DNA from: a virus
Virus record (IMG/VR): IMGVR_UViG_3300049793_000074
Location: 1 to 41,098 of that record
Direction: 5' to 3' (one strand)
Length of the DNA: 41,098 bases
In this document: positions 1-41,098 of the stretch, in pieces
Numbering within the stretch: position 1 is the first letter of the stretch
Layout of the letters: every line of letters starts with the position of its first letter
The notes under the pieces: generated by a model
The model's database searches: none
The model's input: the letters and a program-made list of their open reading frames with translations, nothing else
What the model was told of the DNA's origin: nothing
Made by a program: the position numbers and the translations under genes

Positions 1-760
1 CGACGATACCACCAGCGAGACGCGCAAACCACTGCCGCCGAAGCTCGTGGCGACCGGAACGCCTGGCGGCACTGTCGATGTGGTAATTCTCTCGAAGGCT
101 GCGAACGAGCCCCTGCACACCATGTGTCAGCGCGCTATCGACTCGTGCAAGGCCGGCGCTGGTCGCCACCTGGTCAACATCATGGTGATCGAACAAGAAG
201 ACGTTCTGAAGTACGACGGTGCCACGACCATCCGTGATGCTGGCGAATTCAACTACAACAAATTTGCAAACTCGGCCGCCGCGCGTGGAAATGCGCCATG
301 GATCATGGTTGCCAACTCCGATCTCGTGTTCGAGGACGGCTGGTTGGACGCTCTGTTGGCGACAGGCCGTGAGTGCGTGTCGCCTGTAGATCCGTCACAT
401 CGCACGCAAAAGAATGTCCGTCATGACGAGGCAGGCTGGCAGAACGGCCATCACTTCAGCGGCTGGTGCTTCATGGTCAGTCGGGCGCTGTGGAAGCGCA
501 TCGGAGGATTCGACGAATGCGTGTCCTACTGGTGCAGCGATAACGTCGTCATCGAGCAGTGCCGTGCCGTCGACGTGATGCCGCTGGTGGTTGCCAAGTC
601 CCGTGTGCGTCACTTGGGATCGCAGACGGCTCAGAAGCCACCGGACGATGCGACCTGGGCACAGGTTCGAATCTTCAACCACAAGTATCCCCAGCGTCGA
701 ATCTTCAACGCTGATTCTCGCTACCTCAACTACTGCCGAAAGAATGGGCTTGCAGCATGA
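1..760 (+). CDS. Glycosyltransferase, GT2-like (5' end cut off by window edge)
   Basis: The reading frame is open from base 2 to the stop at 758-760, so the true start lies left of the window; about 252 residues are visible. The GTG at base 47 is only an internal codon. The visible part resembles family 2 (GT-A fold) glycosyltransferases: a beta-strand opening DVVILSKA, an acidic sugar-nucleotide/metal segment ANSDLVFEDGW, and a WCFMVSRALWKRIGGFDE segment like the late acceptor-site part of rhamnosyltransferase-like enzymes. It would transfer a sugar from a nucleotide sugar to an unknown acceptor. Its last four bases (ATGA) overlap the next gene, also a glycosyltransferase, so the two are probably co-translated. 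The acceptor could be a virion protein, DNA or host surface glycan. The fold is fairly sure; the substrate is unknown. Confidence 0.75.
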   Translation, partial: DDTTSETRKPLPPKLVATGTPGGTVDVVILSKAANEPLHTMCQRAIDSCKAGAGRHLVNIMVIEQEDVLKYDGATTIRDAGEFNYNKFANSAAARGNAPWIMVANSDLVFEDGWLDALLATGRECVSPVDPSHRTQKNVRHDEAGWQNGHHFSGWCFMVSRALWKRIGGFDECVSYWCSDNVVIEQCRAVDVMPLVVAKSRVRHLGSQTAQKPPDDATWAQVRIFNHKYPQRRIFNADSRYLNYCRKNGLAA

Positions 761-1359
761 ACATCATTCTCGTTTCCCATCCGTCCCGTGCTCACTATGT
801 ACACCTGTTGCAGCAGAACCTACCGGTCATGACCACGGTCATCAATACCGTTAGCGCGAAGGACGGTCATCGTCAGGCGCTCATGCACGCGGAGAGAACG
901 AAGGGCCGCGTGATCATCATGGAGGACGACGCAATACCTGTTCGTGACTTCGAGTCCCTGGCGAAGTTCTGGTGTGACGCTCACCCGGACGCCCTGCTGT
1001 CGTTCTATCTCGGCACGAGTCGACCGTTTCAGTTCCAGGCTCTGATCGCAGAACGGATGCGCATCGCAGACCTCCAGAACAGAGGTGAGATAACGCTGCC
1101 AACGCTTATCCACGCTGTGTGCTATTCGATACCGGAAGGCCAGGTTTCGCGTGTGCTCGATTCGCTCGATGGGGTTACACAGACTAAAGAGGCCGATTTC
1201 GCTATCGGTGCGGCATGGGGTCGCTCGGTGGTGTACCCGGTAGAATCGCTCGTGCAACACCGCGATGGATCGCCTGTCGAGCGACATCCTGACGGGATGG
1301 TTCGCAGCGAGCCGCGAGTTGCCCGGCGCCTTGCCGGTTCGCTGATGTTCATTTCGTAA
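757..1359 (+). CDS. Glycosyltransferase, GT25-like
   Basis: A 200-residue protein starting at the ATG of an ATGA overlap with the upstream glycosyltransferase. The N-terminal strand NIILVSHPSR and the acidic motif IIMEDDAIPV near residues 49-58 resemble the start and metal-binding EDD/DxD motif of the GT25 family (lipooligosaccharide galactosyltransferase type). A later YSIPEGQVSRVLDSLDG segment also fits that family. It is shorter than typical cellular GT25 enzymes (about 250 residues). Its position next to a second glycosyltransferase and just before the head-tail joining genes implies expression with virion proteins. Family assignment is from motifs only; the acceptor is not known. Confidence 0.6.
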   Translation: MNIILVSHPSRAHYVHLLQQNLPVMTTVINTVSAKDGHRQALMHAERTKGRVIIMEDDAIPVRDFESLAKFWCDAHPDALLSFYLGTSRPFQFQALIAERMRIADLQNRGEITLPTLIHAVCYSIPEGQVSRVLDSLDGVTQTKEADFAIGAAWGRSVVYPVESLVQHRDGSPVERHPDGMVRSEPRVARRLAGSLMFIS

Positions 1360-1375
1360 CTACTGGAGAGTTCAC

Positions 1376-1807
1376 ATGAACCCCGCTTCCAACGGCATGA
1401 CAATTGCCGGTATCGTCATCCTCTCGATCATCGTTGTGATCCTCGCGCTCGCACTGATCAAGGCCCACTACCCGAACAGCGCGACAGCGAAGGCTGTCGG
1501 CGAAGTCGAGCGGTTCGCGCAGTCGGCTGAATCTGTCGTGGAGCACGTCGTTGACCCGCTGATCTTCAAGGCCGAAATCGGCGTGGGTAACGAACTGGTG
1601 GCATTGCTCAGCAGAATCGAGCAGCAGCTCACCAGCACGGCGGCCGAGGATGCGCTGATTGCGGAGGCCCAGCAGTATCTCGAACGTGTCACCGCCGAAG
1701 TGCAGACCAAGATCAACGCAGCGAACTCGGCCAAGCAAGCCAAGATAGCCGCGACTCAGGCGCACGTTGCAACATTGACGGCAGCAATTCCCGGCCCGAC
1801 CGTCTAA
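1376..1807 (+). CDS. Single-span membrane protein with coiled-coil tail, unknown role
   Basis: A 143-residue protein whose ATG follows the ribosome site GGAGAG. Residues about 8-30 are a strongly hydrophobic transmembrane segment (AGIVILSIIVVILALALI). The rest is Ala/Glu/Gln-rich, predicted helical, and likely coiled coil. The topology suggests an N-terminal inner-membrane anchor with a long cytoplasmic or periplasmic helix. It sits between the two glycosyltransferases and the head-tail connector gene. It may help present or localise the glycosyltransferases, but nothing in the sequence proves this. No family was recognised. Confidence 0.7.
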   Translation: MNPASNGMTIAGIVILSIIVVILALALIKAHYPNSATAKAVGEVERFAQSAESVVEHVVDPLIFKAEIGVGNELVALLSRIEQQLTSTAAEDALIAEAQQYLERVTAEVQTKINAANSAKQAKIAATQAHVATLTAAIPGPTV

Positions 1808-1821
1808 TCAGGAGTTCGTCC

Positions 1822-2352
1822 ATGACTACCCCCATCGACCTCGATACCGCGCGTGCGTTCCTGAAAGCCGATGGGGACGATGACGACCTCATCAACGCGC
1901 AGATTTCGAGCGCCACGCAGATTTGCGAGGACTACTGCAACCGTGCGTTCTACGTTGACGCTGCCGGTCAGCAGGACGATTTCTCGCAGGCGCTGATCGA
2001 CCGCACGGCGGCGCTCCTGAATCGCAAGACGGCCATGGACAGCGTTACCGGCTCCACGCCGGACGACGACATCACGCGGGCGATGATCCGCGATCACTAC
2101 ATTCAGGTGCTCGGCCAGATCACGCAGCGCATCAACGGTATCGTTTTGGATGACGCCATCAATGCGGCCATCTTGATCACGCTCGGCCACCTGTACAAGA
2201 ACCGCGAGGACAATCTGGCGACGGGCAACAATGTCGTTCAGGTGCCCGTGGGAGCACAACGCATCCTGCAATCGAAGCTGTGGATCGGCAATCTGGCAGA
2301 CGGTGGCGTGTGCATCGATTGGACGGCCATTCCGCCCGTAGAAGGGAGTTGA
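1822..2352 (+). CDS. Head-tail connector (gp6-like adaptor)
   Basis: A 176-residue protein with start ATG preceded by AGGAG. The opening LDTARAFLKADGDDDDLINAQISSA is typical of HK97 gp6-like connector proteins, which begin with a helix starting LxxAKxxLR and a DDxLI motif, followed by helices ending in ILITLGHLYKNRE. These proteins form a dodecameric ring below the portal and help close the head. It is longer than the usual 95-110 residues, with an extra middle segment around residues 65-100. Its place just ahead of head-closure, neck and tail terminator genes matches the standard siphovirus order. Confidence 0.82.
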   Translation: MTTPIDLDTARAFLKADGDDDDLINAQISSATQICEDYCNRAFYVDAAGQQDDFSQALIDRTAALLNRKTAMDSVTGSTPDDDITRAMIRDHYIQVLGQITQRINGIVLDDAINAAILITLGHLYKNREDNLATGNNVVQVPVGAQRILQSKLWIGNLADGGVCIDWTAIPPVEGS

Positions 2353-2356
2353 TCCC

Positions 2357-2566
2357 ATGACGGTCAAGTTCGACAAGTTCAAAGCCGCTCTCGAAGCATT
2401 GTGCATTCAGCATGGTGTCGTTATCGGTTCCGAGTTGTACGACTGCCCGGCCATATGGGATCGCATTGGCGACGAAGAACCGATCCACCAGGACTGCTTG
2501 CGTGATCACACGCAGTCGTCTCAACCCGTTCCAGGGGCACGAAATGACCATCGGCGAAAAGAATAG
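2357..2566 (+). CDS. Small protein in head-tail joining cluster, unknown
   Basis: A 69-residue reading frame starting 4 bases after the connector stop, with GGGAGTT upstream of its ATG. The N-terminal half (VKFDKFKAALEALCIQHGV) looks like an amphipathic helix and is plausible as a small phage protein; the C-terminal part is Arg/His-rich and low in structure. Its last 23 bases overlap the start of the head-closure gene in another frame. Tight spacing and a ribosome site support expression. No family was recognised. Confidence 0.55.
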   Translation: MTVKFDKFKAALEALCIQHGVVIGSELYDCPAIWDRIGDEEPIHQDCLRDHTQSSQPVPGARNDHRRKE

Positions 2567-2909
2567 GTTCATCACGATCAACAAGCGGTCGACCACCACG
2601 GACGGCGCTAACGAATCGACTGGATGGGTGCTCCACAAGAACAAGTGGGCCGAGGCAATGGGGCAGACCGGAATGGGCCGGATTCGCTCCGAGGCCAGCG
2701 CGGGAGGGATCAATACCGACCTCCAGCGCTACTCGTTTCGCGTCAATTACGATTTGTCCATCGACAATACGATGCAAGTCGTCATGAAGGTGCTCAATCC
2801 TGACGGCTCGTTCTCGTACGTGTCGCTCGACATCCAGTCGGTCAACCATGACCACGCCGGCCGCTCGCACTCCGACCTTGTGTGTCAGACGGGCGGCTCA
2901 AATGGCTAG
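2544..2909 (+). CDS. Head closure protein (head-tail stopper type)
   Basis: A 121-residue protein. The frame is open further upstream, but the ATG at 2544 follows AGGGGC and gives the expected start (MTIGEKNRFITINKRS), so this start was chosen. Proteins of the gp7/SPP1 gp16 (head-tail joining, beta-barrel) type are about 105-120 residues, begin by describing a coating on the connector, and contain a WAEAMGQTG-like strand and a QRYSFRVNYDLSIDNTMQV-like section, as here. The position between connector and neck genes supports the call. It stops 8 bases into the next gene. Confidence 0.68.
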   Translation: MTIGEKNRFITINKRSTTTDGANESTGWVLHKNKWAEAMGQTGMGRIRSEASAGGINTDLQRYSFRVNYDLSIDNTMQVVMKVLNPDGSFSYVSLDIQSVNHDHAGRSHSDLVCQTGGSNG

Positions 2910-3453
2910 AGTTGTCCAAGCCGTTACCGGCATCGAGGACATCTTCAAGGGGCTTGAAGCGTTCTCGACTCTGCGCGAACCGATAGCGCGGGCAATGGGC
3001 GTGGCAATGGGACAGACCGTTCGTGATGAGGCTATTGTTCGAGCGCCAGAGCTGAAGCCGGGCGATGAGGGCTATGACAACCAGCGGCGCGGTCAGCTCA
3101 AGGAGGCGCTTTATCTGGCGTTCGACGGCCGTCGCTCGATCCTCAACGCCGGACACCTGGTCTATCAGGTGTCGTGGAACGCCAAGAAGGCCCCGCATGG
3201 CCACCTGGTGGAGTTCGGTCACTGGATGGCGTACAAATGGGCGCGTGGGGAAGAAGGCAAGTTCTACACGCCTCTCCAGGGGACGCACAAGGTCGACGGT
3301 CGCAAGCGTGGCAAGGGCTACCCGATTGATGGTGGAGGTTTCTACGTCAACACACATCCGTTTCTCGGCCCAGCGTTCGACGCCAAGCTACCGCGTCTTG
3401 GTGACATTGCAACCGAAGCCGGTAAGGCTGCGTTTTCGAAAGTAATGAAATGA
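2902..3453 (+). CDS. Neck / tail completion protein (HK97 gp10-like)
   Basis: A 183-residue protein starting at ATG 2902, which overlaps the end of the head closure gene by 8 bases; a longer in-frame start at 2848 lies deep in that gene and is unlikely. The opening VTGIEDIFKGLEAFSTLRE, the VRDEAIVRAP segment and the C-terminal THPFLGPAFDAK motif match the HK97 gp10/neck family, where a helix is followed by a small beta sandwich and a hydrophobic 'PFL-PA' end. These proteins sit at the head-tail junction. Its stop overlaps the next start (ATGA). Confidence 0.75.
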   Translation: MARVVQAVTGIEDIFKGLEAFSTLREPIARAMGVAMGQTVRDEAIVRAPELKPGDEGYDNQRRGQLKEALYLAFDGRRSILNAGHLVYQVSWNAKKAPHGHLVEFGHWMAYKWARGEEGKFYTPLQGTHKVDGRKRGKGYPIDGGGFYVNTHPFLGPAFDAKLPRLGDIATEAGKAAFSKVMK

Positions 3454-3824
3454 CACTCGCCGAAATCATTCCGTCGATCCTGAACAGCCTGGTCGATAGC
3501 CGCGTATGGCAACTCGCTACGCCGGACAACCTTCCGCGAGGCACAGACGGTCAGATTCTGCCGTTCGTTCTCTGGCATCGAGTGGGCGGCCAGGACAGCG
3601 AGTTCCTGGATCAAACAATGTCCGACAAGCGGCATGCTCGCATTCAGGTGCAGTCGTGTGCACCTGGCGGTATCGCTGCCGATACGCTCCACGAGGCGGT
3701 CTGTCAAGCTCTGCTCGCCTCGGCTTATACTGTCGGGGTCTTGGGTTCACCTGTTGGAACCTATGACGCTGATCGCAAGCTGCACGCCCCATGGCAACAG
3801 TTTTCGATTTGGTTCCAACCTTAA
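3450..3824 (+). CDS. Tail terminator protein (DUF3168 / gp11-like)
   Basis: A 124-residue protein starting at an ATGA overlap. It has the DUF3168 pattern: N-terminal helix (IIPSILNSLVDSRVW), a strand with PFVLWHRVGGQ, then a strand with RIQVQSCAPGG, a helix with the segment CQALLAS, and a final strand ending in FSIWFQP. These proteins cap the tail tube after it reaches full length and then join the head. Length and position directly before the major tail protein agree with the family. Confidence 0.82.
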   Translation: MTLAEIIPSILNSLVDSRVWQLATPDNLPRGTDGQILPFVLWHRVGGQDSEFLDQTMSDKRHARIQVQSCAPGGIAADTLHEAVCQALLASAYTVGVLGSPVGTYDADRKLHAPWQQFSIWFQP

Positions 3825-3843
3825 CCTGTAGGAGAGTAACGAA

Positions 3844-4500
3844 ATGTCTTCAGACTTCATCAACGGTTCCAAGTACGCGTTCAGCACGCTGCTTGGCTTG
3901 ATCATCCCCATCACGGCCATCAGCAACGACGCGCCGCCAGTCATCACGGCATCGTCGATGCCCGCCAACGATGACATCATCCTGCTGCAATCGAACTGGA
4001 GCGACCTCTCGGACACCGCCGTTTACACGGACAGCCTCGGCCACCTGTTCGAGCTGGATACCACCAACACGGACTTCTTTCCGCCCGGCGAGTCCGAGGG
4101 CAGCTACCAGGTGGTGTCCGGCTTCGTCAGCCTCACGCAGATTCGCGAAGTCGCCCAGTCGGGCGGCGACACGAACTCGTTCACCTACGCGTACATCGAA
4201 GATCGTTCGACGCGCCAGCGTTCGAAGCCGACCGACAAGAACCCGCTCGTGCTGACGTTCACGCTCGACCGCGATCCGTCGCTGCCGTGGTTCGACGCGC
4301 TGGACACGCTGGACAAGTCGCGCCAGCTCGTGACGATGCGTGAAACGTTCAAGACCGGCGAACAGCTCCTGTACACGGGCTTCGTCTCGTTCCAGAAATC
4401 GCCTTCGCGCACGCGCAACGAGAACATGACCGTCACCGCGACGTTCAGCGTCAACTCGGAAATCATCAGCGTGCCGGCGTCCTTCCCGAGCGGTTCGTAA
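3844..4500 (+). CDS. Major tail protein
   Basis: A 218-residue protein preceded by GGAGAGTAACGAAATG, one of the recurring start elements in this genome. It lies between the tail terminator and the tail chaperones, the normal position of the tube protein. The sequence is mostly predicted beta strands, with Thr/Ser-rich turns, and ends in NSEIISVPASFPSGS. The opening (SSDFINGSKYAFSTLLG) is like other tube proteins of this kind. The call rests mainly on position, size and expected high expression. A 230-codon open frame on the opposite strand is a GC-rich shadow. Confidence 0.78.
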   Translation: MSSDFINGSKYAFSTLLGLIIPITAISNDAPPVITASSMPANDDIILLQSNWSDLSDTAVYTDSLGHLFELDTTNTDFFPPGESEGSYQVVSGFVSLTQIREVAQSGGDTNSFTYAYIEDRSTRQRSKPTDKNPLVLTFTLDRDPSLPWFDALDTLDKSRQLVTMRETFKTGEQLLYTGFVSFQKSPSRTRNENMTVTATFSVNSEIISVPASFPSGS

Positions 4501-4585
4501 CCGTAAGGGCTGGGGGTTGGTGGGTGTCAGCGGGACGCCCATCGACCCCCTGTTTCATCCCGCTATCCCGCTTCAAGGTATCGAA

Positions 4586-4951
4586 ATGCTCACCAAGCAA
4601 ACCCCCGAAACGATCAAGGCTCGCCTCACGGTGAAGGCGCAGGGCGTGGAAACCGACCTGCTGCTGACCTACATCAACCACAAGCCGGAAGAGTTCGACG
4701 CATTCGTCAAGAACCCGGACGTGCTGAAGATCCCCGACGACGTGAACAAGTCCGATACCCGGCTGGCTCTCGCGCACGTCAACGCGACGTTCGTCCTGTT
4801 CCTCGTGAAGTCGTTCGACGACGGCACGGATACCACGTTCCCGCTGACCCGCGCCGGCCTGATCGACCTCGAATCCCACTGGCCCGAAACGCTGCCTGGC
4901 ATCGTCGCCGGCTACCACCAGGCGCGTGGGGCGGCAGTACAAAAAAACTGA
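4586..4951 (+). CDS. Tail assembly chaperone (gpG-like, unshifted product)
   Basis: A 121-residue product starting at ATG 4586, preceded by CAAGG and the element TATCGAAATG; the open frame further upstream has no good ribosome site. The content is an N-terminal beta hairpin and an acidic helical region, as in lambda gpG-type chaperones, which coat the tape measure during tail assembly. The frame ends in CAA AAA AAC TGA, so the stop lies right after a slippery run. See the separate entry for the frameshifted product. Confidence 0.8.
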   Translation: MLTKQTPETIKARLTVKAQGVETDLLLTYINHKPEEFDAFVKNPDVLKIPDDVNKSDTRLALAHVNATFVLFLVKSFDDGTDTTFPLTRAGLIDLESHWPETLPGIVAGYHQARGAAVQKN

Positions 4952-5271
4952 CCGGGGCAGTCGCTACGTTCTACTGGCGCCCGCCCACTGAGCAAGAGCT
5001 GGGTGCGTGGGCCGGCAAGAAGACGTTGGCGAACTTCCCCGAACCAGAGCACCCCACGTGGGACGAGAACTTTGACGCCCTGCACTGGTTTCGTTCCAAC
5101 CTCACCCAGTTTGTCTACAATGGCTTCGGCGCGACGGGCTTCAACTACGCGATTGCATACCGAGACTTTGACGATATGGGTTTGTCAGGTGACCAGCTCG
5201 ATGAGTGGAAATGGAAGCTCAAAGTGATGGAATCCGAGGCGCTGTATCACATGAACAAGAAGCCCGCCTAG
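4586..5271 (+). CDS. Tail assembly chaperone, -1 frameshift fusion (gpGT-like)
   Basis: A -1 slip at 4942-4948 moves ribosomes from the gpG-like frame into a frame that stays open to the stop at 5269-5271, giving about 228 residues. The extension reads ...LTGAVATFYWRPPTEQELGAW... and goes on through NFPEPEHPTWDENF to the end MNKKPA. It lacks a good start of its own: the first possible ATG/GTG codons near 5003-5026 have no convincing ribosome site. In lambda and most siphoviruses the G and GT proteins are made in a fixed ratio and recruit tube protein to the tape measure. Order and frame match that arrangement exactly. Confidence 0.85.
4942..4948 (+). promoter_or_regulatory. Programmed -1 ribosomal frameshift site
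   Basis: The heptamer A AAA AAC lies in the chaperone frame as codons AAA (4943-4945) and AAC (4946-4948), one codon before the TGA at 4949. Both tRNAs can re-pair after a one-base backward slip, after which reading continues from CTG at 4948. This is a canonical X XXY YYZ slippery site. No stable downstream pseudoknot was demonstrated by eye. Confidence 0.85.
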
Positions 5272-5287
5272 CGCGGGCTTTTTCTTT
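5261..5287 (+). terminator. Intrinsic terminator or attenuator before tape measure gene
   Basis: AGCCCGC (5261-5267), a 5-base loop CTAGC and GCGGGCT (5273-5279) form a 7-bp GC-rich stem, followed by TTTTTCTTT. The stop codon of the frameshift product lies in the loop. It looks like a rho-independent terminator but is inside the late operon, only about 12 bases before the tape measure start. It probably gives partial termination or marks an mRNA end. Confidence 0.75.
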
Positions 5288-5298
5288 GGAGTAACGAA

Positions 5299-8200
5299 AT
5301 GAGCGACACCGTAGACATTGGCGCAGCCCGGGTACGATTGATTGTCGATGCCGACAGCTTCGAGGAAGCTGTTGCGGCGGGCAAGATCGCCATTCGTGGC
5401 TTCGCGTCCGACGCACAGGCTGCGTACGACCGCACGGAGAAAGCAACGCGGCGCGCGGCTGATGCTCTGCTGGACTATACCCACGCGCTGGGTTCTGCTG
5501 ACAGCACGATGACCAAGCTGATCACGCGGGCGTCAAACCTCGGCGTGGAAAAGACGCTGATCGACGCAGCCGTGCGATCCTGGCAGACTCATAACGACAA
5601 GCTCGAAGCCGCCGCCGCCGCACAGGCCGGCTATAACGAATTGGTTCGTCAGGGCGCCGCAGACGAGAAGGCTGCGATGGCTGCGGCCAACGCGGTAGCA
5701 CAAGCACGGTTCCAGAATCTCCAGGAAGCACGCGCCGCACAGAGCCAGCAGGCGATCAACAATCTCGTTGCGCCGGGTCTCGCAATCAACACAGACGCGA
5801 GTTCGCACCGACTGGCCGCAGAGGAAGTGTTTGCTTCGATCATCGCGCAAGAGAATGCTCTGCTCGAAGCACAGGCCGAACTGGCAAAGACCGCTGCCAA
5901 CGATCAAGCTGAGCATGTACGGGCTGTCAGTGCCGCGTATAAGGAGCTGTTGAACACGCAGGACGCGGAGGAACAGCGCCTGCGAAGCATTGCGAATCTT
6001 CAGGCCGAACAGCGCATCCAGAACCTCCAGGACGCTCGTGCCGCGCAGTCGCAACAGGCGTTCAACAATCTGGTGGCACCGGGTCTGTCGGTCAACACGC
6101 AATCCAATAATCAGCGTGCTGACGCTGAAGCTGCGTTCGCCAGCATTGTCGAAGCGGAAAACGAAAAGCTCTCGAAGCAAGAAGAACTCGTGAACCTGAT
6201 CGCTCAGGCTCGCCAGGCTTCGAACGCTGAGAACGCGCAACAGAATTTCAACAGGCTGCTCGGCATTCCGCAGGAGGAAGAAAAACTGGCGTTGATTCAG
6301 CGGCGCAAGGATGCCGAGGCCGCCTATCTGCCCATTCTCGAACAGGAAGCCAGGCTGGAGCAGGAGAACTCGCAGCTCGCAGCGAAGCAGCAGGCGTTCG
6401 TCCAACAATTGGAGAACACGGCTACGACGGCCGGCAAGACCTATTACGAAATGCTCCAGCTTCGGGCGGCCGAACTGGGGCTTGGAGAGGCGTACCAACC
6501 GCTGATCAACAAGATCCGTCAGCAGAACGAATCGATGGGCGCCGGAACGCTGTCGGCCAAGCAGTATCAGTTCGCTCTGCGCGGTCTGCCGGCCCAGTTC
6601 ACCGACATCGTGGTGTCGCTCCAGGGCGGTCAGCGGCCATTGACGGTTCTGCTGCAACAGGGCGGACAGATCAAGGATATGTTTGGCGGCGTGGGCAGCG
6701 CCGTGCGAGTTGTCGGCCAGGAAGTCGTCAAGATCGCAACCAACCCGCTGTTCATCCTGGCGGGCGTGGCTGCGCTGGTTGCTACTGCGTTCGCCGAAGC
6801 GTCGTCACGTACTACGGATTTCGCGATTGCTGCATCCAAGGGAAACCTCGTTGCGGGTAACGCTAAGGGTTTGTCCACGCTCGCCGAACAGCTCTCGAAG
6901 TTGAACAACATCAGCATCGGTCATGCAGACGAGGCCGTGCAGTCGCTCGCTGCGGCCGGCAAGTTGACTGGCGACAATTTCAGGCTTGCGGCCGAGGCGT
7001 CGGCCCGCTGGGCAACCGTCACCGGGCAATCGGTGGATGACATCACCAGCAAGTTCAACAGCCTGGCGAACGATCCCATGCAGGCCGTTCTCGACGGCAC
7101 GCTGAAGGTGACGGAGGCTCAATACGATCAACTCGAAGCGTTCGAGCGTACCGGCCAGAAGGTGAAGGAAACGCAGCTTGCGGTGAAGCTGTACTCCGAC
7201 CAGATCAATACCGATAGCGCTGCCGTGCTGGCGAATCTGTCGGCCGGTGCGCGTGGATGGATCGAACTGAAGGACGCCATTACCAACGCATGGCACGAGC
7301 TGACCGGCTTCGTTACCGAGGCGGCTGGTTCTTCGTTCAACGTTATCAGCAAGAAGGGGATTCTTGCGTCTCTGGCGAACCCTGCTGGAACGATGGCACA
7401 GATTGCCGGTCTGAGAGGTGAGCCATCCGCACCGTCGGACGGTGCGGTAGCAGGTATGACCAGCGATCAGGCCGCTCAGCGCAATGCAGCCATGTCGGCG
7501 GCAGCGTTCTCGCAGGGCACGAAGCTGACGACCGATCAGGTCAACGCGAACAAGGAACTCCAGAAGTCCATCGATGACCTGGGCACGAAGCAGCAGAAGT
7601 TCAACGCGGCGCTCGTGCTGGAGAATGGGCTGCTCTCTCGTTCGAGCGAAGGCTTCCTCAAGCTCAACGGCATTGTGAAGTCGACGGCCGGCACGTTCAG
7701 CGGCCCCGGTTACGACAAGCTGGTGAACGGTCTGCGGTTGAAAATCTTCGGCCAGAACGAAGGCGGCGATCCGACGAAGCCGATCAAGGAATGGGAAAAG
7801 ACGGCTCTCGACTCGCTGAAGAACGTCGGCCAGGCCCAGGAGTATCTGTACCAGCAAGGCTCGACCGACACCAAGACCTACTACGCCATCCAGGAAGGGC
7901 TGGCGAAGGGTGAGGAAATTATCCAGCTCCAGTCCATCGATGCGCAAATCAAGGCGCTCACGGGTCGAGCGAACAGTGAATCTCAAATCGCGGCGCTGAT
8001 CCAGCAGCGGTCGACGGTGGAACAAACCTATGCGTCGACCAAGGCGAAGCTCGATCATGAGGAACTGCTGGCGATTCAGGCGAAGGTCAACGCGTACCAC
8101 GACTATGTTCAGGGGCTCGCTGATGCCAACATCCAGCTCTCTCGCCAGGGTGATCAGGCTGCTGCCGCAGTAGGCCAAGGATCGCGCCAGCAGGGGCTCT

Positions 8201-9054
8201 CGCAGGCGATTTCGAACGCCAAGAACCAGGCCGATTTGCGTGATCGCGCCGCACAAGACGCAGTGGACGCTCTTGGCGCTGGCGATCATACGGCCGCACA
8301 GGCTGAAGCAGACAAGAAGATCGCGGCTAACGCGGCAGCGCTGTCCACGCAGCTCACGATCTTGAAGGGCAACTACAGCGAACTGACGGCAGCGCAGTCC
8401 GATTGGAGTAACGGCGCGACGAAGGCGTGGCAGAACTGGAGCGACCAGGTGTCCAACGTCGCGGCGCAAACAGATACCCTGTTCACCGGCATGTTCAACG
8501 ACTTGACGAACGACTTGTTGAACTTCGTCAAGACGGGGCATTTGTCGCTTCAGTCGTTCCTGGATGATGCCGTCACGCAAATCGAAAAGAGCGGTCTGCA
8601 GTATGCGTTGCAGCAGGCATTGAAATATCTGAACACTGCGAACAATTCGGGCAGCGGGGACGGATCGTCGAGCGGAACCTACGGGACGAACTACGGTGGC
8701 CTGCTGACCAGCATTGGATCGCTGCTGTTCTCCGCGAAGGGGAACGTGTTCCCGGCCGGTACTGGTTTGTCATCGTACCGAAATAGCGTCGTGAGCAGCG
8801 CCACAGTGTTCCCGTTCGCGAAGGGCGGCGTTCCCAACGTCGGCGTGATGGGTGAGAAGGGGTCGGAAGCGATCATGCCGCTCACTCGAACGTCTGGTGG
8901 CGAACTGGGTGTCAAAATGCAGGGTGCCGCTCCCTCGAAGGTAACGAACGTGAACCAAACCATCGTAGTGCCGGGCGCAAACACTCGCCAAACGCAAGAC
9001 CAAACCGCGATCAAAGTTTTTGGCGCCGCACAACGCGCCGCACGTCGGAGCTGA
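5299..9054 (+). CDS. Tail tape measure protein
   Basis: A 1251-residue protein with start element GGAGTAACGAAATG. The first ~400 residues are Ala/Gln/Glu-rich coiled coil and contain three related segments: near 134 and 237 (both with NLQ[ED]ARAAQSQQA) and a weaker copy near 315. Around residues 415-500 comes a lambda gpH-like part (YQFALRGLPAQFTDIVVSL, then GGQRPLTVLLQQGGQIKDMF) with hydrophobic helices (TNPLFILAGVAALVATAFA) that may enter the host membrane. The C-terminus has the lambda tape-measure ending FAKGGVPNVGVMGEKGSEAI. The protein sets tail length and passes out during infection. At about 0.15 nm per residue it would predict a tail near 185-190 nm; that figure is inference. Confidence 0.93.
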   Translation: MSDTVDIGAARVRLIVDADSFEEAVAAGKIAIRGFASDAQAAYDRTEKATRRAADALLDYTHALGSADSTMTKLITRASNLGVEKTLIDAAVRSWQTHNDKLEAAAAAQAGYNELVRQGAADEKAAMAAANAVAQARFQNLQEARAAQSQQAINNLVAPGLAINTDASSHRLAAEEVFASIIAQENALLEAQAELAKTAANDQAEHVRAVSAAYKELLNTQDAEEQRLRSIANLQAEQRIQNLQDARAAQSQQAFNNLVAPGLSVNTQSNNQRADAEAAFASIVEAENEKLSKQEELVNLIAQARQASNAENAQQNFNRLLGIPQEEEKLALIQRRKDAEAAYLPILEQEARLEQENSQLAAKQQAFVQQLENTATTAGKTYYEMLQLRAAELGLGEAYQPLINKIRQQNESMGAGTLSAKQYQFALRGLPAQFTDIVVSLQGGQRPLTVLLQQGGQIKDMFGGVGSAVRVVGQEVVKIATNPLFILAGVAALVATAFAEASSRTTDFAIAASKGNLVAGNAKGLSTLAEQLSKLNNISIGHADEAVQSLAAAGKLTGDNFRLAAEASARWATVTGQSVDDITSKFNSLANDPMQAVLDGTLKVTEAQYDQLEAFERTGQKVKETQLAVKLYSDQINTDSAAVLANLSAGARGWIELKDAITNAWHELTGFVTEAAGSSFNVISKKGILASLANPAGTMAQIAGLRGEPSAPSDGAVAGMTSDQAAQRNAAMSAAAFSQGTKLTTDQVNANKELQKSIDDLGTKQQKFNAALVLENGLLSRSSEGFLKLNGIVKSTAGTFSGPGYDKLVNGLRLKIFGQNEGGDPTKPIKEWEKTALDSLKNVGQAQEYLYQQGSTDTKTYYAIQEGLAKGEEIIQLQSIDAQIKALTGRANSESQIAALIQQRSTVEQTYASTKAKLDHEELLAIQAKVNAYHDYVQGLADANIQLSRQGDQAAAAVGQGSRQQGLSQAISNAKNQADLRDRAAQDAVDALGAGDHTAAQAEADKKIAANAAALSTQLTILKGNYSELTAAQSDWSNGATKAWQNWSDQVSNVAAQTDTLFTGMFNDLTNDLLNFVKTGHLSLQSFLDDAVTQIEKSGLQYALQQALKYLNTANNSGSGDGSSSGTYGTNYGGLLTSIGSLLFSAKGNVFPAGTGLSSYRNSVVSSATVFPFAKGGVPNVGVMGEKGSEAIMPLTRTSGGELGVKMQGAAPSKVTNVNQTIVVPGANTRQTQDQTAIKVFGAAQRAARRS

Positions 9055-9057
9055 CCC

Positions 9058-9681
9058 ATGACATTCACCGCGAACTATATCGATCACCGCCTCAGCCAGA
9101 AGGCGACCAACTCGTTCCGGCGAGTCGTTACCGGCAAAACGAACATCGTCAGCATGGCGAGCGGTCGCGAGCGGCGCAATGCGGCGTGGGCATTCAAAAA
9201 GATGACGTTCACCGCTTCGTTCGCGCTCCTGTTGCCCGATGTCCAGGACGAGGTCTACGGAGCGTATTATGCGGCTAACGGTCAGCTCTTGCTGTTCCGG
9301 TTCCGTGATCCTGCCGATTGGAAAGCGAAGGACAGTCCGCTGCTGGTGTCGTCCGATTTGATCGGCACCACGACGCCGGTGCAGCTCACGAAGCGTTATC
9401 TGTTCGGGCCGGCGTACGCTGACCGCACGATCCAGGCGGTATCGACATGCTTCGTCAAGACGCCGGGCGGCAGCGACTTCCCCGGTACCATCGATCACGC
9501 GCTGGGAATGTTCACGCCCGATGGCGCGTGGGGATCAGGTCAATACACCTGGTCGGGGACGTTCGATTTGTGGGTTCGGTTCAACAGCGACGAACTGGAC
9601 GTGACCATGACCACGCTCGACGTTGCAACCACCGATGTCGAATTGGTCGAGCAGATCGCAACCAACTTCAGCGGATCGTAA
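9058..9681 (+). CDS. Distal tail protein (DUF2460 / GTA gp12-like)
   Basis: A 207-residue protein starting 3 bases after the tape measure stop. It resembles the DUF2460 family: it has the central RNAAWAFKKMTFTASFALLLPDVQDEVYGAYYAANGQ region on a helix-strand pattern and the conserved end GTFDLWVRFNSDELDVT. Family members form the ring at the tail tip that joins tube and hub. It is followed by DUF2163, NlpC/P60 and central fibre genes, the same order as gp12-gp15 of gene transfer agents. Confidence 0.82.
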   Translation: MTFTANYIDHRLSQKATNSFRRVVTGKTNIVSMASGRERRNAAWAFKKMTFTASFALLLPDVQDEVYGAYYAANGQLLLFRFRDPADWKAKDSPLLVSSDLIGTTTPVQLTKRYLFGPAYADRTIQAVSTCFVKTPGGSDFPGTIDHALGMFTPDGAWGSGQYTWSGTFDLWVRFNSDELDVTMTTLDVATTDVELVEQIATNFSGS

Positions 9682-9683
9682 CC

Positions 9684-10634
9684 ATGCCACGCTATATCCC
9701 AATCGCTCTTGCAGAGCACATCCATTCGGGCGCAACAACGATGTGCACGCTCGTGAAGGTGACGCCAGTTCAACCAGGATTCATCGAGTTCGGGATCACC
9801 ACTCTCGACCGAGACGTGATCTATGACGACGGTACTGGCGGCGGCCCGCTCCTGTACAGCTCTCCTATCGGTACCGAGCCGTCGAGCCTGACCGCGAGTG
9901 CTGACCTGACCGTCGCGGGCGGGGAAACCAAACAGCTCATGCCGCTATTCGACACCCCCGTGTCGGAAGCTGACTTGGCAGCCGGCGCGTACGACTACGC
10001 GAAGTTCATCGCGTACAGCGTGAACTATAACGATTTGACCAGCGGCAGTCATATCATCATTCAGAGCGGAACATTGGGTCGCAACACGATCACTGAAAGC
10101 GGTCTCTCGTGGACGAGCGAACTGCGCGGCCTCACGCAGCCGTTGAAGCAGTCCATTACTGAGAAATGGAGCATCGCTTGCCGGGCGATTTTCGGTTCGC
10201 AGGAACCGAGCGCCGGGAACCGCTTCCCGTGCATGTTCGACATCAGCACGCTATGGCAGGATGGCACTGTTTTGTCAGTCGGTGTGGACACGACGCAGGA
10301 ATTCACGTGCGGTACTGAAGTGGCACCAGATTTCGGCGGTGCGCCTGGTGCTGTCGAATGGCTCACGGGCGCGAACGTCGGACGCACTGACGAGTCCGAG
10401 ACGTTCTTTGCCATTGTCGATCCTCCAGGCCATACGATTGGTCTGACGTTCGGAGCCATGTTCCCGATTCAAGTCGGCGATACGTTCAGGTTCCGCGACG
10501 ACTGTCCGCATACTCCGGCCGCGTGTAGGGCACGGAACAACTTCCCGAACTATCGTGGTGAGCCGTCGATCCCGGTTTCAGATGCTGGTGCAATCGCTAT
10601 CGGCAACGTCAACAGCTCGAAGGTCAACGGATGA
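9684..10634 (+). CDS. Tail hub protein with Cys cluster (DUF2163 / BR0599-like)
   Basis: A 316-residue protein. The start was set at ATG 9684, two bases after the upstream stop, rather than at the longer frame inside the previous gene. It has the DUF2163 order: IPIALAEHIHSGATTMCTLVKV at the front, a middle with IIIQSGTLGRN, and a C-terminal domain with cysteines in FPCMFD, CPHTPAAC and ARNNFPNYRGE. In lambda gpL and related hubs, four cysteines hold a 4Fe-4S cluster; the pattern here fits such a cluster. It would bridge distal tail ring and central fibre. It ends in an ATGA overlap with the peptidase gene. Confidence 0.82.
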   Translation: MPRYIPIALAEHIHSGATTMCTLVKVTPVQPGFIEFGITTLDRDVIYDDGTGGGPLLYSSPIGTEPSSLTASADLTVAGGETKQLMPLFDTPVSEADLAAGAYDYAKFIAYSVNYNDLTSGSHIIIQSGTLGRNTITESGLSWTSELRGLTQPLKQSITEKWSIACRAIFGSQEPSAGNRFPCMFDISTLWQDGTVLSVGVDTTQEFTCGTEVAPDFGGAPGAVEWLTGANVGRTDESETFFAIVDPPGHTIGLTFGAMFPIQVGDTFRFRDDCPHTPAACRARNNFPNYRGEPSIPVSDAGAIAIGNVNSSKVNG

Positions 10635-11059
10635 CGCACCCGCTCGTTCTGGCCGCCCGCAGTTACCTGGGCGTGAAGTACAGGCACCGGGGGCGCAATC
10701 GGCTGGGTATCGATTGCGCCGGCCTGGTGGTGCTCGCCTATAGGGACTGCGGCGTGGAGACAACGAACTATGTTCAATACGGCCGCACGCCGTTCCAGAA
10801 CGGCCTGGTCGAGCATTGCACTGCCATTGCCGGCGCTGCGTTGCCCACGGGCGCAGAACTGCAAGAGGGTGATGTCTTGCTTCTGCGATTCAACGTCGAT
10901 CCTCACCACATGGCAATCGTGTCGACGGTCGAATACGACGGCGTGTCGACATCGAACATCATTCACGCTGATGGTCACGTCGGCCGAGTCATAGAGCAGC
11001 GCCTGACACCGGACATGACCGCTCGCATCACGCACGTTTTCCGTAAGGGAGTCCTGTAA
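10631..11059 (+). CDS. NlpC/P60-family tail peptidase
   Basis: A 142-residue protein with the NlpC/P60 signature: catalytic Cys in GIDCAGLVVLAY (about residue 29), then DVLLL and the catalytic His in PHHMAIV (about 95), and a following IIHADG strand. Such tail-tip enzymes (lambda gpK-like, without the JAB domain) cleave peptide cross-links of peptidoglycan or process tail proteins during assembly. It overlaps both neighbours by 1-4 bases, showing translational coupling. Confidence 0.88.
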   Translation: MTHPLVLAARSYLGVKYRHRGRNRLGIDCAGLVVLAYRDCGVETTNYVQYGRTPFQNGLVEHCTAIAGAALPTGAELQEGDVLLLRFNVDPHHMAIVSTVEYDGVSTSNIIHADGHVGRVIEQRLTPDMTARITHVFRKGVL

Positions 11060-13884
11060 TGGGCCGTCAAGCATATCCAATCATCGGCGGCATCATTGGT
11101 GCCGTTGTCGCGTTCATCGCAACCGATGGAACGGCGACCTGGCAGGGCTACCAGGCGGGGTTCGCCCTGGGCGCAGCCATCGGCGGCATTGCCGGTTCCT
11201 ATATCGATCCGATCCTGATTCAAGGCAACAAGGTCGGGGATCAAAAGTTCCAGGTGGCGGCCGAGGGTGGCGCGCGAGCGATCATGTATGGACGGGCATG
11301 CGTCCAGGCAACATGCGTCATCGCGCGTGGAAATCGCAAGGTGGTCAATACCAAGACCAGTAACGGTAAGGGTTCGTCCGGCAGTACGCAGAATGAGACG
11401 GTTCACTGGACGTTTGCCATCGGTATCGGTGAAGCAATTCCCGGCAGCTCGATTGCCCGGATTTGGCAGGATGAGACGTTGGTTTACGACATCCTTGGCG
11501 ACAGCTCCGTGAGCGTTGCGGACAACATCAAGTTCGCTGAGAAATATCGGTTCTACGATGGGGCCGAGACGCAGCTTCCCGACCCTGACCTTCAGGTGTT
11601 CCTCGGAGAAGACACGCCGTATTTCCGTGGAACGGCCTACGTGGTATTTCCGAATTTCGATTTGACCAACACCGCTGAGCGTGTGCCGACGTTCAAGTTC
11701 GAAATACTGAACGGCGTGGCCGGTATCATCGTTGACGTGGAGACGTTGCAATGGAGCATTCCTAACGGAACAGTTCATACACCATCGCAATCCGTTACCC
11801 TGACCGGGCCGGCCGACGAACTGTTCAACATCGATATCTTCCTTACCGGCGACATGGAAGCTCGCATGTATAGCGACCCGAGTGTCACTGTCGTTGGTGG
11901 TGCTGGCCGTTTCATTACCGCCGACAATTCGACGGCGGTGGATGTGGGAGCCGATGCCTGGAGCGGTTTCAATATCTATACCGTTACCATCGACTCCCCG
12001 CCACAGACGTACTATGTGAACGCTGCGTTGGCCGGCGAGCATGTTCACCAACACGTCATCACTGACGGTTCCGATGTGTACAAGCTCTCCATCCAGGCGG
12101 CTGGTAACGCTACGATCACGTTTGCCGCTAACGATGTGAATGGCGGAAGCGACTTCTATCCGCAGTACGGAACTGTGCGTGCCGATGTCAGCGGTCAAGA
12201 TTCGTCTAGTGGCACAACGATTTCGCTCGCCACTGTCGCCAGCGACATTATGAAACGCGCCGGCATGGTGGCGTCCGAGTTCGATGTCACAGCACTCGAC
12301 AACAAGATAGCAGGCGTGTGCGTGGAAAATACTGTCTCCGGTGTTGAAGCGTTGAACGCGATCACGCAGCCGTTCTTTATCGATCCCTGCGAAGCGGATG
12401 GTGTGCTGAAGTTCGTCAAGCGTGGCGCGCCGGTTGTGCGCGTTCTCACGTTCGACGACCTAACGGAAGAACCCGATGTGCGTACTCGTGAGAACGCCAT
12501 CGAGTACCCGGGCACTCTCGATTTCTTCTACCAGTCGCCCGCCGCAGGCTATGCCACCACGAAGGCCACAAGCCATCGCTACAGCCCACAGTCTGACTCC
12601 GGTGGTGAGGGCAGCGTCAGTGCTCCGGTGACGTTCTATAGCTCGGACGAACCTGCACAGATCGCGGCAAAGCTTCACAAGGTCATGTGGACGGAGGCGG
12701 GTGGATCGCTCACATGGAAAGTCACGAATGACTGTATCGATTTGATTCCTACCGATGCGCTGGGTCTGTCGCTGCGTGGCGTCGTGACGCGCGTTCGGAT
12801 CATCGCGACAGAATGGGATGGCGACACTATCGTGTTGTCGATGATGGCTGATCGTCAGAGCAGCTATACCAGCGACGTGACGGGGATTCCGTTGCCCACG
12901 CCGACCCCTCCGCTGCCGGCGACAATGAGTAAATCGGTACTGGCCGTGCTCGACATACCGCCGCTCCAGGATGCAGACGACTCGCTGCTTTACTACACCG
13001 CGTGCAGCGGCGAAACGTCGGTATGGCGCGGTGCTCAGGTTCAACGCAGCTTGGATGCCGGTGCAACCTGGTCAGCAGTTGGAGAGGTAACGTCTGCGAC
13101 GACCATGGGTCGACTGACAGCAACGATGACCGCTGCCGATAGCAGCTATATCGATACAAGCAACACGGTAACGGTTCTGCTGTTCAACACCGACGACGAA
13201 ATCGCCAGTCTCAGTGATACAACGTTCCTGCAAGAGCAGGGTGGAATCGCGGTTGCGCTGACCGATGGAACCTGGGAAATCATGCAGTACCGTGACGCCG
13301 TGGATAACGGTGCCGGCTCGTGGACGTTGAGCTATCTCCAGCGCGGTCGAATGAACACTGTCGCGGGTGCCCACGCTGTCGATGCACTGTTCGTGGTGCT
13401 CGATACCACGATGCTGCGCCTGGCGGCTCAGACCGCATGGCTCGACGGCGACTTGAAGCATCGCGCGGTGTCCTACGGCGAAAGTGCCGACGATGCCACG
13501 GTGGTGACGACCACCTATCACGGGTTGACCGAAGTCGAATGGAGTCCCGCCAGCGCCATGGCCGAATATGATGGAACCTACGTCTACGTTCATGACATCG
13601 TGCCGCGTGACCGTTTCGGTACTGAAGTGAACCCCATCGAGAGCATCAATTTCAACGGGTATCGAATTACCCTCATTCATGGAAGCGACACAGTGACAGC
13701 AGACATTTCAGCCGGAAGTAACAGCGGGCACGTCGTTTCCGACCCGCTCAGCACCGTTACCACGGTAACGGTTGCAGCTCTCAACAAGATCACGGGGCCA
13801 GGTGATGCGATTACCTTGACTCCTATGAGCGTGGCAGCGGGAACGCTGACGCCTGAGGCAATCGTCAATGGCGGGGGTGCGTGA
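11059..13884 (+). CDS. Central tail fibre / tail tip attachment protein (gpJ-like)
   Basis: A 941-residue protein whose ATG shares an A with the upstream TAA. The first 60 residues contain a Gly/Ala-rich hydrophobic stretch (YPIIGGIIGAVVAFIA; GAAIGGIAGSYID), seen in tail-tip proteins of the PF13550 / GTA gp15 type. The middle includes WTFAIGIGEAIPGSSIARIW, ENTVSGVEALNAITQPFF and DDLTEEPDVRTREN, typical of baseplate-hub folds; the C-terminal half carries fibronectin-like segments. The protein forms the tail tip and triggers infection. It lies directly after hub and peptidase genes, as in lambda (L-K-I-J). Confidence 0.88.
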   Translation: MGRQAYPIIGGIIGAVVAFIATDGTATWQGYQAGFALGAAIGGIAGSYIDPILIQGNKVGDQKFQVAAEGGARAIMYGRACVQATCVIARGNRKVVNTKTSNGKGSSGSTQNETVHWTFAIGIGEAIPGSSIARIWQDETLVYDILGDSSVSVADNIKFAEKYRFYDGAETQLPDPDLQVFLGEDTPYFRGTAYVVFPNFDLTNTAERVPTFKFEILNGVAGIIVDVETLQWSIPNGTVHTPSQSVTLTGPADELFNIDIFLTGDMEARMYSDPSVTVVGGAGRFITADNSTAVDVGADAWSGFNIYTVTIDSPPQTYYVNAALAGEHVHQHVITDGSDVYKLSIQAAGNATITFAANDVNGGSDFYPQYGTVRADVSGQDSSSGTTISLATVASDIMKRAGMVASEFDVTALDNKIAGVCVENTVSGVEALNAITQPFFIDPCEADGVLKFVKRGAPVVRVLTFDDLTEEPDVRTRENAIEYPGTLDFFYQSPAAGYATTKATSHRYSPQSDSGGEGSVSAPVTFYSSDEPAQIAAKLHKVMWTEAGGSLTWKVTNDCIDLIPTDALGLSLRGVVTRVRIIATEWDGDTIVLSMMADRQSSYTSDVTGIPLPTPTPPLPATMSKSVLAVLDIPPLQDADDSLLYYTACSGETSVWRGAQVQRSLDAGATWSAVGEVTSATTMGRLTATMTAADSSYIDTSNTVTVLLFNTDDEIASLSDTTFLQEQGGIAVALTDGTWEIMQYRDAVDNGAGSWTLSYLQRGRMNTVAGAHAVDALFVVLDTTMLRLAAQTAWLDGDLKHRAVSYGESADDATVVTTTYHGLTEVEWSPASAMAEYDGTYVYVHDIVPRDRFGTEVNPIESINFNGYRITLIHGSDTVTADISAGSNSGHVVSDPLSTVTTVTVAALNKITGPGDAITLTPMSVAAGTLTPEAIVNGGGA

Positions 13885-15614
13885 TGTCGATTGACCTGAA
13901 CGACCTGGCGACAGCTATCGGGAAACTGGTACTGCGGTTTCGACTGAGGCGGCGAACGGCCACTGCTTGGACAGCCGGTAACGAAGTGCTGCTCGATGCC
14001 GAAATGGGCTACGAGACGGACACTCGCAAGGCGAAAATCGGCGACGGTATTTCGCCATGGATCAGCCTGCCGTACTGGCCCAGCGGAAGCAGCGGAAGCA
14101 GTCTGAGTTCCGACAATGCCGGCGACGGCATCAACATCGAAATCGTGCAGCCCACCACGGGCGGCGGTGATGGCGATGCCGGAGACGACCCCGATTTCAG
14201 CAGCGTGGTGGTGCTCTGCCACTTCGACGGCACGGACGGAGACACAAGCAGCACCGACAGCGGGCCGCTGGGCTTGGCAGTCGGTCAGCGCCTGAACAGC
14301 GGTGGCAATTTCGGCGGCACGCTGCACACCGATTGGTCGATGTACGGTGCCAGCTCGATGGGCGGACGCTGGGGCGTGGTCAACAACGCGGCCATGAACC
14401 TGGGTTCTGACGACTGGACGATTGAGGGGTACTGCTACCCCACCAACGGGGTAACGTTGTGGTCGCATTCGTTGGTGGCAATCGGTGATAGCTCTACGTA
14501 TCACAGCGGCAGTTCTCCGAATTACAACCCGATGGGCGTGTGGGTGATTCTCACGAACGCAGGACTGCTGTCCGTCGAGATAACGGACAGCACTGGCACG
14601 GCGCAGACCGAGACGTTCGCATGGGATCAGAAGTCGGGCTCGACGCAGCCGTTCCTGATCAATCAGCCGACCTACTTCTGCGTTCAGCGACAAGGCAACA
14701 TCGTTACTGTCTATGCTGATGATCGCCAGCTCTATATCAATGGGTCTGGTACGTCGGGCATTACCGGAATTTATGAGTGGGACATCGGAGCCGTTACCGT
14801 TCACAGCCTGACCGGGCAAATGGTCATCGGTGGTATCCCCAGTGACACGTCAAGCGACAACATCACCTGGACGTTCGAAGGTCGGATCGATGAAGTGAGA
14901 CTGACAGCCGGCGTGGCTCGCAAGACCAGCGCAGGCACCGGCACGCTGACTGTTTCGGCCGTGGCTGACAATCCTGCTCCGACTGCGGCTTTCCCGGGCT
15001 ACGCAACGCCTGTGACCAACGACGGGCCGCCGATCCTGACGATCAGCAACACGGGCGTGCTGAGTGTGGTTGCCGGTACGAACGTTACCGTCGACAACAC
15101 CGATCCACAGAACCCAGTCGTCAGCTCCAGCGGTGGCGGCGGTGGCGGCGGCGGTGGCGGCCCGTATCGATGGGTACGAATCTACATGGCCGCCAATGGT
15201 GGTGACGCCTACTGCGCAATTGGTGAGATTGAGGTTCACGCAACGGTTGGGGGTTCCGACCTGACATCGCCGTCGACGCCTGTTTACGCCAAGTCGTCAT
15301 ACAGCGCTTCACCGCCATCAGGGGCCGTGGACAACAGCATGACGGGACTTGGTTGGATCAACAACGGTGATGGATTTCCAACGTGGTACGCACTGGACTT
15401 GGGAACAGCGTCAGCCGTCGCTGAAGTCCTCATGTCCCCACAGGCAGCGGAGGGCGGATCATCGCGGCTTACTCGCTCTCCGACCGCCTTTATCATCCAG
15501 GGGTCTAGCGACGATACATCGCATGTCAATCTTGTAACGAATTGGCAGACTCTGTCGATTGTAGATAGCTACACGGGTTGGACAGAGGTTACGTTCTCAA
15601 CGTTCACGATCTAA
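13884..15614 (+). CDS. Tail fibre adhesin with LamG-like and F5/8C-like domains
   Basis: A 576-residue protein; ATG 13884 overlaps the upstream TGA and follows a G-rich ribosome site (a GTG three bases earlier is possible). Residues 1-65 form a fibre N-terminal module (RRTATAWTAGNEVLLDAEMG...KIGDGISPW) known from many tail fibres. About 100-350 is a concanavalin/LamG-like lectin (VVVLCHFDGTDGD ... DDWTIEGYCYPTNG ... FEGRIDEVRLTAGVAR). A run of about ten glycines near residue 420 links to a C-terminal F5/8 type C (discoidin-like) domain (RWVRIYMAANGGDAYCAIGE ... WYALDLGTASAVAEV). Both domain types bind carbohydrate, so this is likely a receptor-binding protein. Confidence 0.8.
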   Translation: MSIDLNDLATAIGKLVLRFRLRRRTATAWTAGNEVLLDAEMGYETDTRKAKIGDGISPWISLPYWPSGSSGSSLSSDNAGDGINIEIVQPTTGGGDGDAGDDPDFSSVVVLCHFDGTDGDTSSTDSGPLGLAVGQRLNSGGNFGGTLHTDWSMYGASSMGGRWGVVNNAAMNLGSDDWTIEGYCYPTNGVTLWSHSLVAIGDSSTYHSGSSPNYNPMGVWVILTNAGLLSVEITDSTGTAQTETFAWDQKSGSTQPFLINQPTYFCVQRQGNIVTVYADDRQLYINGSGTSGITGIYEWDIGAVTVHSLTGQMVIGGIPSDTSSDNITWTFEGRIDEVRLTAGVARKTSAGTGTLTVSAVADNPAPTAAFPGYATPVTNDGPPILTISNTGVLSVVAGTNVTVDNTDPQNPVVSSSGGGGGGGGGGPYRWVRIYMAANGGDAYCAIGEIEVHATVGGSDLTSPSTPVYAKSSYSASPPSGAVDNSMTGLGWINNGDGFPTWYALDLGTASAVAEVLMSPQAAEGGSSRLTRSPTAFIIQGSSDDTSHVNLVTNWQTLSIVDSYTGWTEVTFSTFTI

Positions 15615-15626
15615 AGGGATAACGAA

Positions 15627-16748
15627 ATGACCGGAACCGCAGTATTTCTGTTCTCCGTGTGGCAGGAGGGGTCGACCGAGAACGCGATCCCTGCCAACGA
15701 GAACACGCTCCACATCCAAGCTGCTTTCGGGCCGGCGAAGGATTTCAGTGACGCAAAGCCCAGCTCGCCGACAGCCTACGATCAGTACATCGTCCGCACC
15801 ACGTGGGGCGGCTTCGGCGTGGGCAATATCGTTATCTATGTGAACGGGACATGGCTCGAATTCGCAACGTTCAACGGATTGTCCAAGATCGTAAACGGCA
15901 TTCGCCATGTCAGAGTGAGCGGTTCATGGTTGCCGTTCATCGAATGGGTCGATGTTCCGGCTACCGCAAGCAGCACAGGCAAAGTCGGACAGGTCGCACA
16001 AGATCCAACAACGCTGTTGTTCTACGTGTGCATTGCAACCAATACTTGGAAGCAGTGTCAGCTCACACCTGACGTTGCTGCTCCCCCGCCTGCACCGACG
16101 TACCCGACACCAACACTGCTGCTTGATTACGAGGGTTCTTCGGTGGCTGATCGCGGCCCGAACCATCTTGCCCTGACGGTAGGGGGCTCGGCCGCGTTGT
16201 CCACGGCGCATTTCAAGTTCGGCGCGAGCGCTCTGAACGTCAACGGTGGCTACATCCGTGTGAGCGATAGCAGCATCATCACAGGCGTTCAGGACTTCAC
16301 TGTCGATATGTGGATTTATCCCACCAGCGTTACCGGCGACATATTCCTATTCGACAGCCGAGACAACGGCAATGCGGATAACGGATTCGCGTTTTACATC
16401 CATGGCGCCGGCTATCTGGGTTTCTACGATGGTGCGACCTACATGGGCAGCGACAGCTCTGGACAAAGCGGTACAGCATTGTCGTTGAATCAGTGGCAGC
16501 ATGTGGAAGTTGGTCGAAGCAGCGGCACCGTTTACCTTTTCATAAACGGGAACGTCGTTGCGTCGAGCACGACCAATGCATATCCGAACAATTTCCATTC
16601 GTCCATTGCAATCATCCACGCGGCGCAGTACTTCCCGGCAGGTGTCAGCCCGATGCCTGGTTACGCCGACGAAGTTCGACTCATTGTTGGCGAGTGCGCT
16701 CACGTTGCCAATTTCACCGCACCCACGGCACCCTATCCCACGTACTGA
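15627..16748 (+). CDS. Tail fibre protein: DUF2793 plus LamG-like lectin
   Basis: A 373-residue protein with start element GGGATAACGAAATG. Residues 1-140 match DUF2793 (ENTLHIQAAFGPAKDF, YDQYIVRTTWGGFGVGNIVI, NGTWLEF), a virion-surface module often found in phage and prophage tail regions. Residues about 165-370 are a LamG-like lectin (LLLDYEGSSVADRGPNHLAL ... DFTVDMWIYPTSVTGD ... YADEVRLIVGECAHVA). The gene is a mosaic: it shares the lectin type with the upstream fibre and the N-terminal module with the next gene. Likely role: accessory receptor binding. Confidence 0.78.
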   Translation: MTGTAVFLFSVWQEGSTENAIPANENTLHIQAAFGPAKDFSDAKPSSPTAYDQYIVRTTWGGFGVGNIVIYVNGTWLEFATFNGLSKIVNGIRHVRVSGSWLPFIEWVDVPATASSTGKVGQVAQDPTTLLFYVCIATNTWKQCQLTPDVAAPPPAPTYPTPTLLLDYEGSSVADRGPNHLALTVGGSAALSTAHFKFGASALNVNGGYIRVSDSSIITGVQDFTVDMWIYPTSVTGDIFLFDSRDNGNADNGFAFYIHGAGYLGFYDGATYMGSDSSGQSGTALSLNQWQHVEVGRSSGTVYLFINGNVVASSTTNAYPNNFHSSIAIIHAAQYFPAGVSPMPGYADEVRLIVGECAHVANFTAPTAPYPTY

Positions 16749-16757
16749 GGAACGCAC

Positions 16758-17198
16758 ATGACAACAGCAATTTTTCCGATGGCACAGTGGCTCACGGGCA
16801 CGAATCAAAACTCAACGAGTGCTAACGATAATGCCCTGCGCATGGAAGCGTGCTTCGGGCCAGCGCTGGGGTTCGCCTCGTCTGCCCCATCGACGCCGGC
16901 CAACCATGATCAATACATCGTTAGCTCGGCGTGGTCAGGTCATGCGGCGGGAAACATCGTTATCTACCTAAGTGGAACGTGGTACGAGTTCACTTCCTAC
17001 ACCGGAATGGCTAAGGCCGTTGCTGGCGTGCAGTACGTTCGCGAGTCGAGCACATGGGCTGCGGCGCCAGTGTGGGGCACAGTTCCGACGATCCCGTCAT
17101 CGCCTGGAAAGGCCGGTCAAATCGCGTTCGATTCGGGGGCCTTCTACGTGTGCGTAGCCGAAGCGCAGTGGGGCACGATACCGCTGTCGACCTGGTAA
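16758..17198 (+). CDS. DUF2793-only tail protein (paralogue of upstream N-terminus)
   Basis: A 146-residue protein starting 9 bases after the previous stop, with TGAGGA upstream. It matches the N-terminal 140 residues of the preceding protein along its whole length: shared positions include ANDNALRMEACFGPA, DQYIV, AGNIVIYLSGTWYEF and FYVC. It lacks the C-terminal lectin. It is the last gene of the rightward virion block and is followed by a hairpin terminator. It may be a decoration or alternative fibre tip. Confidence 0.75.
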   Translation: MTTAIFPMAQWLTGTNQNSTSANDNALRMEACFGPALGFASSAPSTPANHDQYIVSSAWSGHAAGNIVIYLSGTWYEFTSYTGMAKAVAGVQYVRESSTWAAAPVWGTVPTIPSSPGKAGQIAFDSGAFYVCVAEAQWGTIPLSTW

Positions 17199-17200
17199 AT

Positions 17201-17228
17201 AAAAAGGGCACCAGTAGGTGCCCTTCGC
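17201..17228. terminator. Bidirectional-position hairpin terminator between convergent operons
   Basis: AAGGGCACC (17204-17212), loop AGTA and GGTGCCCTT (17217-17225) make a 9-bp stem. Five As precede it on the plus strand (17201-17205), so the minus-strand transcript has a hairpin followed by five Us: a clear terminator for the leftward operon. For the rightward transcript only TT follows, so termination there would be weaker. Confidence 0.8.
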
Positions 17229-17244
17229 TGACTGCCGGTAACGA

Positions 17245-17538
17245 TCAGGAACCGGTGTTGGTCTGCACCGCAGCGGCCAGGCTCGCGGCCTGTTGCTGGA
17301 TGTCGGCCGTCAGGGCGTCGAGCGCGGCGGGGTCGCCACCGGCATCGATGATGCGTTGCGCGATGCCGTTGATCAGCGTGATTGCCGACTGAATGACGGT
17401 GTCCTCGGCGGCCACGGCTGCTTGCAGGTCTTGAAGTTTTCCCATGATTTCCTCGAAGATGATGAAAAGGAACTCGGCCAGGTCAGAGTTGCTGATGGCT
17501 GAGCGGTGGTCGCGGAAGCGCTCGTGGAGGCGGCTCAT
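17245..17538 (-). CDS. Small helical protein, unknown
   Basis: A 97-residue protein, start ATG at 17538 with GAGGAC upstream. The C-terminal two thirds (GKLQDLQAAVAAEDTVIQSA, AQRIIDAGGDPAALDALTAD) is a helical, heptad-like sequence common in phage small proteins of unknown function. It is the last gene of the leftward operon and ends 20 bases before the hairpin terminator. No enzymatic motif was seen. Confidence 0.75.
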   Translation of the reverse strand: MSRLHERFRDHRSAISNSDLAEFLFIIFEEIMGKLQDLQAAVAAEDTVIQSAITLINGIAQRIIDAGGDPAALDALTADIQQQAASLAAAVQTNTGS

Positions 17539-17580
17539 TTGGTTGTCCTCGCAGTGTGAGCCGGCCGATAGTACACCGCG

Positions 17581-17823
17581 TCAACTCGACAGTGCAGCGC
17601 GAGCCAGGCGTGCCAGTTCGGTAGCGAAGCGGATGGCAGTATCCGGATCGATATAGGCGCTGACTCGACCGTCGACCACCATGCCCCACACGTCTACACG
17701 GACAGAGTTGCCGGCGACGGCCGCGTCGATGCTGTCGGCCACCGTTACCAGACCTGTGGGATGAACACGCACGAGCGACGGATGAGGCAGGACAGGCAGC
17801 GGAGGGAGTAGTGGCTTGATCAT
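17581..17823 (-). CDS. Small protein, unknown
   Basis: An 80-residue protein starting at an ATGA overlap with the upstream gene stop, so the longer in-frame start was not used. A Pro-rich N-terminus (IKPLLPPLPVLPHPS) is followed by a strand-rich part and a C-terminal helix (AIRFATELARLARAAL). No family recognised. Translational coupling makes expression likely. Confidence 0.6.
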   Translation of the reverse strand: MIKPLLPPLPVLPHPSLVRVHPTGLVTVADSIDAAVAGNSVRVDVWGMVVDGRVSAYIDPDTAIRFATELARLARAALSS

Positions 17824-17990
17824 CCGAAGATCCCGGCGATGATGAAGATCGCGATGAGAGCGAGTATCCACCAGTCGCTGTCCTGCTGGTAACGGTACTG
17901 ATGACCACGCCCTGGTTGGATTCGTCGGGCGTGGTCAATAGCCTCGTTCTCGCGAGCGACCGTACGCAGCCAGTCGTCTTCCGGGGTCAT
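17820..17990 (-). CDS. Small tail-anchored membrane protein
   Basis: A 56-residue protein starting at ATG 17990, overlapped by the upstream gene's stop (ATGA) and preceded by GGAG. The N-terminal 35 residues are charged; residues about 38-55 (DWWILALIAIFIIAGIFG) form one C-terminal transmembrane segment. This suggests a cytoplasmic protein anchored by its tail. Role unknown. Confidence 0.65.
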   Translation of the reverse strand: MTPEDDWLRTVARENEAIDHARRIQPGRGHQYRYQQDSDWWILALIAIFIIAGIFG

Positions 17991-18409
17991 TTCGACAACT
18001 CCAGCCTGACGCGATCCAGCACTCTCCATGCGCTCGTGACACCGGCCGTGCTATCTGCGTGCTTGGATTCCTCCACGCAGCAGCGTTCGAGCAGTGCCAG
18101 GAAATCGCTGTTGATCTTGGCGGTAACGGCTTGCGTGAACTCGCGCTTCGCAGCCAGCGCGTAGTGCGCGCCGTCCATCAGTTCTTCGGCCATGTGCTGG
18201 AGCCAGTCGGACAGCGACAGGTCGGAGCGGTCGAGAGACACGCCGTACTTGCGCTGACCGTGGGCATCGCGTTCCAGAACCTGGTCGACCACGCTCGCGG
18301 CGATGTGGCTGGCGTCACCGTAGCGGGTCATGAGCGTCAGCATGTGCGGTTCGGTCTTTTCCGGTACGTGCACGGGCGCCGGGCCGCCCTCGTCTCGCTC
18401 GGCGCTCAT
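17987..18409 (-). CDS. Helical protein, possibly MazG-like, unknown
   Basis: A 140-residue protein starting at ATG 18409 in an ATGA overlap; longer in-frame codons upstream lie within the previous gene. The core QRKYGVSLDRSDLSLSDWLQHMAEELMDGAHYA resembles helical phage proteins with a KYG-LDR-DL-xWLQH pattern that are often labelled MazG-like. The acidic pair EE followed by D in the next turn could bind metal, but the full EExxE...ExxD set is not clear. Treat as unknown; nucleotide pyrophosphohydrolase is only a suggestion. Confidence 0.65.
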   Translation of the reverse strand: MSAERDEGGPAPVHVPEKTEPHMLTLMTRYGDASHIAASVVDQVLERDAHGQRKYGVSLDRSDLSLSDWLQHMAEELMDGAHYALAAKREFTQAVTAKINSDFLALLERCCVEESKHADSTAGVTSAWRVLDRVRLELSK

Positions 18410-18612
18410 TCCAATGCCCCCGAATCGATCATGTTCTCCAGCGCCACGGCGACCGATCGTTCGGCGCTGTCCAGCACTTCGTCGAGCGTCTTCTTGTCCG
18501 GCCCACCCTTGGCAGGCGGTAGGGCGCGGAGCTGCGCCAGTGCGTGGTAGTCCGCCACGCGGCAAATCGCTGCTGCCAGCAGCTTCGCCTTGTGAATCGA
18601 TGTTGCGTCCAT
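18406..18612 (-). CDS. Small helical protein, unknown
   Basis: A 68-residue protein with start element AGGAGTAATGAAATG. It is Ala/Leu-rich and predicted helical (AKLLAAAICRVADYHALAQL; DEVLDSAERSVAVALENMID). It couples by ATGA to the next gene. No family recognised. Confidence 0.65.
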   Translation of the reverse strand: MDATSIHKAKLLAAAICRVADYHALAQLRALPPAKGGPDKKTLDEVLDSAERSVAVALENMIDSGALE

Positions 18613-18616
18613 TTCA

Positions 18617-18829
18617 TTACTCCTGATGTTGTTGGCGCCGCGCGATCCACAAGCGCCAGAAATAGCCTCGAACGAGACTCCAAACGGTACAGATCGATAC
18701 CGTTACGGCCGCCGCCTTCGCAGGATCATGGATGTTGTACATGACCACGACGGTGATGCCGTACGACCCGAGCATCCCCGTGAACGTGAGAACACTCGAC
18801 TCCATGATAAAGCGAAGGTGGCGGCGCAT
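18617..18829 (-). CDS. Small membrane protein, two predicted spans
   Basis: A 70-residue protein whose ATG lies 5 bases after the upstream stop. Two hydrophobic stretches, about residues 13-31 and 38-56, are separated by a short NIHDPAKA turn; the C-terminus is basic (RRQQHQE). The hairpin topology resembles small phage inner-membrane proteins, but it is far from the lysis cassette. A holin role cannot be excluded. There is no strong ribosome site, so translation may depend on coupling. Confidence 0.6.
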   Translation of the reverse strand: MRRHLRFIMESSVLTFTGMLGSYGITVVVMYNIHDPAKAAAVTVSICTVWSLVRGYFWRLWIARRQQHQE

Positions 18830-18833
18830 GTCG

Positions 18834-19229
18834 TTACAGCTTCTTGCCGCCCGTCATGCCGCGCACGGCCGACGTGTGATCCGCTCGCTTCGAGTTGTAC
18901 GCCATCTTCTCGATGATCGCACCTTCGAGGTCAAGTCCGAGTCCGCCGGCCAGGTCGAACATGCGGATGATGGCATCGCCGAATTCGACTTCGATGCCGG
19001 GGCGCGTGGGCAGGTGATCGTCCATCGCATCCTTGCGAAAGGCTTCGAGCGATTCCGAGACTTCGGAGTGCACGAGTGCGATCTTCGCGGCGACCCAGTA
19101 TTTGCGAAACGTCGGGCTGTTGTTCTCGTTGTACTCGCTCCACCAACCGCTTGCGACGGCGCGTTCATGGGCTTCGCGTTGCAGCCCGGTGAGGGTCTTG
19201 ATTTCGGTGGGTTCGTCTTTGATGGTCAT
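18834..19229 (-). CDS. MazG-like nucleotide pyrophosphohydrolase
   Basis: A 131-residue protein; ATG 19229 follows GGAGT, and the longer open frame crosses a regulatory motif. It has the all-alpha NTP pyrophosphatase pattern: ALVHSEVSESLEAFRKDA (residues 51-68, with E55, E58 and E62) and VEFGDAIIRMFDLAGGLGLD (residues 82-100, with E83 and D86), giving the metal-binding EExxE...ExxD arrangement. Such enzymes hydrolyse NTP or dNTP to NMP and pyrophosphate, shaping nucleotide pools during replication. It lies upstream of small genes, and its promoter region carries a copy of the TAACGATTTGTCA motif. Confidence 0.8.
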   Translation of the reverse strand: MTIKDEPTEIKTLTGLQREAHERAVASGWWSEYNENNSPTFRKYWVAAKIALVHSEVSESLEAFRKDAMDDHLPTRPGIEVEFGDAIIRMFDLAGGLGLDLEGAIIEKMAYNSKRADHTSAVRGMTGGKKL

Positions 19230-19256
19230 GGTGTGACTCCGTGTTGCGTGCGACAT

Positions 19257-19276
19257 GCACAAATCATTATCGTTAC
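19257..19276. promoter_or_regulatory. TAACGATTTGTCA-type site before MazG-like gene
   Basis: GCACAAATCATTATCGTTAC lies 28 bases upstream of the MazG-like start on the minus strand. Its first 13 bases match the reverse complement of the motif at 10 of 13 positions. It shares the ATCGTTA extension with the site at 26588. Confidence 0.45.
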
Positions 19277-19290
19277 CCACTGGCTGCGTG

Positions 19291-19473
19291 TCAATGCTTA
19301 GGAGGGTACAGGGCAATGGTTGCTTCGAACGCGCGGGCTAGCAAATCGGTGATTGCTTTCGCGACAGCCGCATGAATTTCGGCGTCGTTCGGCAGTGGGA
19401 AGATTTCCACGGTCAACTTCGTCACCTCATGGTCATGATCCCAATGAGAGACGATTGTGCGAACTTCGATCAT
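19291..19473 (-). CDS. Small protein, unknown
   Basis: A 60-residue protein with the strong start element GGAGTAACGAAATG; the longer in-frame frame overlaps the polymerase gene. The sequence alternates strand (IEVRTIVSHWDHDHEVTKLT) and helix (DAEIHAAVAKAITDLLARAF), suggesting a small alpha/beta fold. It lies 20 bases after the polymerase stop. No family recognised. Confidence 0.7.
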   Translation of the reverse strand: MIEVRTIVSHWDHDHEVTKLTVEIFPLPNDAEIHAAVAKAITDLLARAFEATIALYPPKH

Positions 19474-19492
19474 TTCGTTACTCCAGTTGTGG

Positions 19493-21493
19493 TTACCCGC
19501 CGATGCCCATGTCAAGTAGCATCTTTTCGGCGACGTTCTCATAGAAGTGGTAATCGATATCAGCCGGCAGAGCGTCCGGCAAATCCATGCACAGCTTGGC
19601 ACCATCGGAGCCCGCGACCTTGTTACCACTCTGCGCGTCTACGATGTAGTCGCCAGTCGTGGTGGTCGAGTAATACCAGCGGATCGCTCTACCGTAGTTC
19701 ATATCGGGCAAATCGGTACTCATGCGAGCACCACCCTTGGCACCACGTACCCGGATGAACTTGCGGATGTCGTTACAGCCACGGATGGTTTGAGACAGCA
19801 GCGTTCCCTTGGACAGATAAGCCACGACGGCTTCGGCGCATACGTCGATGTCCGGGTGCTTGCCAGCGGTGGCGTCCGGGCTGATGACCCCGCTGCGGCC
19901 GTAGCGACCCTTGCGCTTGACGCTGCCGTCGAACTGGAGGGATATATAGCTGTTGACCGACTCGGAGCAGAGCGCGAGGTATGAGCTGACTTCGAGCGTG
20001 AGATTGCAGGTTCGTTCCCACCAGGCCAGGATGTTGTCGCGGATACCCTCGTAACCATCGGGGACGAACATTTCGATACCGTCCGTATTCGCCGACATGA
20101 CGCGAATTCCGCTGATGGTCAGCCGTTCGATCAGCATGAGCAGCGACAACTGTCCGTAGCCCACGGTAACGGTAATGCCCATTTGCGGATGATAGAAGAT
20201 CGAGTGGCGCGAGAACAGCTTTCCGAACGTGCCGTTATTGACAATCTTGAATCCATCGGTAACGGTTTTGAGCGTGTTGTATTCTTCGCCGACCGGCAGC
20301 GTGGGCAACGTCGTTTTTGCCACGTCGCGTTCGCGCTTGAAGCCGCCGTAAATCTCCTGGAACAACGGCCCAAGCTGAGGCGGATTCATCGCGCTATTGA
20401 CAATATTGGTCGGGTAATATGCGGCCACATCGGCGGTGGTTAATGTGCCCACGCCGGGAATGCTACGGACGGTGGTCTTTTTCTCCTTGCTGTGAAGGCC
20501 GCCGATACCCATGCGGAACGTCGAGCCACCAGCATGGATGTCCAGACCCTTCAGTTCGGGCGGCATGACCACGCCGGTCTTCAGCTTCTTGCCGTCAGGG
20601 CCGAGTTCTTCTGTACCGTCCGACAGCAGTAACGCTTCGTCCTTATCGGTCAGCGTGAACTCGCAATTGCGAACCAGCTCCAGAACGCTCTGCATGTACG
20701 GGGTAACGAAATGGACGTACTCCGGGATGATGCATTTGAATTTGTGGCCGTGGGCAAACTTCGGAATGATCGGTGACAGCGTGCCGTCCCATTTGACCTC
20801 GTAGTCGCGGACGCTGGGCACCAGGTTATCCAGCTCTACCCGGAGCCGGCGCGACCACTCGACTTTCACCATCGCTTCGGCCATTTGGGCATCCGACTTG
20901 CTGCGTAGGTCGATGCCATAGCGTTCGGATAGTTTGATGCGCAAATCGATACGGGACTTGATCGCCTCGCGGAGTTCGAGCGTCACGCGGCGGTCGTTAC
21001 GGCAGTAGTTGACTTCCTGCGGGATGTGCGCGTGGTCGATGGGAACTTTGAAGTCGACAGGGCTGTCCTGCACCTTCTTGCTATGTAGGCGGCACGCATA
21101 TTGTTTTAGCGTCACGCGCACGCCGGGAGTAGGCTCCATCACGTCGATATGGTCAATCCAGTCGGGGATGCGGAGCCCGTACTTCTTGAGCATCACCCAC
21201 CATTTCATGCCACCGACGATCATTTCGTCATTGGCCTGTTTGAGCTGCGCGCAGTCAGCGCCGGACAGCGCAAGAAGCAGCATTGGCAAATCGTAATTTA
21301 CGCCATTGAAGGTCACGACCGTGTAATGCCTTAGCAGCGTCTCGATAGCTCCCACATCCAAACGAGTGCCGGGGATCATTTGATAGTCCCACTCCGTGCC
21401 GGTTGTTGCGTCGGTTATCCCGATCAGGAACCAGTTGTGGAAACACTCGATATCCACGCCGGCTTCGGGGCGGCGTTGGTTCGTCCAGGTCAT
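19493..21493 (-). CDS. Family B-like DNA polymerase with 3'-5' exonuclease
   Basis: A 666-residue replicative polymerase; ATG 21493 follows TGGAGTAACG and precedes MTWTNQRR. Exonuclease motifs: Exo I D14-I-E16, Exo II TFNGVNYDLP (61-70), Exo III YCRND (163-167). Polymerase motifs: A DVAAYYPTNI (D355), B KIVNNGTFGK (416-425), C ANTDG (468-472), plus KRKGRYG near 526. Motif C has Asn where family B enzymes usually have the first Asp of DTD; the second Asp (D471) is kept. The protein is compact, without long inserts, like polymerases of several siphophage groups. It would copy the phage genome with the primase-helicase and SSB encoded nearby. A terminator separates it from the upstream SSB gene. 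Confidence 0.88.
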   Translation of the reverse strand: MTWTNQRRPEAGVDIECFHNWFLIGITDATTGTEWDYQMIPGTRLDVGAIETLLRHYTVVTFNGVNYDLPMLLLALSGADCAQLKQANDEMIVGGMKWWVMLKKYGLRIPDWIDHIDVMEPTPGVRVTLKQYACRLHSKKVQDSPVDFKVPIDHAHIPQEVNYCRNDRRVTLELREAIKSRIDLRIKLSERYGIDLRSKSDAQMAEAMVKVEWSRRLRVELDNLVPSVRDYEVKWDGTLSPIIPKFAHGHKFKCIIPEYVHFVTPYMQSVLELVRNCEFTLTDKDEALLLSDGTEELGPDGKKLKTGVVMPPELKGLDIHAGGSTFRMGIGGLHSKEKKTTVRSIPGVGTLTTADVAAYYPTNIVNSAMNPPQLGPLFQEIYGGFKRERDVAKTTLPTLPVGEEYNTLKTVTDGFKIVNNGTFGKLFSRHSIFYHPQMGITVTVGYGQLSLLMLIERLTISGIRVMSANTDGIEMFVPDGYEGIRDNILAWWERTCNLTLEVSSYLALCSESVNSYISLQFDGSVKRKGRYGRSGVISPDATAGKHPDIDVCAEAVVAYLSKGTLLSQTIRGCNDIRKFIRVRGAKGGARMSTDLPDMNYGRAIRWYYSTTTTGDYIVDAQSGNKVAGSDGAKLCMDLPDALPADIDYHFYENVAEKMLLDMGIGG

Positions 21494-21508
21494 TAGCGTT
21501 ACTCCAAG

Positions 21509-21538
21509 AAAAAAGGCCCCACCGTTTCCAGTGGGGCC
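21509..21538 (-). terminator. Intrinsic terminator between SSB and polymerase genes
   Basis: On the minus strand GGCCCCAC, an 8-base loop and GTGGGGCC (plus-strand 21515-21522 and 21531-21538) form an 8-bp stem followed by six Us. It lies after the SSB stop and before the polymerase ribosome site, so polymerase would be made only from read-through or its own promoter. Confidence 0.85.
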
Positions 21539-21559
21539 ACTCCATGCACACCTGACCAA

Positions 21560-22804
21560 TCAGCCGATCTTCGTGGCGTGACCCGCTTGCACGAGTGCAT
21601 CCGGCGTCCAGCCCTTGGCGATCAGCGCCTCGATTGTGACACCTTGCGCCACCAGACCGGGGATCAAGGCGTACTGCGGTGCGGCGGGCACCAGTGCGGC
21701 CGGGGGCAGCGGGAGGCCACCAGGAGCAGGCAGACCGCCCGGCGTGGGCAACGGCAGACCACCAGGTGCCGGCAGACCCGGAGCGGGCAGCGGTGCAGGG
21801 GCAGGTGTCATCACGGTCAGATAGCCAGCGGCCACGAGCTGTTCCGGCATTCCATGTGCGGCCAGGCTCTGCATGGTATGACCCTGCGCGGCCAGGTCTG
21901 CGCGCACCTGGTACTGCGGGGCCACCGGGGCAGCGATGGACGCGGGAGGCAGTGGCAGACCAGCGCCCGGCGTGGGCAACGGCAGGCCACCAGGTGCCGG
22001 CAGACCCACCGGAGCACCGGGAACCGTGCTGATACCGTCCGGGCGCCAGCCAGCGAACGCACCTTGACCGCCAAGCGCTTGCTGTGCGTCCGGGCCGCTG
22101 ATGATTTCGTCTTCACGACGGCCGCCGAGGAATGACACCAGGTTCGGGTACAGAACGATACCGGGTACTTGCGTGCCGGTCGCCATGTTGGACTTCAGCT
22201 CGCCGTACACGCGCACCCAGTACCCGCGCTTGACGATCTTTTCGGGCTGTTGCAGTTCCTCGTGCGGCGCGAAGTGGCCTTCGTTGTACACCTTGATCGG
22301 GAAATTCGTGTCGAACTTGACGATCCAGTGGCCGGCGAAACCGGGCTTGGTCGCGACCGACACGCCCATGTGATCGAAACCGTCGCCGTCCTGGATCTTC
22401 CAGGAGAACTTCGGGTTGGTGCAGGCACCCGTCCCACCCTGCGGGAAGAACGCCGGCCACGCGGTCGCGGCGGCTTCTTTGAGTTTCTTGTTGAAGGTGT
22501 CCCATTCCGGGTTGCCGCCATCGCTGGCGATCAGGTAGCCCATTTGCACGAGCTGGGCCGGCGTGCCATGTGCGGCCAGGCTCTGCATCGTGTGACCTTG
22601 CGCGGCCAGGTCAGCACGCACGGTGTACGTGGGAGCACCGCCCGCGATGGACTTGGGGAATGCCAGGCTGAAGAACGTGCCCATGTCGGGGATCGTCTTT
22701 GCCGGGTCTTTCCAAACGGGTTGCTTGGTCGTGATGTCCTTGCGTTGCTGCATCACCAGCATGCCCTGGACGAGTCGTCCTGCGGGCGTCTTGAATTCAG
22801 ACAT
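21560..22804 (-). CDS. Single-stranded DNA-binding protein (DUF2815-like) with repeats
   Basis: A 414-residue protein. The N-terminal part (about 1-230) resembles phage ssDNA-binding proteins of the DUF2815/gp2.5-like OB-fold type (GTFFSLAFPK; FPQGGTGACTNPKFSWKIQDGDG; KRGYWVRVYGELKSN). Residues 59-91 hold an inserted RADLAAQGHTMQSLAAHG-type repeat inside this domain; near-identical copies follow at 297-329 and, more diverged, at 377-410 after Pro/Gly/Leu-rich linkers. Repeats of the form 'GVTxExLIAxGWTPDxLVxAG' are common in the tails of phage SSBs. It should coat single strands during replication and recombination. The gene sits between nuclease and polymerase genes. Confidence 0.75.
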   Translation of the reverse strand: MSEFKTPAGRLVQGMLVMQQRKDITTKQPVWKDPAKTIPDMGTFFSLAFPKSIAGGAPTYTVRADLAAQGHTMQSLAAHGTPAQLVQMGYLIASDGGNPEWDTFNKKLKEAAATAWPAFFPQGGTGACTNPKFSWKIQDGDGFDHMGVSVATKPGFAGHWIVKFDTNFPIKVYNEGHFAPHEELQQPEKIVKRGYWVRVYGELKSNMATGTQVPGIVLYPNLVSFLGGRREDEIISGPDAQQALGGQGAFAGWRPDGISTVPGAPVGLPAPGGLPLPTPGAGLPLPPASIAAPVAPQYQVRADLAAQGHTMQSLAAHGMPEQLVAAGYLTVMTPAPAPLPAPGLPAPGGLPLPTPGGLPAPGGLPLPPAALVPAAPQYALIPGLVAQGVTIEALIAKGWTPDALVQAGHATKIG

Positions 22805-22806
22805 TC

Positions 22807-23922
22807 CTATTTCCTTGAAGTGAAAGCCTTGAGGGCTTCGAGTGGATCGGTTGCCTTCAGGGCGAGTTCGCCCGTGGGCTGTTCTGCGAACATGGCTTCG
22901 ATGTCGATACCGGGGATGGTGCCGCGCAGCTTGGCCGGCGATAGGAGCTTCACAGCGTGTACATCCACGCCGAACAGGCGGCCGACCTGTTCAACTTCGG
23001 CCACCTTCTCGTCACGCCAGCGTTTACGAGTTGCACGACGCTCCAGGCCGTAGCCGGGCACGCGAGTCCCGCGACGAATCAATGATTCGGCTTGCGCCGA
23101 CAGACCCGTGATGCGGTGCTCGATATGCTGTGCTGCGGCTTGCAACTTGTGCAGCTCGTAAGCGAGTTCGTTCGGAGAGAGTTCGTGCGGCGTGGCATCG
23201 TAGGACGTTTCGATACCACGGCCACCAGCGGCTTGCAGGGAGCGGCACGCGTGCCCCACCGCGCAGTTATCGCATGTCTCGTTGACCACGCACAGAGGAT
23301 TGTCGGCGTGGGCATTGAGCGCTGCTTCCTGCAACTCGGCGGCTAGGATACGCAACTCGTCACGATCAACGAGCCACGTCCTGACAGTGCCATCCTTGTG
23401 AGCGGCACGCGGCTGAATGATGGTCAGTTCCATTTCCGTCAGGTGTGGGAACAGGGACATGATCGTCCAGGCGTAGACCACGAGCTGCTTATTGCGCCAA
23501 ACTTCGACAGGTCGAAACCCCATCTTCAGATCAGCGAGCCGGCCGCGCGTCGACGTGGGCAGCACCAAGTAAGCATCCGGCGTGCCGTCGCTGGTGCCCT
23601 TGAAGAACGCACTCGTGGGCATCGTCTGTTCCAGCACTGCACGACCCGGCCAGGTCATGAGGTACTGGATATATTCGTCTGCGCCTCGAAACAGTTCCTC
23701 CGTCAGCACTCGGAAGTTGGGGGACATGGAATCGACCGCAGGTTCGCGACCGTCCCATATCTCTTGCGACAACCAATGAGTGGCCGTGCCGTCCTCGCGC
23801 ACATCGTTACCGCGATCCTCGATAGGTGCCTTGACCTCGGTACACAGGCGAGCATAGCCCGCACAGATACCCCAGGTTTCGGCCTTCGAAGGCCGCAGAT
23901 AGATGACGCGACGGACGATCAT
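22807..23922 (-). CDS. RecB/Cas4-like PD-(D/E)XK nuclease (DUF2800-like)
   Basis: A 371-residue protein starting at ATG 23922, overlapped by the upstream TGA (TGATG); longer in-frame codons lie inside that gene. Nuclease motifs: H49 region (GTATHW), GTSDGTPDAYL with D112/D116, and DLK (D131, K133), followed by Q145. Cysteines C20/C27 and C211, C217, C220, C226 (CDNCAVGHAC) could hold an iron-sulfur cluster, as in Cas4 and AddB. These enzymes act as single-strand exonucleases in recombination and replication. Downstream is the SSB gene, a typical partner. Length fits DUF2800 proteins. Confidence 0.82.
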   Translation of the reverse strand: MIVRRVIYLRPSKAETWGICAGYARLCTEVKAPIEDRGNDVREDGTATHWLSQEIWDGREPAVDSMSPNFRVLTEELFRGADEYIQYLMTWPGRAVLEQTMPTSAFFKGTSDGTPDAYLVLPTSTRGRLADLKMGFRPVEVWRNKQLVVYAWTIMSLFPHLTEMELTIIQPRAAHKDGTVRTWLVDRDELRILAAELQEAALNAHADNPLCVVNETCDNCAVGHACRSLQAAGGRGIETSYDATPHELSPNELAYELHKLQAAAQHIEHRITGLSAQAESLIRRGTRVPGYGLERRATRKRWRDEKVAEVEQVGRLFGVDVHAVKLLSPAKLRGTIPGIDIEAMFAEQPTGELALKATDPLEALKAFTSRK

Positions 23923-24107
23923 CAGACGCCTGCGCGCAGCGACTGTTCCATCCACCAGGCCTCGACGGCAACACCTTGCCCGTTCAAGTAGCGGACGAGG
24001 TACGACGGCTCGGCGTGCACGTACTCGGCACGCGCGATGACCACGCCGCTTTCGCCGCTGCAATCGATCGTCACGCATTGCGCGAGACTGAATTTCATCT
24101 TGTCCAT
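23922..24107 (-). CDS. Small protein, unknown, conserved-looking
   Basis: A 61-residue protein with CTGGAGAAC before ATG 24107. The sequence (AQCVTIDCSGESGVVIARAE; EPSYLVRYLNGQGVAVEAWW) reads as a small beta barrel of the SH3/Kelch-like size, with a tail helix. Similar small proteins are familiar beside phage recombination genes, but function is unknown. It is coupled to the nuclease gene by TGATG. Confidence 0.7.
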   Translation of the reverse strand: MDKMKFSLAQCVTIDCSGESGVVIARAEYVHAEPSYLVRYLNGQGVAVEAWWMEQSLRAGV

Positions 24108-24165
24108 CTATGTTCTCCAGTAGTTGAGGAAATGAACGCCTCGAAGGGCGCACGATCATCGCGGC

Positions 24166-24756
24166 TTACTCGCCCAACACCTTCTTGAACTCGACCAGCA
24201 CGAGCGCGCTGTTGGCTTCGTCCGTCGCCATCCCGGCGAGCGTCAGGCCCCAGCCGGCGAACGCGGCATTGACCCACGCATCATCGGCCGCCTTGCCCGG
24301 GCCGGTCTTGGCGGCCAGGTAGGCGACAAGCTTCTGGTATTCGGTCAGCGCGGGCGGCGTGATGGCGCCGGGGATCGCGAGGCCGCCGATTGCAGGCAGT
24401 TGGACGCCGGTCAGGGCGGGCGGGTTGCCCACGGTGGCGGTGCCGGCACGGGCGCGGAGTTCGGCGCTGACGGAAGCGAACAGCGCGTCCGGCGTGTTCT
24501 TCTTGCGCGTCCAGGAACCGTCGGCCTTCACGGACTTCGAACCCGAGTGGATGCGTTCGTCCCACGGGAGTCCGGTTGAATCGACAGCGGGCGGCGTGGA
24601 GTTGACGATTTCCGTCACGCCTGCGGGGCCTTCGATGACGCCATCGGCGTCGGCGTCGAGCGCGGCCGGAACGTTGTCGGCGCTGTCCTTGATCGAAGCG
24701 GCAGCGGCCATCATGGCGGCAGCGATGGTGTAGAGGATGTACTTGAGTTTGCCCAT
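24166..24756 (-). CDS. Membrane-anchored or secreted protein with phage 'PWDERIHS' domain
   Basis: A 196-residue protein; ATG 24756 was chosen because it gives a clear signal-like N-terminus (GKLKYILYTIAAAMMAAAAS) and lies just inside the divergent control region. After an acidic linker comes PWDERIHSGSKSVKADGSW, a motif common in phage replication-region proteins, where it precedes a helix (DALFASVSAELRAR). The C-terminal third is Ala/Pro-rich with helices (TEYQKLVAYLAAKTG; ANSALVLVEFKKVLG). The role is unknown. The N-terminal membrane anchor is unusual for this motif. First gene of the leftward operon. Confidence 0.65.
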   Translation of the reverse strand: MGKLKYILYTIAAAMMAAAASIKDSADNVPAALDADADGVIEGPAGVTEIVNSTPPAVDSTGLPWDERIHSGSKSVKADGSWTRKKNTPDALFASVSAELRARAGTATVGNPPALTGVQLPAIGGLAIPGAITPPALTEYQKLVAYLAAKTGPGKAADDAWVNAAFAGWGLTLAGMATDEANSALVLVEFKKVLGE

Positions 24757-24777
24757 GGTGTGCTCTGATAAAGTTGG

Positions 24778-24807
24778 TTGCAGTCCGAAAGCGGACAAGC
24801 GCATAAT
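24778..24807 (+). promoter_or_regulatory. Possible sigma70-type promoter for the helicase operon
   Basis: TTGCAG (24778-24783) and CATAAT (24802-24807) are 18 bases apart and match the -35 and -10 boxes at 5/6 and 5/6. The spacer contains a small dyad GTCCG-AAAG-CGGAC (24783-24796). Downstream, 24817-24845 has two copies of CGTTACC(G), a sequence shared with other control sites in the window. Confidence 0.45.
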
Positions 24808-24826
24808 AGCATCATTACCGTTACCG

Positions 24827-26590
24827 ATGTCAACCATGATCGTTACCGCTCCGTCACACCCGCTCATCCTGCGCGGCTACCAAAATGAAACCGTCGTTCA
24901 CGTCGACACTGCTTGGCTCGATCCGATTATCCGCAACATCATCGTGACGTTGCCGACCGGCGCCGGCAAGACGAAACTGATGGCGTACTTCGCCAAGCGT
25001 CACCATGACCGTGGCGGGTACGGCGTGGCTATCGCGCATCGTTCGGTACTGGTGGCCCAACTCTCGATGGCACTCGCGGAGGCCGGTGTACCGCACGACA
25101 TCATCGCTTCTAAGGACGTGGTAAAGACTATCGTTGGTGAGCACATGGAAGACCTCGGCCGGTCGTTCTATGTGCCTGGCGCCAGGTTCAAAGTTGTCAG
25201 CGTCGACACCATGAAGGGTCGGGCTCCAGCATTGTCGAGTTGGATCAAGTTGGTCACGCTCGGGTTCACGGACGAGGCGCACCACGTCCTAGAAGAAAAC
25301 AAATGGGGACGCGAGTGTAATCGTTTCGATAATCCGATGATGCGCTGGCTGTTGCCCACGGCGACACCCGAACGCGCAGACGGAAAGGGACTGGGGCGTG
25401 CAGCGCACGGAATCGCTGACGTTATCGTGAAGGGGCCAACGATGCCCTGGTTGATCGATCACGGCTACCTCACGCGGTTCGTGGTGCGTGGAGTAATCCC
25501 GAGCGACCTCGATTTGTCCAAGGTCGATATCGGGCCGAATGGGGAATACAACCTCCAGCAACTGCGCAAGGCCATCCACGGTTCCAAGAAGATCATCGGC
25601 AGCGTTGTCGATACGTACAAGCGCCTGACGCCGAACAAGCTGGGCATCGTTTTCGCGGTCGACATCAGCCACGCACAATCCATTACCGATGAGTTCAATG
25701 CCAAGGGCGTGCCATGCGAACTCATCACGGGTGAGGAAGACGAGGACAGCCGGCGCAAGAAGCTGAAGCGTTACCGCAAGCGTGAGACGCTGGTGCTGGT
25801 CAACGTCGACCTGTTCGGCGAAGGTTTCGATTTGCCGTCCATCGAAGTCGTGATGATGGCACGGCCTACCGCCAGTTACGCTTTGTTCGCACAGCAGTTC
25901 GGGCGCGGTCTGCGGATCGGCGTGGACAAGGCATATCTTGAGCACTGGGAACGGTACACGGTTGAAGAACGCCTGGCGATCATTACCACGTCGTCCAAGC
26001 CTGTGGCTTTAATTCACGATCACGTCGGTAACGTGTTGCACTTCGGTGGCCCGCCGACCGTGCCGCGAGAATTCACTCTCGACAGCACACGTCGCAGTGG
26101 TGGCCCGAGCGATGCGATCCCGCTGCGGATTTGCCTGTCGCCGACGTGTTTGCAACCGTTCGAGCGCTTCTACACGCATTGTCCGTACTGCGGCTTCAAC
26201 GTGCCGCCGCCGCCATTGCCCACGCTGCCCGAACAGGTTGACGGCGACCTGGTGCTGTACACGCCCGAAATGCTGTGGAAGCTGTTCAAAGTGACAACGG
26301 TACAGGCTGCGCTGGCGATCCAGCCCGACGCTTATGTCAAGATTCCGCCGACTATGACATCACTTGCAGAGGTGCGCGCACGGCAGGCGAACCACAACAA
26401 GATGATCCTGGCCCAGCGCGAGCTGTCGGCGCTGATGCCGCTGACGATGCCGCCTCGATATAGCGAGCGTGAAAACCAACGCCGATTCTTTCATCACTAC
26501 GGGATGGACGTGGTGCAGACGAGACTGTTGACTGCCAGCGCCACGGAAGAATTGATCAGCAGGATCAAAAACAGCTTGACGGTGCGATGA
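24827..26590 (+). CDS. SF2 DEAH-type helicase, RadD-like, with C-terminal zinc finger
   Basis: About 587 residues from ATG 24827 (or ATG 24836 three codons later); there is no strong ribosome site. Helicase motifs: Q-like LRGYQ near 15, I LPTGAGKT (about 43), II DEAH (about 149), III TATPER, then V GFDLPSIEVVMMARPT and VI QQFGRGLR (about 355). A CxxxxC...CPYC cluster near 435-456 (CLSPTCLQPF ... HCPYCGF) makes a zinc finger. This layout resembles RadD/YejH, which supports recombination repair with SSB. First gene of the rightward operon. Confidence 0.85.
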   Translation: MSTMIVTAPSHPLILRGYQNETVVHVDTAWLDPIIRNIIVTLPTGAGKTKLMAYFAKRHHDRGGYGVAIAHRSVLVAQLSMALAEAGVPHDIIASKDVVKTIVGEHMEDLGRSFYVPGARFKVVSVDTMKGRAPALSSWIKLVTLGFTDEAHHVLEENKWGRECNRFDNPMMRWLLPTATPERADGKGLGRAAHGIADVIVKGPTMPWLIDHGYLTRFVVRGVIPSDLDLSKVDIGPNGEYNLQQLRKAIHGSKKIIGSVVDTYKRLTPNKLGIVFAVDISHAQSITDEFNAKGVPCELITGEEDEDSRRKKLKRYRKRETLVLVNVDLFGEGFDLPSIEVVMMARPTASYALFAQQFGRGLRIGVDKAYLEHWERYTVEERLAIITTSSKPVALIHDHVGNVLHFGGPPTVPREFTLDSTRRSGGPSDAIPLRICLSPTCLQPFERFYTHCPYCGFNVPPPPLPTLPEQVDGDLVLYTPEMLWKLFKVTTVQAALAIQPDAYVKIPPTMTSLAEVRARQANHNKMILAQRELSALMPLTMPPRYSERENQRRFFHHYGMDVVQTRLLTASATEELISRIKNSLTVR

Positions 26591-26606
26591 CAAATAGTTA
26601 TCGTTA
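26588..26606. promoter_or_regulatory. TAACGATTTGTCA-type site before gene 26633
   Basis: TGACAAATAGTTATCGTTA overlaps the helicase stop and lies 27 bases before the next ATG. Its first 13 bases match the reverse complement of the motif TAACGATTTGTCA at 12 of 13 positions. It is followed by a second ATCGTTA half. Confidence 0.5.
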
Positions 26607-26632
26607 CAGCACTAACCAACTGGAGTAACGAA

Positions 26633-27217
26633 ATGAACAGCAAGTCGCTCATCAGCGTTTGGAACCACACGCAACAACACAAGAGCACCAGCGGCGCGCG
26701 AGTCTGCGCGGCCGTGCTCCTGGGCCTGTACAACGGCGCTCGCTTTCCCATGGACTTGACGGAGCTGCGGGTGCTCGACCCTGACCTACGCGATCACTGC
26801 TTCAAGGTCATCTACAGCGACGCGAAGCACTGCCAGCGCGAAGTGCACGAGTGGCTGAACTGCATCAGCGGTCGACGCGACCTCGGCACACGGTTCGAGG
26901 AACTGGCGTGGGAGTACCAGTGCTTCAAGCGTGGTCGCTGCAAGGCCAGCGATCTGTCCATCGGGAAGATGTCTCCGTTGATCATCGATTATCCGTTGAT
27001 CAACGGCAAGGACATGATCGACGATGAACTGTTCGTCGCCGAAGTCAAGCGCGCTGCATCGCTGATGACCGGCGTCACCATCGTGGAAGACGCCAGCGTG
27101 CCGCCCGGTGAACTGCGCGTCGTTCAGGACGGCAAGGTAACGGGCGCCGCGCGTTTCGACATCGACGCGCACCACCGCGCCGAGTCCACTCCGTTCTTCA
27201 ACGACCTGGCGGGCTGA
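26633..27217 (+). CDS. Conserved phage protein, unknown (DUF7673-like motif)
   Basis: A 194-residue protein with the exact start element GGAGTAACGAAATG. Residues 19-75 contain a pattern, ARVCAAVLLGLYNGARFPMD followed by LTELRVLD, that recurs in phage proteins of unknown function (the DUF7673 type). The C-terminal part has strands ending in ELRVVQDGKVTGAARFDI. It opens a run of overlapping genes that encode immunity, topoisomerase-like and nuclease proteins. The name is a motif-level guess. Confidence 0.65.
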   Translation: MNSKSLISVWNHTQQHKSTSGARVCAAVLLGLYNGARFPMDLTELRVLDPDLRDHCFKVIYSDAKHCQREVHEWLNCISGRRDLGTRFEELAWEYQCFKRGRCKASDLSIGKMSPLIIDYPLINGKDMIDDELFVAEVKRAASLMTGVTIVEDASVPPGELRVVQDGKVTGAARFDIDAHHRAESTPFFNDLAG

Positions 27218-27219
27218 CC

Positions 27220-27399
27220 ATGGCACTCTATTTCTTCCTGCTCGCGCTCTACCTGATCCCCTCGGTCGTGGCGCGTGGACGAGGGCACCACAACTGGCCG
27301 GCAATTGCCGTTGTCAACGTGTTACTCGGCTGGACGTTCGTCGGCTGGGTTGTCGCGCTGGCGTGGGCATGCACCGTTGTTCGGAGTGCCGCGCGATGA
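27220..27399 (+). CDS. Superinfection immunity protein (T4 Imm-like)
   Basis: A 59-residue protein, ATG 27220, two bases after the previous stop and ending in an ATGA overlap. It shows the Imm pattern: a first membrane helix (ALYFFLLALYLIPSVVA), a short polar loop RGRGHHN, W, then a second helix with the family signature VVNVLLGWTFVGWVVALAWA. Such proteins sit in the inner membrane and block DNA entry by related phages, as T4 Imm does. Being very short it is easily overlooked. The family match is strong; the immunity spectrum is unknown. Confidence 0.82.
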   Translation: MALYFFLLALYLIPSVVARGRGHHNWPAIAVVNVLLGWTFVGWVVALAWACTVVRSAAR

Positions 27400-27623
27400 A
27401 CTTCGGAACAATCGACAACGCGAACCTGCGCCTGGTTGGTGATCCCGAGCATGGGATTCTGGACGTGATGGCTCGACGCGTGACCGTGGGCGAGTACTAC
27501 GAAACTACCGTAGCCGTATTTCCCACGCGCGAGGAAATGGAACGGATGCTGGACGGTCAGCCGATCCTGCTCACCGTCCTGGGCAATTCGTGGCCGCCCG
27601 TTCGACTGGAGGTTCAATCGTGA
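27396..27623 (+). CDS. Small protein, unknown
   Basis: A 75-residue protein beginning at the ATGA overlap with the immunity gene; an earlier GTG in frame lies inside that gene. Mostly strands (ANLRLVGDPEHGILDVMARR; YETTVAVFPTREEM), ending in a GTGA overlap with the next gene. No family recognised. Confidence 0.65.
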   Translation: MNFGTIDNANLRLVGDPEHGILDVMARRVTVGEYYETTVAVFPTREEMERMLDGQPILLTVLGNSWPPVRLEVQS

Positions 27624-27817
27624 CCAGCGACGAACACAAGAAGCTGACGGCCGTTCGTGCGTCTCTGCGAGGCACGCGCTTGTTCTGCTTCGAGAAGAAC
27701 GGAACCTATCTGCTGTACCGGGAAGTCCTGGACGGCCCCAACACTAAGGTGCTCACGCGAAAGTCCATCGACGACTTCGTGCGTGCCGTCAACAAGGCAC
27801 TGGAGCCGGCAAAATGA
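27620..27817 (+). CDS. Small protein, unknown
   Basis: A 65-residue protein starting with GTG 27620, which shares TGA with the upstream stop and follows CTGGAGG. It has a two-strand hairpin (TRLFCFEKNGTYLLYREV) and a C-terminal helix (SIDDFVRAVNKALEPAK). It overlaps the next gene by ATGA. No family recognised. Confidence 0.65.
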   Translation: MTSDEHKKLTAVRASLRGTRLFCFEKNGTYLLYREVLDGPNTKVLTRKSIDDFVRAVNKALEPAK

Positions 27818-28752
27818 AACAGCAGTACCTGCACTTCAACTTCCACAAGCCCACCCTGGCGCTGATCGCAGCGCTCGACGTGATGATTGCCGACTACGTG
27901 GCGCAAGGCTTCATGTTGTCGGTTCGTCAGCTCTACTACCAGTGCATCGCCCGCGATATCTTCCCGGAAGCCTGGATCGACAGCGTGTACAACGCGAAAC
28001 AGGGCCTGCCGGCCGACACCAAGAACACGCTGAAGAACTACAAGAAGTTCGCTTCGATACTGAATGATGCGCGGCTCCACGGCCTGCTGGACTGGGACGC
28101 TATCGAGGATCGCGGCCGCCGCGTGAAGATGCGCAATCGTTACCAGTCGGGCAAGGACGTGCTGGACATCGCGCAGGCCGCCTACCACATGGATCATTGG
28201 CTGGGCCAGAAGAAACGCGTGTTCGTGGTCGTCGAGAAGGACGCGCTGTCCGATGTGCTGTCCGGCCCGTGCTATCGCTGGGACGCCCCGCTGCTGGCAG
28301 CGCGTGGGTATCCATCGGTGTCGGCGCTGCGCTCGATGGCGCTGACCCACTTCATTCCTGCGATCCAAGAAGGACAGGAAGTCGTCATCCTTCACCTGGG
28401 CGACCACGACCCCAGCGGTATCGATATGACGCGCGACCTGTCGGAACGCCTGGATATGTTCGCCGGCCAGTCGCTCAACCTGCAACGCATCGCGCTCACC
28501 ATGCAGCAGATTGAAGAGACGAATCCGCCGCCCAACCCTGCGAAGGCCACCGACTCGCGGTTCAAGGACTACGAGGCCGAGCACGGCGACGAGTCGTGGG
28601 AGCTGGACGCACTGGAGCCGTCGTACTTAGTCAAGCTGCTGGAGAAGCACATCAAACGCCACGTCTCGATGCCGACGTGGAACGCACGGCGCGAGGAAAT
28701 CGAAGCGGTGCGCGAGCGGCTGAAGATCGTGCACGATGACTTCCGCGACTGA
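27814..28752 (+). CDS. Toprim protein resembling type IIB topoisomerase A subunit (Topo mini-A-like)
   Basis: A 312-residue protein starting at an ATGA overlap. Residues 33-43 carry MLSVRQLYYQ, similar to the R-x-(L/I)-Y-Y motif around the catalytic tyrosine of Spo11 and topoisomerase VI A subunits (here Y41/Y42). A Toprim core follows: E141 in VEKDAL and D197/D199 in GDHDPSG. A late ELDALEPSYL motif is also like Toprim proteins of this kind. The combination of winged-helix tyrosine motif and Toprim in about 310 residues, with no B subunit in the window, matches proteins described as Topo mini-A in mobile elements. It may cut or relax DNA during replication or recombination. Activity is not proven. 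Confidence 0.65.
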   Translation: MKQQYLHFNFHKPTLALIAALDVMIADYVAQGFMLSVRQLYYQCIARDIFPEAWIDSVYNAKQGLPADTKNTLKNYKKFASILNDARLHGLLDWDAIEDRGRRVKMRNRYQSGKDVLDIAQAAYHMDHWLGQKKRVFVVVEKDALSDVLSGPCYRWDAPLLAARGYPSVSALRSMALTHFIPAIQEGQEVVILHLGDHDPSGIDMTRDLSERLDMFAGQSLNLQRIALTMQQIEETNPPPNPAKATDSRFKDYEAEHGDESWELDALEPSYLVKLLEKHIKRHVSMPTWNARREEIEAVRERLKIVHDDFRD

Positions 28753-29080
28753 ACCCGGCAAGTACGACGAAGTGCTCATCCCGTTCCTCCGTCTGATGGA
28801 ACGTGAGCTGCACTCGAACAGCCACAAGGGCGACCGGCCGTCGTGGGTCAACCTGTCGCGCGACGGCGCCATGTTCGAGGTGTACGACCACGCGGCGAAG
28901 CTGGCAGCGGCGTTGCGTGTGGATGACCACACCCGCATCATCGAGCATGCTGCCGACGTGGCGAACTCCGCAATGATGCTGCTCGACGCGTGGGGCCTGC
29001 TGGCGCCTGGCTTTCACAAGCGCTGGAATATCCGACCCGGCTGTACCTGTCCGGCCTGCATGGGGGAGTTGCTCAAATGA
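28736..29080 (+). CDS. Helical protein resembling dNTP pyrophosphohydrolase-type phage proteins
   Basis: A 114-residue protein; ATG 28736 overlaps the end of the Toprim gene by 17 bases. The pattern FLRLMERELHSNSHKGDRPS and YDHAAKLAAALRVDDH then HAADVANSAMMLLD recalls the N-terminal domain found in phage dATP/dGTP diphosphohydrolases. The C-terminus has CTCPACMG, which may bind zinc. An alternative is a structural helical protein. The frame is supported by overlap with both neighbours. Confidence 0.55.
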   Translation: MTSATEPGKYDEVLIPFLRLMERELHSNSHKGDRPSWVNLSRDGAMFEVYDHAAKLAAALRVDDHTRIIEHAADVANSAMMLLDAWGLLAPGFHKRWNIRPGCTCPACMGELLK

Positions 29081-29610
29081 GCCTCGCACAAGCACTCATT
29101 GCCTGGGCACGTATCGAAGGAGTGAGTCACGACTCGCTTAATCGTCTCACAGACATCTTGGCCGGCTTCGATGCTGCACCAGCCCCTGGCGACCCGGACA
29201 AGCTGTCGTCCGAAGCCCGCGTGCAGTCCCTGGTGCGGCTCGAAGCGGCCCAGTCCGGTTACTGGCTCACGCGGAACAACGTCGGTGCCTACAAGGCCCC
29301 GAACTCCAGTCGCTGGGTGCGCTACGGCCTGGCGAACGAATCGAAACAACAAAATGCCCTGGTCAAGAGTGCCGATTTGATCGGATTCCGACAACGCGTT
29401 ATAGTTAGTACCGATGTCGGTTCAACCATCGCGCAGTTTGTGTCACGCGAGTGCAAGGCAGAAGGCTGGAGTTTCAGCCCTAACGATGAGCACGAACAAG
29501 CACAAGCCGCGTGGCGAGACTTCATCAATTCGAACGGGGGCGATGCCGCTTTCGTTAGCGGCCCCGGATCGTTCGCTCGACCCGCACTGAAAACCCTGTC
29601 ACTTCCCTAG
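29077..29610 (+). CDS. VRR-NUC-type nuclease
   Basis: A 177-residue protein starting at an ATGA overlap with GGGGGAG upstream; the longer open frame was not used. The VRR-NUC pattern is visible: E46 in SSEARVQ, D100 in KSADLIGF, E125-C-K127 in FVSRECKAEGW, and a Gln-rich helix EHEQAQAAWRDFI followed by GGDAAFV. VRR-NUC nucleases cleave branched or flap DNA, as in FAN1 and phage Holliday-junction-processing enzymes. Its neighbours (helicase, Toprim protein, SSB and Cas4-like nuclease) fit a recombination role. Confidence 0.78.
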   Translation: MSLAQALIAWARIEGVSHDSLNRLTDILAGFDAAPAPGDPDKLSSEARVQSLVRLEAAQSGYWLTRNNVGAYKAPNSSRWVRYGLANESKQQNALVKSADLIGFRQRVIVSTDVGSTIAQFVSRECKAEGWSFSPNDEHEQAQAAWRDFINSNGGDAAFVSGPGSFARPALKTLSLP

Positions 29611-29620
29611 GAGTACCGAA

Positions 29621-30277
29621 ATGTCCAAGAAACCCGTTCTCATGCCCAAGGCAGAACGTCGAGAGGCCGCGCTGGTCGTCGCCCTCAAGCTCGCCAAGAA
29701 GGTGGGCGCCCGCCGCGTCTCCATGGCGATGGTCGCCGCCGCGCAGAAAGTGACGGCACCGCTGCTGTTCCACATCTTCGAGAGCCGCGAAGGTCTGACC
29801 AAGGCCATCCTGAAGGCCGCGAAGGCGCAGGGCGTCGTGCTTCCCGAGGCTGCGCCGACCGTGCGAGAGGCCAGGGCGGCGACCAAGAAGCCGCTGAAGG
29901 CACTGAAGCCGCTGGCGGTTCCGGCGAAGGGCGCCAAGCCTGCCAAGCTCGGAAAGCTGATCAAGCCGAAAGCGCCCGTCAAGAAGGTCGCCGCGCTCCT
30001 GCGTCCGAAGCTGCCGATCAACGTCGTCAAGGCGATCAAGAACAAGGAGGCCGCGAAGGGCGTGGACGGGATCAAGCTGAACGCCAAGTTCTCCCTGCCG
30101 AAGCCGGCCACCAAGAAGGCCGCAACGGTCAAGCTCGCAGCCCCGGCTGGCCAACGTGCCGCCAAGAAGGCCCGCGATGCCGCCCGTCGCGCACCGGCTG
30201 TGGTGTCCACGCCGGCAAGCAAGTTCGCCAGCTTGCCGGCGCCGTTCGAAGCCGCACTGGCCCAGGTCGGGGCATGA
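29621..30277 (+). CDS. TetR-like HTH fused to lysine/alanine/proline-rich tail
   Basis: A 218-residue protein with start element GGAGTACCGAAATG. Residues about 12-68 read as a TetR-family DNA-binding domain: helix 1 AALVVALKLAKKVG, then VSMAMVAAAQKVTAPLLFHI and FESREGLTKAILKAA, with the expected helix-turn-helix spacing. From about residue 75 the protein is a basic, low-complexity Lys/Ala/Pro tail (KKPLKALKPLAVPAKG; PAKLGKLIKPKAPVKKVAAL) like histone H1 or AlgP tails. There is no TetR ligand domain. It may bind specific sites through the HTH and coat or compact DNA through the tail. It is a candidate binder of the repeated motifs in this genome. Confidence 0.7.
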   Translation: MSKKPVLMPKAERREAALVVALKLAKKVGARRVSMAMVAAAQKVTAPLLFHIFESREGLTKAILKAAKAQGVVLPEAAPTVREARAATKKPLKALKPLAVPAKGAKPAKLGKLIKPKAPVKKVAALLRPKLPINVVKAIKNKEAAKGVDGIKLNAKFSLPKPATKKAATVKLAAPAGQRAAKKARDAARRAPAVVSTPASKFASLPAPFEAALAQVGA

Positions 30278-30552
30278 CCGCACGTCCGTCTGCGCGAACG
30301 AACCGTAATCCTTGGCTTCACAGGGTGCTCGGTCGTCGTTCGCGCAGACGGACACCCAAGGCGCTCGATACCGTCAACGATCAGCTCGCGGAGGCCATGG
30401 CGGAACTCGCCGTGGTCATCGACTGCGAGAGCTATGCCTGGTATGTCATCGTCAACTACATCGCCGTCATGCAGCGAGTGGCCGCCAAGAGCCCGCCTGA
30501 ACTGATTCGTGACTGCGCGATGGCCGTTCAACTCTCCGTTCTCCTGGAATAA
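30274..30552 (+). CDS. Small protein, unknown
   Basis: A 92-residue protein starting at an ATGA overlap. The N-terminal 30 residues are very basic (RPSARTNRNPWLHRVLGRRS), followed by helices (DTVNDQLAEAMAELAVVID; YAWYVIVNYIAVMQRVAA). Its coupling to the TetR/H1-like gene suggests a related role. No family recognised. Confidence 0.65.
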   Translation: MTARPSARTNRNPWLHRVLGRRSRRRTPKALDTVNDQLAEAMAELAVVIDCESYAWYVIVNYIAVMQRVAAKSPPELIRDCAMAVQLSVLLE

Positions 30553-30556
30553 CGAA

Positions 30557-31441
30557 ATGCACACCGACACCTGGACTTGCGAATACTGCGGCAACGCGTA
30601 CAGCGACCAGCAGAACTACACGAACTGTCGTTGCGAAGGCATGACCGCGTTTCGTGCTGGTCGCGGCGTACCGTACTCGACGACCGAACACGAATTCGCA
30701 GCAGCCGAAGCCCGCGAGCGTGGCATGGCATTCATCGTGGACGGCAAGCATGTCAACGCCGACCGGGTGTTCATCCTGTCCGTGCCCGATACCGTGGGGC
30801 CGATCAGCGCCATGCGTACCGCGAAGATCGATGCGCAGGCTGCTCTCAGGGATATGGAAGCGTTCTCGGCGAACGTCAGCAAGCCGATGAACAAGGCACA
30901 CGTTGAGCTGACCGGCCAGCACCTGTCATCGCTCATGGACGCCGTGGGCCTGGAGAAAAAGCCGCACTGGGACGATACCTACCTGGGTATGCATTCCTAT
31001 ATCACCATGAGCGACATCGAAGTGAAGGTGCGCATGCTGATAAGCGAAATGAAAGCTCTGATCGAAGCGAATAACGATCTTCGCGAAGTCGTGCATGGCC
31101 CGGCCGTGATGAAGCTGGAAGTGAAGGCCGATCCGTCTGTTTTGAAGACGTTCAATGAGTGCGTGGCGTTGCTGAAGGAAGGCTACGATGCCCTTGGCTG
31201 GCAGGAATCCTTGGAGACGGAGAATGATCGCGGCAACCTCATGCGACGAATCGAAAACTGGGTGTCTACCACACTCGGCGACTCTGACGTGGTCATCGAC
31301 GGCATCCGCGTGACCGACCCGGAGCTGGCTGCTCCGATCACTGACAGTACGCCGGGCGTTACCCGCGTGTGCGCCGATTGCGGGATGCCGTTCACTGACG
31401 ATACTTCGTCCATCTTCTGCCCTTCTCACCGCCAGTCGTGA
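30557..31441 (+). CDS. Protein with two terminal zinc-binding clusters, unknown
   Basis: A 294-residue protein with start element GGAATAACGAAATG; upstream in-frame codons are not used because this element fixes the start. The N-terminus has TWTCEYCGNAYSDQQNYTNC, a likely zinc ribbon; the C-terminus has RVCADCGMPFTDDTSSIFC, a second ribbon. The middle is helical. The end overlaps the next frame by GTGA. Zinc ribbons at both ends suggest nucleic-acid or protein binding. No family recognised. Confidence 0.7.
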   Translation: MHTDTWTCEYCGNAYSDQQNYTNCRCEGMTAFRAGRGVPYSTTEHEFAAAEARERGMAFIVDGKHVNADRVFILSVPDTVGPISAMRTAKIDAQAALRDMEAFSANVSKPMNKAHVELTGQHLSSLMDAVGLEKKPHWDDTYLGMHSYITMSDIEVKVRMLISEMKALIEANNDLREVVHGPAVMKLEVKADPSVLKTFNECVALLKEGYDALGWQESLETENDRGNLMRRIENWVSTTLGDSDVVIDGIRVTDPELAAPITDSTPGVTRVCADCGMPFTDDTSSIFCPSHRQS

Positions 31442-31596
31442 CCTCGCCGGCTGTCATCCGGCACCGGGCGAACCCGACCCGTATGTGTCCAAATCGTAAG
31501 TGCTGCTGTGCGAACCACATCGCAGCTCGTTACTGCCACAACTGCGGCTACAAGTTTCAGCCGCTCCGCTCACTCAAACCACGCACGGGATCATGA
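31438..31596 (+). CDS. Very small zinc-ribbon protein
   Basis: A 52-residue frame starting with GTG 31438, sharing TGA with the upstream stop (an internal ATG at 31483 is another option). Its core CPNRKCCCANHIAARYCHNC is a treble-clef or zinc-ribbon-like set of cysteines and a histidine. It ends in an ATGA overlap with the next gene. Too short to be found easily, but coupled to genes on both sides. Confidence 0.55.
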   Translation: MTSPAVIRHRANPTRMCPNRKCCCANHIAARYCHNCGYKFQPLRSLKPRTGS

Positions 31597-31940
31597 GCCT
31601 CGATAACGATTACGAACGGTTCGCGTACGACCTGGTGAAATTCATCATCGACCGTGGCGGCTACCGTGCAACCGACGAACTCTGCAAGATCGTCTCGGAG
31701 AAGCTGATGCAAGGCCCGAATTTCACCCTGTGGCCGCGTGACGCGGCTGAAGCAAATCAGCGTGCACGTGATCGAGCTGCCGCCGCTGCCATTCGTCGCC
31801 CGGAGCTACCTCGGCCTCTCACTGCACCTGGTCTGCCGCGTCCGTTGTCCACGCCGACCCTGCCGCGTGGGCCGCTGGTGGCTCCGTCGCTCCCGCGTCC
31901 ACTCGCACCGCCACCACTGCCGCGTCTGCTCAAGCCATGA
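31593..31940 (+). CDS. Small protein with Pro/Leu/Arg-rich tail, unknown
   Basis: A 115-residue protein starting at an ATGA overlap. The N-terminal 65 residues form helices (NDYERFAYDLVKFIIDRGGY); the tail contains repeated LPRPL units (GLPRPLSTPTLPRGP; PSLPRPLAPPPLPRLL). The repeats are probably unstructured. No family recognised. Confidence 0.6.
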   Translation: MSLDNDYERFAYDLVKFIIDRGGYRATDELCKIVSEKLMQGPNFTLWPRDAAEANQRARDRAAAAAIRRPELPRPLTAPGLPRPLSTPTLPRGPLVAPSLPRPLAPPPLPRLLKP

Positions 31941-32101
31941 AACAGCACCATAGAATCGCAGCTCTCGCAGCCTACGGGCTCGGCTTCTGGATCACGTTCG
32001 GTCACGCGTGGGCGCACATCATGTTTGATCAGCTACTAGGCGCCCTCGGATGCGCGTTGTTCTGGCCGCTGTATTGGTCTGGTTGGTTCTGGAGTCACTG
32101 A
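31937..32101 (+). CDS. Very small membrane protein
   Basis: A 54-residue frame starting at an ATGA overlap and ending in a TGATG overlap. The sequence is hydrophobic and aromatic (AALAAYGLGFWITFGHAW; LGCALFWPLYWSGWFW), giving one or two membrane segments. Role unknown. Confidence 0.55.
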   Translation: MKQHHRIAALAAYGLGFWITFGHAWAHIMFDQLLGALGCALFWPLYWSGWFWSH

Positions 32102-32262
32102 TGTGGCACCATGCCCGCGAGACGCCACCCTACCAGGGCTATTGCCGCTGCCTCTTCGCACAGGCACCGTTCCTGCATCATCGAATCTGGTGGTCAGGCG
32201 AGCGTTGGGAGCTGCGTGGGCATCCACTGGATACGACCGGCTTGCTGGCTTGGTATCGGTAA
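32101..32262 (+). CDS. Very small protein, unknown
   Basis: A 53-residue frame from ATG 32101, with TGGAG upstream and a TGATG overlap. An in-frame ATG at 32050 would add a hydrophobic N-terminus but lacks a ribosome site and overlaps the previous gene widely. The sequence is rich in Trp, His and Cys (RIWWSGERWELRGHP). No family recognised. Confidence 0.5.
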   Translation: MWHHARETPPYQGYCRCLFAQAPFLHHRIWWSGERWELRGHPLDTTGLLAWYR

Positions 32263-32272
32263 CGATTTGTTG
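32260..32272 (+). promoter_or_regulatory. TAACGATTTGTCA-type site before primase
   Basis: TAACGATTTGTTG, preceded by TATCGG, matches the motif at 11 of 13 positions. It lies in the 65-base gap before the primase-helicase gene, upstream of a strong hairpin. Confidence 0.5.
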
Positions 32273-32285
32273 ACTTCACTATTCT

Positions 32286-32307
32286 ACGGGCGCCATTGTG
32301 CGCCCGT
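32286..32307 (+). terminator. Hairpin in primase leader, possible attenuator
   Basis: ACGGGCGC (32286-32293), a 6-base loop CATTGT and GCGCCCGT (32300-32307) form an 8-bp stem. There is no U tract after it, so simple intrinsic termination is doubtful. A -10-like TATACT (32316-32321) follows, 6 bases before the primase ATG, so the gene may be read from a near-leaderless transcript. Confidence 0.4.
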
Positions 32308-32327
32308 TGTCGCTCTATACTAACGAT

Positions 32328-34910
32328 ATGACATACCCTGACCAGTACATGATCTATCACCTCGTGTCGTGGAACGAGGAAAAGCACAAGTGGAACAAGA
32401 AACCAGTAGGGCTCGACGGTGCGCCGCTACCGACCGAGCAGGGCATACCGACCAGTTCTGACCGCGCGGCCGTCGTCGATACCGTCAATGCGCTCAACGC
32501 CGGCCAGCAGCCGCCGCGCTACATGCTCGGCCTGTGGCTGCACCCTGATTCGCAATTCTTCTTTCTCGACCTGGACGACAACGCGGTACAGGACGGACGA
32601 CTGACACCGTTCGCTAACGCCCTCGCGTCACCGTTCGTCACTGCCGGTTGCTACTTCGAAGCGTCCACGTCAGGCCGTGGCGCGCACATCATCGGTCGTT
32701 ACCATGGCGTGCTGCAACCTTTCAGCACCAGTCGTAAGCGAGTCCACCCGCATGAGTTCTTCGTGCGTGACCGTGGCGTCGTGCTGAACCCGGACGCCCA
32801 CTCTGGCGACTGGAACGCAGACGCTACTGCGCTACTGCCGGCACTGCTCACGGAGCACTTCCCACCACGGCATGCCAACGATGAGCTGTTCGAGTTCAGC
32901 GACACCCCGCGTACCGAATGGCGCGGCCCGGTCGACGATGACGACTTGATCCGTCGCTTCCTCTCGGCCACTGGCAGTGCAGCGGCCCGGCTGCGCGGTT
33001 CTATCTCGCTGCCTGACCTGTGGAACGGCCGCTGCCCGCACAGCAGCGAGTCCGACCTGGCGCTGGCCTCGCACCTGGCGTTCTGGACGGGTTGCGCCGC
33101 TGCTCGCATCGAACGCCTGATGCGCCGCTCACCGCTGGCCGCGCACCGTCTCGACAAGTGGGACAGCCACCGTACCTACCTGCGCGAACTAACGATCCGT
33201 GAAGCCTGCGTGACGACTCGCACTGTCTACCACGAACCCGAGCGCGTGGACACGGCCGCCGCGATCCTCGGTATCGGTCGTCCACCACTGCGACCGCTCA
33301 CTGCTCCAACTGCACCGCTCGGCATCACTGTCAACGGCGCACCCACTGAACTCCTGCCGCCGCTGCCCGCCGCTGACTGGCACGCGATGGTCGACCAGGC
33401 AATCAGCGCGATCAACAACGCCGGCACGTTCAAGGAGTTGGCTGACAACGTAATGCCCGGCCTCGGCAACTACGGCTTCCCACGTCTACACGGAGAACGC
33501 ATCGTTACCGCACTGGGCAAGAAGCTTGAAATCTTCGACGCCAAAATGTCCGTAAGCCAACTCCGCGCTCTGGTCATGCCGCCAGCACTGGCCGAACAGC
33601 TCGCACAGAACACTGTCCCGGAGTGGGCGCAGTCCCTCGTGTACCTGATCAAGTCGGACAAGTTCTTCGACACCGCAACAACTGACGAGTACAGCCACGA
33701 AGCCGTGCGCATGGCGTTCAACCGTCACATGCCCATGAAGCCCACCGGCTCGCGTGAAGACGTGATCGTCTACCTGCGTGACCGCTGGCAAATCGACACC
33801 CTGGAGGACGCCGAGTACCGCCCGGATCAGCCGCCGACCTTCGAGCACGCCGGCAAGCGATTTGCCAACAGGTTCCTTGCCTCAACCATGCCCACGCCGG
33901 TTATCGGTTCGGACGAGTGCAGCCAGTGCATCCGTCTCCTGCAAGAGCACCTGTATTCGATAACCAATCGGCGTGACGCGATCTATTGGAGCCTGCTGTA
34001 CTGGCTTGCACACAACGTGCAGCGGCCTGGCGTCAAAATCCGATGGTCGCCGCTGATCAAAGGCGTTCCAGGTGACGGTAAGTCCATCATCGGAGACCTC
34101 CTGTTCGCGGCACTCGGAGCTGCGAACGTCAAGATCACATCACCGAACACGCTGTCGAATTCCGGCGGCTTCACGGACTGGGCGCTCGGTGGCTGTGTCA
34201 ACGTCATCGAAGAAATCCGCCTCGAAGGAAAAGAACGGCGCCGGCTGTATAACGGAATGAAGACGATTATCGGAGATTCCCGTATCGATCCGAACCGAAA
34301 AGGCAAAGCATCTTCGCTCACCCTGGTGAACGTGACGAATCACGCTGCCTTCACGAACTATCAGGACGCGCTGCCAACGGAGAACGGCGACCGTCGCTGG
34401 ATGATCGTTTTCACGCCGTGGCCTGACGCAGACGGTGCAGCGGCTGCCAAGGGCCTGCCTGGGGCCGATAGCCTGCCTGCATACTTCAAGCGATTGGGGG
34501 CAAGCATGCGTGCAGAGCCGGGGGCGTGGCGAGCGTGGCTCATGGGTATCGATTTGTCGCCATTCGACGCTGATGGTCGCGCCCCGTTCACGGACGAACG
34601 ACAAGCCATGACGAATTCCAGCGAAGATTTCACGGAGCAGACGGTACGTGACGTGATCCTGCAAGGTGGGTCGGGCGTGGACATCGAAGCGTTCTCGTCT
34701 GTCCTGCTGATGAACCGTGTCCAAGTTTCGTTGGGCGAAAAACCAGATACCAGAAGCTGGAACAGGATCTTGACGGATCTTGGCTACCAACAACACCCTG
34801 TCCAAATTTGGTGGTCTGGTCGTTCTCATCGTGCCTGGACGAAAAAATCACTGGAGAAGGACAAAATCTTGGAAATTTTCAACCGTTCTGCGTTCAACGT
34901 TCCGAGCTGA
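32328..34910 (+). CDS. Primase-polymerase/helicase (AEP plus D5/SF3-like)
   Basis: An 860-residue protein; ATG 32328 follows the element TAACGAT, though with no Shine-Dalgarno (a GTG at 32298 is an alternative). The N-terminus resembles archaeo-eukaryotic primases of the NrS-1 type, with the catalytic pair in FFLDLDDN (about 80-85) and TSGRGAHIIGRYHG. A helical segment LPDLWNGRCPHSSESDLALAS follows. From about residue 560 lies an SF3/D5-type helicase with Walker A GVPGDGKS (about 579-586), IEEI as Walker B, and TNHAAFTNY. It should open the origin and make primers. The downstream gap contains the repeat cluster. Confidence 0.85.
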   Translation: MTYPDQYMIYHLVSWNEEKHKWNKKPVGLDGAPLPTEQGIPTSSDRAAVVDTVNALNAGQQPPRYMLGLWLHPDSQFFFLDLDDNAVQDGRLTPFANALASPFVTAGCYFEASTSGRGAHIIGRYHGVLQPFSTSRKRVHPHEFFVRDRGVVLNPDAHSGDWNADATALLPALLTEHFPPRHANDELFEFSDTPRTEWRGPVDDDDLIRRFLSATGSAAARLRGSISLPDLWNGRCPHSSESDLALASHLAFWTGCAAARIERLMRRSPLAAHRLDKWDSHRTYLRELTIREACVTTRTVYHEPERVDTAAAILGIGRPPLRPLTAPTAPLGITVNGAPTELLPPLPAADWHAMVDQAISAINNAGTFKELADNVMPGLGNYGFPRLHGERIVTALGKKLEIFDAKMSVSQLRALVMPPALAEQLAQNTVPEWAQSLVYLIKSDKFFDTATTDEYSHEAVRMAFNRHMPMKPTGSREDVIVYLRDRWQIDTLEDAEYRPDQPPTFEHAGKRFANRFLASTMPTPVIGSDECSQCIRLLQEHLYSITNRRDAIYWSLLYWLAHNVQRPGVKIRWSPLIKGVPGDGKSIIGDLLFAALGAANVKITSPNTLSNSGGFTDWALGGCVNVIEEIRLEGKERRRLYNGMKTIIGDSRIDPNRKGKASSLTLVNVTNHAAFTNYQDALPTENGDRRWMIVFTPWPDADGAAAAKGLPGADSLPAYFKRLGASMRAEPGAWRAWLMGIDLSPFDADGRAPFTDERQAMTNSSEDFTEQTVRDVILQGGSGVDIEAFSSVLLMNRVQVSLGEKPDTRSWNRILTDLGYQQHPVQIWWSGRSHRAWTKKSLEKDKILEIFNRSAFNVPS

Positions 34911-35094
34911 GAGCCTGAGAGAATGACCTGAGAGGCGCTAAGTTGTTGATTTGACTCAGTTTCTATTCTCTCTCTCTCAGCTCTCAGGAAAAAAAGAGAA
35001 TAAGTGGCTAGCTGAAAAATATGCCCTGTTCTTCAAAAAGGAGGCTGACCAATAAAAACACCCGAGAGGCCACCCGAGAGGTTTTCCTGAGAGG
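34907..35094. repeat. CTGAGAG repeat cluster in AT-rich gap; candidate replication origin
   Basis: Three direct CTGAGAG units (34907, 34915, 34928) are followed by two inverted units CTCTCAG (34974, 34981), and then three direct (C)C(C/T)GAGAGG units (35061, 35073, 35086). The inner region 34985-35060 is AT-rich (AGCTGAAAAATATGCCCTG; AATAAAAACAC), unlike the GC-rich surroundings. The outer and inverted copies could pair: GAGCTGAGAG at 34904 with CTCTCAGCTC at 34974. It follows the primase gene directly. Iteron-like arrays beside a primase often mark origins; function here is inferred. Confidence 0.6.
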
Positions 35095-35139
35095 AATCCA
35101 ACGGCGTGGACAAGATCATCAACTTTCAAGGAGTTCATC

Positions 35140-35739
35140 GTGACTGACATTTTCGACTTCGCTGGCTGTGCCCAGTACGCTCAACCTCTTCGTGATGCCT
35201 GCGCCAAGTGGGGCGTGGATGGTGCCTCGGTTCCCTACTTCCTCGCTCAGCTCTCCGTCGAATCGATGAAATTCTCACGTGTGACGGAAAACCTGAATTA
35301 CCGCAGCGACACGCTGCTGAGGGTTTGCAACGGCAGAAACGGCATCCACACCATCGACGACGCGACCGCCGTGGTCATGCGAGGTCACGACGCCATCGCT
35401 GAGGCTCTATACGGCGGTTCCTGGGGCGCAAGTCACCTGGGCAATACCGAACCAGGGGACGGTGCTCGTTTTTGCGGCCATGGCCTGATCCAGACCACCG
35501 GACGGTACAACCATCACGTGGTAAGCCAGCGAGTTCACGGCGATGATCGATATTTGGAAAATCCTGCGCTGCTGACGTTGGCCGGCGAAGCCGCAGAAGC
35601 TGCAGCGTCGTTCTGGATGGGCAAGAAGCTGAACGGTGTCACAGACGTGGAAGCGATTACCCACGCGATCAACGGGGGTCAAGAAGGGCTGATGGCGCGC
35701 CAGGCGATGACGCAGCACCTCCTGACTTACAATCCCTGA
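35140..35739 (+). CDS. Endolysin, GH19 chitinase-like
   Basis: A 199-residue protein starting with GTG 35140 after AAGGAG. GH19 features: LAQLSVESMKFSRVTENLNY with likely catalytic E41 and E50, a central LGNTEPGDGARFCGHGLIQT and TTGRYNHHV, and AASFWMGKKLNG then ITHAINGG at the end. GH19 phage lysins cut the glycan of peptidoglycan. No signal peptide is seen, so release depends on the membrane proteins encoded next. Confidence 0.9.
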   Translation: MTDIFDFAGCAQYAQPLRDACAKWGVDGASVPYFLAQLSVESMKFSRVTENLNYRSDTLLRVCNGRNGIHTIDDATAVVMRGHDAIAEALYGGSWGASHLGNTEPGDGARFCGHGLIQTTGRYNHHVVSQRVHGDDRYLENPALLTLAGEAAEAAASFWMGKKLNGVTDVEAITHAINGGQEGLMARQAMTQHLLTYNP

Positions 35740-35765
35740 CACAACGACGTTTGGGAGTCAATACC

Positions 35766-36146
35766 ATGGCAGAGCCGGCATCGGCAGCAGCGGCGACGGT
35801 CACAGCAACAACTGTGACCGTCCCGGTATTGAGTTTGTTCGGCGTGAGCCTGGGACTGCACCCGGGCCTGCTGATTGCCGGTGCATTCGGCGCGTTCGTC
35901 GGTATCGTTCTGCTCAACACAGTTCCAGGAGACGGTAAGCCCTGGTGGTACGCAGTGCTGCGACGAATGCTGGTGATGATCGCCTCGTCGGTCACTGCGG
36001 GATACCTGACACCAGTCGTTCTTTCGATTGCCGTGATGAGCGATTCGATACAGCTCGGAATGGCGTTCGTTGTCGGTGGATCAGCGCAGTGGACGATGTT
36101 GGCGGTCATCAAACGCGTTACCCGCACAGTAGAGGGTGCAGCATGA
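35766..36146 (+). CDS. Putative holin, three membrane segments
   Basis: A 126-residue protein; ATG 35766 follows GGGAGTC (an earlier in-frame start lacks this). It has three hydrophobic stretches, about 15-50, 65-85 and 90-115 (GLLIAGAFGAFVGIVLL; MLVMIASSVTAGYLTPVVLS; GMAFVVGGSAQWTMLAV), and a short basic end (VIKRVTRTVEGAA). Position between lysin and spanin genes fits a class I holin. Recognition is by topology and context. Confidence 0.7.
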   Translation: MAEPASAAAATVTATTVTVPVLSLFGVSLGLHPGLLIAGAFGAFVGIVLLNTVPGDGKPWWYAVLRRMLVMIASSVTAGYLTPVVLSIAVMSDSIQLGMAFVVGGSAQWTMLAVIKRVTRTVEGAA

Positions 36147-36433
36147 TCGACCTGTTCCACTGGCTCGCCAGCTTTGTCGTTTTGTCCGTGGCGCTAGCCC
36201 GCCTCGAAGCCATCAACATCACCGCTGCAGAGGTACGGCAGTGGATCACGAGGGCAGTGGGCTGGTCGCTGCTCGGTATCGATTCGTTCGTGGGGATTAT
36301 CGAACCGCTGTTCGGGCGGATCGACGGAATCGACAAGGTGGGTCTGATCGGAGTGGCCCTGTGCGCGCTGTCCTATCGCTGGGACGGCGCAACCAAATAC
36401 GAGGGAGTGCGTCGACGTGCCAACGACCATTAA
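36143..36433 (+). CDS. Membrane protein of lysis cassette, possible second holin or antiholin
   Basis: A 96-residue protein starting at an ATGA overlap. Three hydrophobic stretches: about 4-22 (LFHWLASFVVLSVALAR), 40-58 (VGWSLLGIDSFVGIIEPL) and 67-82 (VGLIGVALCALSY); the tail is basic (KYEGVRRRANDH). Such second membrane genes often encode an antiholin or alternate holin. It overlaps the next gene by 17 bases. Confidence 0.6.
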   Translation: MIDLFHWLASFVVLSVALARLEAINITAAEVRQWITRAVGWSLLGIDSFVGIIEPLFGRIDGIDKVGLIGVALCALSYRWDGATKYEGVRRRANDH

Positions 36434-36821
36434 GCTGTATTTCGACATCGCCGTGGGCCTGCTGATCGCTGGCCTGGTCGTGTTCGCCGGATGGCAGTAC
36501 GACCAGCGGAAGTTGGACGCCGACAAGTTGGACAAGCTGGGCACCGCAATGAGCGCACAGACCGCTGTCCTGGCACAGCTACAGGCAGGGCAACAGGCAA
36601 GCGACGCGGCCGTGGTGGCCGTGGCAGCGTCACAGGCGGCGGCAACGCAACACGGGAGTGCCGTTCGCCAGCGCGTGGTAACGATGGGGAACAGCAATGC
36701 GACAATTCAACACTGGCTCGATACTCCTTTGCCTGTCGGTGGCTGCATGCTCGACGACACCTGTGCAAACGGTGGCGTCGCAGGCGCGACCATCGGCAGC
36801 TCTGCTTCTGCCGTGCATTGA
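36417..36821 (+). CDS. Inner-membrane spanin (Rz-like)
   Basis: A 134-residue protein starting with GTG 36417 after GAGGGAG. An N-terminal anchor (YFDIAVGLLIAGLVVFAGW) is followed by a charged, Ala/Gln-rich helix (QRKLDADKLDKLG; QLQAGQQASDAAVVAVAASQ), the usual periplasmic coiled coil of Rz proteins. The second half overlaps the o-spanin gene, as in many Rz/Rz1 pairs. It fuses with the o-spanin across the periplasm at lysis. Confidence 0.75.
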   Translation: MPTTIKLYFDIAVGLLIAGLVVFAGWQYDQRKLDADKLDKLGTAMSAQTAVLAQLQAGQQASDAAVVAVAASQAAATQHGSAVRQRVVTMGNSNATIQHWLDTPLPVGGCMLDDTCANGGVAGATIGSSASAVH

Positions 36822-37014
36822 TCCGGTAACGGTTCCGTCCACTACAGGCAGGGATGTCATCAACAACAGCAACGCCCGGCAATCCGCTTACGATGCGTGC
36901 AAAGCACAACACGAGGGATTGATCCAGTGGCACAGGGATATGGACGCAGGACAGCCGCAGAACGCGGATACGACGGCCGCTGGCGCAAAGAGCGGGCCGG
37001 ATTCCTCGCGCTGA
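36697..37014 (+). CDS. Outer-membrane lipoprotein spanin (Rz1-like)
   Basis: A 105-residue protein, ATG 36697, in a different frame from the Rz-like gene. A signal peptide (residues 1-17) ends in lipobox LSVAAC with lipidation at C18. A Pro/Ser/Ala-rich region follows, then PCIDPVTVPS and helical, polar C-terminal sequence. It is longer than typical Rz1 proteins (60-70). It starts within the last 125 bases of the i-spanin gene, the classic embedded arrangement. Confidence 0.8.
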   Translation: MRQFNTGSILLCLSVAACSTTPVQTVASQARPSAALLLPCIDPVTVPSTTGRDVINNSNARQSAYDACKAQHEGLIQWHRDMDAGQPQNADTTAAGAKSGPDSSR

Positions 37015-37238
37015 ACCCGTGGTGCGTGACGCTGGGAAGCGGATGCACGTTGATAGCGGAGCTGGTCGACCATGTGACGCCGCACAGGGGAGATATGGGG
37101 TTGTTCTGGAACCGCTCGAACTGGCAACCTCTGTGCACTCACTGCCACAACGTCCACAAACAACGCGAAGAGAGCGGGCGGCCGGAAATGCTGCGCGATA
37201 GTAAGGGCCGACTCATCGTGCCATCGCAGCGAGGATGA
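36927..37238 (+). CDS. HNH endonuclease
   Basis: A 103-residue protein from GTG 36927, which follows GAGGG and overlaps the spanin tail in another frame. HNH signature: LVDHVTPHRGDMGLFWNRSN and QPLCTHCHNVHK, giving D-H, N and C-x-x-C-H residues of the beta-beta-alpha metal fold. Small phage HNH proteins of this type usually flank terminase genes and support packaging; here no terminase follows in the window. It overlaps convergently with a minus-strand gene. Confidence 0.85.
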   Translation: MAQGYGRRTAAERGYDGRWRKERAGFLALNPWCVTLGSGCTLIAELVDHVTPHRGDMGLFWNRSNWQPLCTHCHNVHKQREESGRPEMLRDSKGRLIVPSQRG

Positions 37239-37386
37239 TCGCCCGCGCAGGCGTCACGACGTGCAGAAACAGCATGGTCGTCATCTCCGCTACAGGGGCG
37301 CCATGGTCGTTGATATAGGCCCATGGGCGCCACTGGCAACGATCTATCAGGCGGATGCATGGTCGGCCGTCGTTACTTGTCGGCAT
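37213..37386 (-). CDS. Small protein, unknown, convergent with HNH gene
   Basis: A 57-residue frame from ATG 37386 with GAGGG upstream. It contains CIRLIDRCQWRPWAYIND, a Trp-rich strand, and a hydrophobic C-terminus (MLFLHVVTPARAIILAAMAR). Its last 26 bases overlap the HNH gene tail-to-tail. It lies within a dyad at 37297-37331 (GGCGCCATGG and CCATGGGCGCC). Supported only by ribosome site and coupling. Confidence 0.45.
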   Translation of the reverse strand: MPTSNDGRPCIRLIDRCQWRPWAYINDHGAPVAEMTTMLFLHVVTPARAIILAAMAR

Positions 37387-37549
37387 GGATGATCCCTCGG
37401 CGTTTGCCGCGTTCTCCCGGCTTGAATCGGGCGCGCGGTTTCGGTTTGTCGGGCGCAGGTTTGCGCGTGGGTATGTTGCGAGCGCTCGCGCAATCTCGGC
37501 TATCGTGAGGCCATGATGCGAACCGACAGCCGCAGGGGCGCGGCTTCAT
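37373..37549 (-). CDS. Small basic Pro/Arg-rich protein, unknown
   Basis: A 58-residue frame from ATG 37549, in an ATGA overlap with the upstream gene. The C-terminal half is basic and proline-rich (TRKPAPDKPKPRARFKPGER). It may bind nucleic acid, or be unstructured. It overlaps the next gene by 14 bases. Evidence is mainly coupling. Confidence 0.4.
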   Translation of the reverse strand: MKPRPCGCRFASWPHDSRDCASARNIPTRKPAPDKPKPRARFKPGERGKRRGIIHADK

Positions 37550-37794
37550 TGCGACAGCTCCACGCGATGCCAGTGGGCAGCACATGCGACCGAATCGATA
37601 GCCCGACTCGAATCAAACTCCAGAACCCAGCTTTCGCGCCGCTTCCGATGAACGGTGCAGCCGATGAACGAATGCCGTGTCAACAAGTGGCGCACGCACA
37701 CAGGGGACGCGCATTCCTGGGCCGCCTCGAAGTCAGCGTAGGCAACACCGGGAACGCGTGCCGTATCTGGCGTGGTTACTCTGTAGCGTGCCAT
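37546..37794 (-). CDS. Small protein, unknown
   Basis: An 82-residue frame from ATG 37794 with GGAATTGACC before it. It has a strand/helix opening (ARYRVTTPDTARVPGVAYAD; FEAAQECASPVC) and a histidine- and cysteine-containing core (CVRHLLTRHSFIGCTVHRK). No family recognised. Coupled by ATGA to the following gene. Confidence 0.5.
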   Translation of the reverse strand: MARYRVTTPDTARVPGVAYADFEAAQECASPVCVRHLLTRHSFIGCTVHRKRRESWVLEFDSSRAIDSVACAAHWHRVELSQ

Positions 37795-37796
37795 GG

Positions 37797-37997
37797 TCAA
37801 TTCCAATCCAAAACGTCATCGGGCGTGCGACAGATTTTCTCCGTCGACTCGTGGCGGATCATTTCCGAATAGTGCGATTCGATGAATGCTCGCGCACGCT
37901 TGAGCGCTTGCGGTTTGTTGCGTGCGCTGACGTTGATAGGCTGATAAAGCGAGAACGTGAAATGTGCGCGAAACGTTACTTTGTAGAGATTTAGCAT
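37797..37997 (-). CDS. Small protein, unknown
   Basis: A 66-residue frame from ATG 37997, five bases after the upstream stop. It reads LYKVTFRAHFTFSLYQPINV followed by ARNKPQALKRARAFIESHYS, a strand pair and helix. This stretch is visibly richer in A and T than most of the window. No family recognised. Confidence 0.55.
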   Translation of the reverse strand: MLNLYKVTFRAHFTFSLYQPINVSARNKPQALKRARAFIESHYSEMIRHESTEKICRTPDDVLDWN

Positions 37998-38001
37998 TTC
38001 A

Positions 38002-38127
38002 TTAGTCGGGCATGGTGATTTGATAAGCACCGTTGATGGTGCGATTGATGCTGTAAACCCGGCCTGCGTTTATGAGAGCTGCAATACAGTCAAACGCATC
38101 CTCCTGAATGGTGAATATGAGGATCAT
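38002..38127 (-). CDS. Very small protein, complete copy of duplicated segment
   Basis: A 41-residue frame from ATG 38127, sharing TAATG with the upstream stop. Its first 24 residues (ILIFTIQEDAFDCIAALINA) are nearly the same as those of a second frame at 38952, because 70 bp (38057-38126) are duplicated at 38882-38951. It ends RTINGAYQITMPD. Function unknown. Confidence 0.5.
   Translation of the reverse strand: MILIFTIQEDAFDCIAALINAGRVYSINRTINGAYQITMPD
38057..38126 (-). repeat. 70-bp direct repeat, copy 1
   Basis: The segment from ACCCGGCCTGCGTT to ATATGAGGATCA matches 38882-38951 with about 8 differences in 70 bases. It covers the 5' part of the small gene at 38127. The last 30 or so bases are identical in both copies. 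Confidence 0.85.
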
Positions 38128-38582
38128 TACAAAGTGTCCTCGGTTTGTTCGGAGCGGCGCACGATTGCCACGATTAGTGCGATGTCGCGCGCTGCGTCGA
38201 ATTCGACAGGGGCGCACCATGCGAGGGTCAAATCATGCGGCTCTGACGCGTTGCCTAGTCCGTTCCATTCGGGATCGTCTTCACCATGTTCGGCCCGGTA
38301 GGCTTGCACATCAGACTCTGACACCTGAAAGCATTCCAGCATGCCCGCATCGCAGGCTTCGTCAAGCGCATCCTGTTCATTCGATGCCCAAACCGCGCAG
38401 AGTGCGCCGAACTCGTGCCCGATAACCCAAAGGCCGACACTGTGCGGATTGAAGGCGTTTTCCTGGTCGATAGTGCGTGGCAGGATCACGTTATTCAATA
38501 GGATTTTCTCGCCCTCCAATTCGGCGAAACCCGGATTCTGTGCGAACGGGAAAGACTGACGCATGAACAATGTGTAGGGCAT
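38127..38582 (-). CDS. Conserved-looking phage protein, unknown
   Basis: A 151-residue protein, ATG 38582 with GGAGATTT upstream. It contains HEFGALCAVWASNEQDALDE and AGMLECFQVSESDV, a pattern seen in phage accessory proteins where a strand/helix unit senses or binds small ligands, but no function is known. Acidic C-terminal region (RAEHGEDDPEWNGLG) and a hydrophobic helix near the end (DIALIVAIVRRSEQ). It is the largest gene of this small-gene cluster. Confidence 0.65.
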   Translation of the reverse strand: MPYTLFMRQSFPFAQNPGFAELEGEKILLNNVILPRTIDQENAFNPHSVGLWVIGHEFGALCAVWASNEQDALDEACDAGMLECFQVSESDVQAYRAEHGEDDPEWNGLGNASEPHDLTLAWCAPVEFDAARDIALIVAIVRRSEQTEDTL

Positions 38583-38585
38583 GAT

Positions 38586-38843
38586 TTAAATCTCCGTGAG
38601 TTCGAGCAAAGCAGAGTTGAAAACATCTGCAATGAAATCTTTGACTTGCCGATAATTGCGACCAGTCACGCGCACATTGAACCCTTCAAAGCACGGGGTA
38701 ACGATTACGAGGTGATTCGTCCAACCGCAGTAAAACCCGTTATCGTCCATGTGGTGAAAGGCGGTTTCCAGCACGATCCGCGACGGCCGAGAATTATCTA
38801 TATCGATTTGCGTTCCACGGTCAAAACCGGAACCCTGGGGCAA
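38586..38843 (-). CDS. Small protein with uncertain, possibly rearranged start
   Basis: An 85-codon frame beginning with TTG 38843, or 54 codons from ATG 38750. The body (GFYCGWTNHLVIVTPCFEG; RVTGRNYRQVKDFIADVFNS) looks like a real phage protein, and the part before the ATG (IVLETAFHH) seems to belong to it. No ribosome site fits either start. The upstream DNA is the duplicated segment, so the original 5' end may have been lost by rearrangement. The frame stops 4 bases before the next ATG. Confidence 0.5.
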   Translation of the reverse strand: MPQGSGFDRGTQIDIDNSRPSRIVLETAFHHMDDNGFYCGWTNHLVIVTPCFEGFNVRVTGRNYRQVKDFIADVFNSALLELTEI

Positions 38844-38952
38844 CAGGGTTTGGATTTGATAGAGTGCAACACGATGATGGGACCCGGCCTGCGTTCATGA
38901 GTGCGGCAACGCAGTCCAGGGCATCCTCCTGAATGGTGAATATGAGGATCAC
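38821..38952 (-). CDS. Very small protein, diverged second copy of duplicated segment
   Basis: A 43-residue frame beginning GTG 38952. Residues 2-24 (ILIFTIQEDALDCVAALMNA) match the 41-residue protein at 38127; then an 11-base length difference shifts the frame and the end is unrelated (SSCCTLSNPNPVAPGF). A 10-codon frame, 38949-38981, is coupled to the 93-residue gene by ATGA and to this GTG by GTGA. Probably a remnant, but possibly translated. Confidence 0.4.
   Translation of the reverse strand: MILIFTIQEDALDCVAALMNAGRVPSSCCTLSNPNPVAPGFRF
38882..38951 (-). repeat. 70-bp direct repeat, copy 2
   Basis: This segment repeats 38057-38126 in the same orientation, 825 bases away, with about 8 mismatches. 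It covers the start of the 43-codon frame at 38952. Its presence suggests a local duplication or a recombination between small genes. Confidence 0.85.
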
Positions 38953-38977
38953 AGATCACGCCTCACGGTAATCCGGC

Positions 38978-39259
38978 TCATGCTGCCGCTTTCATCAGGG
39001 CAAACTCTGCGGGATTGTGCTGTTCCATGAATTCACAAGCCATCCGTGCGGCCATTGATTCTCCGCGCATAACAATCTGCCATGCCTGCCTATCGGTTCG
39101 CAGTCGTGCGACGACACATTGACGGTCTTTCGACCATTGCACGGGATCGTCGATTCGGCATACCTGCCAGCGGCCGTTTTCAGATCCGTCACAGTCGAAA
39201 ATCTGCCAGCCTTCCGATTGGGCATGGACGTTGACTAGGTGCACAGTTTGGACGTTCAT
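38978..39259 (-). CDS. Small protein, unknown
   Basis: A 93-residue protein with the exact start element GGAGTAACGAAATG at ATG 39259. It begins with strands (VQTVHLVNVHAQSEGWQIFD), has DPVQWSKDRQCVVARLRTDR in the middle and ends with a helix (AARMACEFMEQHNPAEFALM). No family recognised. The canonical start element makes expression likely. Confidence 0.65.
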   Translation of the reverse strand: MNVQTVHLVNVHAQSEGWQIFDCDGSENGRWQVCRIDDPVQWSKDRQCVVARLRTDRQAWQIVMRGESMAARMACEFMEQHNPAEFALMKAAA

Positions 39260-39297
39260 TTCGTTACTCCGATGGTGAACAGTGGGGACGTACAGTA

Positions 39298-39318
39298 GAG
39301 CGGCAATCCATGCCGCTC
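39298..39318 (-). terminator. Hairpin between DUF932 gene and gene 39259
   Basis: GAGCGGCA (39298-39305), loop ATCCA and TGCCGCTC (39311-39318) form an 8-bp stem, 12 bases after the DUF932 stop on the minus strand. No U tract follows, so it could be a terminator, an RNA end or a protein site. Low certainty. Confidence 0.35.
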
Positions 39319-39329
39319 GCAGTGCGCCC

Positions 39330-40307
39330 TTACGCTGCGATCAGATCGAACGCCTTGTTTTTCAGTGCGTCCCCTTGTCCCCAATGGGAGGCAACGGCAC
39401 GATGTTCGTCGCTGTACGCGCGGGCCTCATGATCCACGTAATCCGTTACCGCGTTGAGCCACCCCCACCCGGTGTTGAGGGAGGTTCCAAGGAGAGATCC
39501 CTTACCGGCGCCTGAGAACGAAGCCATGATTTTCTGGAACGCTGCGGAGTCACGCGCCGCTTGTTCGTCACGGGCGCCCGTGGTCAACAACTTGGCAGTG
39601 AATGCCTGCGCTTGCGTGCTGGTCACGCGAATCTGTGCGAGTCGGCGCGCGGTTTCGCAGAATGCGCCGAACTCACCATGTGCGGCCTCCACTGCGGCGC
39701 GTGCTTCCGCAGGCTTGAAGACGCTACGGTGTGTCGTGCGATGGCTCGCCTTTGAATCCTTGCGCGCCATGGTCAAAGTGTTGTTGCACACCGTGCGCAC
39801 GGTCGTCCACCGGCATTCCGTCGCGAGGGAGCCATCCGCGCTGGTGCTCAACAGAGCATAGGGGACTACCTTGTCGCCTGAGCCGATCATCACGCCATCG
39901 GCAAGCTTGGCCGTCGCGAAATATCGGCGCCCGCCGAACAGGACACCAGCTGACTCGATTTGCAGGCCGCCTTCGTCTGCCCACTGGCGGAAGAACTCCA
40001 ACACGGCGCGCGGTTGGACGATTTTGTAACCCTCGGACACGATGCCCAAATCGGCCTTGGTGTCATCACGGAACAGGACAACTTGCCCGTCGACCTTGCG
40101 GAATGCGTCCGGTTGTTGGTCGCCCTCGGCGTGACTGACAGCGAAACGAACGCTCGCACGCTTGACGCTGTAGTTCATGCCCGCAGCGGCCGACCACTCT
40201 TCGATGCTCGCGCCGCGCATCATGGTTTCGCCGAGTCCGTGCCACTCGCGTTCGGTGGAAGCGTAGGAGGCGCGGCCGATGCTGGTTTCGTCGATTTGGT
40301 GTGCCAT
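39330..40307 (-). CDS. DUF932 (phage/plasmid TIGR03299-like) protein
   Basis: A 325-residue protein; ATG 40307 follows AAGGAATC. It shows the DUF932 pattern: MAHQIDE...EREWHGLG at the start, then GVVFRDDTK-like VVLFRDDTKADLGIVSEGYK, VQPRAVLEFF, GGRRYFATAKL, TECRWTTVRTVCNNTLTMA and SHRTTHRSVF. Family members are common in phages and plasmids next to replication or accessory genes; their biochemical role is not known. A TAACGATCTGTCA site lies about 50 bases before its start. Confidence 0.88.
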   Translation of the reverse strand: MAHQIDETSIGRASYASTEREWHGLGETMMRGASIEEWSAAAGMNYSVKRASVRFAVSHAEGDQQPDAFRKVDGQVVLFRDDTKADLGIVSEGYKIVQPRAVLEFFRQWADEGGLQIESAGVLFGGRRYFATAKLADGVMIGSGDKVVPYALLSTSADGSLATECRWTTVRTVCNNTLTMARKDSKASHRTTHRSVFKPAEARAAVEAAHGEFGAFCETARRLAQIRVTSTQAQAFTAKLLTTGARDEQAARDSAAFQKIMASFSGAGKGSLLGTSLNTGWGWLNAVTDYVDHEARAYSDEHRAVASHWGQGDALKNKAFDLIAA

Positions 40308-40356
40308 GGTGATTCCTTGAAGTTAAACAGTACAGGGGAGATTCTGACGGACGCGG

Positions 40357-40369
40357 TAACGATCTGTCA
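40357..40369 (+). promoter_or_regulatory. TAACGATTTGTCA-type site before DUF932 gene
   Basis: TAACGATCTGTCA matches the motif at 12 of 13 positions. It overlaps the stop of the upstream split frame and lies 50 bases before the DUF932 start. Confidence 0.5.
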
Positions 40370-40600
40370 ACCGATCATGTTGCAGTCACTGACGGTGTAG
40401 CCAAAGCGTTCCGCCAGCGCAGCGGCCTGCGTCCTCGTGTTCGCTTCGCATTCCAGCGGGCCACGATGCGTGCCCATGCGGTACAGGTGCGAGGTGCCTT
40501 ACACGTTGATCCGTGCCACGTTGCCGAATCCACCCAGCGTATGGACGGGTTGCGGCTCAGCGGCGCGCGTGGGAACGGCTGCACCAGTGGGTTTCGACAT
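40367..40600 (-). pseudogene. Small gene split by an in-frame TAA
   Basis: From ATG 40600 (with AAGGAC upstream) one frame runs 33 codons to TAA (40499-40501), then continues in the same frame for 43 codons to TGA (40367-40369). The parts read as one protein: VHTLGGFGNVARINV, stop, GTSHLYRMGTHRGPLECEAN, then AAALAERFGYTVSDCNMIG. Changing the TAA to CAA (Gln) would restore a 77-residue protein. It may be a nonsense mutant, a sequencing error or stop readthrough; two short proteins are also possible, since an ATG lies 7 codons after the stop. Confidence 0.5.
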
Positions 40601-40612
40601 GATTCGTTGTCC

Positions 40613-40786
40613 TTAGAAAGTGATGATCAAAGCCGCGAGGATCGACAGGCCAGTGATGACCATGCAACCACTGACCATCGCGACTACGTTGGAGCGACGC
40701 ACAGCACGCACAGGTGCAGGACGTTGCCACGATGGCACGGCAGCACGTTGGAGTGATTCATTAGCTGTGTACTCGGAGCGGATCAT
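40613..40786 (-). CDS. Small tail-anchored membrane protein, first gene of leftward operon
   Basis: A 57-residue frame from ATG 40786 with TGAGGC upstream; a longer frame to 40831 lacks a ribosome site and would reach into the control region. Basic N-terminal 30 residues (PAPVRAVRRS) are followed by one C-terminal membrane helix (VSGCMVITGLSILAALIITF). Next to the control region it would be the first product of this operon. Role unknown. Confidence 0.6.
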   Translation of the reverse strand: MIRSEYTANESLQRAAVPSWQRPAPVRAVRRSNVVAMVSGCMVITGLSILAALIITF

Positions 40787-40846
40787 GTTGCGTGCCTCAA
40801 TGCGGGTTGGTGATGCAATGACTATATGCATGTGCCGTGCCAACTC

Positions 40847-41095
40847 TGACAAATCGTTAGTAACGATCCGTTCTCATAGGTGAATGAGGGCTCTACTAGA
40901 TGTGTGAGTGTCACCACGTGCAGGGTAACGATGTGACAATTCCTGTCAGTGTGACGATTTGCGTCACTAAATCTCTGACAATTCTTGTCACTCGCAAGCG
41001 GCATGCCAGCTATAACGATTTGTCAAATGTTGGCACCGATGCAGCGCATGCCCCGGCCGGTAACGATAAGAGTTCGGACGGATGACAAATCGTTA
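40847..41095. promoter_or_regulatory. Non-coding control region with motif and dyad array
   Basis: About 310 bases at the right edge (40787-41098) have no convincing gene. TAACGATTTGTCA occurs exactly at 41013-41025, and as its reverse complement at 40847-40859 and 41083-41095; a looser copy lies at 40926-40938. Bases 40853-40867 form a perfect palindrome ATCGTTA-G-TAACGAT. Three 15-bp dyads follow: TGACAATTCCTGTCA (40934), TGACGATTTGCGTCA (40952) and TGACAATTCTTGTCA (40976), all TGACR-N5-YGTCA. On the minus strand TTGACA (plus 41021-41026, read TGTCAA) is a perfect -35 box, but no matching -10 was found. The region likely holds operators for the leftward operon. Confidence 0.65.
40934..40990. 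repeat. Three 15-bp dyads TGACR-N5-YGTCA
   Basis: Dyads start at 40934, 40952 and 40976, spaced 18 and 24 bases apart, close to two helical turns each. The first and third differ by one base. This is the layout expected for a dimeric repressor or activator with cooperative binding. Confidence 0.7.
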
Positions 41096-41098
41096 GAC

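Follow-up and report, generated by a model that had tools for sequence, protein, structure and literature searches.

The window, a virus record of 41,098 bases analysed at its full length, represents part of a phage genome, in which tail genes occupy the left and a replication block the right. Within this block lies an open reading frame whose ATG stands 11 nt past the end of the preceding gene, and which is a genuine gene. The features on which the analysis draws are the following.

24737–26590, plus strand: DNA helicase gene, upstream limit of the replication gene block (start approximate)
29077–29610, plus strand: phrog_93-like nuclease gene, directly upstream of the HTH-tail gene (start picked from homologues)
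29609–29613, plus strand: AGGAG ribosome-binding site, read from the sequence, 7 nt before the ATG of the 29621–30277 gene
29621–30277, plus strand: gene for a protein of 218 aa (ATG start) with a TetR_N helix-turn-helix (HTH) and a Lys/Ala/Pro (KAP) tail, classed as a tailed variant of PHROG 8723 from its profile match and gene order
29648–29830, plus strand: HTH domain, residues 10–70 (AlphaFold2, Foldseek; Pfam TetR_N match at 29672–29809)
29756–29779, plus strand: predicted recognition helix, residues 46–53 (APLLFHIF; AlphaFold2 helix 3 and TetR homology)
29837–30274, plus strand: disordered Lys/Ala/Pro tail, residues 73–218 (146 aa; AlphaFold2 and composition)
32298–34910, plus strand: DNA primase gene, downstream limit of the same block
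40355–41095, no strand: TAACGAT half-sites and TGACAA/TTGTCA repeats clustered at the right end, candidate binding region
40853–40867, no strand: perfect 15-bp palindrome ATCGTTAGTAACGAT, candidate operator and sole perfect palindrome of the window half-site

No sigma-70-like promoter scored above shuffled sequences in the 24.5–32.4 kb block. The block also contains, at 31500–31940, an open reading frame of 146 aa with a repetitive Pro-Leu-rich end (LPRPL repeats) and no PHROG match.

The N-terminal head of the protein carries a TetR-type HTH, as the original prediction had proposed from the sequence. A profile search for such a domain, set beforehand as a check, returned Pfam TetR_N (PF00440) over residues 18–63 (E = 1.2e-6, 28.6 bits against a cut-off of 24), and the AlphaFold2 model, built on a 41-sequence alignment, places four helices at residues 10–28, 35–42, 46–53 and 56–70 with a pLDDT of about 97 over residues 10–70. 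The best PDB matches returned by Foldseek for the head are the HTHs of the TetR-family proteins LuxR, HapR and SmcR (65–67 residues, 1.2–1.4 Å), with an E-value of only about 2e-3 because most of the model is tail. The head is also matched by the profile of PHROG 8723 (E = 1.2e-6, residues 7–70), a partial match confined to the HTH (positions 20–83 of 251).

The tail (residues 73–218) is made up of 25% alanine, 18% lysine, 12% proline and 5% arginine with only 4% acidic residues, giving a net charge of +27, and the whole protein reaches +38, compared with −55 to +11 for the 13 other window proteins examined, in all of which lysine content is at most 6%. AlphaFold2 finds no confident fold from about residue 90 onward (pLDDT mostly 50–67), Pfam identified no C-terminal domain beyond the HTH, and neither TRF (score 30) nor the protein sequence revealed a tandem repeat or visible KPAA repeats. 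The original prediction was right about the histone-H1-like composition of the tail and about the unusual layout. A known counterpart is AlgP of Pseudomonas, a histone-H1-like DNA-binding protein with a long, strongly positive and disordered Lys/Ala/Pro C-terminus (PMC9239181). The window protein shares this disordered, basic, Lys/Ala/Pro-rich C-terminus, but AlgP has tandem KPAA repeats, and its helical N-terminal domain of 124 aa is a different one. Other phage proteins can have KAP-rich stretches too, as in a ‘hypothetical’ protein of Xanthomonas phage AhaSv (MSENAEATEGKVAKKRTAVKK..., L016:1974-2687), whose genome has no TetR_N match.

Direct searches with the window protein (tblastn on phages and on plasmids) and peptide-pattern scans of viral and genome contigs yielded no relatives, because the tail is of low complexity and the HTH divergent. 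Neither the topoisomerase-like neighbour nor the next Zn-ribbon gene led to tailed relatives, and eight phages sharing only the topoisomerase-like gene (W01–W08) had no PHROG 8723 match. The route that did reach them ran through the window DNA polymerase, which is 55% identical to that of IMGVR_UViG_3300005437_000006 and 44% to that of Stenotrophomonas phage Silvanus, and then through the nuclease neighbour. In both of these genomes the gene right after a phrog_93-like nuclease gene encodes an N-terminal HTH followed by a KAP tail. IMG/VR was scanned with an alignment of eight such nucleases, and of 439 confirmed loci 80 were taken. A TetR_N-type HTH gene lies downstream of the nuclease in 76 of these 80; in the other four (L050, L063, L064, L107) the sequence ends 0.2–2 kb past the nuclease. 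Over 83 loci (the IMG/VR set, the window and six isolate phages) the median distance from nuclease stop to HTH domain is 239 nt; the nine tailed phages all have 24–50 nt, so that their two genes are adjacent. Since layout and nuclease adjacency recur together in eight other phages, the joining of HTH and tail in the window is not a chance product.

Judged by profile and gene order, the window protein belongs to PHROG 8723, as a divergent member and a layout variant. PHROG 8723 is widespread in phages but labelled ‘unknown function’, and single members are annotated ‘TetR family transcriptional regulator’. A literature search found no paper on the family, although one may exist. The profile is matched at 1e-34 to 1e-52 by the short and tandem relatives from isolates, and all 25 further records tested contain a match. 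Members occur in Klebsiella Jedunavirus, Shewanella, Acinetobacter, Pseudomonas and Stenotrophomonas phages and in many uncultured ones, and the order nuclease, HTH gene, primase within a replication block is found in the window and its mapped relatives.

Three layouts can be told apart. The commonest, of about 100 aa, joins the HTH to a conserved 33-aa helical C-terminus (49 distinct proteins, median length 103, median net charge +7); a model of the short form has seven helices and a pLDDT of 94.9 (AlphaFold2), and its C-terminal segment (AQGLA...A..A.EL...AL..L) is absent from the window protein and other tailed members. In the second, two HTHs stand in tandem in one chain, the first of them degenerate (L031:4564-5064, L032:3864-4364, L042, L047, L054, L055, L070, L072, L073, L082), a built-in dimer-like arrangement in these phages. 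Named small members are those of Klebsiella phage IME346 (QBZ68961.1), Shewanella phage SppYZU01 (gp43) and Acinetobacter phage Scuro (gp24), which, like the window protein, have a TetR_N HTH without a ligand domain and are encoded between a phrog_93-like nuclease and a primase. All three end in the 33-aa helical C-terminus, and those of SppYZU01 and Scuro have a second HTH besides, where the window protein has its 146-aa KAP tail.

The third layout, HTH plus KAP tail, is present in at least nine phages (the window, L035, L036/L028, L037, L039, L053, L071, L105 and Silvanus). The original prediction knew of no phage family with this layout, a view that these phages, including the sequenced isolate Silvanus, overturn; the tailed layout is a variant within a kind already catalogued though unnamed. 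Silvanus gp44 (QYW02518.1, a ‘hypothetical protein’) resembles the window protein in its HTH, its KAP tail and its place right after the nuclease gene, but it has 165 aa, an HTH that alone falls below the Pfam TetR_N cut-off and a tail ending in PPLPAIPNA, and the two tails are alike by composition more than by sequence. The same can be said of the nine phages together, whose tails have diverged in sequence and remain similar in composition, with net charges of +13 to +27. The window protein and L035 have in common the tail motif KKVAALL(R/K)PK and a C-terminal KFxxLPxPFEA, four other tailed members share a post-HTH motif of the EPxxxKxxAIGxKLRxH type, and several members have a Pro-rich end. 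The drift of length and sequence alongside preserved composition and ends suggests that a charged, flexible tail is under selection. On a tree of the nuclease, which is independent of the tail trait, the tailed label is clustered (3 changes against a shuffled mean of 8.7) and the window and L035 form a starred pair; the layout may have had a single origin.

It had also been proposed that the tail replaced a ligand and dimerisation domain. This does not hold for the family, since no PHROG 8723 member seen carries such a domain and none can therefore have been replaced in the window protein; the tail sits where short members have their 33-aa helical segment. Classical TetR proteins share the N-terminal TetR_N HTH with the window protein, but they continue into a helical ligand-binding and dimerisation domain, in place of which the window protein has its basic disordered tail. 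They bind palindromic operators as homodimers; the window contains a single perfect 15-bp palindrome. The protein may thus work like the classical family without being a full member of it. Another TetR-type protein, SlmA, described in two reports as binding specific chromosomal sites (PMC4117426, PMC3573117), likewise has a TetR-type DNA-reading head; set beside it, the window protein is without the ligand/dimerisation domain.

On an alternative, mainly architectural reading, the tail would coat or bridge replicating phage DNA in the manner of a nucleoid protein, as AlgP or H1-type tails do, and the HTH would only target or nucleate this coating. A protein with such a high net charge and a disordered tail longer than its HTH, recurring in nine phages, would suit this role, as would the position of its gene in the replication block, the genome-wide distribution of the sites considered below, and the description of the AlgP KPAA tail as DNA-binding and H1-like (PMC9239181). 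Most family members are tail-less, however, and could not act in this way, so that a single branch would have had to acquire the function, and we consider this reading rather unlikely.

The repeated GTAACG sites pointed out in the original prediction are truly over-represented, the window containing 66 against 13.7 ± 3.8 expected. Within genes, GGTAACG occurs 43 times where shuffling of synonymous codons predicts 9.2 ± 2.9, and GGTAACA/C/T do not exceed expectation; the excess therefore goes beyond protein sequence and codon usage and GGTAACG is a genuine genome-wide motif of the window. Part of the GTAACG excess is explained by the start context GGAGTAACGAAATG, which precedes several window genes (GTAACG at 3836, 5291, 19476, 26625, 39262); those sites need not be operators. 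A candidate parallel is offered by the L5 and TipsytheTRex repressors, phage HTH regulators with many short sites on their own genomes (PMC9283540). The stoperators of cluster A mycobacteriophages are oriented with transcription (PMC9283540), whereas the in-gene GTAACG sites, though many, are unoriented (22 with, 25 against transcription), and the window protein has no detected sequence relation to the stoperator repressors and no second folded DNA-binding domain.

In the nearest relative, G014, whose HTH is similar to that of the window protein, the over-represented word is the one-base variant GGTTACG (33 against 7.8), and GGTAACG itself is at background (7 against 8.5). On circumstantial grounds it is plausible that the window protein binds a GGTAACG-type motif, with ATCGTTAGTAACGAT, GGTAACGAT and GGTAACGRT as candidate target DNAs. 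Over-representation as such was rejected as proof of binding: strongly over-represented words also occur in six control phages lacking a PHROG 8723 gene, and one such word is a palindrome that lies partly between genes. Several of these phages, and the controls JG012 and VCLv21, have an excess of words of the YGTGGNCA type; in the window this form appears as CGTGGGCA (22 sites, 6689–33889), and in G014 as CGTGGACA (L115-L117), which switches strand near 25.5 kb, a behaviour that would suit a signal for priming or replication.

The over-represented words of phages without the gene, and an HTH fold closest to the bacterial master regulators LuxR, HapR and SmcR, would fit a protein directed at the host, silencing or redirecting host genes while the phage motif is bound by another factor or is unrelated. 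The one-base difference between the motifs of two phages with similar HTHs argues against this, as does a repeated palindrome that accompanies PHROG 8723 in viral contigs, described next, and a host-directed role seems to us improbable. Little more credence is given to a genome-marking function, by which the ligand-free TetR head would read a short motif repeated along its own genome, the H1-like tail would coat or organise self DNA during replication, and motif and recognition helix would coevolve between phages.

The palindrome comes from short-form relatives. CGTTAnTAACG, which the 11-bp core CGTTAGTAACG of the window palindrome matches, is repeated in the short-form genomes G022 and G027 (5 and 8 copies, where 0.05 and 0.07 are expected), and in at least three cases it takes up the whole 17-nt spacer that separates a TTGCA(T/A) from a TAT(A/G)(C/A)T hexamer, a promoter-like position where a repressor would sit. 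In a reverse test, IMG/VR was scanned for the 15-bp palindrome ACCGTTAGTAACGGT, and twelve contigs were examined first, namely ten with at least two exact matches and the source genomes G022 and G027, each of which has a single exact match besides several variants. PHROG 8723 is encoded in all eight contigs of at least 37 kb that carry the palindrome repeatedly (six exactly, G022 and G027 as close variants), four of which (G041–G044) had been missed by the nuclease scan; it is absent from four fragments of 8–15 kb with repeated ACCGTTAGTAACGGT. None of 29 other contigs above 20 kb with a single match encodes it, so that it is the repeated palindrome that accompanies the gene. For the sister palindrome ATCGTTAGTAACGAT, one contig of 45, G027, contains PHROG 8723.

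All of these palindrome phages belong to one short-form clade (HTH proteins mostly about 64–78% identical, recognition helix VSDGL(L/I)NRYFG), and co-inheritance can therefore also explain the link. None of the tailed genomes shows a strongly repeated palindrome. Palindromes with odd or one-base spacers are not enriched across the family, and the idea that a one-base spacer characterises the family in general was discarded, the spacer spectrum not differing from that of the controls. Other short-form genomes have strongly repeated palindromes of their own, candidate operators or other signals: in G028 (L147-L149), GACCGnnnCGGTC occurs 13 times against 0.1 expected, and in G025 (L141-L143), TTCGCnnnGCGAA occurs 9 times against 0.2 and TAAATnATTTA 5 times against 0.03, the five copies of TAAATnATTTA all being intergenic.

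The right end of the window, where TGACAATTCYTGTCA repeats and TAACGAT half-sites lie at 40355–41095 in mostly non-coding DNA, resembles a region for control or replication. The tailed relative G013 has short tandem repeats of GGTTACAG, in either orientation, upstream of one of its genes (L029, 23.4–23.6 kb), possibly as an iteron-like or operator array. Together with the conserved place of the gene between helicase/nuclease and primase in mapped relatives, the right-end clusters and the G013 repeats would agree with a replication accessory that binds origin sites and loads or positions helicase or primase. The promoter-like spacers occupied by the short-form palindrome are a better fit to transcription control, and recognition of an origin appears quite unlikely.

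The reading that we prefer, although the chance that its whole chain is correct is about even, is that of an early phage DNA-binding regulator. The tailed protein would be a regulator free of any ligand domain, encoded between nuclease and primase, whose HTH would read a short phage-encoded site, a TAACGRT-type half-site or each phage's own variant of it. Its basic tail would add non-specific affinity for DNA, so that sites could be occupied without the C-terminal segment of the short relatives; going by the anatomy of the two forms, electrostatic binding by the tail may stand in for some of the affinity which the short forms may owe to dimerisation. The single half-sites of the window, as against the palindromes of the short-form clade, would agree with this. 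The outcome would be repression or modulation of early phage transcription around replication, perhaps with some local DNA compaction.

PHROG 8723 is hereby given a fold, a fixed gene neighbourhood and three layouts, and in one clade a candidate operator. It retains a TetR-like head in phages without any small-molecule domain. Its tailed variant constitutes a natural experiment, in which a basic disordered tail takes the place of a folded C-terminal segment, and as such bears on the working of KAP tails in DNA-binding proteins of bacteria.

Follow-up and report, generated by a model that had tools for sequence, protein, structure and literature searches.

What does a 13-bp word that recurs before separated operons do in the genome of a tailed phage? 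The word, TAACGATTTGTCA, reads TGACAAATCGTTA on the reverse strand, often with a T in front. The stretch of DNA analyzed here, hereafter the window, comprises a linear virus record of 41,098 bp from an uncultured virus of bacteria. Rightward structural genes occupy its left end and are followed by leftward polymerase and exonuclease genes, then by the helicase, primase and lysis genes, in this order and rightward, and by a last leftward group that includes DUF932; no integrase was seen in the window. Four related phages were compared with it, G001, G007, Silvanus and Psp6, the last two being cultured. G001 (48,014 bp) is syntenic with the window throughout and shares roughly 40-84% amino-acid identity for most genes, and Silvanus, Psp6 and G007 are more distant. 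The comparison with G001 returned about 7 kb, from terS to the capsid gene, that are missing from the window.

The three exact copies of the motif were all found where the original prediction had placed them, and dinucleotide shuffles contained none (0.00 expected), thus confirming that the recurrence before separated operons is real. Matches with up to three mismatches numbered 31 against 6.25 in the shuffles. The near copies proposed earlier were likewise recovered, with the numbers of mismatches reported in Table 1. That list had missed a match at 32321 (two mismatches), which we rejected as a motif site since it is the start-codon context of the primase gene, TAACGATATG. TAACGAAATG is a recurrent start-codon context in the window with 8 copies, and GGAGTAACGAAATG or close variants occur as start-codon context at many genes (3837, 5292, 15620, 19480(-), 26626, 30550 and 39266(-)).

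Table 1. Positions of the motif copies and associated features in the window, and of the corresponding words in the related phages.
Feature	Sequence or genome	Position	Strand	Remark
Exact copy	TAACGATTTGTCA	40847..40859	-	upstream of a leftward small gene starting near 40787
Exact copy	TAACGATTTGTCA	41013..41025	+	opposite strand TTGACAAATCGTTA, the consensus -35 hexamer plus AATCGTTA
Exact copy	TAACGATTTGTCA	41083..41095	-	adjoins cos-like block
One-mismatch copy		40357..40369	+	overlaps -35 of DUF932 promoter
One-mismatch copy		26588..26600	-	spacer/-10 of promoter before 26633 gene; overlaps helicase gene stop
Two-mismatch copy		40926..40938	+	abuts first 17-bp palindrome
Two-mismatch copy		32260..32272	+	before primase; weak site, without clear promoter
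Three-mismatch copy		19257..19269	-	overlaps -10 of promoter upstream of MazG-like gene; doubtful as site
DUF932 gene		39330..40307	-	downstream of 40357 site
DUF7673 gene		26633..27217	+	downstream of 26588 site
Candidate regulator gene		29621..30277	+	TetR_N helix-turn-helix (residues about 10-70) plus predicted disordered Lys/Ala/Pro-rich tail
17-bp palindrome 1	GTGACAATTCCTGTCAG	40933..40949
17-bp palindrome 2	GTGACGATTTGCGTCAC	40951..40967
17-bp palindrome 3	CTGACAATTCTTGTCAC	40975..40991
Word downstream of helicase	G007, TTGACAATCGTAAA	14613
Word downstream of helicase	G001, TTACGGTTACGGTTACGA	near 20364
Word downstream of helicase	Silvanus, CAGTGAAACCCC	32103
Word downstream of helicase	Psp6, ATCGTAAATTACGAT	near 13271
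Word near polymerase	G001	13562	-
Word near polymerase	G007	6591	-
Word near polymerase	Silvanus	22053	-
Word near polymerase	Psp6	5561	-
Word between leftward recombination genes and helicase operon	G001	18635	-
Words between leftward recombination genes and helicase operon	Silvanus	29803; 29839	-; +
Word between leftward recombination genes and helicase operon	Psp6	10974	-
Words at cos-proximal leftward genes	G001	34529 and 35191
Words at cos-proximal leftward genes	G007	28332 and 28752
Words at cos-proximal leftward genes	Silvanus	44729 and 45262

The earlier statement that every copy lies in a gap or at its edge holds for the strong sites, namely the three exact and two one-mismatch copies (5/5), the one at 26588 overlapping the stop of the helicase gene, which ends at 26590. 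A weight matrix returned five sites at or above 23 bits, after which the next score falls to 17. With up to two mismatches, 8 of 13 sites are located in gaps, which account for 7.2% of the window (p=7e-7), and so are all six matches to TAACGAT.TG.CA. Five two-mismatch matches (2747, 10028, 15535, 21284 and 34547) lie inside genes, where 0.7 were expected; the motif is therefore not confined to gaps and only its strong sites are, and the comparison of genes with gaps has two sides, strong sites avoiding genes and weak ones being over-represented in them. The motif might also be a by-product of over-represented words (GGTAACG, CGATTTG) devoid of any regulatory role, as the window contains 46 copies of GGTAACG, a word with strong over-representation in genes. 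However, all five strong sites are non-coding or at a gap edge, and relatives with different words keep the corresponding promoter positions; we consider this explanation highly improbable.

Since TGACAAATCGTTA is often preceded by T, the opposite strand of the motif contains the -35 hexamer TTGACA. Inspection for a -35 and a -10 hexamer separated by 16-19 bp returned clear pairs at 40370-40341 and 26576-26604. The first is the DUF932 promoter (TTGACA-N18-CAGAAT, 40370..40341, - strand), whose -35 is covered by the 40357 copy and whose homologue in G001 reads TTGACC-N17-CACAAT. The second, before the 26633 gene, reads TTGACG-N17-TATCGT and accommodates the 26588 copy in its spacer, touching the -10. 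The near copy at 19257 sits on a near-consensus sigma70 promoter (TTGACA-N17-GATAAT), and such a pair is absent at 41013 and 40847, where no -10 could be recognised at the right spacing. As sites overlap sigma70-like promoters, their placement appears to be that of an operator rather than of a non-sigma70 promoter. The suggestion of a promoter element unlike sigma70 was thus not borne out, both because of this overlap with sigma70-like -35/-10 elements and because the Silvanus word lies in either orientation within promoter spacers.

Alternatively, the word could be a component of the promoter, namely an extended -35 element that a host sigma factor recognises without any phage protein, in agreement with the TTGACA embedded in the motif and with the TTGACGAYCGTMA that the G007 promoters have in common from the -35 on. 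However, the word differs at the corresponding promoters of related phages, it lies on the -35, the spacer or the -10 depending on the promoter, and it occurs in both orientations within the Silvanus spacers, which makes an element of this kind quite unlikely.

The exact word of the window is absent from the relatives, so that conservation was judged by position and not by sequence; as for the conservation that the original prediction expected, the positions are kept and the sequence is not. Each relative carries its own promoter-associated word, TTGACGATCGTCAA in G007 (starting at the -35), TTACGGTTACGA in G001, CAGTGAAACCCC in Silvanus and ATCGTAAATTACGAT in Psp6; G001 has TAACCGTAATCGT at the place corresponding to the 40847 copy, and a short contig whose terS region is homologous carries TAACGGTTTGTCT. 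Each of the five phages (window, G001, G007, Silvanus and Psp6) has a word of its own sequence at the helicase 3' end, and most relatives also carry their own word near the polymerase/MazG, exonuclease/RecT and cos-proximal operons (Table 1). In more distant relatives with a TetR_N gene, automatic derivation from this 3' end did not yield a clear repeated word. The genes of Silvanus are annotated, and there each of the seven sites with at most one mismatch directly precedes a gene; both orientations occur, the sites are mostly inside sigma70-like promoters, and three of the seven fall inside an upstream or overlapping ORF. The occurrence of the Silvanus word in either orientation within promoter spacers is as expected of an operator.

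A further word, TAACCTGTAACC, was considered as a version of the motif common to Silvanus and G007 and was discarded, as it forms an array in the primase-endolysin gap and probably represents replication iterons. The same gap contains AACCTGT repeats in Silvanus (40854-41069) and G007 (23391-23606); in the window (34911-35139), as in G001, it shows CCTGAGAGG-type repeats, both direct and inverted, around an AT/CT-rich stretch. This gap is a probable replication origin with iterons of phage-specific sequence.

The last letters of the window, TAGAC (41094-41098), coincide with the start of the block TAGACCGCCCCTTCTCCCA, which precedes terS in G001. G007 and the end of the linear Silvanus record carry close variants of this block. 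The coincidence suggests that the right end of the window is probably a cos site. The 41083 copy reads ATGACAAATCGTTA on the + strand, toward terS beyond the window. Since the 40847-41095 cluster borders the cos-like block, and motif-like words flank this block on both sides in G001, G010, G012 and G013, the copies might represent terminase (cos) or packaging sites. However, the DUF932 and 26633 promoters also have strong copies, at distances of 0.7 kb and 14.5 kb from cos, and we regard a packaging function as very unlikely.

Within the same region, a trio of 17-bp palindromes of the GTGAC-N7-GTCAC type (40933-40991) occupies the same place in G001 and is absent elsewhere in both genomes, possibly constituting a second operator array. 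Located in the divergent early region, it resembles the OR-like arrays of lambda-type CI/Cro operators, but no CI or Cro homologue was found, and the 13-bp motif is a different element from the trio. Other DUF932-bearing viral contigs (L008 4929-8151 and L012-L014) show families of long intergenic palindromes, e.g. ATTCGAGGACANNNNNTGTCCTCGAAT, with group-specific sequence; these were set aside, as those contigs of this kind in which the primase was sought are without it.

As for the protein that might bind the motif, the product of the 29621-30277 gene matched TetR_N (PF00440) in Pfam with E=1.2e-6, above the gathering cut-off, and its Foldseek and HMMER matches were TetR/LuxR-type regulators. 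AlphaFold predicted a three-helix helix-turn-helix (HTH) for residues 10-70 with a pLDDT of about 90 and, after residue about 75, a low-confidence, disordered and Lys/Ala-rich region; the whole-protein model is poor (pTM 0.37) and only its HTH was usable. The usual TetR C-terminal dimerisation/ligand domain is absent from this protein, and the window has no strong motif site in front of its gene. A scan of proteins from the window, and of the early proteins of Silvanus, detected no other transcription-factor HTH.

TetR_N homologues, found only by profile against the ORFs of the relatives, are present at the syntenic place in all five phages, the one of Silvanus at 33453-33950. The Lys/Ala-rich tail occurs in the window, G001, G007 and Silvanus proteins and is missing in Psp6. 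Of 24 loci examined, most encode a TetR_N-like protein downstream of the helicase, a few of the scores being weak, and in most helicase-related viral contigs (L127-L149) small TetR_N-like proteins follow the helicase gene, mostly within 1-4 kb and usually without the Lys/Ala tail. A tblastn search of cultured phages gave no match beyond Silvanus itself, and a literature search limited to open papers returned none that describes a phage TetR_N regulator with such a tail. The recognition-helix residues of the protein differ among the phages, which is consistent with their differing words, the relation being a correlation only. Neither the Silvanus nor the G001 word is palindromic, and the window motif is so only imperfectly (8/13 positions), so that a simple dimer model fails for some of them.

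The separate operons served by the sites, the promoter positions kept in relatives and the syntenic HTH candidate support the proposed binding site of a phage-wide regulator as a putative one. From these features and the promoter-like overlap of the sites, all read directly in the sequences, we infer that a protein binds the motif, that the binder is the TetR_N protein and that the effect is repression. We estimate a probability of roughly 60% that TAACGATTTGTCA/TGACAAATCGTTA is the operator of a phage-encoded DNA-binding protein, most likely the TetR_N product of 29621-30277 and most simply a repressor of early operons. Once made, the TetR_N protein would bind motif copies at several phage promoters of the sigma70 type, which the host RNA polymerase reads, and cover their -35, spacer or -10; the early operons would thereby be shut off. 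Protein and operators would change together between relatives, with specificity diverging quickly, so that positions stay while sequences change.

The weak sites inside genes raise the main rival, which is nevertheless compatible with the operator reading. The HTH protein with its Lys/Ala tail might mark its own genome, binding the strong promoter sites together with many weak sites, genes included, and would then act as a phage-specific nucleoid or silencing protein, like stoperator repressors or SlmA/Noc on dispersed sites. We consider this rather unlikely. The expected number of in-gene matches was calculated from synonymous-codon shuffles keeping protein and codon usage, and the window motif (up to three mismatches) was found 19 times in the window genes against 5.1 +/- 1.4 expected, with no in-gene enrichment for the reversed motif and no clear one in the relatives' genes. 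Own words were similarly enriched in own genes only for G007 (23 vs 7.2), G001 (31 vs 7.7) and Silvanus (67 vs 38). When 200 random 13-mers were drawn from the window gaps, only pieces of the motif itself matched its in-gene level, the same comparison in G007 giving the same result. The most enriched hexamer in window genes is GTAACG. The enrichment concerns the four phages with a Lys/Ala-tailed TetR_N protein and not Psp6, whose protein is tail-less and whose own word is not significantly enriched (z 1.6), a comparison based on one tail-less phage.

On the other hand, the G001, G007, Silvanus and Psp6 words were first picked from whole-genome counts, which favours enrichment, so that their in-gene excess could partly be selection by the analyst; the window motif was chosen independently. 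Matrices built from promoter sites only gave a clear in-gene excess for the window and G007 and a weak one for G001 and Silvanus, the weak sites are perhaps unbound, and another word, CCACGC, is also enriched. Several palindromic words of the restriction type (CCGCGG, CGATCG) do not occur in window genes at all, where about 20 were expected. In a more elaborate and speculative form, which we judge unlikely, a chimeric protein joining a TetR HTH to a histone-H1-like tail would read a fast-diverging word and coat or silence its own genome only; the strong sites would be operators, and synonymous-codon selection would keep the in-gene weak sites, by which the protein would discriminate self DNA from that of the host or a rival phage.

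The operator reading can be compared with known systems. Cluster A mycobacteriophages (L5, TipsytheTRex) are temperate and carry 13-bp stoperators dispersed over the genome, about 20-30 well-matched asymmetric sites in promoters or short intergenic spaces, some at promoters, oriented with transcription and bound by a two-domain monomeric repressor consisting of an HTH plus a stoperator domain (PMC9283540, PMC6550527). The motif shares with them the dispersed 13-bp sites, some at promoters, and the joint variation of motif and candidate binder between relatives. In contrast to stoperators, only 5 sites with at most one mismatch occur in the 41 kb of the window, both orientations relative to the downstream gene are found, the candidate combines a different HTH type, TetR_N, with a disordered tail, and no integrase was seen. 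The candidate resembles TetR-family repressors in its HTH and in the putative operators in promoter -35/-10 regions, whereas a disordered Lys/Ala-rich tail replaces their C-terminal dimerisation/ligand domain. The nucleoid occlusion factor SlmA, which has a full TetR fold and acts on FtsZ, represses when its site falls between -35 and -10 (PMC3573117). A TetR-like HTH and dispersed genomic sites are common to SlmA and the candidate, while the full TetR fold is absent from the candidate and the action on FtsZ is a feature of SlmA.

If the operator reading is right, this phage group, including the cultured Silvanus and Psp6, would provide a testable operator/regulator system in which the positions of the sites persist and their sequences turn over, apparently in step with the HTH protein. 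The excess of own words in own genes would then represent a novel form of selection acting on phage coding sequence across the genome; it could also serve to pair unannotated regulators with their operators in viral metagenomes.
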